Part shown: positions 1-59,441 of the stretch, piece by piece | Numbering within the stretch: position 1 is the stretch's first letter | Layout of the letters: each line of letters opens with the position of its first letter | Assembly: GCA_019931245.1 (NCBI GenBank) | Contig: JAINDL010000088.1 | Span: 1-59,441 of the forward strand | Direction: 5' to 3' | From: Bryobacteraceae bacterium CoA2 C42 | GTDB taxonomy: Bacteria > Acidobacteriota > Terriglobia > Bryobacterales > Bryobacteraceae | Length of the DNA stretch: 59,441 bases | The notes under the pieces: model-generated | Seen by the model: only the letters and a program-made list of their open reading frames with translations | What the model was told of the DNA's origin: nothing | Database searches by the model: none | Position numbers and translations under genes: made by a program

Positions 1-2
1 CC

Positions 3-734
3 GTCGCGCGAGCCAACGGCGCCAAAAGCCGCGGACCAAAAACTCCTACCGGCAAGTACATCAGCTCTCTCAACTCCATCGTCACCGGCGAAAACCTCGG
101 CAAACTCGAAGCGGACATGCCATCCTGCATGCAAACGCTCACTGTCGCCGAAAAAGCCGTCTATCGCCGCCTGCTCCAAATGAACACCCGGCACATGCAA
201 CCCCGGTCCGAGGCCGAACTCGAGGCCATCCGGCACATCGCCTATCATCAATTCGCCCTCCAACGGCTCGAACGCATCCAGGAAACTCTGCATCAGATCG
301 CCAAGGACGAGATCCTCGAACGCTACCCCCGCATGAATGACATCGAACGCGAGGTCAGCGCCTATAAAGCCAGCCTCGCCGAAGACAAACTCGGCCGCAC
401 CCTCAATCGTGACCGCCGGTCCCACGAAACCTCGGTCATCCACTATCAGAAAGTCTTCCGGACCCTGCGCCGCGATACCCCCATGGTGCCGCCCGAACCG
501 GTCAGCGTCGCCCTCGAAATGCAGCCCGACCAGTCGGAGCCTCCCTCCACCATGCTGGTCGACGAGGCCGTCCAGCATGCCGCTCGCGCCCAGAGCGAAC
601 CCAGCTACCAGGCGCCCGAATGGGTCGATAGGTTGCTCAATAACAGGGAGTTAGTCGAACTCGTCGCCCGTCGCGACAATCGAAAAGTAGTCAACGGCCG
701 GCTCGAAATACCCCGGCTGCCGCGGGCGGCCTGA
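3..734 (+). CDS. TerL-companion protein, 5' end outside the window
   Basis: The frame is open to the left edge, so this is the C-terminal part of a longer protein. An internal ATG at 117 is not a credible start because the conserved-looking segment begins before it: residues encoded from position 9 read ANGAKSRGPKTPTGKY. I recall N-termini of this kind from many uncharacterised, often multicopy acidobacterial proteins, but cannot check it here. The body is charged and helical, then turns proline-rich, and ends in a basic tail. It stops 4 bases before the terminase large subunit gene, so the two are probably co-transcribed. By position it could act like a terminase small subunit or DNA-recognition partner; that is inference from context only. 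No catalytic motif is visible. Confidence 0.7.
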   Translation, partial: VARANGAKSRGPKTPTGKYISSLNSIVTGENLGKLEADMPSCMQTLTVAEKAVYRRLLQMNTRHMQPRSEAELEAIRHIAYHQFALQRLERIQETLHQIAKDEILERYPRMNDIEREVSAYKASLAEDKLGRTLNRDRRSHETSVIHYQKVFRTLRRDTPMVPPEPVSVALEMQPDQSEPPSTMLVDEAVQHAARAQSEPSYQAPEWVDRLLNNRELVELVARRDNRKVVNGRLEIPRLPRAA

Positions 735-738
735 CGCT

Positions 739-2217
739 ATGTTGCTACACGAGTTGATGCCCCGCTGGCGCCCGTCGGCCAAGGCGGAAGCCCTGCCGCC
801 CGATCAACCAGGCAGGGAGCCGGCGCCAGACCCGCCGGCGCCGCTCAAAGCCTCCGAATGGGCCGCCCGGCACTGTAACTTCCTCCCGGATCCCAAGCAA
901 GCCGCGATCCTCGATTGCGCCGACCCCCGGGTCATCTTACTCACCGCCCGCCAGGTCGGCAAAAGCACCATCGCGGCCCTGCGCGCACTCTACCTCGCCG
1001 TCCATCAGGCCCGGTCGCTCATCTTCATGGTCGCGCCCATCGAGACCCAGGCCGGCGAAATCCTCGAAAAGCTCAAAGAGTTCGCCGCGGAACTCGGCTT
1101 CCCCCTCCGGCGCGACGGCAACAATCCCCGCTCCTTGCGGCTGCCCAACGGCTCCCGCATCGTCGCCCGCTCAGCGGTCGCCCGCTCGGTCCGTGGCTTC
1201 TCCAAGGCCTCGCTCATCATAATCGACGAAGCCGCCTTCGTCAACGCAGCCGCCTACCGCGCCCTGTCTCCCATCCTGGCCGTCTCCCAGGGCCACCTGT
1301 GGGCGCTCTCCACCCCCTATGGCCACAACAACCTGTTCGCCGAAATCTGGCACGATCACCAGGCCAATTGGACCCGCTTTGAAATCCGCGCCACGGACTG
1401 TCCCCGGCTGACCCCCGAGTTCCTGGCCTCCGAACGCCGCCTGCACGGCGAACTCTCCTATGCCCAGGAGTACGATTGCCGCTTCATCAGCCACGGCCTC
1501 CAACTGCTCACCCGCGCTCAGGTCACCGCCGCCCTCATCGATCAGGCGCCCGCTCCCGTCCTCGGCCTGTGGGAAAAGACCGAACGCTACTACGGCCTCG
1601 ACCTCGGCAAGCGCCAGGATCATACCGCCTTAGTCGTCCTCGAACTCACCTGGCAATACGGCGCCCGGGACCCGGCCACCCAGCGGACCGCCATGCAACC
1701 CTGCCTCACTGCGCGCTACGCCCCGCGACTGCCGCTCGACACCGAACTCGTCAGCATCCCCGGCTTTCTGCGCGCTGCGACCCAGCGCTTCGATGGCGAG
1801 TTCGGCCGGCCGAAGGTTCCCCAAACCCTGCTCGTCGACGCCACCGGCAACGGTCACGCCCTCATTGAACTGCTCCGGCGAGAACGGCATGGCCTCCGGC
1901 TGCTCCCGGTCTGTATCTCCACCGGACGGACGGCCAAGCACCTCAAGGACAGCTACCTGAGCATCCCCCGCTCGGACCTGTTAACCCGCCTGAAGCTGCT
2001 CTTCGAGCGGGGCCAGATCAAAATGGAGCGCCGCGCCCCGGGCATGGAGATCCTCGAGCGCGAACTCCTGCACTTTGAAACCACCGGCCATCAGTCCGAG
2101 CACGACGACCTCGTCATGGCCCTGGGCCTCGCCATCTGGCAGGCCACGACCGATCATCCCAGCCTGCTGGGCATGCCCGAATCGCCCGGCCCGCTGCCCC
2201 AAAGCCGCCTGATCTAG
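739..2217 (+). CDS. Phage-type terminase large subunit (orphan)
   Basis: 492 residues, a normal TerL length. An N-terminal DNA-packaging ATPase has a Walker A-like loop RQVGKST at residues 71-77, a Walker B strand LIIIDEAA at about 159-166 and a coupling motif STPYG at about 191. A C-terminal RNase H-fold nuclease shows GLDLG (Asp about 288), LLVDATG and the final HDDLVMAL. All motor and nuclease signatures are therefore present and the reading frame is intact. In phages TerL cuts concatemers and pumps DNA into a prohead. Here no portal, capsid, protease, tail or integrase gene follows; the next gene is a dehydrogenase 23 bases downstream. It is either a remnant kept under selection or part of a non-phage two-gene module. 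Confidence 0.9.
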   Translation: MLLHELMPRWRPSAKAEALPPDQPGREPAPDPPAPLKASEWAARHCNFLPDPKQAAILDCADPRVILLTARQVGKSTIAALRALYLAVHQARSLIFMVAPIETQAGEILEKLKEFAAELGFPLRRDGNNPRSLRLPNGSRIVARSAVARSVRGFSKASLIIIDEAAFVNAAAYRALSPILAVSQGHLWALSTPYGHNNLFAEIWHDHQANWTRFEIRATDCPRLTPEFLASERRLHGELSYAQEYDCRFISHGLQLLTRAQVTAALIDQAPAPVLGLWEKTERYYGLDLGKRQDHTALVVLELTWQYGARDPATQRTAMQPCLTARYAPRLPLDTELVSIPGFLRAATQRFDGEFGRPKVPQTLLVDATGNGHALIELLRRERHGLRLLPVCISTGRTAKHLKDSYLSIPRSDLLTRLKLLFERGQIKMERRAPGMEILERELLHFETTGHQSEHDDLVMALGLAIWQATTDHPSLLGMPESPGPLPQSRLI

Positions 2218-2240
2218 CCGGAACGGCCCATAATAACAAC

Positions 2241-3176
2241 ATGCAGGCCGTAAACATCGCGGAGGGTCGCATTCTGGTGGAGCAGGCCAAACGCCCCCGG
2301 CGCCCGCCGGGCTTTGCCCGGATCCGCCTGCTGCTGGCCGGGATTTGCAACACGGACGTGGAGCTACGGCGCGGCTACTACGGCTTCGCCGGACGCCCGG
2401 GTCATGAGTTCGTCGGGGTAGTAGAGGAAGCCGACTCGGCGCGCTGGGTCGGCAAGCGCGTGGTGGGCGACATCAACCTGGCGTGCGGAAGCTGCGATTG
2501 GTGCGCTCGCGGGCTGGGGCGCCACTGCCCGGCGCGGACCGTGCTCGGGATTGTCCGGCATCCGGGGGCCTTCGCCGAGTGGCTGACGCTCCCCGAAGAG
2601 AACCTCATCGCGGTCCCGGAGCATCTGAGCGATGAGGAGGCGGTGTTTTGCGAGCCCGTCGCCGCGGCCTGTGAGATCCAGGAGCAGTTGGGGCGGCTCC
2701 GGGGCGAGCGCGTGGCCGTGTTGGGAGATGGCAAACTCGGGCTGCTCATCGCTCAGGTGCTGCAGGTGGGCGGGGCGCAGGTGTCCCTGTTCGGCCGGCA
2801 TGCCGCCAAGATGGCCATTGCCGAGCGGGCGGGGGTCCGCCTCGGAGGCGAGGGCGAATTCGACGTGACGGTGGACGCCACGGGCTCCCCCGCCGGCCTG
2901 TCGACCGCCGTAGGGATGACCCGGGCTCGGGGGCGCGTCGTGATGAAGTCCACAGTAGCCACCCCGGTCTGTCTGGACATGGCGCCGGTCATCGTCCGGG
3001 AGATCAGCCTGATCGGGTCGCGCTGCGGGCGAATGGCGCCGGCCATGCGGCTGCTGGCCCGACGCCAAATCGAGGTGCGGGCGATGATCGCCGGCCGGTT
3101 CCCCCTGCGCGAGGCCGCCCGCGCCTTCCAACGGGCGGAGGAGAAGGGCTGCCTGAAGGTTCTCCTCCATCCGTAA
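2241..3176 (+). CDS. Zinc-dependent alcohol dehydrogenase-like protein (MDR family)
   Basis: 311 residues, short for the medium-chain dehydrogenase family (about 340-350) but with both domains. The GroES-like part has the catalytic-zinc set ICNTD (Cys about 36) and GHEF (about 54), and a structural zinc cluster CGSCDWCARG followed by RHC. The Rossmann part begins at VLGDGKLGLL and contains VDATGSP, typical of NAD(P)-dependent sorbitol/threonine dehydrogenase-like enzymes. The substrate cannot be told. It follows the terminase by 23 bases on the same strand and precedes a region of gene remnants. Its third codon positions are G-rich whereas the terminase before it is C-rich, suggesting a different history from its neighbour. 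Confidence 0.85.
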   Translation: MQAVNIAEGRILVEQAKRPRRPPGFARIRLLLAGICNTDVELRRGYYGFAGRPGHEFVGVVEEADSARWVGKRVVGDINLACGSCDWCARGLGRHCPARTVLGIVRHPGAFAEWLTLPEENLIAVPEHLSDEEAVFCEPVAAACEIQEQLGRLRGERVAVLGDGKLGLLIAQVLQVGGAQVSLFGRHAAKMAIAERAGVRLGGEGEFDVTVDATGSPAGLSTAVGMTRARGRVVMKSTVATPVCLDMAPVIVREISLIGSRCGRMAPAMRLLARRQIEVRAMIAGRFPLREAARAFQRAEEKGCLKVLLHP

Positions 3177-3182
3177 CCCCGG

Positions 3183-3322
3183 TCACAGCCCGGCGCGGAA
3201 GGCGGCGTTGGCCTCGGAAGTGCGGAGGGCGCGATCGTAGATCCGTAGCTTGAGCTCGGCGCGGTTGTCGACCGTCAGGTTGGCCGCTCCCTGAGTCGCG
3301 CTGCGGCCGATGAGCGCCGGCC
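3183..3322 (-). pseudogene. C-terminal remnant of a LamG-like domain protein
   Basis: Reading the minus strand into the stop at 3183-3185 gives a tail with LTVDNRAELKLRIYDRALR and an end AFRAGL. The pattern LRIYDRAL resembles the last strand of LamG/concanavalin domains found at the ends of large secreted bacterial proteins. The frame continues only to about 3322, where the plus-strand nitrilase remnant begins, so no full gene exists. It is the broken end of a minus-strand gene whose remainder was deleted. The assignment rests on a short motif and is moderate. Confidence 0.4.
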
Positions 3323-3324
3323 CT

Positions 3325-3881
3325 TTTCCTCTGAGCGAGGCCGCCCGCGCCGGGGCCAGCGTCCTGTGCTTCCCCGCATGCTACCTGCCTGGCTACCGCA
3401 ATCCCGATCGCCGGCTTCCGCCGTCCGGCGCCCGGACCCTCGAATCCGCCTGGACTACCCTTGCCGAGACCACCCGGCGCGCCGGTATACCCGTCATCGT
3501 CGGCACCGAACGCCTCGCGGCTCACGGCTTACACGCCGCCGCGTTCGTCCTCAACCCCGAGGGGGCCCGGGCGGGATTCGAGCACAAGGTGCCAATCGAT
3601 CCCTCCGAAGAGGGCGTCTACCCCCCGAGCCGGTCGCCATCTGCTTGCCGCCGCACCCTCCGGTTCGGCGTGACCATCTGTCATGAAGGCTCCCACTATC
3701 CGGAGACCGTCCGCTGGGCCGCCCGCCACGGCGCTCATCTCGGGCCGCCGAGAACGCCTGCTACTTCGCCACGGTCCGCTATGTGAGCAACCCTTCCGGC
3801 ACCCCCGGCCCTCTGCTGGCCGATCTCGATCTGATGCTGGCCACGAACCAGTTCGCCCGCCGCCACCGGCACGTTGACTGA
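3325..3881 (+). pseudogene. Carbon-nitrogen hydrolase (nitrilase family), broken
   Basis: Several nitrilase blocks are recognisable but no longer joined in one frame. From about 3325 the frame reads EAARAGASVLCFPACYLPGY and then IPVIVGTERL, FEHKVPID (candidate catalytic Lys) and VTICHEGSHYPE (candidate nucleophile Cys). The frame then fails near 3750. A second frame resumes with ENACYFATVRYVSNPSG and ends PLLADLDLML...RRHRHVD at the stop 3879-3881. Relative to intact relatives, the N-terminus and two internal blocks (after the Cys region and before LLADLDL) are missing. The gene must be non-functional. It collides at its left end with the LamG-like remnant on the other strand, which marks a deletion scar. 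Confidence 0.8.
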
Positions 3882-4320
3882 GCGGGAACCTTCCGGGCGA
3901 CCCGAGAGTCTGAACAGACGGCATGCTCACCTCCGCGCCGGCTCGCGTTTCGCTCCTGGTGGTTCTCGAAATACTGCTCTGTTGAACTAGCCCTTCCGGG
4001 ACCGGCTCACGAAGGTTTCCCCTCCGCTGCCGCGCACGAAGGAGCCTGCTCTGCAACTCGGCTTGGCCCTCTGCTGCGCCACCCTGTTTTGTCTCATTGC
4101 CCCGGCCACCCAAGGGCTCGCCACGCCGGATCGCCACCCCCGTCCTGGCTCTCCCCGACGCTCGGCGCCTGGAGTCTTCCCGGAAACCTGCTGGGTCTTG
4201 GCCTTCAGGCCTTCCGGTTCGATGGTTCGACACCATATCCCGTCCTCATCGTGGCCCTCAAGGCGCGGCTGTTGGCATACTACGCCGGATCGCCGCCCTC
4301 CTACTCTTCGCCCTCGCGCC

Positions 4321-4616
4321 AGGATTTCGTCCTGGAGCTTTACCTCGCTGCCGCTCCGGCCGTTGCCCTCGCCTGGCTGATCGGCCGCCAAACAAGCAGC
4401 CGGAAGGCCATCTGGCAGACCGGGGTCGCCGGCATCGCCGTTCCCCTGGCGCTCTCCGCTATCGGAAGCGGCATGGCGCAAACCGCCGGCCGGAATCTCC
4501 GCCCTTGGCCGAAAGTTCCCGGCGGATTCCTGATCGCCCCCCTGCGGCCCGCGGGTCTAGAATCGTGGATCTTTGGCGCCGTGGAGATCTGCGAGTTCTG
4601 CCCCCTGCTCGTCGCG
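4321..4616 (+). repeat. 296-bp direct repeat, copy 1
   Basis: The segment starting AGGATTTCGTCCTGG and ending CTGCTCGTCGCG recurs at 4661-4956. By eye the copies differ at 6 of 296 positions with no gaps. The period is 340 bp, leaving a 44-bp spacer. This copy is in frame with the upstream hydrophobic reading frame. Confidence 0.95.
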
Positions 4617-4660
4617 CGAAGCGCCGGCGTTCCGCCGGGAGTCTCCGGTCCCCTGGGGCC

Positions 4661-4956
4661 AGGATTTCGTCCTGGAGCTTTACCTCGCTGCCGCTCCGGC
4701 CGTTGCCCTCGCCTGGCTGATCGGCCGCCAAACAAGCAGCCGGAAGGCCATCTGGCAGACCGGGGTCGCCGGCACCGCCGTTCCCCTGGCGCTCTCCGCC
4801 ATCGGAAGCGGCATCGCGCAAACCGCCGGCCGGAATCTCTGCCCTTGGCCGAAAGTTCCCGGCGGATTCCTGATCGCCCCCCTGCCGCCCGCGGGTCTCG
4901 AATCGTGGATCTTTGGCGCCGTGGAGATCTGCGAGTTCTGCCCCCTGCTCGTCGCG
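4661..4956 (+). repeat. 296-bp direct repeat, copy 2
   Basis: Near-identical second copy of 4321-4616. In its own frame it encodes the same hydrophobic peptides, but that frame is shifted relative to copy 1, so the duplication broke the gene rather than lengthening the protein. The few differences imply the event is fairly recent. Confidence 0.95.
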
Positions 4957-5036
4957 GAGTCCTCTCCGGCTTCTGGTCCGCGGCCGTCGCCGCACTGCTT
5001 GGTTATATCGGCTCCCACTCCCATTGAGAAGGCAGC

Positions 5037-5174
5037 GTGGGCCGCCCCTGGGCGCTTTCTGTCCCGCTCCTCGCCCTCACCTCGTTCCCGGCACGCGCGA
5101 GTCACCAGACGCCTGGCTTTGCTCATCGCCTCGCTTCGTGTGCCCAGTGCCGTCGCGCCAGGCCGAGAAAATGA
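5037..5174 (+). other. Possible remnant: signal-peptide-like 45-codon frame
   Basis: A GTG at 5037 is preceded by GAGAAGG and opens a short frame beginning MGRPWALSVPLLALTSF, which looks like a Sec signal peptide, followed by SHQTPGFAH and CAQC. It stops at 5172-5174 inside the 3' end of the convergent LysR gene. It may be the truncated start of a secreted protein formerly downstream of the decayed membrane gene. The support is weak. Confidence 0.2.
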
Positions 5175-6013
5175 CGCAGGGGCGTCCCGTCCACGGCCTC
5201 TCGCCGCCACGCCATGGCCACCGTCCAGGCCGCTTCCGCCACCCCCACCTCCATCACCCGCAATCCCGCAATTCCCATCGCCGTCACGGACCCCGGCACC
5301 AGACTCACCCCCACCCCCGCCCGCACCAGCGCCAGCGCCGTCAGCAACTGATGGGTCTCCTGCCCCACCCGCGGCGTCACCCCCAACGCCCGGCACGTCG
5401 CCAGAACATGGTCATGAAACGTCGGCGACACGCTCCGCGACAGCATGACAAACGGACTCGCCCACAACGCCCGCTGGCTCCGCGGACCCTTGGCCGCCGC
5501 CACCAGCCGCAACTCCTCCCGCCGGATGGCTTCCACTTCCAGGTCCGGCCCCGCCGCGTCCAATCGCAGGAAGCCAACGTCCAGCTCGCCCCGCCGCAGC
5601 GCGTCCGCCTGCTCCCCGCTCGCCATGTCCCGCACGGTCAGCCGGACCTCGGGATGCCGGCGGTGAAACGCACCCAGCACCTCCGGCAGCCCGGCGAACA
5701 GGGTCGTCAAGCCCGCGCCAATGCGCAGCTCCCCGCTCGTGCCCCCCAGCACTCCGCGCGCTCTCGCTTCGGCCTCCTCCGCCTCGGCCAGCACCAGCCG
5801 CGCCCGGTCCGCCAACGCCGCCCCGGCTGCCGTCAGCCGCACGCCCCGCGCCAGACGTTCAAACAATCGACCGCCGATCCGCTCCTCCACCAACCGGATC
5901 CGCTTGGTCAACGCCGGTTGCGAGACCCCCAGCCGCTCCGCGGCCCGGCCAAAGTGTCCCAGCTCCGCCAGGGTCGCTACCGCCTGAAAATCCACCAGAT
6001 CCAGCGCTGCCAT
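5123..6013 (-). CDS. LysR-family transcriptional regulator
   Basis: 296 residues, typical for the family. The N-terminal winged HTH is clear: FQAVATLAELGHFGRAAERL then GVSQPALTKRIRLVEERIG and LFERLARGVRLTAAG. A periplasmic-binding-like effector domain follows from about residue 90 (GELRIGAGLTTLF). It is divergent from the ROK-kinase/MFS pair with about 70 bases between starts, the usual arrangement in which a LysR protein controls its divergent neighbours. A T-N11-A palindrome lies on its own start codon. The effector is unknown; a sugar or sugar derivative would fit the neighbouring kinase and transporter. Confidence 0.92.
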   Translation of the reverse strand: MAALDLVDFQAVATLAELGHFGRAAERLGVSQPALTKRIRLVEERIGGRLFERLARGVRLTAAGAALADRARLVLAEAEEAEARARGVLGGTSGELRIGAGLTTLFAGLPEVLGAFHRRHPEVRLTVRDMASGEQADALRRGELDVGFLRLDAAGPDLEVEAIRREELRLVAAAKGPRSQRALWASPFVMLSRSVSPTFHDHVLATCRALGVTPRVGQETHQLLTALALVRAGVGVSLVPGSVTAMGIAGLRVMEVGVAEAAWTVAMAWRREAVDGTPLRHFLGLARRHWAHEARR

Positions 6014-6026
6014 AACAACAGGTTAT
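6012..6026. promoter_or_regulatory. Candidate LysR box (T-N11-A palindrome)
   Basis: ATAAC-AACAG-GTTAT is a perfect 5-bp inverted repeat with a 5-bp spacer and satisfies T-N11-A (T6013 to A6025). It overlaps the LysR start codon at 6011-6013 and sits about 60-70 bases upstream of the divergent kinase start, so it could serve autorepression and activation. Short palindromes occur by chance; binding is inferred. Confidence 0.4.
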
Positions 6027-6084
6027 CGGCAGTCACGGTCTCGTGTATTGGACGCTATGGCACGCCACCCTGACAATGATCAGT

Positions 6085-6867
6085 ATGCCCCCCATTCCGC
6101 TCGGCGTCGATCTCGGCGGCACGAAGCTCCTGATCCTCGCTGAAACCCCCGCGGGCGAACGAACCTGGAAGTTCCCCACCGGCCCCGGCTTCACCCCGGC
6201 CGACTTCGATGCGCACCTCGCCGCCGTTGGCGCCGAACTCGCGCCGGCGGAACTCGTCTACGGCCTCTCCGTCCCTGGTCTGGTCAACGACGAAGGCGTC
6301 GTCGGGCCCTGCGATGTCCTTCCTCTCCTCAACGGCTGGCGGCCCCGCGCCGCCGCCGCGCTCAACGACGGCCAGGCCGCCCTCACGGCTTACGCCGCCG
6401 GCTGCGCCCCCGGCGCCACCCTCGCCATCGTTGGTTCCGGCACCGCCATCGCCGCCGCCCTGCAGATCGCCGGCCACCGCGTCCCCTGCACCGAACTCGG
6501 CTACGTCCCCTACGGTCCGGAAGCGACCCTCGACGCCGCCGCCTCCGGCGCCGCGCTGCTTGCTCACCTCGCACTCACCGCGCCCGAACTGGCCGAACGC
6601 CTCAGCCGCCACGACCCGGTCGCCACCGCCGCCGTTCGCGCGGCTGGCGAGGCTTTCGGCGCTGGCATCGCCGCCCTCATCAACCTCTTCCGCCCCGAAC
6701 GGATCGGCCTGTACGGCGGCACGCTCACCTACCTCGGCTACCTCACCGCCGCCCTCGCCGCCGTCGACCGCCGGGCGCTGCCGGCGCTCCGTCCGTCCTG
6801 CCGGGTCGAACTCGTTCCGCAGCCCGAACTCATCGCCGCCCGCGGCGCGCTGCTGGCGGTGCGATGA
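6085..6867 (+). CDS. ROK/hexokinase-fold sugar kinase-like protein
   Basis: The phosphate-binding signature GVDLGGTKLLIL lies directly after the start, followed by a second ASKHA motif VGSGTAIAAALQ and a late glycine-rich LYGGTLTYLGYL. Starting at ATG 6085 gives 260 residues; ATG 6076 (three residues earlier) is equally possible and neither has a strong ribosome site. It is a little short for ROK kinases (about 300), and I do not see the zinc-binding CxCGxxGC motif of canonical ROK proteins, so it may be a glucokinase-like or inactive relative. Its stop overlaps the MFS start by 4 bases (ATGA), so the two are translationally coupled; together they suggest uptake and phosphorylation of a sugar. 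Confidence 0.75.
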   Translation: MPPIPLGVDLGGTKLLILAETPAGERTWKFPTGPGFTPADFDAHLAAVGAELAPAELVYGLSVPGLVNDEGVVGPCDVLPLLNGWRPRAAAALNDGQAALTAYAAGCAPGATLAIVGSGTAIAAALQIAGHRVPCTELGYVPYGPEATLDAAASGAALLAHLALTAPELAERLSRHDPVATAAVRAAGEAFGAGIAALINLFRPERIGLYGGTLTYLGYLTAALAAVDRRALPALRPSCRVELVPQPELIAARGALLAVR

Positions 6868-8036
6868 ACTTTCGCTGGCGCGTCGCGGCGCTCTCGTCCC
6901 TGCTGCTCGGCCTCACGGTCGGCCTGCCCTATTACGCCATCGCCTTCTTCTACGACTACTGGGAGACCAGCTACGGCTGGTCCCGCGGGGCCATCATGCT
7001 CGGCCTGCCGCTGGGCACCTTCGTCACCCTCATCCTGGGCCCGCTCTACGTCCGGCGCCTGTCGCCGCGCCACTCCATCACGGGCGGTGCCGTGCTGGTG
7101 GCCGCCTCGCTCGCCGGCTTTGGCCTGATGCCGCCGAACCTGCTCGTCTACTACGGCGTTTGGATCCTCTACATGGCCGGCTGGAGCTTCGCCGGGCCGC
7201 TGGCGCATCAGATTCTGCTCAGCCGGCTGTTTCCCGAAAAGCCCGGCCCGGCGCTGGCGCTCGCCTACTTCGGCATCAGCCTGCTGGGGGCGCTCTCGGT
7301 GGTTCTGCTGGCCCGTCCGCTCACCCTTGCTTACGGCTTTCCAACCGCGCTCCTCATTCTCGGCGGCATCGTCATGCTGGCCGTGCCGCTCGCCCACTGG
7401 GGCCTGCCCGCCACCAAGCCGGACCACCACGCGCGCTCGAAGCCCGCGCCGGTCGTCCGCAACCGGGCCTTCTGGCTGCTGCTGACCGGCACCACCAGCT
7501 CGATAGCGGGCATCGGCGGCATCAGCCAGCACCTGAAGCTGATCCTGCGCGAGGTGAACTACCCGAACCAGGCGCGCCTGGACGCCGTCTACGGACTCAC
7601 CGTCATGCTGATGCTGCTCACCGGTTCGGCCGGCCGTTTTCTGTTCGCCTGGAGCATCAACCGCTTCCCGAAGCGCGCCGTGCTGAGCGGGGCTTTTGGC
7701 CTCATGGTGGGCTCGCTGCCGCTGCTGCTCGTGCTGGACTGGTCGCCGGACCGGATGCCGTACCTGTTCGCGCTGCTCTTCGGCCTGGGGATGAGCGTCG
7801 ATTCGCTGCTGCTGCCCCTGGTGGCGGCCGAGCACTTCGGTAGCCGGTCGCTGTCGGCGGTGCTGGCGATTATTGTGCCGGTGAACGTGGTGGGGCAGTC
7901 GTGGTTTCCGTCGCTGATGTCGGTGCTCTGGTCGGCGACCGGAAGCTACACGGTCCCGCTGCTGGTGACGTTCGCCTTCATTCTGGCCGGGCGGTTTCTG
8001 CTGGCGGCGCTGCCGGCGCCGGACGTGGAAAACTAG
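6864..8036 (+). CDS. MFS transporter
   Basis: 390 residues with about twelve hydrophobic segments in two halves joined by a charged central loop (LPATKPDHHARSKPAP, about residues 180-195), the normal major-facilitator layout. N-terminal segment VAALSSLLLGLTVGLPYYAI and the motif YGWSRGAI resemble oxalate/formate-antiporter-like and monocarboxylate-type MFS members. It overlaps the kinase gene by 4 bases and should be co-expressed with it under the LysR regulator. Its stop codon overlaps the convergent phosphoesterase gene's stop (CTAG at 8033-8036). The substrate is not predictable from sequence. Confidence 0.9.
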   Translation: MNFRWRVAALSSLLLGLTVGLPYYAIAFFYDYWETSYGWSRGAIMLGLPLGTFVTLILGPLYVRRLSPRHSITGGAVLVAASLAGFGLMPPNLLVYYGVWILYMAGWSFAGPLAHQILLSRLFPEKPGPALALAYFGISLLGALSVVLLARPLTLAYGFPTALLILGGIVMLAVPLAHWGLPATKPDHHARSKPAPVVRNRAFWLLLTGTTSSIAGIGGISQHLKLILREVNYPNQARLDAVYGLTVMLMLLTGSAGRFLFAWSINRFPKRAVLSGAFGLMVGSLPLLLVLDWSPDRMPYLFALLFGLGMSVDSLLLPLVAAEHFGSRSLSAVLAIIVPVNVVGQSWFPSLMSVLWSATGSYTVPLLVTFAFILAGRFLLAALPAPDVEN

Positions 8037-10705
8037 GGTTTCTGCAGCTCTTTGAGTGCCCGGGGATCGTCCATCTTCGGCCCCGGCTTCGGGTCGAGCG
8101 GCTCCCGCGCCTTAGCCGGGTCGAAGAGTTCGGGGCGGACGGAGAGGAGCTTGTAGGGGGCGAAGTCCGGGTCGGCGCTGGAGAAGCAGTCGGACAGGTC
8201 GGCGGCGGCGGCGTCGTAGAGGTTGAGCGGCGGCAGGCCCAGCAGGCGGAAGGCGGTCTTGAGGAATCCGGGGAAGCTGGAGTTCACCTTCGAGACGTAG
8301 TTCTTCTTGGCGTAGGGGCTGGCGATCATCATGACGGTGCGGTGGGAGTCGACGTGGTCGACGCCGCCCTGGGAGTCGTCTTCGGTGATGAGCACGGCCA
8401 TCTGCTTCCACCAGGGGCTTTTCGAGAGAAACTCGATGATGCGGCCGAGGGCGATGTCGTTGTCGGCCACGTAGGAGGCCTGGTAGGGGTAGCCGTCTTC
8501 GGGGCGCGGCTTGGCGGTGTGGTCGTTGGGCAGATGGACAAACAGGAAACGGGGGAACTCTTCGTGGCCCTCGATGTAGAGGCGCTCCACCTCTTTGATG
8601 AACTGCGTGGCGCGGAACTGGTCCGGGATGTTGGTGTTGTAGTTGGGATAGTCGCGGGAGGTGTTACGGTAGAGCGGGTCCGGCATGGGGACGTTGGTGA
8701 GGAAGCGGACGCCGGTGGGTTTGAGGCCTTCGCCTTCGTCGCCGCCGGCGAGTTCGAAGCCTTCGCCGAAGTTACGGAAGGAGATCTTGTGCCGTTCGAG
8801 ATGGTGCCAGATCGCCCCGGCTTCGAGCTGCTCTTCGGGGTGTACCGAGGAGTTACTGCCGGTGAACAGGAGCCGACCGGGCGCCGCCGTGGGGAAGCGG
8901 AAGTTCTTCTGGCCGCCGTAGGCCGCCATGAGCGTCGACTCGGTCCAGGCATTGGGATAGGAGCCGGCGAGCCAGTGGTGGCCGTCGACGGAGACTTCGG
9001 AGTCGGCGTAGAAGTTGTCGGAGAAGGCGTAGCGGTCGATGAGCGAGCGGTGGTTGGGGGTGACGGCGATGTTCCGCAGGGCGGCGCGATTCTGCAGGCT
9101 GCCGCGCTCGGATTGGACGATGGCGTACTGGCCGAAGCGGGCGAGGTCCCAGGCGGAGTTGACGGCGCCGTTCGAGGCGGTGACGACATCGCCGAAGACT
9201 TCGTCGAAGGTGCGGTTTTCCTTGACGATCACGACGACGTAGCGGATCTCTTTGGGCAGCGCCGGTGCGGAGGCCCTTTGCGGAAGGAAACCGTTCAACT
9301 GCAGGACCTTGGCGGTGTGCCGGGCGAACTCGCCGGCGGCGGGGAAGGGGTAGACGGAGATGGAGCCGCGGCGCATTTCGGCGAGAAAGCTGCCGTCGAA
9401 GGCCTTGGTCAGGGAAGCGTTGGGGCCGGTGCCGTGGCCTTTGGCGTTGCCGACGTGGACGACGCCGTCGTGTACGCTGACGCGGGTGGGGAACCAGCCC
9501 GCGGGCAGGTGGGCGATGTGCTGCTGTTGCTTCAGGTCGATAACGCCGATGGCGTTGATGCCCGACTCGGCGACGAGCAGATGGTCGCCGTGGATGGCCA
9601 TGCCGGTGGGGAGGACGCCGCGGAGGGATTCGAGGCCGGGGATGCGGATTTCGATCTCGCGTTCGACGGTGAGGGTTTTGGCGTTGATGACGGTGATGGA
9701 GTCGTTGTGGCCGTTGGCAACGTAGACGTGGTCGCCGTGGGCGAGGACGCCGCTGGGGCTGGAGCCGCCGTGGATGCCGTTGCCGAAGGGTTTGCCGGTG
9801 GGGATGAACTGGAGGACGCGGGGTGCGGCGGGGTCGGCGACGTCGACGACGGTGACGGAGTTGGCCTCCTTGACGTTAGGGCTGCCGAGGCCGGGGACGG
9901 CGACGGGGGTGCCGGAGGCGTTGGGGCGGGTGGCGCCCTGTTCGGCTTCGGCGCTGGGGAAGCCGAAGGCGGGGAACGGCAGTCCGGTGAGGCGGGCAGC
10001 CTTGGGCTGGGCGCCGGGGATGGCGCTGTATTCGAACATGCCGATGTTGGTGACGTAGACGCGGCGGGCGTCCGGGGAGAGGGTGATGGCGAAGGGAAGA
10101 CGCCCAGTGCGAAACGAACCCACAACTCGCCTCTTCTTCGCTTCGAAGATGACGACGCGGAAGTTGGCCTGGTCGACGACGTAGAGGAGGCCGCGGGCGG
10201 GGTCGAGGGCGAGGTCGCCGGAGTAGGAGTCGGCGAAGCCGTTGCCGTTGAGTTCGAGGATCTGTTTGGGTTGGCCGGTGGCGATGTCGACGAGGCGGAC
10301 GCGGCCGGAGTTGCCTTCGCTGGCCCAGATGTCGTGGTTGTTTTCAAAAGCCAAGCCCATGAAGACGCTGCGGAACTCGTCGTCATCGTCGGCGGGTTTG
10401 GGGCGGGAGCCGAGGGCTTCGATGGTGTGGATGCGGTAGGCGCCAGCGCTTTGGTCGAGGACGGTGAGGGAGTAGCGGTTGGGTCCGCCATCGGCGGAGA
10501 CGACGTGGCGACCGTCGGGGGAGACGGCAAGGCCCCAGATGCCGGGGCCGGTTTGGAACTGGCGGCCGAGGGGGGCGAGCATGCGGCCGCCGGGCAGGAT
10601 GGTTTCACCGCCGGGGCGGCGGGCGGCGGGGCGGGTGCCGGCGGGGGTGCGGTAGTCGGCCGCCAAGAGGGCAAGGGGGAGGAGCAATCCAAAAGCGGCG
10701 CGCAT
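8033..10705 (-). CDS. Exported YncE-type beta-propeller/phosphoesterase fusion
   Basis: 890 residues with a Sec signal (MRAAFGLLLPLALLAADY). The N-terminal half (about 50-430) is a YVTN-type propeller with repeated units such as GLAVSPDGRHVVSADGG, LSPDARRVYVTNIGMF and HGDHVYVANGHNDSITVI. The C-terminal half (about 480-830) is a PF04185-like phosphoesterase/phospholipase C domain: VVIVKENRTFDEVFGDV, FLFVHLPNDHTAKP and LITEDDSQGGVDHVDSHR carry the metal ligands of the alkaline-phosphatase superfamily. This two-domain protein is known in Acidobacteria and Planctomycetes without an established substrate. It is transcribed divergently from the NIPSNAP gene with only 22 bases between starts. Confidence 0.9.
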   Translation of the reverse strand: MRAAFGLLLPLALLAADYRTPAGTRPAARRPGGETILPGGRMLAPLGRQFQTGPGIWGLAVSPDGRHVVSADGGPNRYSLTVLDQSAGAYRIHTIEALGSRPKPADDDDEFRSVFMGLAFENNHDIWASEGNSGRVRLVDIATGQPKQILELNGNGFADSYSGDLALDPARGLLYVVDQANFRVVIFEAKKRRVVGSFRTGRLPFAITLSPDARRVYVTNIGMFEYSAIPGAQPKAARLTGLPFPAFGFPSAEAEQGATRPNASGTPVAVPGLGSPNVKEANSVTVVDVADPAAPRVLQFIPTGKPFGNGIHGGSSPSGVLAHGDHVYVANGHNDSITVINAKTLTVEREIEIRIPGLESLRGVLPTGMAIHGDHLLVAESGINAIGVIDLKQQQHIAHLPAGWFPTRVSVHDGVVHVGNAKGHGTGPNASLTKAFDGSFLAEMRRGSISVYPFPAAGEFARHTAKVLQLNGFLPQRASAPALPKEIRYVVVIVKENRTFDEVFGDVVTASNGAVNSAWDLARFGQYAIVQSERGSLQNRAALRNIAVTPNHRSLIDRYAFSDNFYADSEVSVDGHHWLAGSYPNAWTESTLMAAYGGQKNFRFPTAAPGRLLFTGSNSSVHPEEQLEAGAIWHHLERHKISFRNFGEGFELAGGDEGEGLKPTGVRFLTNVPMPDPLYRNTSRDYPNYNTNIPDQFRATQFIKEVERLYIEGHEEFPRFLFVHLPNDHTAKPRPEDGYPYQASYVADNDIALGRIIEFLSKSPWWKQMAVLITEDDSQGGVDHVDSHRTVMMIASPYAKKNYVSKVNSSFPGFLKTAFRLLGLPPLNLYDAAAADLSDCFSSADPDFAPYKLLSVRPELFDPAKAREPLDPKPGPKMDDPRALKELQKP

Positions 10706-10727
10706 AGAGGTAATCTCAATTATTATC

Positions 10728-11381
10728 GTGCTGAGACAGACTTCGCCAAATCAGAAGACCCAGCTGTACGTGCTGGAACAGTTTGTGTTGCATCAGGGGC
10801 CGCAGGGGCCGGCGGTGCACGAGTGGATACAGAATCGCTGGTTGCCGGCGCATCCGGGTCCGGCGCTGGTGCTCGATGCCGTGGTGGCGGCGCAGATGCC
10901 GCAGGTGGCGACGATCCGGGGCTACGGTTCGGTGGGGGAGTGGCTCGAGAGCCGGGTGGAGCCGCCGGCGACGGCGGATGCGTCGGTAACGCTGCTTGAG
11001 CCGACGAGTTATTCGCCGGAGTTGGAGTTGGGCGGTGGCGAGAAGGGCCGCATTTTTGAGATGCGGCTGTACCATTCGCCGTCCTGGCCGCAGTTGGAGT
11101 TGTTGCACGAGCGGTTTGCGGGCCCGGAGATTGGGATCTTCCACCGGCTGGGGATTCGGCCGGTGCTGTACAGCAGTACGCTGGCGGGCCAGCATCTACC
11201 CAACTTGGTGTACGTGACGCCGTTTGCCGACCTTGGGGAGCGGGAGCGGGCGTGGGGTGCGTTTATGGCTGACCCGGAGTGGCACCGGGTGCGGGCGGAG
11301 AGTGTGGAGCGGGGAGGGCAGATCTCGCAGTGGATGGAGATTACGCTGTGGCGGGCGGCGGGGTACTCGCCGGTGCGGTGA
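10728..11381 (+). CDS. NIPSNAP-family protein
   Basis: 217 residues. Two ferredoxin-like repeats of the NIPSNAP type can be seen: QLYVLEQFVLHQGPQG near the start and IFEMRLYHSPSWPQLELL in the middle, each followed by aromatic-rich strands; the end has WGAFMADPEWHRVRAESV, typical of the family. Function is unknown; relatives resemble dimeric alpha-beta barrel proteins. The start is GTG at 10728; a later in-frame GTG at 10767 is an alternative. The last codons and stop (YSPVR, TGA 11379-11381) lie in a 22-bp sequence repeated at 11871-11892, the site where a foreign segment entered. Confidence 0.8.
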   Translation: MLRQTSPNQKTQLYVLEQFVLHQGPQGPAVHEWIQNRWLPAHPGPALVLDAVVAAQMPQVATIRGYGSVGEWLESRVEPPATADASVTLLEPTSYSPELELGGGEKGRIFEMRLYHSPSWPQLELLHERFAGPEIGIFHRLGIRPVLYSSTLAGQHLPNLVYVTPFADLGERERAWGAFMADPEWHRVRAESVERGGQISQWMEITLWRAAGYSPVR

Positions 11382-11853
11382 GACCGACCTCTTTTCCCGC
11401 GAGTCGGCGGAGATCTTGAAGCGTCAAGTACGAAGCCTGAAGGCCCGCAAGGTCCCCGCTTAGCGCAACACACTGCAATCGCAATCCACGGTATTTGTTA
11501 AAAAGCATAACGCCCAACCACCGAAGTTGCCGATTGGAGAAGTATTGAGCGAACTGGTAGTCACCCCTCACGGGTTCTCCCGTAATGAGTAGAAGCATGT
11601 CCGCGACGGCAAAGACCGGCTTTTCGTCTTGTACGCAGGCTCGCAGCTGACTCCCAACGCGTTCTCGAATCCGTAACTCGCAGTCGACCGAATTGTATTC
11701 ATGACTGCCTTGATCGGTTCGCTCCCTAACTAATGCCAGAAGCTCGCAGCGCCTGCAGGTTAGCCTGTGGCGATGAGGTTGGCCGAGGCAGGTAGAACAT
11801 CGCCCATCAAGAACTCCCTGAAGCCGCTCATCGATTTGCGCATCTGTCAGCAT
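11341..11853 (-). CDS. Orphan zinc-ribbon-like protein, cargo of an insertion
   Basis: 170 residues from ATG 11853. Near the N-terminus lies a possible zinc ribbon, CSTC followed 14 residues later by CRRC (about residues 19-36), then a helical region with charged and aromatic residues (YFSNRQLRWLGVMLFNKYRG). The longer frame upstream of 11853 is a shadow of the next gene and was rejected. The base composition is clearly less GC-rich than neighbours. The last 12 codons (TAPASTPPPATA) come from the repeat and from the old 3' end of the neighbouring gene, so this gene acquired its C-terminus at insertion. I recognise no family; DNA- or RNA-binding would fit the zinc-ribbon pattern but is a guess. 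Confidence 0.6.
   Translation of the reverse strand: MLTDAQIDERLQGVLDGRCSTCLGQPHRHRLTCRRCELLALVRERTDQGSHEYNSVDCELRIRERVGSQLRACVQDEKPVFAVADMLLLITGEPVRGDYQFAQYFSNRQLRWLGVMLFNKYRGLRLQCVALSGDLAGLQASYLTLQDLRRLAGKEVGLTAPASTPPPATA
11360..11381 (+). repeat. 22-bp direct repeat, left copy
   Basis: Contains the NIPSNAP stop codon and, on the minus strand, the final residues of the cargo gene. It matches 11871-11892 at 21 of 22 positions (C versus T at the seventh base). The flanking bases differ on both sides. Confidence 0.9.
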
Positions 11854-11863
11854 CGGGCCAACG

Positions 11864-12103
11864 TCAAGAGGGGGTATTCGCCGGTGCGGTGATGCGGGTG
11901 GCGGGGATGCCCGCCCGGTGGAGGTTGTTTTCCACCTTGTCGATCGAGAGGCGGGAGGCGTCGTACTCGACCAGAATCTCGTCGAGCGAAGGCTGCAGTT
12001 TGATCTGCTCGATGCCATAGATGGCATGGGCGCGGTTGATGCGATTCATCAGAGCCTCGTCGACGGGCTTGAGCAGCTGGTAGCGGAGTTGAACGCGGGT
12101 CAT
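11864..12103 (-). CDS. Small metal-associated-domain-like (ferredoxin-fold) protein
   Basis: 79 residues, preceded by AGAGAG at the start. The pattern of strands and helices (VQLRYQLLKPVDEALMNRIN, GIEQIKLQPSLDEILVEYDA, VENNLHRAGIPATRI) resembles heavy-metal-associated/copper-chaperone folds, in which the late residues form the last strand. The CxxC metal motif is absent, so metal binding in the usual way is unlikely. Its 3' end was changed by the neighbouring insertion: the ancestral tail was probably ITAPASTPPPATA, and it now ends ITAPANTPS. A role with the metal efflux genes 3.5 kb away is possible but not shown by proximity alone. Confidence 0.65.
   Translation of the reverse strand: MTRVQLRYQLLKPVDEALMNRINRAHAIYGIEQIKLQPSLDEILVEYDASRLSIDKVENNLHRAGIPATRITAPANTPS
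11871..11892 (+). repeat. 22-bp direct repeat, right copy
   Basis: Second copy, now forming the last codons of the metal-associated-domain gene on the minus strand (ITAPANTP before a new stop). The 511-bp offset from the left copy equals the length of the inserted unit. Confidence 0.9.
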
Positions 12104-12129
12104 CTCTCTTAATTCTAACGCGAGAGTTT

Positions 12130-13488
12130 TTAGCCCCAGAGCTCCTCAACCGGCTTGTAGAGCCCTTCGCTGGCGTAAGGCACGTACTCGAAGCCGCGGC
12201 CGAAGGGGTCGTCGTAGCGCACGTTGGTCCAATTGATGCCGAGGGCGGAGTAGATGGTCGCTTCGATATCCTCGACGCGGATGTCGCGTTGCTCGGACCA
12301 GCCGAACTCGGTGGTGCGGGCGCCCTGCGCATCGGTTTCCCCGATGGCGCGGCCGCCTTTGACGCCGCCGCCGGCGAAGACGGCGAACTGCTGCGTGTAG
12401 TGATCGCGGCCCGCCTGGTTGTTCAGCGCGCCGACAGTGCGGCCGAACTCGCCCATCATCACCACCAGCGTTTCGTTGAGCAGGCCGGCGGCCTTGAGGT
12501 CGGCGATCAGCGCGCCGTAGCCGTTATCGAGCGTCCGGCCGAGGGTAAACATGCTGTTACCGTTGGGGGCGTAGATGCCCGAGTGCATATCCCAGCCGCC
12601 GAGGGTGATCTGGATGTAGCGGGTACCGGAGTTGGCGGCGAGCACCTGTTTGGCGGTGAGCAGGGCGTTGCCGAAGCCGGTGTTGCCGTAACGGGCGCTG
12701 TCGGCGGCGGTGTACTTGAAGGCCTGGTCGACGGTGGGGTTGTACATGAGGCCGCGGGCCGACTGATAGAAGGCTCCGTAGTCCTCCATGACGGGCGAGA
12801 GGGGGGACTTGGCGCGCAGCGGGGCGTCGAGGCTTTCGAGCAGATCGTATTTTGCGGTGAAGCGGGACGCGCCGTCGGGATGGGTGGTGTTGGCGAGGCC
12901 GGTGGTGCTGGGCGCGGTCTTGAAGGGTTCGTACTGCGCGGGCAGATAGCCGGAGCCCACCGCGCCGTCGGCGTTCAACGCCAGGAACGTGGGGAAGAGC
13001 TGCCCCGGGGTGCGTTCGGCCCGTTTTTCGAGTGCGACGATAGAACCGATGTTGGGGGCGACGTCGCCGAGGACCGCGGCGGGGCTGCGGCCGATCTGCA
13101 CCCAGGTTTGCGAGAGCGAGTGCTGGGCGGCCCAGGCGCGGACGCTGCGGAGGATGGCGATGTCGTCGAGTTGAGCGGCGATTTTAGGAAAGACCCCGGT
13201 GTTGAAGCGGATGCCTTTGATGGTCTCGGGCTGGAAGCCGGCGGGGCTGATGCCGTCGAGGAACTTGAGATCGAAGGTATCGACGTGGGACGGGGCGCCG
13301 GTGAGCAGAATGAAGATGACATTCTTGGCGGTGTTCCGGGTTTTCACGTCGAGGTTGCGGACGAGCTGAGCCTGAGAGTTGCCGGCGAGGAAGGAGCCCG
13401 TGACGCCAGCGCCGAGCAGGCGGAAGAACTCGCGCCGCGAGGCGAAGGGGCGGCGGAAGAAAGGGATGTGGGAATGGTTGGGGGTCAT
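12130..13488 (-). CDS. DUF1501 family protein (Tat-exported)
   Basis: 452 residues. A twin-arginine signal is visible (ASRREFFRLLGAG, residues about 16-28). The body carries the sulfatase-like DUF1501 features GAPSHVDTFDLK, GGWDMHSG, VVMMGEFGRT and a closing segment on WSEQRDIRVEDIEATIYSALG. A good ribosome site (AAGGAG) precedes ATG 13488. It lies 11 bases downstream of the DUF1549/DUF1553 gene, and the two are almost always paired in Planctomycetes and Acidobacteria. The biochemical role is not established; a surface or periplasmic degradative function is usually proposed. Confidence 0.93.
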   Translation of the reverse strand: MTPNHSHIPFFRRPFASRREFFRLLGAGVTGSFLAGNSQAQLVRNLDVKTRNTAKNVIFILLTGAPSHVDTFDLKFLDGISPAGFQPETIKGIRFNTGVFPKIAAQLDDIAILRSVRAWAAQHSLSQTWVQIGRSPAAVLGDVAPNIGSIVALEKRAERTPGQLFPTFLALNADGAVGSGYLPAQYEPFKTAPSTTGLANTTHPDGASRFTAKYDLLESLDAPLRAKSPLSPVMEDYGAFYQSARGLMYNPTVDQAFKYTAADSARYGNTGFGNALLTAKQVLAANSGTRYIQITLGGWDMHSGIYAPNGNSMFTLGRTLDNGYGALIADLKAAGLLNETLVVMMGEFGRTVGALNNQAGRDHYTQQFAVFAGGGVKGGRAIGETDAQGARTTEFGWSEQRDIRVEDIEATIYSALGINWTNVRYDDPFGRGFEYVPYASEGLYKPVEELWG

Positions 13489-13499
13489 GGCGGGGCTCC

Positions 13500-15431
13500 T
13501 TAATATTGGAAGGTGAAATCCACCTTGTTATAGAGGCTCCACAGGAGGTTTTCCGCCTGCTGGCCCCGGTTGCCATTGCTGAGGGCGGCGCTGCCGGCCG
13601 CCCGTTCGGTCTCATTGGGAAAGCGGGAGAGCACGTTGAGATACAGCGTCTCGACCAGCTGCCGTTCGTCGAGGTTGATGACCTGCCGGAGGAGGCTGGC
13701 GGTGGCCCCTGCGCCGGTGGCGCGGGTGCGGTTGACGAGGAAAGTGTTGTTCATCAGGGCGAGCGCCTGCAGGTCGGAGCCATCGGAGCGCCGGTCGTTA
13801 TCCTCCCGGTTGCCGGGGTAGAACACGTTCAGGAAGGCCGCCGAACCGCCGCGGGCGCTGGGGGAGGGGATCTGCATGGCCCAGTTGACGGTCCGGGTCT
13901 GGGTGCGGTCGTTCGCGTTGACCGCGAAGGTGATGGTGGCCGGAATCCTGCTGGTCTGCACGAGAGCGTCATGCAACTCTTCGGCACTGAGGCGGCGTAC
14001 CAAGCGCCGGGCGTGCAGATTTTCCCAGGCCGGGTTCCAATCGCCGTCGTAGCGGGCCGAGAGCTGATAGGCGTCCGAAGTCGTGATCAGGCGCATGACG
14101 GCTTTGAGGTCGAATCTGTTGGCGGCGAAGAACTCGCCCAGCTCCTTGAGTAGCCGGGCGTTTGAGGGTTGCAGGGTCCAGGGGGCGGGGGGTGGATTGT
14201 CGGGGTCGAGCCGGGCGGGATCCAACTGGTTGACGGGTTCGACGAGGCCGCGGACCATGAGCGCCTTCCACAGGTAGTTGACGGCGGCGCGGGCGAAGAG
14301 CGGATCGTTGACGACGGCGCGGGCGGCGGCCTCGCGCCAGTTGTCCCCGGCGGCGAGGGGAGGCGCGGCGGAGGCGGTGAAGGGGTATTCGGGGGCCACG
14401 GTATTGCTCGTGCCGAACCGGGTCCGCGCGGGGCGGTTGCCGGTGGTGGTGCCGAGAGCGTAAGCGCCACGGGCGTTGAAGTTGACGTTCCAGTAGTAAT
14501 AGTTGTTGTTGGTCGAGACCGGGCGGACCAGAGCCAGGGCCGTCTGCGAGAAGTAGGCGGCGAAGCCGTAGGCCTGGGCGCGGGAGGCGGTGCGGCCCCA
14601 CAGCGAGAGGGTATCGACGTGGCCGCGGCCGTTGTGACACAGGATGCAGTTGAAGTGGCTGACGCCGAGGAAGGTTTCGGCGGTAGCGGCGGCCATCTGA
14701 TCGTACATGTCCTGGGCGGGGCCATTGGTGACGCGGTTGCCGACCTGCCAGTTCAGCTCCCCGCGTTCAAACGAGTTCTGACCTTGGGCGGCGATCAGGG
14801 TGGAAGCGATCTGGTTGTAAGGCCGGTTGGCGGCCAGGGCGTCTTTGATCCACCGGTAGAAGGCTTCGCGGCCGTCGGCGAAGCGGTTGGTATCGGTGGC
14901 GCGAACAAAGTCCGTGTTGCGGAACAGGTCGCCGAAGAACATGGTCCACTTGTCGACCCATTCGGGGCTGGCGAGGAGTTCGTCGATGGCTTTGGCGCGT
15001 TTCTCGGGGTCGGGGTCGGCGACGAAGGCGTTGAGTTTGGCAACGGTGGGGACGCGTCCGGTGAGATCGAGGTTAATGCGGCGGAAGAACTCGTAGTCGT
15101 TCGACCGGCGGGCGGGTTCGATGCCGCGTTGCCGGAGGACGCCGAAGATGTGGCGGTCGACCAGGTTGCTGCTGTCGCCGGTGGCGGCGCGGCCGGACCC
15201 GGCGCTGCTGAGGAGCGCGGCGACGGAAGCCGTTTCGCGGCTGAGCCGACCGATGCGGGCCACCTGACTCCGGTCGGCGCGCAGTTTCATCTCCAGGGGG
15301 CTGAAGTAACTGCATTCGGCGTGCTCGACGGGGAGCAGCTCCCCCCCTGCCTGCCCGCTCTCGCCGGGCCCTTCCTGCCCGCTGAGGGCAAGGGTAAATG
15401 GTAGGGCCGCAGCCCACAACATTCGCTTCAT
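13500..15431 (-). CDS. DUF1549/DUF1553 domain protein with a heme-binding motif
   Basis: About 643 residues from ATG 15431; a TTG two codons upstream is less likely because it lies only two bases from GGGGA. A Sec signal is followed by a cysteine-containing linker, then DUF1549 (about 90-270, with RINLDLTGRVPTVAKLNAF and WTMFFGDLFRN) and DUF1553 (about 370-640, with RRLSAEELHDAL). One CILCH motif at about residues 264-268 fits covalent c-type heme binding. The separate planctomycete cytochrome C domain seen in many relatives is lacking. It forms an operon with the DUF1501 gene and is divergent from the efflux operon, with about 100 bases in between. Confidence 0.92.
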   Translation of the reverse strand: MKRMLWAAALPFTLALSGQEGPGESGQAGGELLPVEHAECSYFSPLEMKLRADRSQVARIGRLSRETASVAALLSSAGSGRAATGDSSNLVDRHIFGVLRQRGIEPARRSNDYEFFRRINLDLTGRVPTVAKLNAFVADPDPEKRAKAIDELLASPEWVDKWTMFFGDLFRNTDFVRATDTNRFADGREAFYRWIKDALAANRPYNQIASTLIAAQGQNSFERGELNWQVGNRVTNGPAQDMYDQMAAATAETFLGVSHFNCILCHNGRGHVDTLSLWGRTASRAQAYGFAAYFSQTALALVRPVSTNNNYYYWNVNFNARGAYALGTTTGNRPARTRFGTSNTVAPEYPFTASAAPPLAAGDNWREAAARAVVNDPLFARAAVNYLWKALMVRGLVEPVNQLDPARLDPDNPPPAPWTLQPSNARLLKELGEFFAANRFDLKAVMRLITTSDAYQLSARYDGDWNPAWENLHARRLVRRLSAEELHDALVQTSRIPATITFAVNANDRTQTRTVNWAMQIPSPSARGGSAAFLNVFYPGNREDNDRRSDGSDLQALALMNNTFLVNRTRATGAGATASLLRQVINLDERQLVETLYLNVLSRFPNETERAAGSAALSNGNRGQQAENLLWSLYNKVDFTFQY

Positions 15432-15531
15432 CTTCAAAATCCCCGTAATTAAAGTCTACGCCTCCGAACCCCGTTTCGTGCCCGGAGTTTCGCCGCCTAA
15501 GGTAATTTAACGGTCTGATAAGATCGACATA

Positions 15532-16740
15532 TTGCGCCTCTTAGTACTGTTCTTTACCACCGCAATCCTTTGGGCTGAACCGTTGACGCTGGTCCGGGCC
15601 ATCGCGGAAACCGTCGAACGGCACCCGCTGCTGGCTGCTGCTGATGGCCGCATAGGCACGGCGCAGGGACTGCTGGAGCAGGCGGCGCTGCGCCCGAATC
15701 CCCGGTTGGCGTTCCAGATCGAAAACCTGCGAGGGAGCTGGCAGGGCCCGTTTTACTACCCGCGGGACACGGACAACTTCGTGTGGGTGCAGCAGACGAT
15801 TGAGACGGCGCGGAAGCGCCAATACCGTACGGAGTTGGCGGGGGTGAACCGGCAGGTGGCCGAGAGCGCGCGGGTGCTGCTGCAGCAGCAGTTGGTGGCG
15901 CGGGTGAAGCAGGCGTGGTGGGTGGCGATTGGGGCGGAGCGGGCAAGGAAGGTGTACGCCGAGACGCGGACTACCTTCGCGCAGATCGTGGACTATCACC
16001 AGATCCGGGTACGGGAGGGGGCGATGGCGGAGGCGGATCTGATTCGGGTGCGGCTCGAGGCCGAGCGGTTCGCGCTGGCGGCGAACAACACCGACCTGGC
16101 GGCGGAGCGGGCGCGGATTGCGCTGCTGCGGGAGATGGGGAGGAGCGAGTTTGGACCGGTGGAGCTGGTGGATGAGCTGGAGACGGCCGTGCCAGCGTTG
16201 GCGGCGGATGCGGCCAAGGCGTTGGAGGCGCGTGGCGAGTTGGCGATTGCCCGGCGGGTGATTGCGGCGGCGCGGGCCAACCAGCAGTTGCAGGTGGCGC
16301 AGGCGCGGCCGAACTACGATGTACTGGGCGGCTACAAGCGGACGATGGGGCAGGATACGGCGCTGGTGGGTTTGCAGATGGACCTGCCGTTGAACAACCG
16401 GAACCAGGGCAACGTGGCGGCGGCGGTGGCGGAGATTCGGGTGGCGGAGAATGGGTTGAAGGCGGGCGAGGCGCTGGTGAAGGCGGAGCTCGAGACGGCT
16501 GAGATTGAGGTGCGGATGCGCCGCAAGCAGGTGGACGAGACGCTGAGACCGCTGCGGCGGCAGGCCGAGGAGACGGCGCGCATCGCCGCGGCGGCTTACC
16601 GCGAGGGCGGCACGGACCTGCTGCGGCTGCTCGATGCGCAGCGGCTGCAGTTGGAGACGCAGTTGGTGTATGTCCAGGCGCTGGTGGAGTACCGGCTGGC
16701 CGTGGCGAACCTGGAGACGGCGATGGGAGCGAACCAATGA
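15532..16740 (+). CDS. TolC-family outer-membrane channel of a metal efflux pump (CusC/CzcC type)
   Basis: 402 residues with a signal peptide (MRLLVLFFTTAILWA) that fixes the TTG start at 15532, though no strong ribosome site is visible. Two long alpha-helical hairpin repeats typical of TolC proteins follow: the first around LRPNPRLAFQIENLRG and QIVDYHQIRVREGAMAEADL, the second around VLGGYKRTMGQDTALVGLQM and YREGGTDLLRLLDAQRLQLE. It is the first gene of an operon with the adaptor and RND pump and overlaps the adaptor by 4 bases. It should form the outer-membrane duct. Confidence 0.9.
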   Translation: MRLLVLFFTTAILWAEPLTLVRAIAETVERHPLLAAADGRIGTAQGLLEQAALRPNPRLAFQIENLRGSWQGPFYYPRDTDNFVWVQQTIETARKRQYRTELAGVNRQVAESARVLLQQQLVARVKQAWWVAIGAERARKVYAETRTTFAQIVDYHQIRVREGAMAEADLIRVRLEAERFALAANNTDLAAERARIALLREMGRSEFGPVELVDELETAVPALAADAAKALEARGELAIARRVIAAARANQQLQVAQARPNYDVLGGYKRTMGQDTALVGLQMDLPLNNRNQGNVAAAVAEIRVAENGLKAGEALVKAELETAEIEVRMRRKQVDETLRPLRRQAEETARIAAAAYREGGTDLLRLLDAQRLQLETQLVYVQALVEYRLAVANLETAMGANQ

Positions 16741-17957
16741 GATACGGCTGGATGATGGCGGTGTTGCTGTTGGCGGGATGCACGAAGGAGGCGCCGAAGC
16801 CGGAGGCGGCGAAGGCGGAAGCAAAAGCGCCGGCGGAGGCGGCCAAGACGCCGGGCGAGGTGCGGCTGGACGCGGCGATGGTGAAGAGCGGGAACATCAT
16901 CTCGGTGGAGGTGGACAAGCGGAGCGAGCCGCTGGTGCTGCGGGTGAACGGGCGGCTGACCGTGAACGAGGATCGAACCTGGCACGTGGACTCGTTCGTG
17001 GACGGGCGCGTGCAGCAGATGCACGTGAACGTGGGGGACCGCGTGAGCGCCGGGCAGGTGGTGGCGCGGTTGCATTCGCACGAGGTTCACGAGGCGCGGA
17101 GCGAGTATCAGCGCGCGAAAACGGAACTGGCGAAGACACGCTCGCAGCAGAGCTTCGCGCAGCGGACGCGGGACCGGCTGCAGCGGTTGTATCAGTTGAA
17201 GGCTGCCTCGCTTGAGCAGACGGAAGTGGCCGAGTCGGCGCTGCGGGATGCGGCTTCGGCGGTGAAGAACGCCGAGATTGAAGTGGAGCGGACGCGCGTG
17301 CATCTGGTGGAGTTTTTGGACGTGCCGGCGGAGGACCATCCGGACCACAAGCCGGGCGAGTTCATCCATGAAGAAGACATGGTGCCGGTGAAGACGCGCA
17401 ACGGCGGGGTGGTGACCAAGCGGGACACTTCGGTGGGCGCGGCGTTGAAGGCGGCGGACGAGGTGTTGCAGGTGAGTGATCTTTCGACGGTGTGGATGAT
17501 GGCGGCGCTGCCGGAGGAGTTGCTGGGGAAGGTGCGGGTGGGAATGAGTGCGGCGGTGCGGGTGCAGGCGTATCCGGACGAGGTGTTCGCGGGGCGGATT
17601 GCGCGGCTGGGGGATCAACTGGACGCCGAGACGCGGACGGCGCCGGTGCGGATCGTGCTGGCCAATCCGGGGCAGCGGCTGCGGCCCGAGATGTACGGAG
17701 CGGCGGAGATTGCGGCGGGCGGGACGGCCGAGGCGCTGTACATGCCGCAGGGGGCGCTGCAGGATATGAACGGGCAGGCGGTGGTTTTCGTGGACCGGGG
17801 CGAGGGGCGGTACGCCGTGCGGCCTGTGCGGACGGGGCGAACGCAGGGGGAGCTGGTGGAGGTGCTCGAGGGGCTCGCGGCGGGCGAACGGGTGGTGAGC
17901 CGGGGCGGGTTCGTTTTGAAGTCGCAGATGTTTAAATCGTCGCTGGCGGAGGAATAG
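16737..17957 (+). CDS. RND efflux periplasmic adaptor (CusB/CzcB type), lipoprotein
   Basis: 406 residues. A lipobox LLLAGC at residues 10-15 predicts a lipid anchor, followed by an alanine/lysine/glutamate-rich linker. The lipoyl half-domains flank a helical hairpin (VGDRVSAGQVVARLHS ... GGVVTKRDTSVGAAL) and beta-barrel and membrane-proximal domains complete the fold (VWMMAALPEELLGKVRVGM). Before the second lipoyl half is a His/Asp/Glu-rich loop (AEDHPDHKPGEFIHEEDM) that could bind metal ions. It overlaps the TolC gene and is 2 bases from the pump gene. Confidence 0.9.
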   Translation: MRYGWMMAVLLLAGCTKEAPKPEAAKAEAKAPAEAAKTPGEVRLDAAMVKSGNIISVEVDKRSEPLVLRVNGRLTVNEDRTWHVDSFVDGRVQQMHVNVGDRVSAGQVVARLHSHEVHEARSEYQRAKTELAKTRSQQSFAQRTRDRLQRLYQLKAASLEQTEVAESALRDAASAVKNAEIEVERTRVHLVEFLDVPAEDHPDHKPGEFIHEEDMVPVKTRNGGVVTKRDTSVGAALKAADEVLQVSDLSTVWMMAALPEELLGKVRVGMSAAVRVQAYPDEVFAGRIARLGDQLDAETRTAPVRIVLANPGQRLRPEMYGAAEIAAGGTAEALYMPQGALQDMNGQAVVFVDRGEGRYAVRPVRTGRTQGELVEVLEGLAAGERVVSRGGFVLKSQMFKSSLAEE

Positions 17958-17959
17958 AC

Positions 17960-20900
17960 GTGGCGGCGCTGATTAATTTTGCTTTGGCCAACCGGCTGCT
18001 GGTGATTGGTTTTCTGCTGGCGGTGACGGGATACGGGTTGTACTGTCTGGCGGAGATTCCGATTGAGGCTTTTCCGGACCTGACGAATAACCAGGTGAGC
18101 GTGATTACGGAGTGCCCGGCGATGGCGGCGGCCGAAGTCGAGCAGATGGTGAGCTACCCGATTGAGACGACGCTGCTGGGGATTCCACGGAACACCGGGG
18201 TGCGGAGCGTGTCGAAGTTTGGTTTGTCGATTGTGACGGTGATGTTTGAAGACGATGTCAACACGCTGGTGGCCCGGCAGTTCATCAACGAGCGGCTGCA
18301 GGAGGTGCGGACGCGGATTCCGAAGGGTCTGGAGCCTGGGTTGGGGCCGCTGGCGACGGTATTCGGCGAGGTGTATCAGTACACGGTGGAGACGGACCGG
18401 CTGTCGCCGGTGGCGCGCAAAACGCTGCAGGAGTGGCAGATCAAGCCGCAGTTGCGGAGCGTGCGGGGCTTGAACGAGGTGGATTCGTGGGGCGGGGAGA
18501 CCGAGCAGGTGGAGGTGGAGTTGGACCCGCGGGCGCTTGAGCAGTACAGCCTGACGGTGAAGGAAGTCTTCGACCGGATCACTGAGAACAACGAGAACTT
18601 CGGCGGCGGCTACATTGAGCACGCCGCCGAGCAGTACACGGTGATTGGTTTGGGGCGCGTGCAGCAGCGGGAGAATCTGGGCCGGATCGTGTTGAAGACC
18701 GTGGCGGGGACGCCGGTGCTGCTCGGCAACGTGGCGCAGATCCGCACCGGGGGGCGACAGCGGCAGGGCGCGATTCTGCGCGACGGCAAGGGGGAGACCG
18801 TGGGCGGGGTGGCCGTGATGCTGAAGGGCGAGAACGGCCGCAACGTGATTGAGCGGGTAAAGCAGCGGCTGGGGCAGATCCGCGTGCCGGAGGGCGTAAA
18901 GCTGGTGCCGTTCTACGACCAGAGCGAGGTGATCGGCCGGACGATTGCGACCGTGCGGCAGAATCTGCTGGAGGCGGGAGCCCTGGTTATTCTGGTGCTG
19001 CTGGTGTTCCTGGGCAACGTGCGGGCGGCGCTGCTGGTTGCGTTGGTGATTCCGCTGTCGATGTTAATTGGCTTTCTCGGCATGCGCTACTTCGGCATTT
19101 CGGCTAATCTGATGAGCCTGGGGGCGGTGGACTTCGGGATGATCGTCGATGGGGCGGTGGTGATGATGGAGAGTGCCGTGGCGCGGCTGGCGATGCGGGA
19201 TCACGAGCCGGTAATTGACACGCTGCGGCACGCGGCGCAGGACGTGGCGCGGCCGATTGTGTTTGCGGAGGGGATTATCATTGCCGTCTATCTGCCGTTG
19301 TTTTTCCTGGAGGGTTTGGAGGGGCGGCTGTTCCGGCCGATGGCGGTGACGGTGTGTTCGGCGCTGCTGGGAAGTCTTGTGTTGGCGTTGGTGGCGATGC
19401 CGGTGCTGGCGAGTTTCGTGCTGGCGGGCGGGGTGAAGCCGCATAGCGACGAGGGCTGGTTTGAGAAGCTGCGGCGGGGCTACGAGCGGGTGCTGGATGG
19501 GGTGCTGCACCACCGGCGGTGGACGCTGGCGCTGGGGGCGCTGCTGGCGCTGACGGCGATCGGGTCGTTGGGGTTCATCGGGACGGAGTTCATGCCGCGT
19601 CTCGAAGAGGGCTCGATTCTGATCCAGACCAAGAAGCTGCCGGGGATTTCGTTGAGTGAGTCCGTGGCGCTGAGCACCCAGGTGGAGAAGGTCGTGCTGA
19701 CGTTTCCGGAGGTGCTGGGGGTGGTGACCAAGCTGGGGCGGAGCGACCTGGCGCTGGACGCCATGAGCATCAGCGAAGGGGACGTGTACATTCTGCTGAA
19801 GCCGGTGGAGCAGTGGACGACGGCCAAGACGAAAGAAGAGTTGATTGCGAAGCTGGACGAGCGGCTGCAGGCGGTGCCGGGGGTGGCGTACAACTTTACG
19901 CAGCCGATGGCGATGCGGCTGGACGAGACGATTTCGGGCATCAAGGCCGATGTGGCGGTGAAGATTTTCGGGGAGAATCCGGCGGTCCTGGAGCAGTTGG
20001 CGCAGAAGGCGCTGAGGGCGCTGGAGCAGACGCCGGGGGCGGCGGATACGCAGATGGAGGTGATTTCGGGCACGGCCGAGTTGCGCGTGGAGCCGGATGC
20101 GGGGGCGCTGGCGCGGTATGGGTTGAATGTCGCGGACGTGCGGGAGATGGTGGAGGCGGCGGTGGGCGGCCAGCACGTTTCCGAGATGATTGAAGGGCAG
20201 CGGCGGTTTCCGATTGTGATCAAGCTGCCGCAGGAGTACCGGCGGACGCCGGAGGCGCTGCGGCAGATCCGGATGCGGGCGGCGGCGGGGGAGCGGGTGA
20301 TGTTGGGGCAGGTGGCCAAGGTGAGCGTGGCGCGGGGGCCGGAGATGATCAACCGGGAGAACGGGCAGCGGCGGATTGTGGTGCAGGCGAATGTGCGGGG
20401 ACGGGACCTGGGCGGATTCGTGGCCGAGGCGCAGCAGAAGGTGGCGGCGGCGATGCCGGTGCCGGCGGGGTACTTTGTGGATTGGGGTGGGCAGTTTGAG
20501 AATCAGGCGCGGGCGACGCGGCGATTGGCGCTGGTGCTGCCGGCTTCGCTCGTGATGATTTTCGGGCTGCTGTACCTGACGTTCCACTCCTTCCGGCAGG
20601 CGATGCTGATTCTGGCCAATGTGCCGTTTGCGCTGGTGGGCGGGGTGGCGGCGCTGTGGCTGCGGGAGATGAACCTGAACCTGTCGGCGTCGATCGGGTT
20701 TATTGCGCTGTTCGGGGTGGCGGTGCTGAACGGGATTGTGATGGTGAGCCAGATCAACCGGCTGCTCGAGGAGAGCGGGGGGGACGTGGAGCATGCCATC
20801 CGGGCGGGAGCGGCGGCGCGGCTGCGGCCGGTGCTGATGACGGCGCTGGTGGCGGCGTTGGGGTTCCTGCCGATGGCGCTTTCGACGTCGGCGGGCGCTG

Positions 20901-21010
20901 AGGTGCAGCGCCCGCTGGCGACGGTGGTAATTGGGGGCTTGGCGTCTTCGACGGTGTTGACGCTGTTCCTGCTGCCGGCGATGTACGGGTGGTTCCGGAA
21001 GCGGGCCTGA
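17960..21010 (+). CDS. Heavy-metal RND efflux pump (CusA/CzcA family)
   Basis: 1016 residues, slightly shorter than the usual 1030-1060. Features of heavy-metal RND pumps are clear: N-terminal membrane helix then EIPIEAFPDLTNNQV, the transmembrane proton-relay segment DFGMIVDGAVVMMES, EFMPRLEEGSIL, and a second membrane half with NGIVMVSQINRLLEESG. The porter domain contains AYNFTQPMAMRLDE. It exports metal cations from periplasm or cytoplasm with the preceding two proteins using the proton gradient. Which metal (Cu/Ag or Co/Zn/Cd) I cannot decide from sequence. No metal-sensing regulator gene adjoins the operon. Confidence 0.92.
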   Translation: MAALINFALANRLLVIGFLLAVTGYGLYCLAEIPIEAFPDLTNNQVSVITECPAMAAAEVEQMVSYPIETTLLGIPRNTGVRSVSKFGLSIVTVMFEDDVNTLVARQFINERLQEVRTRIPKGLEPGLGPLATVFGEVYQYTVETDRLSPVARKTLQEWQIKPQLRSVRGLNEVDSWGGETEQVEVELDPRALEQYSLTVKEVFDRITENNENFGGGYIEHAAEQYTVIGLGRVQQRENLGRIVLKTVAGTPVLLGNVAQIRTGGRQRQGAILRDGKGETVGGVAVMLKGENGRNVIERVKQRLGQIRVPEGVKLVPFYDQSEVIGRTIATVRQNLLEAGALVILVLLVFLGNVRAALLVALVIPLSMLIGFLGMRYFGISANLMSLGAVDFGMIVDGAVVMMESAVARLAMRDHEPVIDTLRHAAQDVARPIVFAEGIIIAVYLPLFFLEGLEGRLFRPMAVTVCSALLGSLVLALVAMPVLASFVLAGGVKPHSDEGWFEKLRRGYERVLDGVLHHRRWTLALGALLALTAIGSLGFIGTEFMPRLEEGSILIQTKKLPGISLSESVALSTQVEKVVLTFPEVLGVVTKLGRSDLALDAMSISEGDVYILLKPVEQWTTAKTKEELIAKLDERLQAVPGVAYNFTQPMAMRLDETISGIKADVAVKIFGENPAVLEQLAQKALRALEQTPGAADTQMEVISGTAELRVEPDAGALARYGLNVADVREMVEAAVGGQHVSEMIEGQRRFPIVIKLPQEYRRTPEALRQIRMRAAAGERVMLGQVAKVSVARGPEMINRENGQRRIVVQANVRGRDLGGFVAEAQQKVAAAMPVPAGYFVDWGGQFENQARATRRLALVLPASLVMIFGLLYLTFHSFRQAMLILANVPFALVGGVAALWLREMNLNLSASIGFIALFGVAVLNGIVMVSQINRLLEESGGDVEHAIRAGAAARLRPVLMTALVAALGFLPMALSTSAGAEVQRPLATVVIGGLASSTVLTLFLLPAMYGWFRKRA

Positions 21011-21967
21011 TTACTTGGCGGCCGCCCACTTTTTGTAGTTATCGGCGAGTTTGGCCGCCTCGGCATCGCCGGGGTGGATGACGACGCGGTAGCGGAAGCG
21101 GAGCTTTTCGCCGGCGGCGAGGGCGAGGTCGCCGCTTTTGGTCTTGTCGCGTTCGAAGTCGCGGATGCCGAAGGGGTTGGCGGCGAACAGGCCGTAGCCG
21201 CGGGAGTGCCAGTAGGTGGGGTGGCGGGGGTTGGCGGGATGATCAAAGATGGCCACGCCGAGCGCCTCGCCGGCCACGGTGCCGGCGTAGTCGACCCAGG
21301 GGGAGCGGGTGCCCCAGACGGCTTTTTCGCCGGTTTTGCCTTCGGCGGTGCGCATTTTGCCGGTGTGCTTCTCTTCAAGATCCGTGGTGAGGCGGATGGC
21401 GAAGGTGCCTTCTTTGGTGTCGCCGAAGGTGACCGGGGCGGCGGCGGTGAGGGTGATGTCGAAGTCGATCCAGCGTTCGGTGGGGTGGGAGTGGAAGGTC
21501 ATGGTGCGGGTTTCGTCGAGGAGGGTCTGGCCTTTGAGATCCTGCCAGGCGAAGTTGGCGCTGACGGTGCCCTTTTTCTTTCCGCCCTTGACTTCGGTGA
21601 CTCGGCGAGTGATGACGACGCCCCGGCCGTTGGCGCCGGCGCCCTTCTGGTTCTTTTCGTTGGCCCAGAAGTCGTATTGGTTGAGCAGGCCGTGGGTGAA
21701 CCAGAGGCCGCGGTGGTGCGGATGGTCCTTGGCTTCGCCGGCGACGACATCCATGGGGAAGGAGCGGGTGACGATTTTGCCGCTGGCGGCGCGGAGGGGG
21801 TGGAGGTAGGGTTTGGGGACGTCGGAGCCGACGAAGAATTCGGTGAACGGCTTGCCGTCGATGTCGACCGAGATCCGATCGGAGGACTGTTTCAGCTTGA
21901 CTTGCGAGAAGGCGGCCGCGGCGAGGGCGAGCGAGAGGAGACCAATCCGGAGTTGCATCAACGTCAT
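21011..21967 (-). CDS. DUF6807 (PmoA-like) exported protein
   Basis: 318 residues from ATG 21967 (another ATG lies at 21958). The start gives a signal peptide, MQLRIGLLSLALAAAAFSQ. Characteristic segments are KPYLHPLRAASGKIVTRSFP, DHPHHRGLWFTHG, WIDFDITLTA and TYWHSRGYGLFAANPFGIRDF, which match the family annotated as methane-oxygenase PmoA-like; the name is historical and does not show methane oxidation. Such proteins often sit with sugar isomerases and oxidoreductases and are suspected to act in carbohydrate metabolism. It is convergent with the RND gene with no gap and divergent from the TIM-barrel gene (45 bases). Confidence 0.88.
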   Translation of the reverse strand: MTLMQLRIGLLSLALAAAAFSQVKLKQSSDRISVDIDGKPFTEFFVGSDVPKPYLHPLRAASGKIVTRSFPMDVVAGEAKDHPHHRGLWFTHGLLNQYDFWANEKNQKGAGANGRGVVITRRVTEVKGGKKKGTVSANFAWQDLKGQTLLDETRTMTFHSHPTERWIDFDITLTAAAPVTFGDTKEGTFAIRLTTDLEEKHTGKMRTAEGKTGEKAVWGTRSPWVDYAGTVAGEALGVAIFDHPANPRHPTYWHSRGYGLFAANPFGIRDFERDKTKSGDLALAAGEKLRFRYRVVIHPGDAEAAKLADNYKKWAAAK

Positions 21968-22012
21968 TGGAACACAGGTGAGCAGGCAATGGAGAAGCGA
22001 TATCATCAATGC

Positions 22013-22888
22013 ATGACCCGGCGTACCCTTCTGAACGCATCCGCGGCCCTGGCCGCGACCCCCCTGGCGGCGGCCAATCGGCTTCCGATTAAGAAGGGGG
22101 TGCTGGTGACGATGCTGCCCGGCAAGCTGTCCTACGAAGAGCGCTTCCAGATGGCCAAGGACGCGGGATTTGAGGGGATTGAGGGCAAGACCACGGAAGA
22201 TCCGGCCGAGGTGGACGCCATCCGGAAGGCGTCCGAGAAGACGGGCATGAAGATTCACTCGGTGATGAACATGGCGCACTGGAACTATCCGCTGTCGTCG
22301 CCGGACCCGGCGGCGGTGTCAGCGAGTATGAAGGGCATGGAGACGAGCCTGCGGAACGCGGCGGCGTGGGGCGCCGATACGGTACTGCTCGTGCCGGCCG
22401 TGGTGAATGAGAACGTGCGGTACAGCGATGCCTATGCGCGGAGCGTGGTGCAGATCAAGAAGCTGATTCCGCTCGCCGAGAAGCTGAAGGTGAAGATCTG
22501 TGTGGAGAACGTCTGGAATAAGTTCCTGCTTTCGCCGATGGAGTTTGCGCAGTATGTCGATCAGTTCAAGAGCCCGTACGTGGCGGCCTATTTCGACGTG
22601 GGGAACATTCTGCTTTACGGCTATCCGCAGGACTGGATTCGGACGCTGGGCAAGCGGATTGCGAAGGTGCACCTGAAGGACTTCAAGAACCAGAACAATG
22701 CGTTGATCCGGAAGCGGGTGCCGGAGTTTGTGGACCTGCGCGAGGGTGATCTGGATTGGAAAGAGGTGCATAAGGCGCTCGGTGAGATTGGTTACTCGAG
22801 CTATGCGACGGTAGAGTTACCGGGTGGGGACGCCAAGTATCTGGGCGAAGTCAGCCGGCGCGTCGATTTGATTCTGAACGGGGAGTAG
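22013..22888 (+). CDS. TIM-barrel sugar isomerase/epimerase-like protein (hydroxypyruvate isomerase type)
   Basis: 291 residues. Start ATG 22013 follows the divergent DUF6807 gene and yields a Tat-like leader (MTRRTLLNASAALAATPLAA). The AP-endonuclease-2-type barrel is indicated by GFEGIEGKTTEDP, KIHSVMNMAHWNYPL, ICVENVWNKFLLSP, VAAYFDVGNILLYGYP, IAKVHLKDF and a closing SSYATVELPGG; the Glu, Asp, His and Glu at the strand ends form the usual metal site. It is probably exported. The nearby DUF6807 gene is a common partner of such enzymes. The substrate is unknown. The SppA gene follows after 3 bases, so the two are co-transcribed. Confidence 0.88.
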   Translation: MTRRTLLNASAALAATPLAAANRLPIKKGVLVTMLPGKLSYEERFQMAKDAGFEGIEGKTTEDPAEVDAIRKASEKTGMKIHSVMNMAHWNYPLSSPDPAAVSASMKGMETSLRNAAAWGADTVLLVPAVVNENVRYSDAYARSVVQIKKLIPLAEKLKVKICVENVWNKFLLSPMEFAQYVDQFKSPYVAAYFDVGNILLYGYPQDWIRTLGKRIAKVHLKDFKNQNNALIRKRVPEFVDLREGDLDWKEVHKALGEIGYSSYATVELPGGDAKYLGEVSRRVDLILNGE

Positions 22889-22891
22889 GAC

Positions 22892-24619
22892 ATGAAGAAG
22901 TTTCTGGCCGGCTTGTTGGTTGGGGTGGTGCTGGCGGGGATGACCCTGCTGATCGGGGCGCTGGTGCTGGCCAAGCTGGGCGATCAGAAACCCAAGGTGG
23001 CCAAGGACGCGACGCTGGTGCTGCGCCTCGAAGGCGAGATTCCGGAGAAGTCGCCGATTGACGTAGGGCTGCCGTTCCTGCAGCAGACGCCGCCGGTGAC
23101 GGTGATTGACGTGTGGCAGAGTCTGCAGCGGGCGGCGGCGGACCCGAAGGTGAAGGCGGTGGTTTTGATGCCGCGGAACCTGGCGGTGGGCTGGGCCAAG
23201 CTGCAGGAGTTGCGGGGCGATCTGCTGGCGTTCAAGAAGTCGGGCAAGCCGCTGCTGGTCTATCTGCGGGCGCCGCGGACGCCGGAGTACTATCTGGCGA
23301 CGGCGGCGGATAAGATCTACTTGGTGCCGGAGGATATGCTCGATGTGAAGGGCGTGCGGGCGGAGGTGACCTACTTCAAGGGCGCGCTCGACAAGATTGG
23401 CGCCAAGATGGAGGCCGAGCACGCGGGGAAATACAAGGACGCGCTCGATACGTACACCCGGACCGGGATGACGCCGGAGACGCGCGAGGTGCTCAATTCC
23501 GTGCTCGATGGGCTGTATGGGCATCTGGTCGAGACGATCGGCAGCGCCCGGAAGATGAGCGTGGCCGAGGCCCGGGCGGCCATCGATCAGGGGCCGTTTC
23601 TGGCCGAGCAGGCCGTCAAGTGGAAGCTGGCCGATGGGGTCCTCTATGAAGATCAGTTTTTCGAGGAGGTGAAGAAGGCCATCGGTGGGGCCGAGGTGAA
23701 GAAGGTGAGTCTGCAGGATTATCTGCGGGCGGGCAGGAGCGAAGGCAAGAGCAAAGTGGCTATCCTCGTGACCGATGGGGAGATCATCCGCGGCAGCTCC
23801 GGCGGCAATGCCTTCGGGGAAGAGGCGTCGATTACGGTCGCGAATTCGGTGAAGCTGCTGCGCGAGGTGGGGGAGGACGAATCGATCAAAGGCGTGATTC
23901 TCCGCGTCGATTCGCCGGGCGGTGATGCCGTGGCCTCCGATGAGATTCTCCGCGAAGTAAAGCTGCTGAGCAAGAAGAAACCGATGGTGATCTCGATGTC
24001 CGACGTGGCGGCCTCGGGCGGATACTACATTGCAATGACCGGGGATCCGGTGTTGGCCTATCCGAACACGATTACCGGTTCGATCGGGGTGATTTACGGC
24101 AAGATCAACCTGAAGGGTCTCTATGACAAACTCGGACTGAGCAAGGATCTGGTCCAGCGCGGCGAAAACGCGGCGATCGATTCCGAATATTACGAGCTAA
24201 GTCCCGCCGGGCGGAAGAAGCTGCGGGAGGGGGTCGACGAGGTGTACAAGACCTTTGTCGGCATCGTAGCGGAGAGCCGGAAGAAGAAGTTCGAGGAGAT
24301 TCACGAACTGGCCCAGGGGCGGGTCTGGCTGGGCAGTCAGGCCAAGGAGCGGGCGCTGGTGGATGAGCTCGGCGGTTTGGACAAAGCCGTCGAGATGGTG
24401 AAGGAACGCGCCAAGATCGCCAAGACCGAACAGGTGCGCATTGTGGTGTACCCGCAGAAGCGGACGCTGATTGAACAGCTGCTGGCCCAAAACACGCCTA
24501 CGGTGGAGATGCGTCTTCAACAAGCGGCCGTCCGGGAGCTGACCGGTGGTCTGCCGCTTGCAGTGCTGCGGCAGGGTGGCATGATGAAGCTGATGCCCTA
24601 TCGGATTGTGGTCCGCTAG
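22892..24619 (+). CDS. sppA: Signal peptide peptidase SppA (long form)
   Basis: 575 residues, the length of the long tandem-domain form. An N-terminal membrane anchor (FLAGLLVGVVLAGMTLLIGALVL) precedes two ClpP-like domains. The N-domain contains VVLMPRNLAVGWAKLQELRG and the C-domain LRVDSPGGDAVASDEIL and the serine motif MSDVAASGGYYIAM. It degrades cleaved signal peptides and other membrane peptides, facing the periplasm. It begins 3 bases after the isomerase gene. No truncation or frameshift is seen. Confidence 0.93.
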   Translation: MKKFLAGLLVGVVLAGMTLLIGALVLAKLGDQKPKVAKDATLVLRLEGEIPEKSPIDVGLPFLQQTPPVTVIDVWQSLQRAAADPKVKAVVLMPRNLAVGWAKLQELRGDLLAFKKSGKPLLVYLRAPRTPEYYLATAADKIYLVPEDMLDVKGVRAEVTYFKGALDKIGAKMEAEHAGKYKDALDTYTRTGMTPETREVLNSVLDGLYGHLVETIGSARKMSVAEARAAIDQGPFLAEQAVKWKLADGVLYEDQFFEEVKKAIGGAEVKKVSLQDYLRAGRSEGKSKVAILVTDGEIIRGSSGGNAFGEEASITVANSVKLLREVGEDESIKGVILRVDSPGGDAVASDEILREVKLLSKKKPMVISMSDVAASGGYYIAMTGDPVLAYPNTITGSIGVIYGKINLKGLYDKLGLSKDLVQRGENAAIDSEYYELSPAGRKKLREGVDEVYKTFVGIVAESRKKKFEEIHELAQGRVWLGSQAKERALVDELGGLDKAVEMVKERAKIAKTEQVRIVVYPQKRTLIEQLLAQNTPTVEMRLQQAAVRELTGGLPLAVLRQGGMMKLMPYRIVVR

Positions 24620-24631
24620 GGCCGGAAGCTC

Positions 24632-25402
24632 TTAAAACGCCCGGCTGGACTCAATGCCTGCCTCGTGCAGCACCCCGGCCATCTTTTCGAGGGCGATCTT
24701 GTGAATCTGCGAGACGCGGCTTTCGTTGATGCCGAGCACCCCGCCAATCTCCTTCATCGTCATCTCGCTCGAGTAGTAGAGGGAGACTACCTTCTGGTAG
24801 CGCTCCGGCAGGGTCTTCATCGCTGTCGAAAGCACGCCGCGCAGCTCCATCCGGGCGCAGATCCGGTCGGGCTGGCTCTCCGCCTTGGCGGGAAAATCCG
24901 GAGCGGGCATGTCTTCCTGCTCCGCCGAACGCGTGGAAGCCGAGATCAGCCCCACGTTCCGCAGCTCCAGCACCATCTGCCGCCAACGGCTCACCCCTAC
25001 CCCCATCCGCTCCGCGAGCTCCGCCTCGGAAGGGCTTCGCTGCAACTCGGTTGTCAGCTCCCGGGTCAGGCTCTCAATCCTCTTGTGGCGGCGGCGGAGG
25101 TCGCGGCTCGCCCAGTCGAGCTGCCGGAGGCTATCGAGAATGGCACCCTTGATCCGGTGTTTGGCGTAGCTGGAAAAGGAAACCAGCTTATCGGCATCGT
25201 ATTTTGTCGCGGCATCGAACAGACCCATCACGCCGGCGTGGACCAGATCGTCAAGATCCACATGCACGGGAAGATTCTCGTGGACCCGGATGGCAATCGC
25301 CTTCACCAGAGGCAAATGCTCCAGGACAATCGCATCTCGCTTGGCATTCAGTTTCGACTGCGTAGTCGGATTCATCTTGGCGGGAGCGGTGGCAGTGGTC
25401 AT
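24632..25402 (-). CDS. RNA polymerase sigma factor, FliA/WhiG type
   Basis: 256 residues from ATG 25402, which has a clear ribosome site (AGGAAAG read on the minus strand); the open frame extends upstream but without a better start. Region 2 shows LPLVKAIAIRVHENLPVHVD and DLDDLVHAGVMGLFDAATKY, then VSFSSYAKHRIKGAILDSLR, the FliA-type DNA-melting segment. Region 3 has RSPSEAELAERMGV. Region 4 has LPERYQKVVSLYYSSEMTMK and IGGVLGINESRVSQIHK. It directs polymerase to a dedicated promoter class, in most bacteria flagellar and chemotaxis genes. None of those are in the window, and no anti-sigma factor (FlgM-like) is adjacent. Confidence 0.9.
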   Translation of the reverse strand: MTTATAPAKMNPTTQSKLNAKRDAIVLEHLPLVKAIAIRVHENLPVHVDLDDLVHAGVMGLFDAATKYDADKLVSFSSYAKHRIKGAILDSLRQLDWASRDLRRRHKRIESLTRELTTELQRSPSEAELAERMGVGVSRWRQMVLELRNVGLISASTRSAEQEDMPAPDFPAKAESQPDRICARMELRGVLSTAMKTLPERYQKVVSLYYSSEMTMKEIGGVLGINESRVSQIHKIALEKMAGVLHEAGIESSRAF

Positions 25403-25858
25403 CAATCTTTCCTGTATTTGCTTGGTTGGTACGCGGTTCGGACCCGGGTGGGACGCGACCCCTTGAAACTTGCATCTCGCGAACCACTCCGCGGCAGCGC
25501 CGTGAGGGAAGGGGGAAAGTGACCGGGTTTCTACCTCGAAATCGCTGAAATAAATGAATTTATGGGCGTAGACCAACGCCCCCGCGTCGATCCGCAGGTC
25601 TGCTAAACCGATCCGATCTGTTCCGCTTCGGAACAAATCCCCGAGCAGCCAATTCCAGATCGGGATCCGCAAGTTTCAGTGCGGAACAGCCTAGTACTTC
25701 TAGAGCGGCCTTTACATCAACTAAGGCGATCGTAACAGGTGGGGAAGCATTTCCCTTCCCGTAAGAACGCTGCTTTTCCCGAGGAATTTCACCTTAGGAT
25801 TCCTTAGTCCGGGAGGGGAGAAGACGCCCCGAATGCGGGTATTCTTGGGCCTTTGGGA
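25403..25858. other. Gene-free stretch upstream of the sigma factor with small palindromes
   Basis: No credible gene. It is less GC-rich than its surroundings. Palindromic elements include GGGCGTAGACCAACGCCC (25564-25581), TGTTCCGCTTCGGAACA (25619-25635) and the AT-rich ATAAAT-GA-ATTTAT (25550-25563). They lie 150-235 bases upstream of the sigma start on its own upstream side and could be operators. No promoter consensus is convincing. Confidence 0.4.
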
Positions 25859-26050
25859 CTACTCCGGGCCGTCGTTTCCCTCGTTTTTGGTCGCCTTTTG
25901 GTGCTGGATCTCGGCGATCCCTGTCTTGACGGCGAGGCCAACCAAAAGAACTAGTACCGCCGCCCGCAGCTTCGGCTCCGAAAGCAGCCAGACCGCCACA
26001 ACGCCGAGTACCCCATAGGCGCCAAGCGCCCCCGCAAACTGTCTTCGCAT
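25859..26050 (-). CDS. Small two-helix membrane protein
   Basis: 63 residues from ATG 26050. Two hydrophobic segments (ALGAYGVLGVVAVWLL and RAAVLVLLVGLAVKTGIA) are separated by a short SEPKLR loop, and the charged tail QHQKATKNEGNDGPE is probably cytoplasmic. The composition looks coding and the basic start MRRQF suggests an N-in hairpin. There is no strong ribosome site and no recognised family. It stands alone between the sigma factor region and the TonB gene. Confidence 0.55.
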   Translation of the reverse strand: MRRQFAGALGAYGVLGVVAVWLLSEPKLRAAVLVLLVGLAVKTGIAEIQHQKATKNEGNDGPE

Positions 26051-26404
26051 GACTTTTCAGGATACTGCCGCAACTCTTTCCGCATGGGGGCGCCCGGCGG
26101 CTGCATGGGGGCGCCCGGCGGATCAGTTATCCCTGGCAACCATCGGAAGCATGGCGCAGCGCATCGAGACCCGCATGGACCGTCTGGAGATGGGCACGAA
26201 GCAAGGCATCCGGTCCGGGGAGTCGACCCGACCCGAAGCGGCCCGGCCGCTGGCTCGCCACGCCCGGTTGAACCGGAAGCTACGACAGGACAGGCGGGAT
26301 GGCGGCGGCTTGCGTGCGGCGGAACGGGCGGGGACCGAACCGCGCCAGGAGGCGATCAGGCGCGACATCTACCGGTGGGAAAACGATGGGCAGCGGCAGA
26401 ACCC
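26051..26404. other. Gene-poor stretch between small membrane gene and TonB gene
   Basis: A plus-strand frame runs through it (candidate ATG at 26151, ending 26408: MAQRIETRMDRLEMGTKQG...), very rich in Arg, Glu and Asp. A GGAAG lies just before that ATG, so a small charged protein cannot be excluded. However its composition also fits a chance frame in GC-rich DNA, and it overlaps the TonB gene's stop. The only clear structure is a short direct repeat near the left end. Confidence 0.3.
26082..26121 (+). repeat. Two tandem 19-bp units, period 21 bp
   Basis: GCATGGGGGCGCCCGGCGG occurs at 26082-26100 and again at 26103-26121, separated by CT. Each unit contains the palindrome GGGCGCCC. It could be a protein-binding pair one-and-a-bit turns apart or replication slippage. 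Confidence 0.85.
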
Positions 26405-27454
26405 CTAACGGATTCCACTGTTCTGCTGGTTGTAGGTGAAGGTGAACTGTAGCCGGATCTGTTCGCCCTTGAACTCGGCGGGCAGCGGCGGGAAGGGGTT
26501 CGACGCGCTGATGCCCGCCACGGCGGCCCGGTCGAGGGGCGGGGCGCCGGAGGGCCCGGCGATCACCAGTTTGGGCACGCTGCCATTACGCGCCACGGCG
26601 AACTGCACCACCACGCGGCCGCGCTGGCCCATGCGGGCGCTTTCGGGAATCACCGCCTGCCAGTTGCGCCGCACGGCGGCGAGGATCCGGATCAGATACG
26701 GCCGGAAGTCGACGCCCATGGGGTCGCTCAACAGCTCCAGGTTGCTGCCCGTGCGGCCCGGCGATGGCGGCAGGTTGATCCCCGTGCCCACTCCGCCGAT
26801 TCCTTCCCCGGCGCCGTCCCCCACCATGATGCCACCGCTCGAACGGCGGGTTTCGCGCGCCACCTCGCTGATCGAACGCGAGGGCGGCAGCGGGACGGCG
26901 CCGGCCCCGGGGCTCGCGCCGGAGGCCGCCATTGACCCAACGGACTCGAACTGAATCTTCGGCCGCTCCGGCGGCGGCGGCGCGGCGGGCAGGCCGAGGG
27001 CGCCGGGCGCCACCAGTTTCGCCGACTGCTGTTCGGCCTCGATTTTGGGTGGCTCCGGCAGACGCACCGGCTCGGGGCGCCCGGTGACCGGGGCGGGGAT
27101 GCGGGCGGCGGGCCGGTTGGTGGAGGGCTGGCCCTGCGGAATCTGAATGTTCGGCCGCGGCTTCAGGCTGTTTTCATCGAACGTCCGGTTGACCTTGGCC
27201 TTGTTGGGCTCGGGCTGGGTGGGCTCGAGATTGGGCAGGTAGAGGGGGGTGACCACGCGGGCCACGGTCTGCGGCAGCGGGCGCGCGGAACGGGCTTCAA
27301 AAATCGCCACGTCGCGCAGCAGAAAGGCCGCGAGCAGATGCAGGCCCACCGAAGCGCCGAGGATGCGGGGCCAGGGCCGCGGCTCGAGGCGCGAGTCGAC
27401 GCCATAGAGCGTCGGCAGCTCGGTTTGCAGCGGCTTGGGGTCGGAGGGCGCCAT
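26405..27454 (-). CDS. TonB-family energy transducer
   Basis: 349 residues from ATG 27454, whose first base overlaps the stop of the preceding oxidoreductase gene (TAATG). One membrane helix (ILGASVGLHLLAAFLL, about residues 28-43) precedes a long proline-rich periplasmic spacer. The C-terminal domain (about 255-345: PYLIRILAAVRRNWQAVIPE, RVVVQFAVARNGSVPKLVIA, FTFTYN) is a TonB C-terminal fold. TonB couples the proton motive force to outer-membrane receptors; a large receptor gene lies at 42.9 kb. No exbB/exbD genes are adjacent. Its place at the end of a lipid A operon is unusual. Confidence 0.85.
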   Translation of the reverse strand: MAPSDPKPLQTELPTLYGVDSRLEPRPWPRILGASVGLHLLAAFLLRDVAIFEARSARPLPQTVARVVTPLYLPNLEPTQPEPNKAKVNRTFDENSLKPRPNIQIPQGQPSTNRPAARIPAPVTGRPEPVRLPEPPKIEAEQQSAKLVAPGALGLPAAPPPPERPKIQFESVGSMAASGASPGAGAVPLPPSRSISEVARETRRSSGGIMVGDGAGEGIGGVGTGINLPPSPGRTGSNLELLSDPMGVDFRPYLIRILAAVRRNWQAVIPESARMGQRGRVVVQFAVARNGSVPKLVIAGPSGAPPLDRAAVAGISASNPFPPLPAEFKGEQIRLQFTFTYNQQNSGIR

Positions 27455-28416
27455 TAGAGTTGCGTGGGGTGGGCGGCGAGCGCTTCCTGAATGGTGCGGG
27501 CGTGGACTTCGATGTGATGGAGGATGTCGAGCGAGACGGCGAGCGCCTTGCGGGCCTCTACGCCATCGACGCGGGGCGTGGCCCGTCCGGTTACACAAGC
27601 CACGAAGTGGGCCAATTCGAGCGCCAGCGGTTCGGCCTTGGTGATGCGGAACGGATCGTAGCCGATCTGCCGGTCGCCGGAGACGGAAAAGGCCACCGCT
27701 TCCTGCTTCTGATAGTCGAGCGAGATGTACTGGTGCGGCTGAAACAGGCGCATCTTGCGGACCCGCTCGGTGTAGACGCGGCTGGCGGTGACGTTGGCCA
27801 CGCAGCCGCCGGGGAAAGCGAGGCGGACGTTGGCGATATCGACTTTATCCGACAGAATTGAGATGCCGGCGGCGCGTACCTCCTCGGGCATACGGCCGGT
27901 GAGGGCGAGCAGGATATCGATGTCGTGGATCATCAGGTCGAGGACGACGTCGACGTCGAGGGCGCGGGGGGTGAACAGGCTCAGCCGGTGGATTTCAAAA
28001 AATAGGGGCACCGTGATGCGTTCGGCGAGCGCGGTGACGGCCGGGTTGAAGCGTTCGAGGTGGCCTACCTGCAGGATGCGGCCGTGCGCGGCGGCGGTTT
28101 GGATCAACGCGTCGGCAGCCTCGAGCGTGGGGGCGATCGGTTTTTCGACGAGCACGTCGATGCCGGCCGCGAGCAGCGCGCAGCCCACCTCGGCGTGGGC
28201 GAAGGTGGGGACGGCGACCACGGCGGCGTCGATAGCCCCGGCGAGCGCCGCGAGGGGCAGGGCGCGGCAGCCGAACTCGGCGGCGGCGGCGGCGGCGCGC
28301 GCGGGGTCGGTGTCGCAAACGGCGGTCAGTTCCGCTTCCGGCAGCGATCGAATCACGCGCATGTGATTGCGGCCGAAGGCGCCCGCGCCCACGACGGCAA
28401 TACGAAGTTTACTCAT
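27454..28416 (-). CDS. Gfo/Idh/MocA-family oxidoreductase within the lipid A operon
   Basis: 320 residues. N-terminal Rossmann motif VVGAGAFGRNHMRVI, the conserved active-site EKPI motif (residues about 93-96) and QVGHLERFNPAV. The start overlaps the end of lpxI by 8 bases and the stop overlaps tonB, so it is embedded in the operon. Family members oxidise NDP-sugars; GnnA, a UDP-GlcNAc 3-dehydrogenase that makes 3-amino lipid A precursors in Leptospira and Acidithiobacillus, belongs here and is encoded near lpxA. The expected partner transaminase (GnnB) is not in the window, so that role is only a hypothesis. Confidence 0.85.
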   Translation of the reverse strand: MSKLRIAVVGAGAFGRNHMRVIRSLPEAELTAVCDTDPARAAAAAAEFGCRALPLAALAGAIDAAVVAVPTFAHAEVGCALLAAGIDVLVEKPIAPTLEAADALIQTAAAHGRILQVGHLERFNPAVTALAERITVPLFFEIHRLSLFTPRALDVDVVLDLMIHDIDILLALTGRMPEEVRAAGISILSDKVDIANVRLAFPGGCVANVTASRVYTERVRKMRLFQPHQYISLDYQKQEAVAFSVSGDRQIGYDPFRITKAEPLALELAHFVACVTGRATPRVDGVEARKALAVSLDILHHIEVHARTIQEALAAHPTQL

Positions 28417-29221
28417 CTGTCTTGTAGCCTACTATGCAGATGCCTGCGGCGTTGGCCTGGGCGATCATTTCGTCCTTGTCGAGCAGCAGCGTCCGGTGCG
28501 CGTCGCAGGCGAGGATGGTCGTGTTGGTTTCCCGCATGGTAGCGATGGTGGCGAGGCCGGCCACGGGCACGTCGAACAACATATGCTGGCGGCGGCGGGA
28601 GGATTTGATCAGCCGCAGCGGATGGCCGTTAGCTAGCCCGGCAGCGCGGCGCAGCATGGCGTCGGTACCCTCCATAGCCTCGAGCGCCACGCAGGCGCGG
28701 TTGCTGACGGCCACGGCCTGGCCCACGTCGAAACCGGCCAGTGCGGCGGCGATGCGGCGGCCGTAGCGCACCTCTTTCTCTTCGTCCGCGTTGGGCTTGC
28801 GCCGCGTCAGCACCCCTTCGCCGGCCAGCAGCGGCTTGAGCAGCAGCGTGGAATCAACCAGCCGGATCCCTTCGCCGGCCAGCACCTCGGCCACACCGCC
28901 AATCAGCGCTTCCGTGTTCTTCTCCTTGAGCGAGAACAGCAGCTTTGCGAGGCGCCAGTCGGGCGCGATCGAAGAAAAAATGGAGGCGTGCTTCACCTGC
29001 CCGGCCATCATCAGCTCGGTGATGCCTTCGCTCTTGCAGATGTCGATGAGTTTGCCGAGCGCGCCGAGCGAGATCCAATACGTCCGCGTGGCGAGGGCTT
29101 CAATCTCGGGCGCAGCCTCTTCCTTGATGCCGATCGCCACCACCGCCACGCCCATCTGCCGCGCCGTTTCGAGCGCCAGAATCGGGAAGCGGCCATTTCC
29201 GGCAATGAGGCCGTAGGGCAT
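28409..29221 (-). CDS. lpxI: UDP-2,3-diacylglucosamine pyrophosphatase LpxI
   Basis: 270 residues, usual length. The DUF1009/LpxI signatures are present: GLIAGNGRFPILALETARQ at the N-terminus, ELMMAGQVKHASIFSS, LLKPLLAGEGVLTRRKPN, RIAAALAGFDVGQAVAV and the C-terminal CDAHRTLLLDKDEMI. It hydrolyses UDP-2,3-diacylglucosamine to lipid X on the cytoplasmic side, replacing LpxH. It lies 4 bases after lpxA and overlaps the next gene by 8 bases. Confidence 0.93.
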   Translation of the reverse strand: MPYGLIAGNGRFPILALETARQMGVAVVAIGIKEEAAPEIEALATRTYWISLGALGKLIDICKSEGITELMMAGQVKHASIFSSIAPDWRLAKLLFSLKEKNTEALIGGVAEVLAGEGIRLVDSTLLLKPLLAGEGVLTRRKPNADEEKEVRYGRRIAAALAGFDVGQAVAVSNRACVALEAMEGTDAMLRRAAGLANGHPLRLIKSSRRRQHMLFDVPVAGLATIATMRETNTTILACDAHRTLLLDKDEMIAQANAAGICIVGYKTDE

Positions 29222-29225
29222 GACT

Positions 29226-30002
29226 TTACTTGATAACGCCGCGCTCGGACGAACGGATGAATTCGACCAGATCGGCGATCTCCGGCGTGGCCGGGAGTTC
29301 GGCCTCGATCCGGGCCAGCGCCTGCGTGGTGTTGAGGTTGGCGCGCGTCAGAATCCGCAGGGCGTTCTGCAGGTGCTCGACGGCGGCCGGGTCGAAGCCG
29401 CGCCGTTCGAGGCCCGTGGCGTTGGCGCCGAAGACGGAGTTTTCGCGCTTGCTGACGGTAGTCGCAAACGGCATCACATCCTGCGTGATGACGCTGTAGC
29501 CGCCTACCATGGCGTGCTTGCCGATGCGGCAAAACTGATGCACCCCGGTGAAGGCGCCGATGACGGCCCAGTCGCCGATCAGCACGTGCCCGGCCAGCGT
29601 CACGCCGTTGGCCAGCACGCAGTGCGAACCGAGGTGGACGTCGTGGGCGATGTGGGAATACGCCATCAGCAGGTTTTCGTTGCCGATGCTCGTCAGCAGG
29701 CCGCCGCCGGCGGTGCCGCGGTGGATGGTGACGAACTCGCGGATCTTGTTCCGGTTGCCGATGCGCGTTTCGGCCCGTTCGCCGTGGTACTTCAAGTCCT
29801 GCGGCGCCACGCCCACCGTGGAGTAGGGATAGAAAATGTTCTCTTCGCCAATCGTCGTCGGCCCTTCGACAAAAACGTGCGCCTTCAGCCCGGTGTGGGC
29901 GCCGATGGTGACCTCCGCGCCGACGACGCAAAACGGGCCAATGACAGCCGTTTCGTCGATCTGCGCCGAGGGGTCGACAATGGCGGTCGGATGGATGGGC
30001 AT
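29226..30002 (-). CDS. lpxA: UDP-N-acetylglucosamine acyltransferase LpxA
   Basis: 258 residues from ATG 30002, one base after the fabZ stop. The left-handed beta-helix hexapeptide repeats are plain (IHPTAIVDPSAQI, VIGPFCVVGAEVTIGAHTG). The active-site segment AYSHIAHDVHLG places His117 and His120, with His139 (AGHV) and His155 (VHQF) also conserved; His120 corresponds to the catalytic His125 of E. coli. The alpha-helical C-terminus is present. It transfers a hydroxyacyl chain from ACP in the first step of lipid A synthesis. Confidence 0.95.
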   Translation of the reverse strand: MPIHPTAIVDPSAQIDETAVIGPFCVVGAEVTIGAHTGLKAHVFVEGPTTIGEENIFYPYSTVGVAPQDLKYHGERAETRIGNRNKIREFVTIHRGTAGGGLLTSIGNENLLMAYSHIAHDVHLGSHCVLANGVTLAGHVLIGDWAVIGAFTGVHQFCRIGKHAMVGGYSVITQDVMPFATTVSKRENSVFGANATGLERRGFDPAAVEHLQNALRILTRANLNTTQALARIEAELPATPEIADLVEFIRSSERGVIK

Positions 30003-30003
30003 C

Positions 30004-30447
30004 TCAGGCCGCCGGCTTGTCGCGGAGGACACACATCAAAGTCGCTTCCGCCACCACGACGCCGTCGACGGTCGCCTTGCCGGTCATTTTGCAGATGGTC
30101 GCCTTGCGGCTTACCATCGTCATTTCGATGCGCAGCTGGTCGCCGGGCCGCACCGGACGGCGGAACTTGGCTTCGTCCACCGAAGCCAGCAGCACGAGCT
30201 TCGAGTGGCGGTCCGGAATACTCTTGAGCACGAGCACGCCGGCCACCTGCGCCATGCTCTCGGTGATCAGCACGCCGGGCATCACCGGAAACTCGGGAAA
30301 ATGCCCAACAAAAAAGGGTTCGTTCGCCGTCACGTTCTTGATGCCGACGATCCGTTCCTCTTCGAGTTCGATGATTCGATCGACCAGAAGAAACGGATAC
30401 CGGTGCGGAAGAATGTCGCGAATCGCATCAATATCAAGAATGGCCAT
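30004..30447 (-). CDS. fabZ: 3-hydroxyacyl-ACP dehydratase FabZ
   Basis: 147 residues. Hot-dog fold with ILPHRYPFLLVDRI near the start and the catalytic segment VGHFPEFPVMPGVLITESMAQ; His49 and Glu63 are the catalytic pair. It dehydrates 3-hydroxyacyl-ACP in fatty acid synthesis and competes with LpxA for the same substrate, explaining the conserved fabZ-lpxA linkage. It is the first gene of the minus-strand operon and is divergent from the M20 peptidase gene with 24 bases between starts. Confidence 0.95.
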   Translation of the reverse strand: MAILDIDAIRDILPHRYPFLLVDRIIELEEERIVGIKNVTANEPFFVGHFPEFPVMPGVLITESMAQVAGVLVLKSIPDRHSKLVLLASVDEAKFRRPVRPGDQLRIEMTMVSRKATICKMTGKATVDGVVVAEATLMCVLRDKPAA

Positions 30448-30471
30448 GGGAATTAGCTAGTCTAACAAACG

Positions 30472-31626
30472 ATGGACTCTTTTCTTTCCTGGGCGCGGGC
30501 CAACGAGCGCCGCATCGTAGCAACCATACGTGAAATGGTGGAGTGCGAATCGCCAAGCGACAACCCGGCGGCGATCAACCGCCAGGTGGACCAGATCGCC
30601 GACCGCTGGGGCCACCTCGCCAAAGTCACGCGGAAGAAGGCCAAGGGCCATGGCGACCACCTGCTGCTGGAGTTTGCCCTGCCCGGCAAACGGCGCGCCG
30701 GGCAGCTGCTGGCGCTGGGCCACACCGACACCGTCTGGCCGCTGGGCACGCTGCGTACGATGCCGTGGCGCGAGGCCGAAGGGCGCCTGTGGGGCCCGGG
30801 TGTTTATGACATGAAGGGCGGCGTGGCGTTCTTCCTGCACGCCATGGAGGGGCTGCGCGAGCTGGCGGTGCCCGTGCCGTCGAAGGTGGTGCTGCTGCTT
30901 GACTCGGACGAAGAGATCGGCAGCCCGTCGTCGCGCGATTTGATTGAAGCGCAGGCGCGCAAGAGCGCCGGGGTGCTGGTGCTCGAACCCGGCACCGGAC
31001 CCACCGGCAAACTCAAGACGGCGCGGAAGGGCGTGGGCGGCTACCAGGTCACCGCCCGCGGCATCGCCGCCCACGCCGGCGTTGATTTTTCCAACGGCGC
31101 CAACGCCATCGTCGAACTGGCGCGGCAGATCGACCGCATTGCCGGCTTCACCGATCTCAAGATCGGCCTGACGGTTAACCCCGGCGTCATCGGCGGCGGC
31201 ACCCGCAGCAACGTGGTGCCGGCCGAGGCCTCTGTTGATGTCGACATCCGCATCGCCCGGCTCAAGGACGCGGGACCGCTCGAAAAGAAGTTCCGCGCGC
31301 TCAAGCCGGTTGATGGCCGCTGCACCCTCACCATTACCGGGAGCCTGAACCGGCCCCCGATGGAACGAACCAAGGCCATCGCCGCCTGGTTTGCTCAGGC
31401 GCGGCAGCTGGCAGCGCAGATCGGCATTGCTCTCGAAGAGTCGTCGACCGGCGGCGGCTCGGACGGCAACTTCACCGCCGCGCTCGGCGTGCCGACGCTG
31501 GACGGCCTGGGCGCCGTGGGCGAAGGGGCGCACGCCGTTAACGAGTCCCTCTTCATCGACCGGATTGCGGACCGCACGGCGCTGCTGGCCGGCCTGGTGG
31601 CGGGCGCCGGGACGAGGGAAGTTTAA
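30472..31626 (+). CDS. M20-family metallopeptidase (carboxypeptidase G2-like)
   Basis: 384 residues. The di-zinc site motifs are visible: GHTDTVWPLGTL (His, Asp), VYDMKGGVAFFL (bridging Asp), LDSDEEIGSPSSR (catalytic Glu and metal Glu) and a late SLFIDRIAD region after GLGAVGEGAHAVNE. The dimerisation domain begins around GGYQVTARGIAAHAGVD. Relatives remove C-terminal glutamate or act on N-acyl amino acids; the exact substrate is unknown. No signal peptide, so probably cytoplasmic. It precedes the two-component genes but with a hairpin in between. Confidence 0.88.
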   Translation: MDSFLSWARANERRIVATIREMVECESPSDNPAAINRQVDQIADRWGHLAKVTRKKAKGHGDHLLLEFALPGKRRAGQLLALGHTDTVWPLGTLRTMPWREAEGRLWGPGVYDMKGGVAFFLHAMEGLRELAVPVPSKVVLLLDSDEEIGSPSSRDLIEAQARKSAGVLVLEPGTGPTGKLKTARKGVGGYQVTARGIAAHAGVDFSNGANAIVELARQIDRIAGFTDLKIGLTVNPGVIGGGTRSNVVPAEASVDVDIRIARLKDAGPLEKKFRALKPVDGRCTLTITGSLNRPPMERTKAIAAWFAQARQLAAQIGIALEESSTGGGSDGNFTAALGVPTLDGLGAVGEGAHAVNESLFIDRIADRTALLAGLVAGAGTREV

Positions 31627-31642
31627 CCTGTTTTAACATCGG

Positions 31643-31660
31643 CCCCCGGCCCACCGGGGG
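31643..31660 (+). other. Perfect 7-bp hairpin between peptidase and histidine kinase genes
   Basis: CCCCCGG-CCCA-CCGGGGG forms a strong stem with a 4-base loop, 6 bases before the kinase ribosome site. There is no T-run, so it is a poor intrinsic terminator; it could limit readthrough or hinder translation of the kinase. Confidence 0.45.
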
Positions 31661-31676
31661 TACCGTGGAGAAAACG

Positions 31677-33362
31677 ATGCGCAACAGCAGGCAGCGGTGG
31701 CGGGGCTGGCTCGAGATTGGATCTCTCGTGCTCCTGTGCGGCATTTTGGGCGCCCTGCAGTATCGTTGGATCGGCGAAGTCAGCGTGGCCGAAAAGCAGC
31801 GTCTCGAAACCACGCTGCAATCCGGTTTGAACCGGCTGAGTCAGGAGTTCAACGAAGAGATCTCGCTGCTGTGCCGCGCCGCCGTGCGCGGCGACAGCGG
31901 AGATTCGCTCGGCCGGCTCCACGCCTGGCGCGACAGCGGACATCACGCCGGCATGCTGCGGGGTGCCTATATCGCCCGCCCCGCCCAAGGCGATGTGCAG
32001 CTGCTGCGACTGAACCTGGAGGCGATGGCCGAAGAGCTCCAGCCCTGGCCCCCGCAGTGGGAGGGCACGCGGCGGCAGATACTGGCCCGGCTGGCCGGGG
32101 AGCGGGGCCGCTGGGGCACCGGCATACGCAACGACCCAACCCTGATTGAGCTGCCCCGCTTTCCCCGCGGCCCCGGGCCGGGCCCCGGCTTCGGCCCCGG
32201 CCCGCGTGAACTGGAATGGGTGCTGCTCGATCTTGACGGCCCCTACCTTGCTACCGTCCTGGTTCCCGAACTCCTGGCCCGTCATCTGGGTGAACCCGCC
32301 GCGGCCGAGTATCTCTACAGCGTCTCGGTCCGCAACGACCCGGCCCGCGTCATCGCCGGCAACGCCACCGGTAAGCCCGACGCCGAAGTCGCCATCCTCC
32401 AACCCCAGTTTGAAACCATCTTCCGCCGGGGCGGCGGGCCTCCGGGGCGGCGTCCGCCGCCTGACAACAGCGAAGGCCGCTGGACCCTCGCCGTCCGCAA
32501 CGAAGCCGGTTCGCTCGAAGGCGTGGTCGCCCGCACGCGCCGACGGAACCTCGCCGTCACGGGTGGCATTCTGGCACTGCTGCTGGCCGCCGTCGGCATT
32601 GTGCTGCGCACCAGCCGCCAATCCCGGCGCCTGGCGGAGATGCAGATCGATTTTGTCGCCGGCGTCTCTCACGAACTCCGCACCCCGCTCACCGTCATCC
32701 GCACCGCCGCCTACAACCTGCGCGGCAAGATGGCCGCCAACCCCGCCCAGGTGGAGCGTTACGGCGGCCTGATTCAACAGGAAAGTGAGAAGCTGACGGC
32801 GCTGGTGGAGCAGGTGATGCAGTACGCGGCCGCCCGCTCCGGGCGCCCGCTGCAGACGGCGCGGGAACGCGTCGACCTTGCGCCCCTGCTCGCCTCCTGC
32901 GCCGCCGCCCACGAAACGGTGATGCGCGAGGCCGGCTGCGAGTTCGCCGTCGAGATCGCCCCCGGGCTGCCGGCCATCTCCGGCGATCCGCTAGCGCTCG
33001 AACGGGCCGTCAACAATCTGCTGGCCAACGCCGCCAAGTACGGGGCGGAGGGCCAATGGGTGGGGCTGTCGGCTGCCCCGGCCGAGGGCGGCGGCGTGGC
33101 CATCCGCGTGGCCGACCGCGGCGCCGGCATCCCGGCCGACGAACAGGCGCACGTCTTTGATGCCTTCTTTCGCGGGCGCCGGGCGGTGGAAGATCAGCTG
33201 CACGGTACCGGCCTCGGGCTGAATCTCGTCAAAGGGATCGTCGAAGCCCACGGCGGAACCGTTACAGTGAAGAGCGCCCCGGACAAGGGAACCGAATTCC
33301 GGATCCTGCTGCCGGCGGCGCCGGACGGAGGACAAAATGAGTTCCCGCATTCTGCTCATTGA
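31677..33362 (+). CDS. Sensor histidine kinase
   Basis: 561 residues from ATG 31677, which has GGAG 6 bases upstream and is preferred over GTG 31665. A first membrane helix (IGSLVLLCGILGALQYRWIG) and a second at about residue 290 (LAVTGGILALLLAAVGIVL) enclose a periplasmic sensor region that contains a Pro/Gly-rich stretch (FPRGPGPGPGFGPGPRE). The H-box VSHELRTPLTVIRTAA puts the phospho-acceptor at His332. N, G1 and G2 boxes of the ATPase follow (AVNNLLANAAKYG, VADRGAGIPADE, HGTGLGLNLVKGIV). It overlaps the response regulator gene by 26 bases. The signal is unknown. Confidence 0.92.
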   Translation: MRNSRQRWRGWLEIGSLVLLCGILGALQYRWIGEVSVAEKQRLETTLQSGLNRLSQEFNEEISLLCRAAVRGDSGDSLGRLHAWRDSGHHAGMLRGAYIARPAQGDVQLLRLNLEAMAEELQPWPPQWEGTRRQILARLAGERGRWGTGIRNDPTLIELPRFPRGPGPGPGFGPGPRELEWVLLDLDGPYLATVLVPELLARHLGEPAAAEYLYSVSVRNDPARVIAGNATGKPDAEVAILQPQFETIFRRGGGPPGRRPPPDNSEGRWTLAVRNEAGSLEGVVARTRRRNLAVTGGILALLLAAVGIVLRTSRQSRRLAEMQIDFVAGVSHELRTPLTVIRTAAYNLRGKMAANPAQVERYGGLIQQESEKLTALVEQVMQYAAARSGRPLQTARERVDLAPLLASCAAAHETVMREAGCEFAVEIAPGLPAISGDPLALERAVNNLLANAAKYGAEGQWVGLSAAPAEGGGVAIRVADRGAGIPADEQAHVFDAFFRGRRAVEDQLHGTGLGLNLVKGIVEAHGGTVTVKSAPDKGTEFRILLPAAPDGGQNEFPHSAH

Positions 33363-34023
33363 AGACGAACCCGGGCTGGTGCTCACGGTTACGGACCTGC
33401 TCGCGGCCGAAGGCTTCGCCGTCGAATCGGCCACGGATGGACCTTCGGGCCTCAAGCGCGCGCTCGAAGGCAACTTCGATCTCATCGTGCTCGACGTCAT
33501 GCTGCCCGGCAAGAACGGCTTCGACATCTGCCGGGAGCTGCGCCAGCAGGGCCGCGATGTCGCCGTGCTGATGCTCACGGCCAAGACGCAGGTGGTCGAC
33601 CGTGTCGTCGGGCTCAAGCTGGGCGCCGACGACTATCTCACCAAACCGTTTCATCCGGCCGAGCTTGTCGCTCGCGTCGAAGCCCTGCTGCGCCGCGTCA
33701 AGCAGGAGGGGCTCCCGGGGCTCCGCCGCTTCGCCTTCGCCGATGTTGAGGTGGACTTTGAAAAGGGCGATGTCAAGAAAGGCGGCAAGCCGGTCAGTCT
33801 GGCGGGCAAAGAGCTGCAGCTGCTGCAGTATCTGATCGAACATCGCGGTAAGGTGGTCCCGCGCGAGGAGCTTTTGGAAAACGTCTGGGAGTATCAGTCG
33901 GCGGTATCTTCGCGGACCATCGATGTCCACGTGGCCTGGCTGCGCCAGAAGCTCGAAGATAACCCGCAGAATCCCCGGCATATCTTCACCGTGCGGGGAG
34001 TTGGCTACCGGTTCTCCGTGTAG
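33337..34023 (+). CDS. Response regulator, OmpR/PhoB type
   Basis: 228 residues. The receiver domain has the acidic pair EDE near the start, the phospho-acceptor Asp53 in LIVLDVMLPGKNG, and the switch Thr/Lys (LMLTAKTQ, YLTKPF). A winged-helix output domain follows from about residue 130 (LAGKELQLLQYLIEHRGKVV, VSSRTIDVHVAWLRQKLED, RGVGYRFSV). The start lies inside the kinase gene, showing tight co-expression. Target genes are unknown; the next operon has its own likely promoter. Confidence 0.95.
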   Translation: MSSRILLIEDEPGLVLTVTDLLAAEGFAVESATDGPSGLKRALEGNFDLIVLDVMLPGKNGFDICRELRQQGRDVAVLMLTAKTQVVDRVVGLKLGADDYLTKPFHPAELVARVEALLRRVKQEGLPGLRRFAFADVEVDFEKGDVKKGGKPVSLAGKELQLLQYLIEHRGKVVPREELLENVWEYQSAVSSRTIDVHVAWLRQKLEDNPQNPRHIFTVRGVGYRFSV

Positions 34024-34036
34024 CACCCGGCGGGTG

Positions 34037-34042
34037 TACAAT
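34037..34042 (+). promoter_or_regulatory. Candidate -10 element of the rimP-nusA-infB operon
   Basis: TACAAT, a near-perfect -10 hexamer, follows a CACCC-GGC-GGGTG palindrome (34024-34036) just after the response regulator stop. No good -35 hexamer is seen at normal spacing. A transcript from here would start near 34049 and carry the leader hairpin. Confidence 0.4.
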
Positions 34043-34065
34043 GAAATCGTTGACGCTGAAAGAGG

Positions 34066-34088
34066 AGTGGGCGAAAGCCCACTTTTTT
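34066..34088 (+). terminator. Leader hairpin/attenuator upstream of rimP
   Basis: AGTGGGC-GAAA-GCCCACT followed by six T residues: a 7-bp stem with a GNRA-type loop and a U-tract, ending 10 bases before the rimP ATG. It has the form of an intrinsic terminator, yet it precedes an essential operon, so it probably works as an attenuator. A similar leader (rimP leader) has been described upstream of rimP in other bacteria. Confidence 0.7.
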
Positions 34089-34098
34089 ATTGGTTGCC

Positions 34099-34563
34099 AT
34101 GAAACAGCCGCTCGTGGATCAGATTTACGAAATCGCCGACCGCATCGCCCGCGCCGCCGGCCTCGAGATTGTCGAGGTGGAGCTGCTCGGCGGCGGCGCG
34201 GCTCGTCTGTTGCGGGTGTCCATTGACAAGCCGGGCGGCGTGTCGCATGCCGATTGCGAGCTGCTCTCCCGCGAACTAGGGGCCGAACTCGATGCCGGCG
34301 ATCTGATTCCCGGCGAGTCCGGCTATCAACTGGAGGTAAGTTCGCCGGGCGTGGAGCGCAAGCTCAGCCGTCCACGCGACTTTGAACGCTTCACCGGACA
34401 GAAGGTGAAGATCACCCTGCGGGAGCCGGTCGACGGCGCCAAACGCTATGAGGGTGTGCTCACATCCTTTATTGACGGCATCGTCACGCTTGAAACTCCG
34501 GCCAAGCCGGTGGCGATTCCGTTTCCTCTGATTAGCAAGGCCAATCTGAAGTTCGAGTGGTAG
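34099..34563 (+). CDS. rimP: Ribosome maturation factor RimP
   Basis: 154 residues from ATG 34099. N-terminal domain with VDQIYEIADRIARAAGLEIV and VDIEL-like strand VEVELLGGGAARLLRVSID, the linker LDAGDLIPGESGYQLEVSSP and GVERKLSRPRDFERFTGQKV, then a C-terminal SH3-like domain to the end. It assists assembly of the 30S subunit. It is the first gene of the classical rimP-nusA-infB-rbfA operon and lies immediately behind a leader hairpin. Confidence 0.95.
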   Translation: MKQPLVDQIYEIADRIARAAGLEIVEVELLGGGAARLLRVSIDKPGGVSHADCELLSRELGAELDAGDLIPGESGYQLEVSSPGVERKLSRPRDFERFTGQKVKITLREPVDGAKRYEGVLTSFIDGIVTLETPAKPVAIPFPLISKANLKFEW

Positions 34564-34576
34564 GAAGGAAAACACC

Positions 34577-35899
34577 TTGGGTACGATTTATCAATCCATC
34601 GAGATGCTCAGCAAGGAAAAGGGCATCGATCCGCAGGTCATCATCGAAGCCGTCAAGGACGCCATTCTGGTCGCTGCGCGCAAGCAGTTCAAGACCAACG
34701 AAGAACTGGTAGCCGAAATGGACGAAAAGACGGGGATGATCCAGATCTTCGGCGTCAAGAAGATCGTTGCCGAAGTGACCGACAAACTGCGGGAGATCAG
34801 CCTGAATGATGCCCTCGTGCAGGACCCGCGCGCTGTCGTGGGTGGAGAGGTGCGCACCAAGCTGCGGACCGAGGCCCTCGGCCGCATCTCGGCCCAGACA
34901 GCCAAGCAGGTCATCATGCAGAAGGTGCGCGAGGCCGAGCGCGACACCATCTTCAGCGAATTTCATAACCGGGTGGGCGAACTCTCCACCTGCACCATCA
35001 AGCGCGTCGAAGGACAGGATCTGATCTGCGATCTCGGCAAGACCGAAGCCCGCATGCCGAAAAAAGAGCAGTCGCGTCTCGAGTCGTTCAATATCGGCGA
35101 CCGCGTCCGCTGCGTCATCAAGAGCGTTGAGCGGAGCGGCAAGAACTCCGGCGTCATCCTCTCGCGGGCCGATTGCGAGTTCGTCAAGCGGCTCTTTGAG
35201 CAGGAAGTGCCCGAAATCTACGACAACACCGTTGTCATCAAGGCCTGCGCTCGGGAAGCCGGCGAGCGGACCAAGATCGCCGTCGCCTCCCGCGACCGCG
35301 ACGTCGATTCCGTTGGCGCCTGCGTCGGCATGAAGGGCATGCGCGTGCAGTCCATCATCCGCGAACTGCGCGGGGAAAAAATCGACATCATTGAGTACTC
35401 GGAAGACCCGGTCTCCTTCGCCACCCATGCCCTCAGCCCAGCTAAGATCAGCCGCGTTGCCATCCTCGACCTCGGCAGCAAGCACATGGAGGTCATCGTC
35501 GATGACAGCCAGCTCTCGCTGGCCATCGGAAAGAAAGGTCAAAACGTACGGCTGGCGGCCAAACTGATCGGCTGGAAGATCGATATCAAGAGCGAGGAGG
35601 AGAAGCGGCAGGAGGTCGAGTTGCAAATGGCCTCGCTCACTAACTCCGGCGCCCCGGTCTCCGTGCTGATCGACTTTGGATTGCCCGAAGCCGTGGCCGA
35701 GCGGCTGCTGGCCGGCGGCGTCGTTACTGTCGAAAAACTCGGTTCGATGACCCCGGAACAGATTATTGCCGTCCCCGGCGTTGGCAGCGAGAACATGGAG
35801 AAGATCGGCGAAGCGGTCAACGCCTACTACGGCACCCCCTACGAGTCAGCTCCCGCGGCCGAATCCCCCACCCCGGAGGAAGGCCCCGCGGCCGGTTAG
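34577..35899 (+). CDS. nusA: Transcription termination/antitermination factor NusA
   Basis: 440 residues. The TTG start at 34577 is chosen because AGGAAGGAAAA lies just upstream and the product begins at the conserved N-terminus (SIEMLSKEKGIDPQVIIEAV). The N-terminal polymerase-binding domain is followed by S1 (FHNRVGELSTCTIKRVE), KH1 (RTKIAVASRDRDVDSVGACV, GMKGMRVQSII) and KH2 (LAIGKKGQNVRLAAKLIGW). A single C-terminal helix-hairpin-helix region (LGSMTPEQIIAVPGVGSE) replaces the E. coli acidic repeats. It modulates pausing and termination. Confidence 0.96.
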   Translation: MGTIYQSIEMLSKEKGIDPQVIIEAVKDAILVAARKQFKTNEELVAEMDEKTGMIQIFGVKKIVAEVTDKLREISLNDALVQDPRAVVGGEVRTKLRTEALGRISAQTAKQVIMQKVREAERDTIFSEFHNRVGELSTCTIKRVEGQDLICDLGKTEARMPKKEQSRLESFNIGDRVRCVIKSVERSGKNSGVILSRADCEFVKRLFEQEVPEIYDNTVVIKACAREAGERTKIAVASRDRDVDSVGACVGMKGMRVQSIIRELRGEKIDIIEYSEDPVSFATHALSPAKISRVAILDLGSKHMEVIVDDSQLSLAIGKKGQNVRLAAKLIGWKIDIKSEEEKRQEVELQMASLTNSGAPVSVLIDFGLPEAVAERLLAGGVVTVEKLGSMTPEQIIAVPGVGSENMEKIGEAVNAYYGTPYESAPAAESPTPEEGPAAG

Positions 35900-35995
35900 G
35901 ACCGCCTGCTCCCCGGTTGTCCGTACCAGAACCGAACCGGTGTAGGGAACTTGCCTCGGAATCTGCTACTATGACAACTGGGGAAAATTCTCGCC

Positions 35996-36028
35996 ATGGA
36001 TTCAGGAGAAGTGTCGCTATGTAAATGA
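35996..36028 (+). other. Possible leader peptide upstream of infB
   Basis: ATG at 35996 opens a 10-codon frame, MDSGEVSLCK, ending TGA 36026-36028. It overlaps the left arm of the hairpin that precedes infB, so translation could influence folding. There is no strong ribosome site and so short a frame may be chance. Confidence 0.2.
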
Positions 36029-36050
36029 AAACGACACGCTTCCCTTTTTT
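36008..36050 (+). terminator. Hairpin with T-run upstream of infB
   Basis: GTGTCG (36011-36016) pairs with CGACAC (36032-36037), extended through a small bulge by GAA/TTC, and is followed by CCTTTTTT, ending 10 bases before the infB ATG. It looks like a weak terminator placed to attenuate infB relative to nusA, mirroring the hairpin before rimP. Confidence 0.5.
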
Positions 36051-36059
36051 AGATCATTT

Positions 36060-39000
36060 ATGAGTAAGATCCGTATCAACGAGCTGGCCCGTGAGCTTGA
36101 GGTTAAACCGAATGTCATCCTCGATATGCTCGCGGAGTATGGCGTAGAAGAAAAGAAAACGCATTCCAGCTCAGTTGACGAGGATGTGGCTATCGCGCTG
36201 CGGCGCCGTCTGGCCGGAATGGGTGAGTCCATGCCGGAGACCCAGGCCTCGCCGACGCCTCCTGCCGCCGCTGAGGTGTCGCCGCCTCCCCCGACCCGCG
36301 TGGTTCCTGCTGAGTCCCCTTCGCTCCCCCCGCCCGTCGCTTCTCCTGCGGTAGCGCCGCCGGTGGTCCCACCTCCCGCTCCGCCCCCCGCCGCCCCGAA
36401 TAGAGGGCCCCTCGCCCCGCTGGCGCCTCCTCTCGGCGCCCGCCCTGCGCCACCCCTTGCGCCGGCTCCGGAAGCCCCTGCGCCCACTCCTCCTCCGGCG
36501 CGGCCCATGTTTCCCTTGCGACCGCCGCTCGCCGCGGGAGGACCGCTCGTCCCCCCCATCGCGAGCAACCCGTCCCCCCCTGCCGCGCCCGCTGCTGCTC
36601 CGGCTCCCCCGGCGCGCCCGGTCGCTGCCCCTCCCCCGTTCGTCCCGGCCCGTCCGAGTGCGCCTGTTGCCCCTCCGGCCCGGCCTGCCCCCGCCGCCTC
36701 CGCTCCTCGTCAGTCCATGCCCGGCCAGTCCATGCCCGGCCCCAGTACCCCTCAGCCGCCAGTCCCCGCGCCCGGAGCACCTCGTCCGCCGGCGCCCCCG
36801 CGTCAACAGCCTCCCGCTGCCGTAATTCTTGGTACCCCGGCTCCCCGGCCCGCCGGCCCTGCCGCGCCCCCTGCCCCGCGTCCACCCGCCCCTCCTCCGC
36901 CGCGTCCGTCGGCGCCCGCCATGCCGGCACCCCCGCCTCAGCGCCCTGGCCCGGCTCCCGTGCGCCCCATGGCGCAGATCTCCAACCCCCAGCGGCCCCT
37001 CGTCGGACAACCTACCGCCCGGCCTGTCGTTCCGCCGCGGCCGGACATGGTCGATCGCCTGAACCAGCTCCGCCAAGCCCCTCCGGCTCCCGGCACCCCG
37101 CGCCCTGCTCCGCCTCCGCCAGCCCGCCCCGGCTCTCCCGCCCCCGGTCGTCCGCTTTTCCAGGGTTCCCGTCCTGGTGGACCCTCCCCCCGGCCCGGCG
37201 GCCCCGGCCAGCCCTCCGGCGGTGGTCGCCCTGGTGGCCCGCCCATGATGGGCCGTGGCCGCCCCATGCACCCCACCACCCCGGGGCGCATTGAGCCCCC
37301 CGTTCCACCGCCCACCACCGAAGCCGGTCGCCGGGAACCCGGTAAACGCGCCCGCGAGAAGCGCGAGGTCGAGCCGCAGGAGGGTCTGCTCAAGACCCGC
37401 TATGCCCGGAAGTCGGAGACTCCGCTCCCGGCCATCAACAAGGACATCACGATCTCAGAAGGCCTCACCGTCAAGGAACTGGCCGACAAGCTGGGCATCA
37501 AAACCAACCTCGTCATTAAGAAGCTCGTCGAAAAGAAGATCTTCGCCACCATCAACCAAACGCTCGATCTCAAGCTGGCCGAAACCGTCGCCCGCGAGTT
37601 CGGAGCCAGTACCAGCCACGTCTCCTACGAAGAGGAGAAGAGCTTCGAAGTCGAACTGGCCGAAAACCCGGCCGACCTCATCACCCGCGCCCCCGTCGTG
37701 ACCATCATGGGCCACGTCGACCACGGCAAAACCTCGCTGCTCGACGCCATCCGTTCGGCCCGCGTGGCGGACCGTGAGGCAGGCGGCATCACCCAGCACA
37801 TCGGCGCTTATCAGGTCGAAATCCACGGCAAGAAGATCGTCTTCATCGACACCCCTGGCCACGAAGCGTTCACCCGCATGCGTTCCCGTGGCGCCAAGGT
37901 CACCGACGTCGTCATCCTCGTCGTCGCCGCCGATGACGGCGTCATGCCCCAGACGATCGAAGCCATCGATCACGCCAAGGCCGCCGGCGTTCCCATCATC
38001 GTCGCGATGAATAAGATCGACAAGCCGGACGCCAACCCGGAAACGATCAAACGCCAGCTCATGGAACACGGCCTCCAGGCCGAAGACTGGGGCGGCGACA
38101 CCATCGTCGTGCCCGTTTCGGCCAAGCAGAAGACCAATCTCGACCTCCTGCTCGAAAACGTCCTCCTCGTGGCCGAGATCAAGAATCTCAAGGCCAACCC
38201 CACCCGGCCCGCCATCGGCAACGTGCTCGAAGCCAAACTCGACCGCGGCCGCGGCCCGGTCGCCACGGTCCTCGTCCAGAACGGTATCCTCCGCGTTGGC
38301 GATTTCTTCCTCTGCGGCGCCGTCTTCGGTAAGGTCCGAGCCATGTTTGACGACCAGGGTCTGCCCATCCGCGAGGCCCAGCCCTCCACCCCGGTCGAGG
38401 TCATCGGTCTCGACAGCCTGCCCGAGGTCGGCGATGCCTTCCAGGTCGTTACCGATACCGCCAAGGCCAAACAGATCGTCGTCTACCGCGAGGCCAAAGC
38501 CCGTGATGCCGCCATGGCCAAGGCCAAACAGCGCATCTCGCTCGAAGCGCTCAACATGCAGATGCAGTCCGGCTCCGACGCCAAGGACCTCAACATCATT
38601 ATCAAAACCGATGTGGGCGGTACCGCCGAAGTGCTCTCGGAGACGCTGCAGAAGCTCTCGACCGACAAAGTTCGGGTCCGCGTCCTGCGGCAGGGCGTGG
38701 GCGCCATCTCGGAAGCCGACGTGCTCCTCGCCTCGGCCTCGAACGCCATCATCATCGGCTTCAACGTGAAGCCGGACCGGACCGCCGCCGCCGTCGCCGA
38801 ACGCGAGCGGATCGATGTCCGATTCCACTCGATCATCTACGAAGTCACCGACGAGATCAAGAAGGCCATGCTCGGCCTCCTCGCCCCGGTCTACCGCGAA
38901 ATCTACAAGGGCAAGGCCGAAGTCCGCGAGATCTTCCGCATCACCAAGGTCGGCAATGTCGCCGGCTGCTACGTCACCGACGGCACCATCACCCGCAACT

Positions 39001-39200
39001 CCGAGGTGCGTGTCATCCGGAACGGCGAAACGGTGCACACCGGCAAGATCAGCCAGCTCAAACGCTTCAAGGACGACGCGAGCGAAGTCCGCAACGGTTA
39101 CGAGTGCGGCATCTCCGTCTCCGGCACCAACGATATCCAGGTGGGCGACATCCTCGAAGCCTTCCTCATGGAGCGGGTCGTCCAAGATAGCCTGAATTAG
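36060..39200 (+). CDS. infB: Translation initiation factor IF-2 with very long Pro/Ala-rich linker
   Basis: 1046 residues, long for IF-2. A first IF2_N domain ([20 protein letters not shown], residues 2-55) is followed by a Pro/Ala/Arg-rich low-complexity linker to about residue 420. A second IF2_N-like domain ([20 protein letters not shown]) precedes the GTPase: G1 GHVDHGKT (551-558), G3 DTPGHEAF, G4 NKID and SAK. Domains II-IV follow, with the C-terminal fMet-tRNA-binding barrel ending near [10 protein letters not shown]. It places initiator tRNA on the 30S subunit. The linker is likely unstructured. It is downstream of nusA behind a hairpin and is followed by ylxP after 1 base. Confidence 0.96.
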
Positions 39201-39201
39201 T

Positions 39202-39489
39202 ATGCCCGCGGTTGGCGTGCTCCATCTGGAACTCCACTTGGACTACGCCCAGTCCATCAAAGAGAAACGCAACGTCATCCGCGGCCTCAAAGCCCGTCTG
39301 CGCAGCCGCTTCAACGTTGCCATCGCCGAAACCGGCCACCAGGACTCGCTCACGCGGGGTCTCGTGGCCGTCGTCACCGTCGCCCCCAGCCGTCCCTATG
39401 CCGAAGCGCTTCTCCAAAAGGTGGAAGACGAAGCGGCCTCACTCCTCGGTGCCACCCTCACCGGCTCCGGGGTAGAGTGGATGGAGTAG
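39202..39489 (+). CDS. ylxP: DUF503 protein (YlxP family)
   Basis: 95 residues with the family pattern: VLHLELHLDYAQSIKEKRNV then IRGLKARLRSRFNVAIAETG and a middle strand LVAVVTVAPSR. YlxP proteins are encoded between infB and rbfA in many bacteria and are thought to help ribosome assembly. It starts 1 base after infB and ends 6 bases before rbfA, so it is part of the same operon. Confidence 0.9.
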   Translation: MPAVGVLHLELHLDYAQSIKEKRNVIRGLKARLRSRFNVAIAETGHQDSLTRGLVAVVTVAPSRPYAEALLQKVEDEAASLLGATLTGSGVEWME

Positions 39490-39495
39490 AACACT

Positions 39496-39855
39496 ATGGA
39501 ACCACAAATTCGGGCCCAGAGGGTCTCAGAAGCCCTTCGTACCGAACTCGCCGAAATGATCAGCCTCGAACTCGCCGACCCTCGCGTAGACGGCGTTCTC
39601 GTTAACGAAGTCCACGTCTCCCCGGACCTCAAAAAAGCCCGCGTTCTCGTCGCCATTCCCACCGGCGCCGACCCCGCCACCGTCCTCGGCGCCCTCAACG
39701 GCGCCCGCGCCTTCCTGCGCACCCAGGTCGCCGAACGCCTCCAACTCCGCCGCACCCCCGACCTGCAGTTCGAGTCCAGCGCCGACGTCAACCCCGCGAA
39801 AGTCAAAAGCCTGCTCCGCCGCATCCAGCGCGGCCGGCCGCGGGAGCTCGAATAA
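39496..39855 (+). CDS. rbfA: Ribosome-binding factor A
   Basis: 119 residues, normal length. KH-like fold with RVSEALRTELAEMISLELAD, DPRVDGVLVNEVHVSPDLKK, ARVLV and the helix FLRTQVAERLQLRRTPDLQF. It matures the 30S 5' region of 16S rRNA. It is the last gene of the operon and its stop codon sits in the loop of a strong terminator-like hairpin. Confidence 0.95.
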   Translation: MEPQIRAQRVSEALRTELAEMISLELADPRVDGVLVNEVHVSPDLKKARVLVAIPTGADPATVLGALNGARAFLRTQVAERLQLRRTPDLQFESSADVNPAKVKSLLRRIQRGRPRELE

Positions 39856-39872
39856 GCCCCCGCGGCCTTCTC
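39836..39872 (+). terminator. Hairpin over the rbfA stop codon
   Basis: GGCCGCGGG (39836-39844) and CCCGCGGCC (39859-39867) form a perfect 9-bp stem with the rbfA stop in the loop, followed by TTCTCT. It lies between convergent rbfA and the aldolase gene and could end transcription from both sides, though the T-run is weak. Confidence 0.5.
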
Positions 39873-39880
39873 TGCCCGCT

Positions 39881-40714
39881 CTAAAGCAGCGCCGTCGGCC
39901 GCCGCTTCCAGTTGCTCGCAATCCCTTCGAGCGCCCCAATGTGCGCCCCGGCCTGCGTCAGAATGTGGTGCAGGTCGTTGCCCACGCTGAAGAAGCGGAA
40001 GCCCTTTTCGAGGAACTCCCCCACCCGCGCCGTGCCGAACAGGAAGATGCCCAGAATGACGTTGTTCTTCTCGGCCGCCGCAATCAGCTTGTTGGTCGCA
40101 TCCAGCAGTTCGGGCGACGTGTACATGTGCGGAAACTCGTACTTCACATAGAGCCCCATCGACATGCACAGGTCGTTCTGGCCCAGAAACAGCATGTCCA
40201 CCCCCGGAAGCGCCGCAATCGCATCAATATTATTAATACAGTCCGCCGTCTCCACCTGCAGCGCCACAATCACGTTATCATTGGCACTGCCCGCGTAACC
40301 CAGCAGACCGGCCTTGTTCATGCTCCGCTGCGGAAAATACACCGACCGCGTCCCCGCCATCGGATACTTCGCACAGCTGATGGCGTGCGCCGCCTCCTCG
40401 GCCGTGTTGATGTAGGGCACCAGAATACCGTCCGCGCCTAGATCGAGCGCCTGCTGAATCCCGGCCCGGTCGTGCGCCCCGGCCACGCGAACCATCGATT
40501 TGGCCCCGCCACTCGCAATCGCGCACAACATCGCCGAAAGCTTCTCATAACCCATCGGCCCGTGCTGAGAGTCCACCAGGAGCCAGTCATAGCCAGTGTG
40601 AGCCAACTGCTCGGCCACCGTAGGACTGTGCGAATTCAAAAACAGCCCCATTTTGGGGTGGCCTTCCCGCATCTGCTGCTTAAACTGGGCGCCGGAAACT
40701 GCTGTGTCAGACAT
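39881..40714 (-). CDS. HpcH/HpaI-family class II aldolase
   Basis: 277 residues. TIM-barrel aldolase features: DWLLVDSQHGPMG (base His51), SMVRVAG (Arg76), metal ligands Glu155 in LQVETADC and Asp181 in LFLGQNDLCMSMG. A very good ribosome site (AGGAGGG, minus strand) lies 7 bases before ATG 40714. Family members cleave 2-keto-3-deoxy acids to pyruvate and an aldehyde (for example 2-keto-3-deoxyrhamnonate); the exact substrate is not determined. It stands alone, convergent with rbfA and divergent from the next gene. Confidence 0.9.
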   Translation of the reverse strand: MSDTAVSGAQFKQQMREGHPKMGLFLNSHSPTVAEQLAHTGYDWLLVDSQHGPMGYEKLSAMLCAIASGGAKSMVRVAGAHDRAGIQQALDLGADGILVPYINTAEEAAHAISCAKYPMAGTRSVYFPQRSMNKAGLLGYAGSANDNVIVALQVETADCINNIDAIAALPGVDMLFLGQNDLCMSMGLYVKYEFPHMYTSPELLDATNKLIAAAEKNNVILGIFLFGTARVGEFLEKGFRFFSVGNDLHHILTQAGAHIGALEGIASNWKRRPTALL

Positions 40715-40794
40715 AATAACCCTCCTAAAAAGATAAGAACCTATTGCACTATAACCAACCTAATGGAGAAGCCGCAAACCGCCGATTTCCCACT

Positions 40795-41157
40795 ATGCCG
40801 CCGACCCTGCCTGAAACCTCCTCCGCCGCCCAACCCGCCGGGGCCGATGCCGCCTCGGACCTCGCCCAGGTCCGTGTCGAAATGTTGGCCGACGAAACCC
40901 TCATCCTGCGGATCCTCGCCACCCTCTACCTCAGCAAGAAACGGAACCTCATCGGCTACGCCATCTCCATCATCGACCTCGAAAAGAAACTCGACCTGCC
41001 TCGCGAAGGGGCCACCTTCGTCTGCGATTACATGAAATACCGCCGCCTCGTGCTCGCCGACGACAAAAGCCGCTTCACCATCACCGTCGAAGGCATCGAC
41101 TACCTCCGCCGCGGCCTCCAGATCGAAGAGGCCCCCCTTCTGGCTCCGCTAACCTAG
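40795..41157 (+). CDS. Hypothetical winged-helix-like protein
   Basis: 120 residues from ATG 40795; the frame extends to a TTG at 40744, so a longer form is possible. After a flexible Ala/Pro N-terminus, the segment LILRILATLYLSKKRNLIGY then IIDLEKKLDLPREGATFVCD and YMKYRRLVLADDKSRFTITV then EGIDYLRRGL has the helix-helix-wing order of small winged-helix proteins, close to what is seen in MarR/PadR-like or archaeal-type regulators. No ligand domain is present. It could be a DNA-binding protein; the function is unknown. It is followed after 5 bases by the propeller gene. Confidence 0.65.
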   Translation: MPPTLPETSSAAQPAGADAASDLAQVRVEMLADETLILRILATLYLSKKRNLIGYAISIIDLEKKLDLPREGATFVCDYMKYRRLVLADDKSRFTITVEGIDYLRRGLQIEEAPLLAPLT

Positions 41158-41162
41158 AGAAG

Positions 41163-42137
41163 GTGCGCCTCCTCCTTCCCCTTCTCTGTTCGCTCCCCCT
41201 CACCGCCGAAATTCGCTTCCTCCCCCAAGCCAGCGGCGTCGACGCCAGCCTCCGCGGTCTCGCCGCCGTCAACGCCCGCACCGCCTGGGCCAGCGGTACC
41301 GGCGGCGCCGTCCTGCTCACCACCGACGGCGCCACCTGGCAGCGCCGCCCCGTTCCCGGCGCCGAAACCCTCGATTTCCGCGATATCGCCGCCTTCAACG
41401 CCCGCCGCGCTATCCTCCTCGCCGCCGGACCCGGCGAAAAATCCCGCCTCTATCGCACCCGCGACGCCGGCGCCACCTGGCAACTCCTCCGCACCAACAC
41501 CGACCCCCAAGGCTTCTGGGACGCCATCGCCTTCTGGAACGATAAACGCGGCGTCCTCCTCGGCGACCCCGTCAACGGCCACTTCCTCATCGAAACCACC
41601 GAAGACGGCGGCCAAACCTGGCAGCGCCGCCCCACCCCGCCCGCCCTCCCCGGCGAAGGCGCCTTCGCCGCCAGCGGCACCTGCCTCGTCGTCCGCGGCC
41701 CGCGCGAAATCTGGTTCGCCACCGGCGCCGCCCGCGTCTTCCGCTCTACCGACGGCGGCCTATCCTGGACCGTCACCCCCACCCCCCTCCGCCAGCCCGA
41801 ATCTTCAGCCGGCATCTTCTCCCTCGCCCTCGGCCCCGGCCCCACCGCCGTCGCCGTCGGCGGCGACTACCGCCAGCCCCAACAAACCCGCCAAACCGCC
41901 GCCTTCACCACCAACCACGGCGCCACCTGGACCCCCGCCCCCGGCCTCTCCGGCTACCGCTCCGCCGCCGCCTTCTTCACCCGCACCACGGTAATCGCCG
42001 TCGGCACCAACGGCGCCGATCTCTCCACCGACGGCGGCAAAACCTGGCAGCCCCTCGCCGCCGCAGGCTACCACGCCGTCCAGTCCGGCTGGGCCGTGGG
42101 CCCCCAAGGCCGCATCGCCCGCGTCACGCTCAAATGA
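41163..42137 (+). CDS. Exported YCF48/BNR-type beta-propeller protein
   Basis: 324 residues from GTG 41163, with AGA AGG just upstream and a signal peptide (MRLLLPLLCSLPLTAEI). Repeats of the sialidase/photosystem-II-stability type carry the TTDGATW / TRDAGATW / TEDGGQTW / STDGGLSW / STDGGKTW motifs, about five to six blades. Such propellers occur in many secreted proteins of Acidobacteria; the ligand is unknown. Its stop overlaps the methyltransferase start (ATGA). Confidence 0.85.
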   Translation: MRLLLPLLCSLPLTAEIRFLPQASGVDASLRGLAAVNARTAWASGTGGAVLLTTDGATWQRRPVPGAETLDFRDIAAFNARRAILLAAGPGEKSRLYRTRDAGATWQLLRTNTDPQGFWDAIAFWNDKRGVLLGDPVNGHFLIETTEDGGQTWQRRPTPPALPGEGAFAASGTCLVVRGPREIWFATGAARVFRSTDGGLSWTVTPTPLRQPESSAGIFSLALGPGPTAVAVGGDYRQPQQTRQTAAFTTNHGATWTPAPGLSGYRSAAAFFTRTTVIAVGTNGADLSTDGGKTWQPLAAAGYHAVQSGWAVGPQGRIARVTLK

Positions 42138-42844
42138 CCCACCGCCGCCTCCCCACCCGTAACCGTACCGGCTGGACCTCCAACGTCCTCAACGAACTCA
42201 GCGAACTCTTCGTCGCCTTCGCCGCCCAAACCCAACGCCCCGTCCTCGACATCGGTGCCGCCTACGGCGTCGCCGCCCTCCCCGCCCTCGCCGCCGGCGC
42301 CACCGTCTACGCCAACGACGCCGACCCCACCCACCTCGCCACCCTGGCCGCCGCCACCCCGCCCGCCCACCAACCCCGCCTCCATCTCCTACCCGGCCGC
42401 TTCCCCCACGACCTCCACCTCCCCCCCGCCTCCCTCGACGCCATCCACGCCTCCAACGTCCTCCACTTCCTCTCCGGCCACGAACTAACCCGCGGCCTCG
42501 CCCTCGCCCGCCACTGGCTCGCCCCCGGCGGCCGCCTCTTCATTCAAGCCGGCACCCCCTACCAGCAGCCCTTCCAGGCCTTCCTCCCCACCTTCGAAGC
42601 CCGCCTCGCCGCCGGCCACCCCTGGCCCGGCTGGATCCCCGACGTCCGCGCCATCTCCCAACACAAAAAACTCGGCCAAATCCCCCCCGCCCTCCACCTG
42701 CTCGACGAACAAACCCTCTCCCGCCTCGTCCTCGCCCACGGCTTCAGCATCGAACGGTGCTGGACCTACTGCCGCCGCGACCTGCCCCGCAGCATGCACC
42801 TCGACGGCCGCGAAGGCGTTGGTCTCGTCGCGGTAATCGTATAA
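42134..42844 (+). CDS. Class I SAM-dependent methyltransferase
   Basis: 236 residues. Motif I is PVLDIGAAYGVAALPALAAG (about residues 36-55), motif II acidic residues in VYANDADPTHLATL, motif III DAIHASNVLHFLSG and a later LAPGGRLFIQAGTPYQ. All fit a Rossmann-like methyltransferase with an extra C-terminal part similar to those acting on small molecules or lipids. The substrate is unknown. It is translationally coupled to the preceding propeller gene and ends 7 bases before the TonB receptor gene. Confidence 0.88.
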   Translation: MTHRRLPTRNRTGWTSNVLNELSELFVAFAAQTQRPVLDIGAAYGVAALPALAAGATVYANDADPTHLATLAAATPPAHQPRLHLLPGRFPHDLHLPPASLDAIHASNVLHFLSGHELTRGLALARHWLAPGGRLFIQAGTPYQQPFQAFLPTFEARLAAGHPWPGWIPDVRAISQHKKLGQIPPALHLLDEQTLSRLVLAHGFSIERCWTYCRRDLPRSMHLDGREGVGLVAVIV

Positions 42845-42851
42845 TTAGAGG

Positions 42852-45800
42852 ATGTCTCGCTTCACGGCCTCCGCCGCCTTGGTCGCCTCTTCGCTCTCGC
42901 TTATACTCCTGGTTCCGGGCTTTGCCCAAACCTCCACCACCCAATTCTCCGGTACTGTATCAGATTCGAGCGGCGCAATCATCCCCGGCGCCACCGTCGT
43001 CGCCACCAACGAAGCCACCGGCCTCAAATACACCCTCGCCACCACCGACGCCGGCCTGTTCGCCTTCCCCTCCATCCCCGTCGGCTCCTACAGCCTGGTT
43101 GTCGAAAAAACCGGCTTCAAGAAATTCCAACTCGCCAAAATCGTCCTCCAGATCAATACCCCCGCCACCGTCAACGCCACCCTCGAAATCGGTTCCGCTA
43201 CCGAAACCATCCAGGTAGAAGCCACCGCCGAAATCCTCCAAACCACCGGCGCCACCATCGGCAACGTCATCGAACGCAAGGCCATCGAAGCCCTCCCGCT
43301 CAACGGCCGCAACCCCCTCAATCTCCTCATCTACGAACCCGGCGTCGTCCAGCGCTCCGGCGGCACCGTCAGCGTCAACGGCTCCCGCACCGGCGCCGTC
43401 AACGTCACCATCGACGGCATCGAAGCCAACGAAAGCACCAACCCCAACCCCGTCAATAACATCTTCCGCCTGAACCCCGACAACGTCCAGGAGTTCAAGG
43501 TAACCACCTCCAACCCCTCCGCCGAAGAGGGCCGCAACTCCGGCGCCAATATCTCCGTCGCCACCCGCGGCGGTACCAACCAGTTCCACGGCACCGTCTT
43601 CGAGTTCTTCCGCAACACCGCCCTCAACTCGAACGAGTTCTACGCCAAAGCGCAGGGTCTCGAAAAACCCATCATCAAGCTCAACCAGTACGGCGTCGAA
43701 CTCGGCGGCCCCATCCGCCGCAACAAAACCTTCTTCTTCGGCTCCTGGCAGGGCCAGCAGGTCAACTTCGCCGACCCCGTCGACAAAGCCTTCGGCGAAT
43801 CCGTCGACCTCTATAACCAAATCGCCCTCACCGGCGCCTTCCGCTACTTCGTCGTCGACCCCCGCAACCCCTTCACCGTCAACGGCCAGCGCATCACCCA
43901 AAACACCCCCCTCCTCGTCGACCGCGCCACCGGCAACCTCGCCTCCGGCGTCCGCGCCTGCGCCAGTCCCACCGACGCCAACTGCGTCGCTACCTTCAAC
44001 ATCTTCCAAAACGACCCCCTCCGCCGCGGCATCGACCCCGCCGTCCGCAGCGTCCTCGGCGCCTACCCCGCCCCCAATCAGTACTCCTCCGGCGACGGCC
44101 TCAACACCGGCAACTACGTCTGGAACTCCCCCTTCCAGATCCGCGGCCCCCAGTACCTCGGCCGCATCGACCACGTCATCAACGACAAACACAACCTCTT
44201 CGGCCGCTTCCTCGGCGCCGAACAAAACACCCTCGGCGGAGATCCGCTCAACGGCCGTCCCCAGGTCCTCCCCGGCTTCCCCGCCCGCGGCGAAGTCTTC
44301 CGCCCGGCCTATAACGCCGCCATCGGCCTCCGCAGCGTGCTCACCCCCCGCCTGGTCAACGAGTTCACCGCCGGCTACTCCCGCTTCGACTTCCTCTTCA
44401 CCCAGGGCGAAGCCAACCCCCTGTTCCCCAATACCCCCCGCTTTACCTTTAACAACTCCGACGTCGACTACACCGCCTCCCCCCGCACCCAGCGCGCCGT
44501 CAATACCTATCAGCTCATCAACAACCTCACCTACATCGCCGGCGCCCACGTCATGAAATTCGGCGGCAACCTCCGTATTTATCAACACAACGATCGCCGC
44601 GGCGATGTCGGCGGCGTCGCCCTCACCCCGGCCATCTCCCTCTCCCGCACCGTCCGCCCTCCCACCGGCTTCACCTTCCCCGCCGTCTCCACCGCCACCG
44701 CCCCCGGCATCGCCTCAAACGACCTCAACCGCCTCCAGGGCATGGTCAACGACCTGCTCGGCATCCCCGCCCAGATCTCCCATAACTTCATCGGCGATCT
44801 CCGCAGCGACACCTTCCTGCCCCTCCTGTCCGGCGAAAAACAGGTCACCCTCTGGGCCCAGGGCCAGCGCACCAAGCAGTTCAACTTCTTCGCCCAGGAC
44901 GATTGGAAAATCCGCAAAAACCTCTCCGTCTCCTACGGCGTCCGCTGGGAGCTGAACCCCCCGCCCCGCGAAGCCGGCGGCCGCACCTACGTCCCCAATA
45001 AGAACATCGACGGCAGCCAGGGCCTCGTCACCTTCGTCCAGGCCGAACGCTGGTACAAGAACTGGAACGCCGGCGCCCTCGCCCCCCGCATCGCCCTGAC
45101 GTGGTCCCCCGGCAACTCCGGCAAAACCGTCATCCGCACCGGCTACACCATGGCCTTCGATCCCATCGCCACCTTCCAGGTCACCTCGGTCGCCTCCGCC
45201 GTCCCCGGCCAGGTCTTCCGCTGCACGGCCACCGTTGGCGGAGCCACCACCCCCGGCTGCCAGTCCGTGCCCAACGTCCGCCTCAGCGACCTGCCCACGC
45301 TCCTCGCCCCCCCCAACGCCAAACCCTCGAGCCAGTTGACCCCCCCGCTCGCCACGCAGAACACGGCCCCCCCGGCCCGCATCTTCGATCCCAATCTCAA
45401 GCTGCCCACCGTCCACATGTGGAACCTCACCATCCAGCAGGACCTCGGGAAAGGCTACATCGGCAGCGTCGGCTACGTCGGCCGCCGCGGCACCCGCCTC
45501 TACCGCAGTTGGGACGTCAACCAGATCGACGCCAAGCCCATCCTCCCCAGCTTCCTCGCCATGCAGCGCAACCTCGCCCTCGGCAACGGCTGCCGCGCCG
45601 ATGGCACCCTGGCCAACAACACCGCCTGCCCCGGCGCCACCGCCGTACCCCTCATCCAGCAGGGCATCATGACCAGCGCCTTCGCCAACTCCACCGCCTC
45701 GGTCTCCGACCTCAGCCCCACCCAGAACGCCGCCGGCAACATGGCCGTTCGCCTCGAACAGACCACCCTTGCCGCCCGCCTCCGCCCCAACCAGCAGTTC

Positions 45801-46664
45801 GCCCAGATCCTCCTGCTCGACAACGGCGCCGACTCCATCTATCACAGCCTGCAGATGACCATCCGCAAGCGCTTCGATAGCGCCGGCCTCCTGTTCAGCG
45901 GCGGCTATACCCTGTCGAAATCCCTCGACAACCTCTCCACCGATCCCGTCGGCGCCACCTCCGGCGGTGGCCTCACCACCACCTCCGCCCGCACCCCCGC
46001 CGATGGCCGCAACTACCGCAACGAACGCGCCCGCAGCGACTTCGACCAGCGCCACGTCGTGAACTTCAGCGGCATCTACGAACTCCCCTTCGGCAAAGGC
46101 AAGCTCCTGTTCCGCAACGCCAACCGCGCCGTCAACGCCCTCATCGGCGGCTGGAGCCTCAACTCCATCTACACCTACCAGTCCGGCGAACCCTTCACCA
46201 TCCGCTCCGGTTTCCTCACCGCCAACGGCTCGGCCCAAAGCCGCGCCGCCCTCGCCCCCGGCGTCACGGAACTCCCCAAGCCCCAGCTGCAGAACAAGGC
46301 CGGCGTCCTCGGTCCCGTCTTCTTCCCGGATGCCAGCATGTTCGTCAACCCCGGCCCCGGCGAACTCGGCTTCGGCCGCAACCTCTTCCAGGGCCCGACG
46401 TATTGGAACGTCGACCTCGGCATCTCGAAGGGCTTCCAGCTCTCCGAACGCTTCCGGCTCACCTTCCGCACCGAGATGTTCAACGCCCTCAACCACGCCA
46501 ACTTCCGCAACCCCCGCGATGCCTCCGTCGGCAGCCCGGCCATCAACTCGAACGTCTTCGCCCAGGCCTGCTGCGTTTCGCTGTCCACCGCCAGCTCCTC
46601 CACCACCAACCAGAACGGCGAAAGCTGGCGCGTGATTCAGCTGGCGCTCAAGCTGGCGTTCTAG
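42852..46664 (+). CDS. Oar-like TonB-dependent receptor with carboxypeptidase-regulatory domain
   Basis: 1270 residues. A signal peptide (AALVASSLSLILLVPGFAQ) precedes a CarboxypepD_reg-like beta-sandwich (FSGTVSDSSGAIIPGATVVA ... SIPVGSYSLVVEKTGFKKF, about 28-110), a plug (about 120-240: IERKAIEALPLNGRNPLNLL and NVTIDGIEANE) and a very large outer-membrane barrel that ends in LALKLAF with the usual terminal Phe. This is the acidobacterial Oar-like class, present in tens of copies per genome, thought to import or bind large organic ligands. The ligand is unknown. It should depend on a TonB protein such as that at 26.4 kb. Confidence 0.93.
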   Translation: MSRFTASAALVASSLSLILLVPGFAQTSTTQFSGTVSDSSGAIIPGATVVATNEATGLKYTLATTDAGLFAFPSIPVGSYSLVVEKTGFKKFQLAKIVLQINTPATVNATLEIGSATETIQVEATAEILQTTGATIGNVIERKAIEALPLNGRNPLNLLIYEPGVVQRSGGTVSVNGSRTGAVNVTIDGIEANESTNPNPVNNIFRLNPDNVQEFKVTTSNPSAEEGRNSGANISVATRGGTNQFHGTVFEFFRNTALNSNEFYAKAQGLEKPIIKLNQYGVELGGPIRRNKTFFFGSWQGQQVNFADPVDKAFGESVDLYNQIALTGAFRYFVVDPRNPFTVNGQRITQNTPLLVDRATGNLASGVRACASPTDANCVATFNIFQNDPLRRGIDPAVRSVLGAYPAPNQYSSGDGLNTGNYVWNSPFQIRGPQYLGRIDHVINDKHNLFGRFLGAEQNTLGGDPLNGRPQVLPGFPARGEVFRPAYNAAIGLRSVLTPRLVNEFTAGYSRFDFLFTQGEANPLFPNTPRFTFNNSDVDYTASPRTQRAVNTYQLINNLTYIAGAHVMKFGGNLRIYQHNDRRGDVGGVALTPAISLSRTVRPPTGFTFPAVSTATAPGIASNDLNRLQGMVNDLLGIPAQISHNFIGDLRSDTFLPLLSGEKQVTLWAQGQRTKQFNFFAQDDWKIRKNLSVSYGVRWELNPPPREAGGRTYVPNKNIDGSQGLVTFVQAERWYKNWNAGALAPRIALTWSPGNSGKTVIRTGYTMAFDPIATFQVTSVASAVPGQVFRCTATVGGATTPGCQSVPNVRLSDLPTLLAPPNAKPSSQLTPPLATQNTAPPARIFDPNLKLPTVHMWNLTIQQDLGKGYIGSVGYVGRRGTRLYRSWDVNQIDAKPILPSFLAMQRNLALGNGCRADGTLANNTACPGATAVPLIQQGIMTSAFANSTASVSDLSPTQNAAGNMAVRLEQTTLAARLRPNQQFAQILLLDNGADSIYHSLQMTIRKRFDSAGLLFSGGYTLSKSLDNLSTDPVGATSGGGLTTTSARTPADGRNYRNERARSDFDQRHVVNFSGIYELPFGKGKLLFRNANRAVNALIGGWSLNSIYTYQSGEPFTIRSGFLTANGSAQSRAALAPGVTELPKPQLQNKAGVLGPVFFPDASMFVNPGPGELGFGRNLFQGPTYWNVDLGISKGFQLSERFRLTFRTEMFNALNHANFRNPRDASVGSPAINSNVFAQACCVSLSTASSSTTNQNGESWRVIQLALKLAF

Positions 46665-47397
46665 CCCAGTAGCGTTCCGGCCGCCCGGCGTAACTCCGCT
46701 CCATCGCGGCCGGCGACGCAAACAGGTCGCCCAGCTGCGTCGCGTAAGCCCCCAGCGGCCACAAATCCGGCGGCGGCAGCTCCCGCACGCATTCGAAACC
46801 AGCCAACGGCGCGGCGGCCCCCCAGGCCGCCTTCACCCTCTCCCGCGGATACGCACCCAGATACGTCTTCACGTACTGCGCCGCGAAATAGCTGCGCCAA
46901 TCCGGCGCCGGCCGCAACCCCAGCGTGAACTCCACCTGCCCCCGCACCAGCGCGTACGGCCGGTCTTCGTAGTACAGCAGCCGCCCGGGCTCCACCAGCG
47001 CCGTCGCCGCCTCCCGCACCTCCCGGTGGTCCACGTGGTGGCCCACCCCCAGCGGCGCCAGCACCAGCTCCGGGTTCAGCTCCGCCAGCAGCGCCGCCAG
47101 CGCCCGTTGGCTTCGTTTCGTCACCGGCGTCGGCGCGCTTACAATCTCCATAAAGTTCCGGAACCGGTCATCCCGCAAACCCAGCTGCCGGCACTCGGCC
47201 CCCAGCCGCCGGCACGCCTCCCGGTCCTCGGCCCGCCGCGCCGCGTACAGCTCGTCACCCTCACTGAAAAAGGTCGCGATCACCGGCCGCGCCGCCCGCC
47301 CGAGCAGCGACGCGCACGACAGCACCCCGTCGTCCAGATGCGGCGACAAACACAGCGTTACCCCCGCCTCAGGCCTTTTCGAGCACCTCAAACGCAT
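46648..47397 (-). CDS. PIG-L family deacetylase
   Basis: 249 residues from ATG 47397, which follows a G-rich ribosome site and overlaps the dnaE end by 29 bases; an ATG 21 bases upstream is an alternative. The zinc motif is SPHLDDGVLSC (variant of PHPDDE), followed by VIATFFSEGDELY, RRAEDREACRRLGAE and a second ligand HHVDHREVREA. Such enzymes deacetylate GlcNAc-type sugars in glycolipids or small molecules. It is co-directional with dnaE and its 3' end overlaps the convergent receptor gene by 17 bases. Confidence 0.85.
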   Translation of the reverse strand: MRLRCSKRPEAGVTLCLSPHLDDGVLSCASLLGRAARPVIATFFSEGDELYAARRAEDREACRRLGAECRQLGLRDDRFRNFMEIVSAPTPVTKRSQRALAALLAELNPELVLAPLGVGHHVDHREVREAATALVEPGRLLYYEDRPYALVRGQVEFTLGLRPAPDWRSYFAAQYVKTYLGAYPRERVKAAWGAAAPLAGFECVRELPPPDLWPLGAYATQLGDLFASPAAMERSYAGRPERYWARTPA

Positions 47398-50300
47398 CCC
47401 CCCCGCAGATCCGCTCAATCTCGGCCTTGAACTCCCGGTCCGGCCGCACCTTCACCGGCACGTCCATCATCGCAATAAAATCCCGCGGCTTTTCGAGCTT
47501 AAACCGTACCTGCGCCTTGCCCGGCTTGCGCGCGAACAGCTCCCGCAACTCCGTGGCCGGGTCGCTGTCGCCGGCCTCCCGAATCCTTACCCGAATCGCG
47601 ATAATGCTCGGCAGCTTCACCAGCGCGTTCGCCAGCGGCACAATCTCCTGAATGCTCACCTTCGGCGCCGAACCCTCCTCCGGCATCACCTTGCACATCG
47701 CCATCACCGGATGATCGTCCGTCAAAAACTGGTTCAGCGCCTCAATCTTGCTGTTGAAGCACATCGCCTCCACGCTCCCCTTGTGGTCCTCCAGCCGCAT
47801 CGCCGCCCACAGCTTGCCTTCCTTGTTCCGGCGCCGCTGAATCCCCGTCAGAATCCCGCACAGCCGCACCTCCTCGCCCTTCTGGCACGCGTCCAGCCCG
47901 TCGGTTTCGTGCGTCCGCAACTCGCTGATCTTCTCATCGAAGATGTCCAGGGGATGGCCGGTCACGTAGAAGCCGATCATCTCCTTCTCCCCCTGCAGCT
48001 TCTCGGTCTGCGTCCAATCCTTCACGTTCGGCAGCGGCTCTTCGGGCGCATCCTCGGCCGGCCCCCCAAACAGGTCCGCAAACAGCCCCGCCTGCCCGCT
48101 ATCCCGGTCTTTCTTGGCCCGCTGCGCGTGCTCCATCGCCCGGTCGATCATCGCCGTCAACTGGCTCCGCGTCCCCTCCAGGCTATCCATCGCCCCGGCC
48201 TTGATCAGCGATTCAATCGCCCGCTTGTTCACCGCCCCCACGTCCACGCTCTCGCAGAACTGGAAGAACGTCCGGAACCTCCCCACCTCCCGCCGCGCCG
48301 CCAGAATCGACTCCACCGCCCCCTGCCCCAGGTTCTTAATCGCCCCCAGCCCGAAGCGAATCGCCTCCCCGTCCGGCGCAAAGCTCAGCAGCGACGAAGC
48401 CACATCCGGCGCCAGCACCTTAATGCCCATGTCCTTGCACTCGTTGATGTACTTCACCACCTTATCCGTGTTGCCCGTTTCCGAAGTCAACAGCGCCGAC
48501 ATGAACTCAATCGTGTAGTGCGCCTTCAAATAGGCCGTCACGTAGGCCATATACGCATAAGCCGCCGAGTGCGACTTGTTGAAGCCGTAGCCGGCGAACT
48601 GCGCCATCAGGTCAAACAGCTTATCGGCCTTCTTCGCGTTAAAGCCCAGCTTGGTCGACCCCGCCAGAAAGCGCTCCTTCTGTTGCGCCATCGCCGCCGC
48701 TTCTTTCTTACCCATCGCGCGCCGCAGCAGGTCCGCCTCACCCAGGCTGTAGCCGGCGATGACGTTCGAAATCTGCATCACCTGCTCCTGGTAGACAATC
48801 ACGCCGTAGGTCTCGCCCAGCAGCGGCTCGAGCTCGTTGAAGTCATAGACCACTTCCTTTTTGCCGTGCTTGCGCGCAATGAAGTCGTCAATCATGCCGC
48901 CCTGAATCGGGCCCGGCCGGTACAGCGCGTTCAGCGCGCACAGGTCCTCAATCCGCTCCGGCTTCGAACGCCGCAGAATGTCCTGCATGCCCGAAGATTC
49001 AAACTGAAACACCCCCGACGTCCGCCCCTTCCAGAAGATCTCCTCGTAGGTCTTCTGGTCATCGAGCGGAATCTCCTCCATCACCAGATTCACGCCCCGG
49101 TTCGATCGAATCAGCGCCAGCGCGTCTTCGACAATCGTCAGCGTCGTCAGACCCAAAAAGTCCATCTTCAACAAGCCGAGCTTCTCCAAGCCCGACATGT
49201 CGTACTGCGTCACAATTTCGTCTTTGTTGGTCTTGTACAGCGGGACCAGCTCTTTCAGCGGCTGCGGCGAAATCACCACGCCCGCCGCGTGCACCGAAGC
49301 GTTCCGCGCCATCCCTTCGAGACGCAGCGCCACCTCCATCACCTCTTTCACCCGCGAGTCCGCCTTGGCCGCCGCGTCAAAGCCCGGCTCCTGCGCAAAG
49401 GCGTCCTTCAGCTTGATGTTCAGCGTCGGCGGCACCATCTTGGTGAGCTTGTCCACCTCGGCAAACGTCATATCGAGCACGCGGCCCACGTCCTTGATCG
49501 CCGCCTTCGAACCCAGCGTCCCGAACGTGATAATCTGCGCCACCTGCTCCCGGCCGTACTTCTCCGTGACGTACTGAATCACCTTGCCCCGCCCCCGCGG
49601 CTCAAAGTCGGTATCAATATCGGGCATCGATACGCGCTCGGGATTCAAAAACCGCTCAAACAGCAGCCCGTACTGCAGCGGGTCGATATCGGTGATCTCC
49701 ATCGCAAAGGAAACCAGCGACCCCGCCGCCGACCCGCGCCCCGGCCCCACCGGAATCCCCGCCTGCCGCGCGTAGCGGATGAAGTCCCAGACAATCAGAA
49801 AATAGCCCGAAAACTTCATCTGCTGAATCATCTTGATCTCGCGATCCAGCCGTTCCGTATACGCCTCCAGCGGCTGCCGCAGCGTGCCCCGCTCGCGCAT
49901 ATACTCCAGGCGCGGCCGCCGCTTCTCAAAACCCTCCCGGCAGACGTAGGCAAAGTAGCTGTCAATCGAGTGCTCGGGCGGCACATCGAACTTCGGAAAC
50001 GGCTCCTTCACCTTCTCGAGCGCCACCTTGCAGCGCATGGCGATCTCGTAGGGGTTCCGCAGCGCCGTCGGGTAGTCGCCGAAAAGCTGCTCCATCTCGG
50101 CCTTCGACTTCATGTAGAACGCCGGATGGTCCCAGTGCATCCGGTTCGGGTCAGACACCGTCTTGCCCGTCGAAATGCACATGAACAGCTCGTGCGCCCG
50201 CGCGTCGTCCTTCCGCAGGTAGTGCGAATCGTTGGTCGCCACCAGCGGAATCCCCATCTCGGCCGATAGCCGCGCCACCTCCGGAATCAGCCGCTTGTCT

Positions 50301-50857
50301 TGCTCCAGGCCATGGTCCTGCAGTTCAAGAAAAAAGTTGTCCTTGCCGAAAATGTCGGTGTAGGTGGCGGCCAGCTCCCGCGCCTGGCCGTACTTGTCGT
50401 TGAGCAGCGCCTCGTTCAAATCGCCGCGCAGGCAAGCGCTCAGGCAAATGATGCCTTTCGAGTGCTGCGCCAGCAGATCCTTGTCCACGCGCGGCTTGTA
50501 GTAGAAGCCGTCCAGATAGCCGGTCGATACCAGCTTGATCAGGTTCCGGTACCCCTCCTGGTTCTCGCACAGCAGCACCAGATGGTTGTACCGGTCGTTC
50601 TCCGTGCGCGACTTGTGGCCGTTCTGGTTGACGTACACCTCGCAGCCGAAAACCGGATGGATGCCCTTGTCCTTGGCCGCGTTGTGGAACTCCACCGCGC
50701 CGAACATGTTCCCGTGATCGGTCATCGCCACGGCCGGCTGTTCCATCTCCGCCGTCAGTTTCATCAGCTGTTTGATCTCGCACGCCCCATCGAGCAGCGA
50801 GTAATCCGTGTGGCAATGCAGGTGAACGAACGGGACGTCAGAACTGGGTGTGGGCAT
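47369..50857 (-). CDS. dnaE: DNA polymerase III alpha subunit
   Basis: 1162 residues, full length. The N-terminal PHP domain starts FVHLHCHTDYSLLDGA with HGNMFGAVEFH and the metal-site histidines. The polymerase core shows GPGRGSAAGSLVSFAMEITD and the catalytic PDIDTDFEPRGRGKVI, then NASVHAAGVVISPQPL and HSAAYAYMAYVTAYLKAHY. A (HhH)2 segment, the beta-clamp contact region and the OB-fold (VRLCGILTGIQRRRNKEGKL) follow. It is the replicative polymerase. Divergent from the VIT-type gene, with 63 bases between starts. Confidence 0.97.
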   Translation of the reverse strand: MPTPSSDVPFVHLHCHTDYSLLDGACEIKQLMKLTAEMEQPAVAMTDHGNMFGAVEFHNAAKDKGIHPVFGCEVYVNQNGHKSRTENDRYNHLVLLCENQEGYRNLIKLVSTGYLDGFYYKPRVDKDLLAQHSKGIICLSACLRGDLNEALLNDKYGQARELAATYTDIFGKDNFFLELQDHGLEQDKRLIPEVARLSAEMGIPLVATNDSHYLRKDDARAHELFMCISTGKTVSDPNRMHWDHPAFYMKSKAEMEQLFGDYPTALRNPYEIAMRCKVALEKVKEPFPKFDVPPEHSIDSYFAYVCREGFEKRRPRLEYMRERGTLRQPLEAYTERLDREIKMIQQMKFSGYFLIVWDFIRYARQAGIPVGPGRGSAAGSLVSFAMEITDIDPLQYGLLFERFLNPERVSMPDIDTDFEPRGRGKVIQYVTEKYGREQVAQIITFGTLGSKAAIKDVGRVLDMTFAEVDKLTKMVPPTLNIKLKDAFAQEPGFDAAAKADSRVKEVMEVALRLEGMARNASVHAAGVVISPQPLKELVPLYKTNKDEIVTQYDMSGLEKLGLLKMDFLGLTTLTIVEDALALIRSNRGVNLVMEEIPLDDQKTYEEIFWKGRTSGVFQFESSGMQDILRRSKPERIEDLCALNALYRPGPIQGGMIDDFIARKHGKKEVVYDFNELEPLLGETYGVIVYQEQVMQISNVIAGYSLGEADLLRRAMGKKEAAAMAQQKERFLAGSTKLGFNAKKADKLFDLMAQFAGYGFNKSHSAAYAYMAYVTAYLKAHYTIEFMSALLTSETGNTDKVVKYINECKDMGIKVLAPDVASSLLSFAPDGEAIRFGLGAIKNLGQGAVESILAARREVGRFRTFFQFCESVDVGAVNKRAIESLIKAGAMDSLEGTRSQLTAMIDRAMEHAQRAKKDRDSGQAGLFADLFGGPAEDAPEEPLPNVKDWTQTEKLQGEKEMIGFYVTGHPLDIFDEKISELRTHETDGLDACQKGEEVRLCGILTGIQRRRNKEGKLWAAMRLEDHKGSVEAMCFNSKIEALNQFLTDDHPVMAMCKVMPEEGSAPKVSIQEIVPLANALVKLPSIIAIRVRIREAGDSDPATELRELFARKPGKAQVRFKLEKPRDFIAMMDVPVKVRPDREFKAEIERICGGDAFEVLEKA

Positions 50858-50920
50858 GTTTGGTACGGCGGGCGGGGGAGACTACCAGTATACTTTCGAG
50901 GGGACCCGGAGGCCCCGCCC

Positions 50921-51616
50921 ATGCGCGCTCTGCACTTTGAAAAACATCGCACCGACCGGATCGGCTGGCTCCGCGCCGCCGTCCTCGGCGCCAACGACGG
51001 CATCGTCTCCACCGCCAGCCTCGTCGCCGGCGTCGCCGCCGCGCAGGCCTCCCGCGGCGATGTCCTCCTCACCGGCGTCGCCGGCCTCGTCGCCGGAGCC
51101 ATGTCCATGGCCGCCGGCGAGTACGTCTCCGTCAGCTCCCAGGCCGATACCGAAGCCGCCGACCGCCGCCGCGAAGCCGCCGAACTGGCCGCCAACCCCG
51201 CCGCCGAACGCGACGAACTCGCCGCCATCTACACCCACCGCGGCCTCGACCCCGCCCTCGCCCAACAGGTGGCCGAACAATTGATGGCCCACGACGCCCT
51301 CGCCGCCCACTCCCGCGACGAACTCGGCCTCTCGGACTCCACCGCCGCCCGCCCCCTCCAGGCCGCCCTCGCCTCCGCCGCCACCTTCGCCCTCGGCGCC
51401 GCCCTGCCCCTCGGCATCGTCCTCGTCGCCCCGCCGCCGCTGCTCATCCCCTACGTCACCGGCGCCTCCGTCCTCTGCCTCGCCGTGCTCGGCGGCCTCG
51501 GCGCCTACGCCGGCGGCGCCCCCGTCGGCAAAGCCGCTCTCCGCGTCACCTTCTGGGGTGTGGGGGCCATGGCGCTTACCGCCTGGGTAGGAGCGATGTT
51601 CGGAGCGGCCGTGTAA
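50921..51616 (+). CDS. VIT/CCC1-family transporter
   Basis: 231 residues from ATG 50921; the longer frame upstream is antisense to dnaE and was rejected. Features of vacuolar-iron-transporter relatives: GWLRAAVLGANDGIVSTASLVAG, TGVAGLVAGAMSMAAGEYVS in the second helix, a charged cytoplasmic domain (EAAELAANPAAERDELAAIY) and three C-terminal helices. Such proteins export or sequester Fe2+ or Mn2+. No regulator is visible. Confidence 0.92.
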   Translation: MRALHFEKHRTDRIGWLRAAVLGANDGIVSTASLVAGVAAAQASRGDVLLTGVAGLVAGAMSMAAGEYVSVSSQADTEAADRRREAAELAANPAAERDELAAIYTHRGLDPALAQQVAEQLMAHDALAAHSRDELGLSDSTAARPLQAALASAATFALGAALPLGIVLVAPPPLLIPYVTGASVLCLAVLGGLGAYAGGAPVGKAALRVTFWGVGAMALTAWVGAMFGAAV

Positions 51617-51636
51617 GTCCAGGCTATACTCCCCCT

Positions 51637-52617
51637 ATGCGCCTCCTCCTCCTCCTCGCCTGCGCCTCCGTCCTCCCCCTCCCCGCCGAAACCTACTACC
51701 GGACGTTCTTCCACAAACACCCCGTCAAGCAGAAGATCCGCCCCGGCGAACGCGTCGCCACCCGCACCGTCGATTCCAGCGGCAAGGACCACCTGAGCCA
51801 GGAGGTCGCCGACGCCCCCAACCCCCTCACCGGCCCCTTCTTCGTCGAAGGCGCCGAACCCGGCGACGCCATCGCCATCCACTTCCACAAAGTCCGCCTC
51901 AACCGCGACTGGGGCTACTCCGGCTACCGCCTCGGCCTCTTCGCCATGACCCCCGAGTACATCGAAAAAACCTACCCGCCCGTCTACAAACGCGACCTCG
52001 TCCGCAAAGGCTACGCCCACTACGTCCCCTGGGACCTCGATCGCGAAAAAGGCCTCGTCCGGCTCCGCGAGCCCGGCAGCAAAGCCATCGTCATGGAGTT
52101 CCCCGCCAAGCCCATGCTCGGCTGCGTCGGCGTCGCCGCCGCCGGCGACTGGGCCCCCACTTCCAGCCCCTCCGGCCCCTACGGCGGCAACCTCGACTAC
52201 AACCGCATCGGCGAAGGCGCCACCGTCCTCCTTCCCGTCTTCCACCCCGGCGCCCTCGTCTTCCTCGGCGACGGCCACGCCCTCCAGGGCGACGGCGAAC
52301 CCACCGGCAACGGCGTCGAAACCTCCATGGACGTCGAGTTCTCCGTCACCGTCCGCAAGGGCGCCAAGCTCACCGGCCCGCGCGTCGAAACCGCAGACGC
52401 CATCATCAGCATCGGCTCCCAGCCCGAGTTCCAAAGCTCGCTCGACCGCGCCCTCGAAATGGCCACCACCGACATGGTCCAGTATCTGATGAGCGAGCAT
52501 GGCCTTGAAGAATGGGCCGCCCACCTCCTCATCGCCTTCCAGGGCAAGTACGAAGTGGTCACCGCCCGCGGCTCCATGGCCCTGCTGATTCCCAAAAAAG
52601 CGCTGCGCAAACGCTAA
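51637..52617 (+). CDS. Exported acetamidase/formamidase family protein
   Basis: 326 residues with a signal peptide (MRLLLLLACASVLPLPAET). Family motifs are NPLTGPFFVEGAEPGDAI, MLGCVGVAAAGDWAPTSSPS then GPYGGNLDYNRIGEGATV and LFPVFHPGALVFLGDGHALQ then GDGEPTGNGVETSMDVEF, the metal-amidase core. It hydrolyses short amides in characterised relatives, but many exported homologues have unknown substrates. The stop overlaps the end of the convergent gene (CTAA). Confidence 0.9.
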   Translation: MRLLLLLACASVLPLPAETYYRTFFHKHPVKQKIRPGERVATRTVDSSGKDHLSQEVADAPNPLTGPFFVEGAEPGDAIAIHFHKVRLNRDWGYSGYRLGLFAMTPEYIEKTYPPVYKRDLVRKGYAHYVPWDLDREKGLVRLREPGSKAIVMEFPAKPMLGCVGVAAAGDWAPTSSPSGPYGGNLDYNRIGEGATVLLPVFHPGALVFLGDGHALQGDGEPTGNGVETSMDVEFSVTVRKGAKLTGPRVETADAIISIGSQPEFQSSLDRALEMATTDMVQYLMSEHGLEEWAAHLLIAFQGKYEVVTARGSMALLIPKKALRKR

Positions 52618-53963
52618 CGCGCCGGGTTCCAATACACCGTCACCTTCGACTGCGCCCCCGCCGCCACCTCCACAAAACCGTTCTCCACCGGCCACTGCCG
52701 GTCGTCCGGCGCCGCGAAAAACCATACGCACCCCGGACCCCGCTCGTTCAGCACCATCTCCGGCGCCGGCAGCCGGTACCGCAGACGGTAATACTCCAGC
52801 GCCGGCAATAGCGTCCACGTCGCGCACATCGGGCCCTCCTGCGCCGCCGCCTGCCGCGCCAGCACGCGGCTCTCCCCATCCATCGGCCACTCGCCAAAGT
52901 AGCTCCAACGCGAAGCCGCCAGATGGCTGCCCGTCAGCAACACAAACAGCGCCACCACCCCCAACCGCACCCGCGGCACGGTCGCCACCGCCGCCGCCGC
53001 CAGCAGCGTCGCCACAAACAGCGGCAGCGTCGTCCGCCCCAGCGGATACCGCACCCCACCCCACCGATGCGCCGCCTCCATCAGGCCCAAAGCCAACACC
53101 AGCGGCAGCGCCACCAGCAGCGCCGCCCGCCGCCGCCACAGCAGCCCAACGCCCAGCGCCACCGCCCCCACCACCCCCGGCGCCAGCCGATTCTGCCAGG
53201 CCAGCATCGCACCGAGATCCCACTTCCCATGCACCGGCATCAGCGTCTGCCACACAAACAGATCCAGCGTCTGCGCCCACCGCTCGGCCCCGTAGTAAAA
53301 GTTGTCCCGTGTGGCGTGCCGCAGCGCCGGATAGAGAATCGGCGCTGCCGTCAGCAGCGTCGCGCCCGCCATCACCAGCGCCGCCTTCCCGCCCCGCCGC
53401 CCCTGCAGCAAGGCGTAGGTCAACCCCGTCGCCACGCCCACAAAAAGCAGGTTCAGGTTCGCCGCCAGCGCCAGCCCCAGCAGCACCCCCGCCCCGGCCC
53501 ACCGCCGCCATCCGCCCGCGTCCTCTGCGTGCAGCAACACCAGCACCGCCCCCATCCACAACGCCAGCGCCATCCCATACCCCCGCCCCGCCACCAGATG
53601 ATCCAGCAGCAGCGGGTTCGACACCACCGCCACCCACGCCGCCACCGCCGTCCCGCTCTCTCCCAGCAGCCGCACCAGCACCCCCGCCAGCAGCACCAGA
53701 AACGCCACGCCCCCCAGCACCGCCGGCAGCCGGATCGCCCACTCCGCATCCCCCAGCGCCAGGTAGCTCCCCCGCGACAACAGCGTGAACAGCACATGGT
53801 TGTTCGCGTCGTAGTAAACAAACATCTCCCCGAGCGGCTTCGAAGAGAACGACAAAAACGTCATCGCCTCGTCGATGGTCAGCGATTGGCGCACGCTGCG
53901 CGTCCCATTCCAGACGCTCACGGCCGCAATCAACAGAGCAAACAGCAGACGAATCGGAGGCAA
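52614..53963 (-). CDS. GT-C type glycosyltransferase-like membrane protein
   Basis: 449 residues, TTG start at 53963. Ten or so hydrophobic helices follow an early short periplasmic loop with SLTIDEAMTFL, whose DE pair matches the catalytic Asp region of GT39/GT83-like (ArnT/mannosyltransferase) enzymes; other loops contain ANNHVLFTLLSRG and RLPAVLGGVAF. A C-terminal soluble region (about 350-449) with WSYFGEWPMDGES and ALEYYRLRYRLPAPEMV fits the usual periplasmic domain. It probably moves a sugar from a polyprenyl carrier; donor and acceptor are unknown. It is divergent from the PLP enzyme gene. Confidence 0.75.
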   Translation of the reverse strand: MPPIRLLFALLIAAVSVWNGTRSVRQSLTIDEAMTFLSFSSKPLGEMFVYYDANNHVLFTLLSRGSYLALGDAEWAIRLPAVLGGVAFLVLLAGVLVRLLGESGTAVAAWVAVVSNPLLLDHLVAGRGYGMALALWMGAVLVLLHAEDAGGWRRWAGAGVLLGLALAANLNLLFVGVATGLTYALLQGRRGGKAALVMAGATLLTAAPILYPALRHATRDNFYYGAERWAQTLDLFVWQTLMPVHGKWDLGAMLAWQNRLAPGVVGAVALGVGLLWRRRAALLVALPLVLALGLMEAAHRWGGVRYPLGRTTLPLFVATLLAAAAVATVPRVRLGVVALFVLLTGSHLAASRWSYFGEWPMDGESRVLARQAAAQEGPMCATWTLLPALEYYRLRYRLPAPEMVLNERGPGCVWFFAAPDDRQWPVENGFVEVAAGAQSKVTVYWNPAR

Positions 53964-54026
53964 GCCCCAGTGTAGGCCATCCGCCCCCCGGTTTCACCGC
54001 CCCGCTATTCGGCGTACAGTAGATCC

Positions 54027-55607
54027 ATGCTGGAATTTCTCTCCCAACGGCTCCGCCGCCGCGACGCCCTCCGCGGTTCGGCCCTCGGACTGCTCACCGG
54101 CCTCGCGCCGGAAGAAGCGGCCGCCGCCCCCACCGCCGGCCTCCAACTCGGCGGCGGCATCTATGAATCCATCGGCGTGCAGCCGCTCATCAACGCCCGC
54201 GGCACCTTCACCATCATCAGCGGCTCCACCATGCTGCCCGAAGTCCGCTCCGCCATGGCCGAAGCCTCCCAGCGCTACGTCCACATCGACGAACTCATGG
54301 CCGCCGTCGGCGCCCGCCTCGCCGAACTCACCCAGGCCGAATGGGGCATGGTCAGCTGCGGCTGCTCGGCCGCCATCACCCACGCCACCGCCGCCTGCAT
54401 CGCCGGCGGCAACGCCGACCTCCACGTCCGCCTGCCCAACCTCGAAGGCTTCGCCAAAGACGAAGTCATCATCCCCAATCACTCCCGCAACGTCTACGAC
54501 GCCGCCGTCCGCGCCGTCGGCGCCAAGGTCGTCGAAGCAGGCACCGTCGAAGAGTTCGCCGCCGCCCTCGGCCCGCGCACGGCCATGGTCTACATCCTCG
54601 CCGGCCCCAACGCCGATAAAAGCCCGCTGTCCACCAAGGTCATCTGCGAGATGGCCAAAAAGCACAACGTCCCGGTCTTTGTCGACGCCGCCGCCGAAGG
54701 CCTCACCGTCCCCAACGTCCACCTCCAGGCCGGCGCCGACCTCGTCGCCTACAGCGGCGGCAAGTGCATGCGCGGCCCGCAGACGGCCGGGCTCCTGCTC
54801 GGCCGCAAAGACCTTGTCCAAGCCGCCTGGGTCCATAGCTCGCCCCACCACGGTTTCGCCCGCGGCCTCAAGATCGGCAAGGAAGAGGCTGTCGGCATGT
54901 TGATGGCCGTCGAAATGTGGAGAAAGCGCGACCACAAGGCCGAATGGAACGGTTGGATGGCCCGCCTCGACCACATCGCCAAACAGGTTTCCGCCGTCCC
55001 CGGCGTCACTACCTCGATTCGCCAGCCGGAGGGCCTGTCGAACAACACCCCGACGCTGGTCATCCAATGGGACGCCGCCAAAACCGGCGTCACCGGCCGC
55101 GCCCTCGCCCGCCATTTGTTCACGACGGCGCCCCGCATCGCCCTGCCCACCGGCGCCAGCGAAAACTCGATTCAGGTCGTGCCTTACATGATGGCCCCCG
55201 GTGATGAGAAAGTGGTGGCCGACCGCATCGCGGCTACGCTGAAGAACCCGCCCCCGGCCCCGCCCGCGACCAACGCCCCGGCCGCCGCTGACCTCTCCGG
55301 CCGCTGGGACGTCGAGATCGAGTACAGCGCCAGCAAGTCCACCCACGTGCTGCATCTCAAGCAGACCAACGGGCAGATTGAGGGCACCCATCAGGGCGAG
55401 TTTGTCTCCCGCGACCTGATGGGCCAGATGGAGGGCAACCGCGTGCGCCTGACGAGCAGCTACAGCGAGCGCCACGGCGACTCGCTGCAGTTCGAGTTCA
55501 CCGGCCAGCTCACCGGCGACCGGATTACCGGCACCCTGAGCATGGGCGAGTATCTGGACGCGAAATGGGTGGCCCGCCGCCACGTCAGCCGCGGGCGCCG
55601 CGGCTAG
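54027..55607 (+). CDS. Exported SelA-like PLP enzyme fused to a lipocalin-like domain
   Basis: 526 residues. A twin-arginine-like leader (LRRRDALRGSALGLLTGLA, residues 9-27) is followed by a fold type I PLP domain (about 45-410) of the SelA/D-glucosaminate-6-phosphate ammonia-lyase type: GVQPLINARGTFT, VSCGCSAAITHA, FVDAAAE (Asp220) and AYSGGKCMRGPQTAG with Schiff-base Lys246. After an Ala/Pro linker, the last 100 residues (LSGRWDVEIEYSASK, LKQTNGQIEGTHQGEF, FTGQLTGDRITGTLSMGEYL) look like a small lipocalin-like beta barrel. There is no sign of selenocysteine machinery, so selenium transfer is unlikely. The final codons and stop lie in the 88-bp repeat. Confidence 0.8.
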   Translation: MLEFLSQRLRRRDALRGSALGLLTGLAPEEAAAAPTAGLQLGGGIYESIGVQPLINARGTFTIISGSTMLPEVRSAMAEASQRYVHIDELMAAVGARLAELTQAEWGMVSCGCSAAITHATAACIAGGNADLHVRLPNLEGFAKDEVIIPNHSRNVYDAAVRAVGAKVVEAGTVEEFAAALGPRTAMVYILAGPNADKSPLSTKVICEMAKKHNVPVFVDAAAEGLTVPNVHLQAGADLVAYSGGKCMRGPQTAGLLLGRKDLVQAAWVHSSPHHGFARGLKIGKEEAVGMLMAVEMWRKRDHKAEWNGWMARLDHIAKQVSAVPGVTTSIRQPEGLSNNTPTLVIQWDAAKTGVTGRALARHLFTTAPRIALPTGASENSIQVVPYMMAPGDEKVVADRIAATLKNPPPAPPATNAPAAADLSGRWDVEIEYSASKSTHVLHLKQTNGQIEGTHQGEFVSRDLMGQMEGNRVRLTSSYSERHGDSLQFEFTGQLTGDRITGTLSMGEYLDAKWVARRHVSRGRRG

Positions 55608-55687
55608 CCTTTCTTCCGGTTCTTTTTCCCCTGGGCCCAGCTCTCCCACGGCGCAACGTTGGCGCGCTGGGCCCAGGCCTCCCATTT
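55600..55687 (+). repeat. 88-bp direct repeat, left copy
   Basis: Contains the PLP-enzyme stop and a non-functional duplicate of the last 27 codons of the sulfatase gene (minus strand). It differs from 57657-57744 at one position (GCGCAACG versus GCGCGACG). It is read as a partial gene copy, not as a coding feature. Confidence 0.95.
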
Positions 55688-55818
55688 GGCGGCAAAATGT
55701 ATTGCAAGCCACATATCCGAACAGCCTCGATCGGGTTACCGATTCTTCGCAGGTGCAACAGTCGGTACTAATCTAGCCACAGGACGCGATTCCTCCGTCA
55801 GTATGGTAAAAAACCTTT

Positions 55819-57105
55819 GTGGCGAGAATTGCAGTCATTGACGTGGAAACTACGGGACTCTGTGCATCCCGTACAGATCGGGTTGTTGAAATTGCTGTGG
55901 TTCTAATGGACGAAAAGGATGGAATCCTTGAGGAACTAAGTTCCTTGATCAATCCCGGCCGAGACGTTGGCCCCACGCGCATTCACGGGATCACTCCGAG
56001 CATGGTTAGAAATGCTCCAGGATTCGACGATGTGATCGGGCGTCTTTGCCAAATGCTTGGCGGAGCAGTAGCAGTTGCAGGACATAACGTCCGCTTTGAT
56101 CTAAGTTTTATTCACGCCGAATTCGAACGGGCAGGTTGCCCCCTGCCAGACATTCCCGCCTTATGCACCATGCGCCTCGCGGGCGGAGGCAAGCTGGAAA
56201 GAGTTTGTGTCGACTACGAAGTTCCCCGTCCGACCGTGGCCCACTCGGCTTTGGCCGATGCGAGGGCAACCGCCATGGTCTTACAGAAAATGTTAACCGC
56301 AGACCCCGAACTTGTCGCCTATGTGGAAGCTCTATCGGCGCCGCTTTGGCCAAGTCGTTCCGACCCCGGCTCAATACCTCTCGTCAGAAGGGTTCTCGAA
56401 ACCAGGAGCACCCCGGCCAGCACCTACCTGCAAACGCTTGCCCGAAGAATGCCTGGTATCAGTTACGGGCTGGAAATACCGGAACCAGCGCCCGATCCTT
56501 CCCCCCGCATAGCCTATGCCGCCTTACTCGCTCAGGCGATGGAGGATCGCAATATTGATGACGATGAGTGTAACGATTTACGCGCTCTCGCGGATCACTG
56601 GGGCCTCACGGTAGAGGAAATCTCCGCAATCCACCAGCAGTATCTACTGCAATTGCAGATCGCCGCCCTTGCGGATGGAGTGGTCACCGATGCGGAACGC
56701 GCCGATCTAAGACGTGCGGCCGAGGCTCTCGGGCTATCCGGTGATGCAGCCGAGCAGGCGCTTTCGGCAGCGCATGGAAAGATGCCCCAAAAGTCCTCCA
56801 ACGAAACAGCAAGGGTACCCGCCCCCACAAAAGGCGCAAATGAGTTGGCGTCGAAAATCGTTTGCTTCACGGGCGAATCGCTATGTCGTTTGCACGGGGA
56901 ATATATGTCAAGGTCGATGGCACTCACCTTGGCCGCCGAAAAAGGAATCAACATCACTGATTCGCTGACCAAGAAAGTGGACTTGTTGGTTGTGGCAGAT
57001 CCCCATACGCAGTCCGGAAAGGCACAGAAAGCGAGAAAGTACGGAATTCCGCTGATGGAAGAATTTCAGTTTTGGAGGGCTATCGGTGTACATGTCGAGT
57101 ACTGA
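55819..57105 (+). CDS. DEDDh exonuclease-TerB-BRCT protein (islet cargo)
   Basis: 428 residues, GTG start at 55819 placing the first strand at the N-terminus. An intact DnaQ-like 3'-5' exonuclease spans about 1-160: Asp8 and Glu10 (DVETTG), Asp94 (GHNVRFD), His142 and Asp147 (HSALADA). The middle (about 232-318) resembles a TerB domain, with ALADGVVTDAERADLRRAAE and an acidic MEDRNIDDDE. The C-terminus (about 341-428: IVCFTGES, LTLAAEKGINITDSLTKKVD, LLVVADP, KARKYGIPLMEEFQFW) is a BRCT domain. The set suggests DNA end-processing or repair. Composition is less GC-rich than in flanking genes, a sign of transfer. The downstream gene overlaps it. Confidence 0.85.
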   Translation: MARIAVIDVETTGLCASRTDRVVEIAVVLMDEKDGILEELSSLINPGRDVGPTRIHGITPSMVRNAPGFDDVIGRLCQMLGGAVAVAGHNVRFDLSFIHAEFERAGCPLPDIPALCTMRLAGGGKLERVCVDYEVPRPTVAHSALADARATAMVLQKMLTADPELVAYVEALSAPLWPSRSDPGSIPLVRRVLETRSTPASTYLQTLARRMPGISYGLEIPEPAPDPSPRIAYAALLAQAMEDRNIDDDECNDLRALADHWGLTVEEISAIHQQYLLQLQIAALADGVVTDAERADLRRAAEALGLSGDAAEQALSAAHGKMPQKSSNETARVPAPTKGANELASKIVCFTGESLCRLHGEYMSRSMALTLAAEKGINITDSLTKKVDLLVVADPHTQSGKAQKARKYGIPLMEEFQFWRAIGVHVEY

Positions 57106-57535
57106 GAACCGAAAAATTTATCGCTCAATCGCAGAACCCCTGCGCACGGGTCTTTCCTGGCGCGAAATGTGGCTCGGCCCCGACAATGGGCTAGTGTACT
57201 GTTGGGAGCGTGGTCGGCAGCTCATCATCGAATCCCCCGAGAGTTTTGAGAGGGTCAGCCGCGGGGAGTTGATCCCCCTTTGGTGGAGAGGGGGCGTTCA
57301 GAAAGCGCTGAAAAATCCAACCATGCCTAAGGATGGCACGCATCAGTACTTGGCCACATGGCTCGGAATGCGACAGCAGGACCTGGAGATCGATCTCGAC
57401 CAATCCTACTGTCTAACTTGTTCACGAACCGGACAGGTTGTTGAATTCTCCCCCTTTTCAAAATGGAAGGACGAGCCCGATAGAGAAGTTTCAGAAAGCG
57501 AAGTGCTCGATGCCTCTTCCTTCCATCACGGCTAG
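57086..57535 (+). CDS. Small uncharacterised partner protein (islet cargo)
   Basis: 149 residues. GTG 57086 is preferred because GGAGGG lies 6 bases upstream; ATG 57092 is 12 bases away and is the alternative. The frame overlaps the end of the exonuclease gene by 20 bases, so the two are translationally coupled. The protein has aromatic-rich segments (SWREMWLGPDNGLVYCWERG, IPLWWRGGVQKAL), a CLTC pair near residue 112 and an acidic tail. I recognise no family. Fixed coupling to a nuclease suggests a partner, inhibitor or adaptor, which is inference only. Confidence 0.7.
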   Translation: MYMSSTENRKIYRSIAEPLRTGLSWREMWLGPDNGLVYCWERGRQLIIESPESFERVSRGELIPLWWRGGVQKALKNPTMPKDGTHQYLATWLGMRQQDLEIDLDQSYCLTCSRTGQVVEFSPFSKWKDEPDREVSESEVLDASSFHHG

Positions 57536-57560
57536 CGCCAGTAGCCGCAACTTCCGCGAC

Positions 57561-57601
57561 AACCAGCCCCCGATCATGTTTTGAGATCGAGGGTACTGGT
57601 T
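57561..57601 (+). other. Stem-loop after the islet genes
   Basis: AACCAG pairs with CTGGTT and CGATC with GATCG around an internal loop, enclosing ATGTTTTGA. It lies 25 bases after the small gene stop. Only TGCTCTTCG follows, so it is at best a weak terminator. Confidence 0.35.
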
Positions 57602-57656
57602 GCTCTTCGATCGTTGGGCCTCCCTTGCTATCGAAGGGGTGGTGGCGCGTAACTCT

Positions 57657-57744
57657 GCGGCTAGCCTTTCTTCCGGTTCTTTTTCCCCTGGGCCCAGCTC
57701 TCCCACGGCGCGACGTTGGCGCGCTGGGCCCAGGCCTCCCATTT
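57657..57744 (+). repeat. 88-bp direct repeat, right copy
   Basis: The functional 3' end of the sulfatase gene. Identical to the left copy at 87 of 88 positions and offset by 2057 bp, the size of the inserted unit. Confidence 0.95.
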
Positions 57745-59301
57745 CGCCGCCATCGCCTTCACCCGCTCCGGCTGCGCCGCCGCCAGGTTGTTCAGCTCGG
57801 TCCGGTCGGCCTCGATGTCATAGAGCTCCCATTCGCCCTTATGGACTTTCACCAGCTTCCATTGGCCCATGCGAATGGCCTGGTTGCCTTCGTGCTCCCA
57901 GTAGATGGCCTCGTGCGGTGTCCGCCGTCCGGTGCGGAACACCGGCTCGAGACTCTTGCCCTCCATCGGATGGATCCGCTCGCCCTTCCAGCTGGCCGGA
58001 TACTTGGCCTTGGCGAGGTCGACGCAGGTCGCCATCAGGTCGATCAGATGGCTCGGCTCGCTCGACATGGCGTTGCGCCGCTTGATCACGGCCGGCCAGT
58101 GCGCCACCAGCGGGCTCGAAATCCCGCCCTCGTGCACCCAGTGCTTGTACATGCGGAAGGGCGTATTGGAGGCGTTCGCCCACGGCGTCGCGTAGCTCGT
58201 GTAGGTGTCCTCCGGGCCCGGCAGAATGTCCGGGGTATTGCCGTAGCGCACGGGGCGTCCGTCGCGCGTGGTCCGCGGTTTGATGGAGGTGTTCGGATTC
58301 TGGTTGGCCGGCGGGGCGTTCATGCCTTCGGCGCATCCCCCGTTGTCGGCAAAGAACAGGATCAGCGTGTTGTCGAGCAGCTTCTTCTGCTCGAGCGTCC
58401 GCACGACGCGCGCCACGGCCCGGTCCAGCCGGTCGACCATGCCCGCGTAGACGGCCATCCGCCGCGCCTCCCATTCTTTATCCGGGGCGTTCTCCCAGGC
58501 GGGCACCTCGCTGTCGCGTGGCGTCAGCTCCCAGTTGGTCTTCACGAGGCCCAGCTTCTTCTGTTTGGCGAACCGCTTCTGGCGCAGCGCGTCCCAGCCG
58601 TCTTTGTAGGTGTCTTTGTACTTGGCGACGGTCTCTTCCGGGCAATGCAGCGGCCAGTGGGGGGCGGTGAAGGCCATGTAGAGGAAGAAGGGGTCGGGCT
58701 TGGCGCTGAACTCTTCAATGTAGGCGACGGCGTTTTCGCCCAGCGCATCGGTGTAGTAGAACTCTTTGCTTTCCGGGTCGATGGTCTCGTTCTGCCGGGT
58801 TAGTGTCGCGGGGTTGTAGAAGCTGCCGGCGCCGTCGATGGTGCCGAAGAAGCGGTCGAAGCCGCGCTGGAGCGGCCAGTTGCCTTTATCGGCGCGGGAG
58901 CGCGGCGTCACGTGCCACTTGCCCGTCATGGCCGTCTGGTAGCCGGCCGTTTTCAAAACCTCTGCGATGGTGACGCAGCTCTTGTTCAGGTCGCCGCGAT
59001 AGCCGGGCAGCCCGTAGTCGTTCATCATGTGGCCGATGCCGGCTTGGTGCGGGTAGAGGCCGGTGAGGAGCGAAGCGCGCGTGGGGCAGCAGCGGGCGGT
59101 GTTATAGAACTGCGTGAAGCGGATGCCGTTGGCCGCGAGGCGGTCGAGGGTGGGTGTGGCGATCTCTGAGCCGTAGCAGCCGAGGTCGGACCATCCCATA
59201 TCGTCGGCCATGATCAGGACAATATTGGGCCGCTCCGGGGCGGCCAAGGCCGGCACGGCCGCCGAAGCGGCGGCGAGGCGAAGAAATTGACGGCGCTGCA
59301 T
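57661..59301 (-). CDS. Exported type I sulfatase
   Basis: 546 residues. A Tat-like leader (MQRRQFLRLAAASAAV) precedes the sulfatase fold. Asp33 and Asp34 (IMADDMGWSDLG) are metal ligands, and Cys71 in ARCCPTRASLLTG matches the CxPxR formylglycine site, so a maturation enzyme (anaerobic or FGE type) elsewhere is required. Later motifs include TGKWHVTPRS, VLFFADNGG-like LILFFADNGGCAEGM and GGISSPLVAHWP. It should hydrolyse sulfate esters, probably of polysaccharides. The last 27 codons lie in the 88-bp repeat and its stop formerly overlapped the PLP-enzyme stop. The other end faces the tRNA gene. Confidence 0.93.
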   Translation of the reverse strand: MQRRQFLRLAAASAAVPALAAPERPNIVLIMADDMGWSDLGCYGSEIATPTLDRLAANGIRFTQFYNTARCCPTRASLLTGLYPHQAGIGHMMNDYGLPGYRGDLNKSCVTIAEVLKTAGYQTAMTGKWHVTPRSRADKGNWPLQRGFDRFFGTIDGAGSFYNPATLTRQNETIDPESKEFYYTDALGENAVAYIEEFSAKPDPFFLYMAFTAPHWPLHCPEETVAKYKDTYKDGWDALRQKRFAKQKKLGLVKTNWELTPRDSEVPAWENAPDKEWEARRMAVYAGMVDRLDRAVARVVRTLEQKKLLDNTLILFFADNGGCAEGMNAPPANQNPNTSIKPRTTRDGRPVRYGNTPDILPGPEDTYTSYATPWANASNTPFRMYKHWVHEGGISSPLVAHWPAVIKRRNAMSSEPSHLIDLMATCVDLAKAKYPASWKGERIHPMEGKSLEPVFRTGRRTPHEAIYWEHEGNQAIRMGQWKLVKVHKGEWELYDIEADRTELNNLAAAQPERVKAMAAKWEAWAQRANVAPWESWAQGKKNRKKG

Positions 59302-59362
59302 GGGGCCGAGTGTATCAAACCCCGGGGCGCTCCCCGTACCGCAATGCTAAACTACAGGGGTG

Positions 59363-59440
<78 letters not shown>

Positions 59441-59441
59441 A

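Follow-up and report, generated by a model that had tools for sequence, protein, structure and literature searches.

Many defence genes sit in genomes that keep no trace of the route by which they arrived, and the question raised by the locus described here is how a small cassette carrying such genes could join a chromosome and leave the genes on both sides whole. The window, that is, the whole stretch of 59,441 nucleotides of Bryobacteraceae bacterium CoA2 C42 that was analysed (own genome, G000), holds an islet with sharp ends and clean empty sites in relatives, so that the joining can be read base by base. Two convergent genes, both open and complete despite the islet according to their reading frames and Pfam domains, define the site: a PLP-dependent enzyme gene on the plus strand (54027-55607) and a sulfatase gene on the minus strand (57661-59301), which a tRNA-Pro(TGG) gene on the plus strand (59364-59440) adjoins. 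At their ends stand two 88-bp direct repeats (55600-55687 and 57657-57744), identical at 87 of 88 positions, around an interior of 1969 bp (55688-57656) with a GC content of 0.550 against 0.661 in the remainder of the window, a value as low as which is reached by none of 1150 windows of the same size (step 50). The left, outer copy opens with the final 8 bp of the PLP-enzyme gene, after which it continues into the opposite-strand 3' end of the sulfatase gene, and the right, inner copy lies within the complete sulfatase gene and harbors an imperfect hairpin with 24-nt arms (83%). The folding of this 88-bp unit was equalled by 0 of 200 and 1 of 200 shuffles on the two strands.

The interior carries two genes on the plus strand, both open, whose reading frames overlap: a DEDDh exonuclease-TerB-BRCT gene (55819-57105; 428 aa) and a small partner gene (57086-57535; 149 aa from a GTG, or 147 from the ATG at 57092). 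They are followed by a structured non-coding 3' end with two hairpins (57536-57656), in which no terminator-like site was found; the minus strand of 57536-57660 folds with a z of -3.7. Neither islet gene has a recombinase or mobility domain in a Pfam scan. The initial annotation, made from the letters of the window, had already described near-identical 88-bp repeats around about 2 kb of lower-GC DNA, a duplicated junction of two convergent genes with overlapping stops, an intact exonuclease-TerB-BRCT gene with a coupled small gene, and no known mobility gene; the repeat search, the domain scan and the alignment of empty sites have borne out each of these points.

That annotation had also proposed looking in relatives for the same junction free of the islet, and had taken an islet present there in all of them as evidence against insertion. 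The opposite was found. When the DNA was searched against 41 genomes, among them the own one, 15 gave matches, and among the 18 genus relatives searched, eight align on both flanks (G016, G010, G001, G009, G017, G012, G006 and G013); G004, G002 and G011, which match on the sulfatase side only, and seven genus relatives with no match were left out of the count. In all eight, the PLP-enzyme/sulfatase junction is a single, uninterrupted, islet-free copy in which the stops of the two genes overlap. Once the islet and one repeat are taken out, the window flanks align as one piece to each of them, and the match is gapless over 1288 bp in the two closest, G016 and G010. The repeat is thus no chance resemblance, and since 88 bp of the junction now stand on both sides, both neighbouring genes stayed whole. 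It is practically certain, then, that a foreign 1969-bp cassette was inserted at this convergent junction.

The repeat itself gives some indication of the age of the event. At repeat position 26 both window copies have T and the relatives G016 and G010 have C, and the sole mismatch between the copies, at position 56 (55655), is an A of the left copy alone, the right copy, G016 and G010 having G. The duplication therefore looks young and derived from the allele of its own lineage, a reading with one informative site behind it. It is unlikely to be an assembly artefact, given that the copies differ by one base and that one contig of this assembly (237 contigs, 97.7% complete) has identical ends of 141 bp, from which the assembly word would seem to exceed the repeat in length.

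The main gene of the islet turned out to be a listed defence candidate, a point beyond the first reading of this DNA. Its product contains an RNase_T/DEDDh exonuclease domain and a BRCT domain, with TerB just below its Pfam cut-off, and residues 3-423 match positions 5-406 of the 411 of the PADLOC profile PDLC05027 (PDC-S48) at E 1e-107, that is, over the full length. D8, E10, D94, H142 and D147, which we take to be the DEDDh residues, are invariant across the three sequences aligned. Membership of PDC-S48, in which the "S" presumably stands for a single-gene candidate, makes this a candidate defence protein and is not in itself proof of protection against phage. Relatives of the protein are rare: counting the own genome each time, they occur in 2 of 101 relatives at E 1e-20, in 2 of 396 genomes of the phylum at 1e-30, and in 3 of 257 genomes of the order in a profile search at 1e-40. 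In the main text of the literature searched, the term PDC-S48 was not found, nor was anything related to the combination of exonuclease, TerB and BRCT.

The small partner has no match in Pfam, PHROGs, PADLOC or NCBIfam, and a relative of its gene is present in 1 of 100 other genomes. Where such relatives do occur, an exonuclease or BRCT-containing gene adjoins them in 26 of 27 loci, the sole locus without such a neighbour at E 0.001 being L032; these loci include 15 viral contigs and phage PG1 and are not independent, since many of the small proteins are near-identical. The gene order of the islet is found in G642 and in a viral contig (L134), where overlap of the two genes depends on the start codon chosen. 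In phage PG1 the protein of the gene beside the small one is shorter, and phrog_3989 is the family that it has in common with the second half of its window counterpart. The AlphaFold model of the small protein, with a pLDDT of 81, matched no PDB or viral structure at E 0.001 or better, and the best match of its sequence in the PDB reached only E 0.68. Judged by its genes, the islet is a candidate two-gene defence system in which a listed candidate is coupled to a small partner of unknown fold, and as such it can be put to the test. The exonuclease-TerB-BRCT protein presumably recognises phage DNA and breaks it down, with the small protein acting as its regulator or adaptor.

The second point beyond the first reading is that the layout recurs elsewhere in the genus and the family. 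Direct repeats of at least 35 bp and at least 85% identity, 0.2-12 kb apart (one run was slightly laxer), were sought in 638 kb from 36 contigs of the own genome, window included and amounting to about a tenth of it, in 802 kb of G016 and in 400 kb of G017. Near-tandem repeats, one contig-end overlap and REP-like repeats were removed, the repeats at G016 C29:124675 and on G000 C28 being set aside for their REP-like look, and a 35-bp pair in L107, its members separated by 528 bp, also stands outside the count. Three cases were left: the window islet, a 499-bp repeat on contig C29 of G016, and a stretch of 8.1 kb in G017 between 67-bp repeats over the tRNA-Pro(TGG) that adjoins the sulfatase gene. 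The G016 repeat (97%) corresponds to the 3' end of an S9 peptidase gene and encloses a 2081-bp islet with a gene of PDC-S41 (Schlafen group 3 helicase) that is split in two open frames. This case looks old, because G009 has a corresponding PDC-S41 islet joined to the S9 peptidase gene together with a decayed outer remnant of 74 bp; gene and islet of the two genomes are 84% identical over 3795 bp. The G016 copies differ at 14 columns. At six of these (132, 141, 234, 240, 306 and 458), G017, G001 and G009 share the base of the outer copy and G010 that of the inner one; at four others (104, 207, 378 and 459), G010 sides with the outer copy. The S9 peptidase gene is present in G010, with no islet match among the matches listed.

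Bracketing by a repeat is a minority state of these gene families. Among 18 loci of the PDC-S41, PDC-S48 or exonuclease-BRCT type, it was seen in four (G071, G009, G469 and G577) and was absent in 14, several of which are cut by contig ends. Two of the four count, namely G009, which is the old case shared with G016, and G071. The repeats of the G469 module, of up to 119 nt, are dispersed (16 matches genome-wide), and a transposase gene that we call RAYT-like from the look of the protein begins within one of the copies; in G577, the left copy of the repeat (47 nt at 79%) is 2 kb from the cargo and not at its edge. The PDC-S48 copy of G016, located after a TonB-receptor-like gene, was also rejected as a bracketed case: it occupies more than one frame and, where the contig ends, passes into a multi-copy sequence, which makes its brackets unreadable. 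G071, which belongs to another genus of the family, has an islet of 2051 bp with one PDC-S41 gene between 77-bp repeats (94.8%), which duplicate the 3' end of an amidohydrolase-like gene up to 1 bp past its stop; this islet and that of G016 have no blastn match to each other. Across the family, PDC-S41 was found in 11 of the 121 genomes searched. Three islets of 1969, 2081 and 2051 bp in two genera thus carry defence candidates between copied gene ends, and in each of them the block runs through the stop codon to a point 1-27 bp beyond. No account of such islets was met among the papers listed in the literature searches.

A smaller case lies in the window itself (11360-11892), where 489 bp stand between 22-bp copies (11360-11381 and 11871-11892; 21 of 22 identical) of the end of a NIPSNAP-domain gene, which finish exactly at its stop codon. 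This extra DNA is absent from G016 and G010; G009, G017 and G001 also carry extra DNA there, so that the difference may be either a gain or a loss. Behind the NIPSNAP gene end of G012 stands an array of units of about 186 bp, which hold that gene end. Nine size differences from G016 were found in 112 kb aligned, and only three of them show an overlap of at least 12 bp: the window islet, the NIPSNAP case and a REP-like one (12 bp). The duplicated blocks vary in length (22, 77, 88 and 499 bp), and all four examined end 0-27 bp past a stop codon.

How the event took place is a matter of conflicting evidence. The explanation slightly favoured here, with low confidence, is that the resident gene end was copied on the spot by the insertion itself. 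At the hairpin-forming gene end, a fork or a DNA end would switch to incoming DNA and, after copying it, re-enter the chromosome about 88 bp behind the point of exit; insertions that duplicate the junction would keep both overlapping gene ends intact and be the ones to survive, and useful defence cargo would then be retained by selection. Local copying is favoured by the shared T allele, from which both copies seem to come, by the varied block lengths, by the missing recombinase and by the hairpin. It is also in its favour that no further copies of the islet non-coding ends are among the matches listed for the own genome and 40 relatives (seven first-look candidates scored per genome). Capture by end joining of a staggered break was rejected on the lack of a Ku (PF02735) match in the own genome, a lack that makes such joining less likely. 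Against local copying, there is one informative site in support of a local origin, only three of the nine size differences from G016 show the overlap, and a random back-step does not predict blocks that end 0-27 bp past stops, which selection explains in part. Moreover, the three islets all measure about 2 kb and contain hardly anything apart from a single defence candidate each, which makes them resemble a defined mobile unit.

These block ends and the one-system cargo favour models in which a circle is recombined into the chromosome, by a recombinase or by RecA. In the first, a circle with its own copy of the gene end would have recombined with the resident end, the recombinase being supplied in trans or since lost. 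Prophage e14 of Escherichia coli, of 15,204 bp, does this by site-specific integration at icd, leaving a duplicated 163-bp pseudo end of the protein gene and the gene whole (PMC6379469). The geometry is identical, down to the direct repeats that duplicate a gene 3' end, the intact gene and the single-copy empty site, and the initial statement that neither usual model of insertion fits was to that extent too strong (PMC6379469). The stop codon contained in each block, the recurrence in another genus and the G017 stretch between tRNA-Pro repeats on the other side of the sulfatase gene point the same way. Nevertheless, the Pfam scan shows no recombinase among the islet genes, the target genes differ even within one cargo family, and the copy on the element would have needed the T allele of the own lineage. 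The islet DNA is also unmatched in plasmid and phage collections at E 1e-5, and an exact 22-nt piece of the repeat occurs in 0 viral contigs, on which grounds a plasmid or phage source was rejected. Integration of this type is rather doubtful and ranks next after local copying.

Still less probable is a single RecA crossover of the Campbell type, by which a circularised conspecific fragment with the gene end beside the islet would have entered. It yields exactly the structure observed, and the PDC-S41 islet linked to one gene in both G009 and G016 indicates that DNA of this composition exists in the genus; yet this accounts for the spread of an islet and not for its first joining to a gene end, and at 84% identity the two loci look inherited rather than transferred. 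Equally unlikely is the broader proposal that integrase-less units of about 2 kb, with one defence system each, enter the 3' ends of protein genes in this bacterial family and copy 22-500 bp of them by a dedicated joining process common to unrelated cargoes (the PDC-S48 pair and PDC-S41). If duplication of gene ends is a general signature, new defence genes could be sought by a simple rule, as low-GC DNA between two copies of a gene 3' end. A further model, transposition by an unknown transposase that acts in trans and makes a target duplication of unusual length, would explain long and variable direct repeats around cargo; it is very improbable, as the duplications range from 22 to 499 bp, 88 bp in the window not being short as in DDE transposons and insertion sequences, and no inverted repeat of at least 16 nt joins the islet ends (shorter ones were judged by eye only). 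Least credible is the view that the relatives have lost an old islet or that the assembly is in error. Direct repeats do permit exact deletion, and at the S9-peptidase and NIPSNAP sites some members of the genus have extra DNA and others do not; but all eight junctions are empty, the copies are nearly identical and the likely assembly word exceeds the repeat in length.

Among known systems, integron gene cassettes are alike as small single-system units. An attC site has RYYYAAC and GTTRRRY boxes at the cassette end; GTTRRRY occurs at 57440 and 57613, and the two RYYYAAC boxes (57315 and 57411) both lie outside the 3' non-coding end. A cassette was rejected, as the islet end is without paired attC boxes and no integron integrase (TIGR02249) exceeds its cut-off in any of five genomes, own included. 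Prophage e14 also adjoins a protein-gene 3' end that is duplicated and kept whole, and differs in its size and its site-specific integration from an islet of 2 kb with no recombinase domain (PMC6379469 for e14). PDC-S48, as defined in PADLOC-DB 2.0, matches the window exonuclease protein over its full profile, and differs here and in relatives by the coupled small gene, which lacks a match in the PADLOC library. The PDC-S41 islets of G016 and G071 are unlike that of the window in cargo and target genes, and in G016 also in the split gene; like it, they measure about 2 kb, have a single candidate defence gene and are bordered by copied 3' ends of a gene, of 499 and 77 bp.

The window contains a near-tandem direct duplication of 306 bp (4311-4616 and 4651-4956), which is GC-rich and whose copies are 97% identical. 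Elsewhere in the same genome, a contig of 3116 bp (C7, locus L085), which by inspection carries a protease-like gene, has both ends identical over 141 bp, and is probably an assembly loop rather than a plasmid. In the genus relative G012, an array of ~186-bp units (C220, L243 and L272) lies downstream of the NIPSNAP-domain gene, and each unit holds ~45 bp of the end of that gene.

In another relative, G017, a stretch of 8.1 kb that adjoins the sulfatase gene is found between 67-bp repeats over tRNA-Pro(TGG) (C2:203021-211194, L227), and the window contig ends in tRNA-Pro(TGG) at the matching position. What lies beyond the 3' end of one TonB-receptor-like gene differs among the three loci compared: a relative of PDC-S48 in G016 (end of C75, L016), genes that by inspection only are cas-like in the window's own genome, G000 (start of C11, L060), and other genes in G010 (C333, L059).

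After the PDC-S48 pair of G642 (C4:1-6000, L156) come another open frame (2353-3042) and tRNA-Ala(GGC) (3423-3498). In G469 (C8 and C11; L025, L077 and L078), related repeats, each roughly 100-145 bp long, separate small genes, a pair that by inspection is of acetyltransferase type, and the PDC-S48 pair. A gene that, again by inspection, encodes a RAYT-like transposase has its start within one of the repeats or partly covered by it. This arrangement looks like a cassette array on a transposase-derived repeat.
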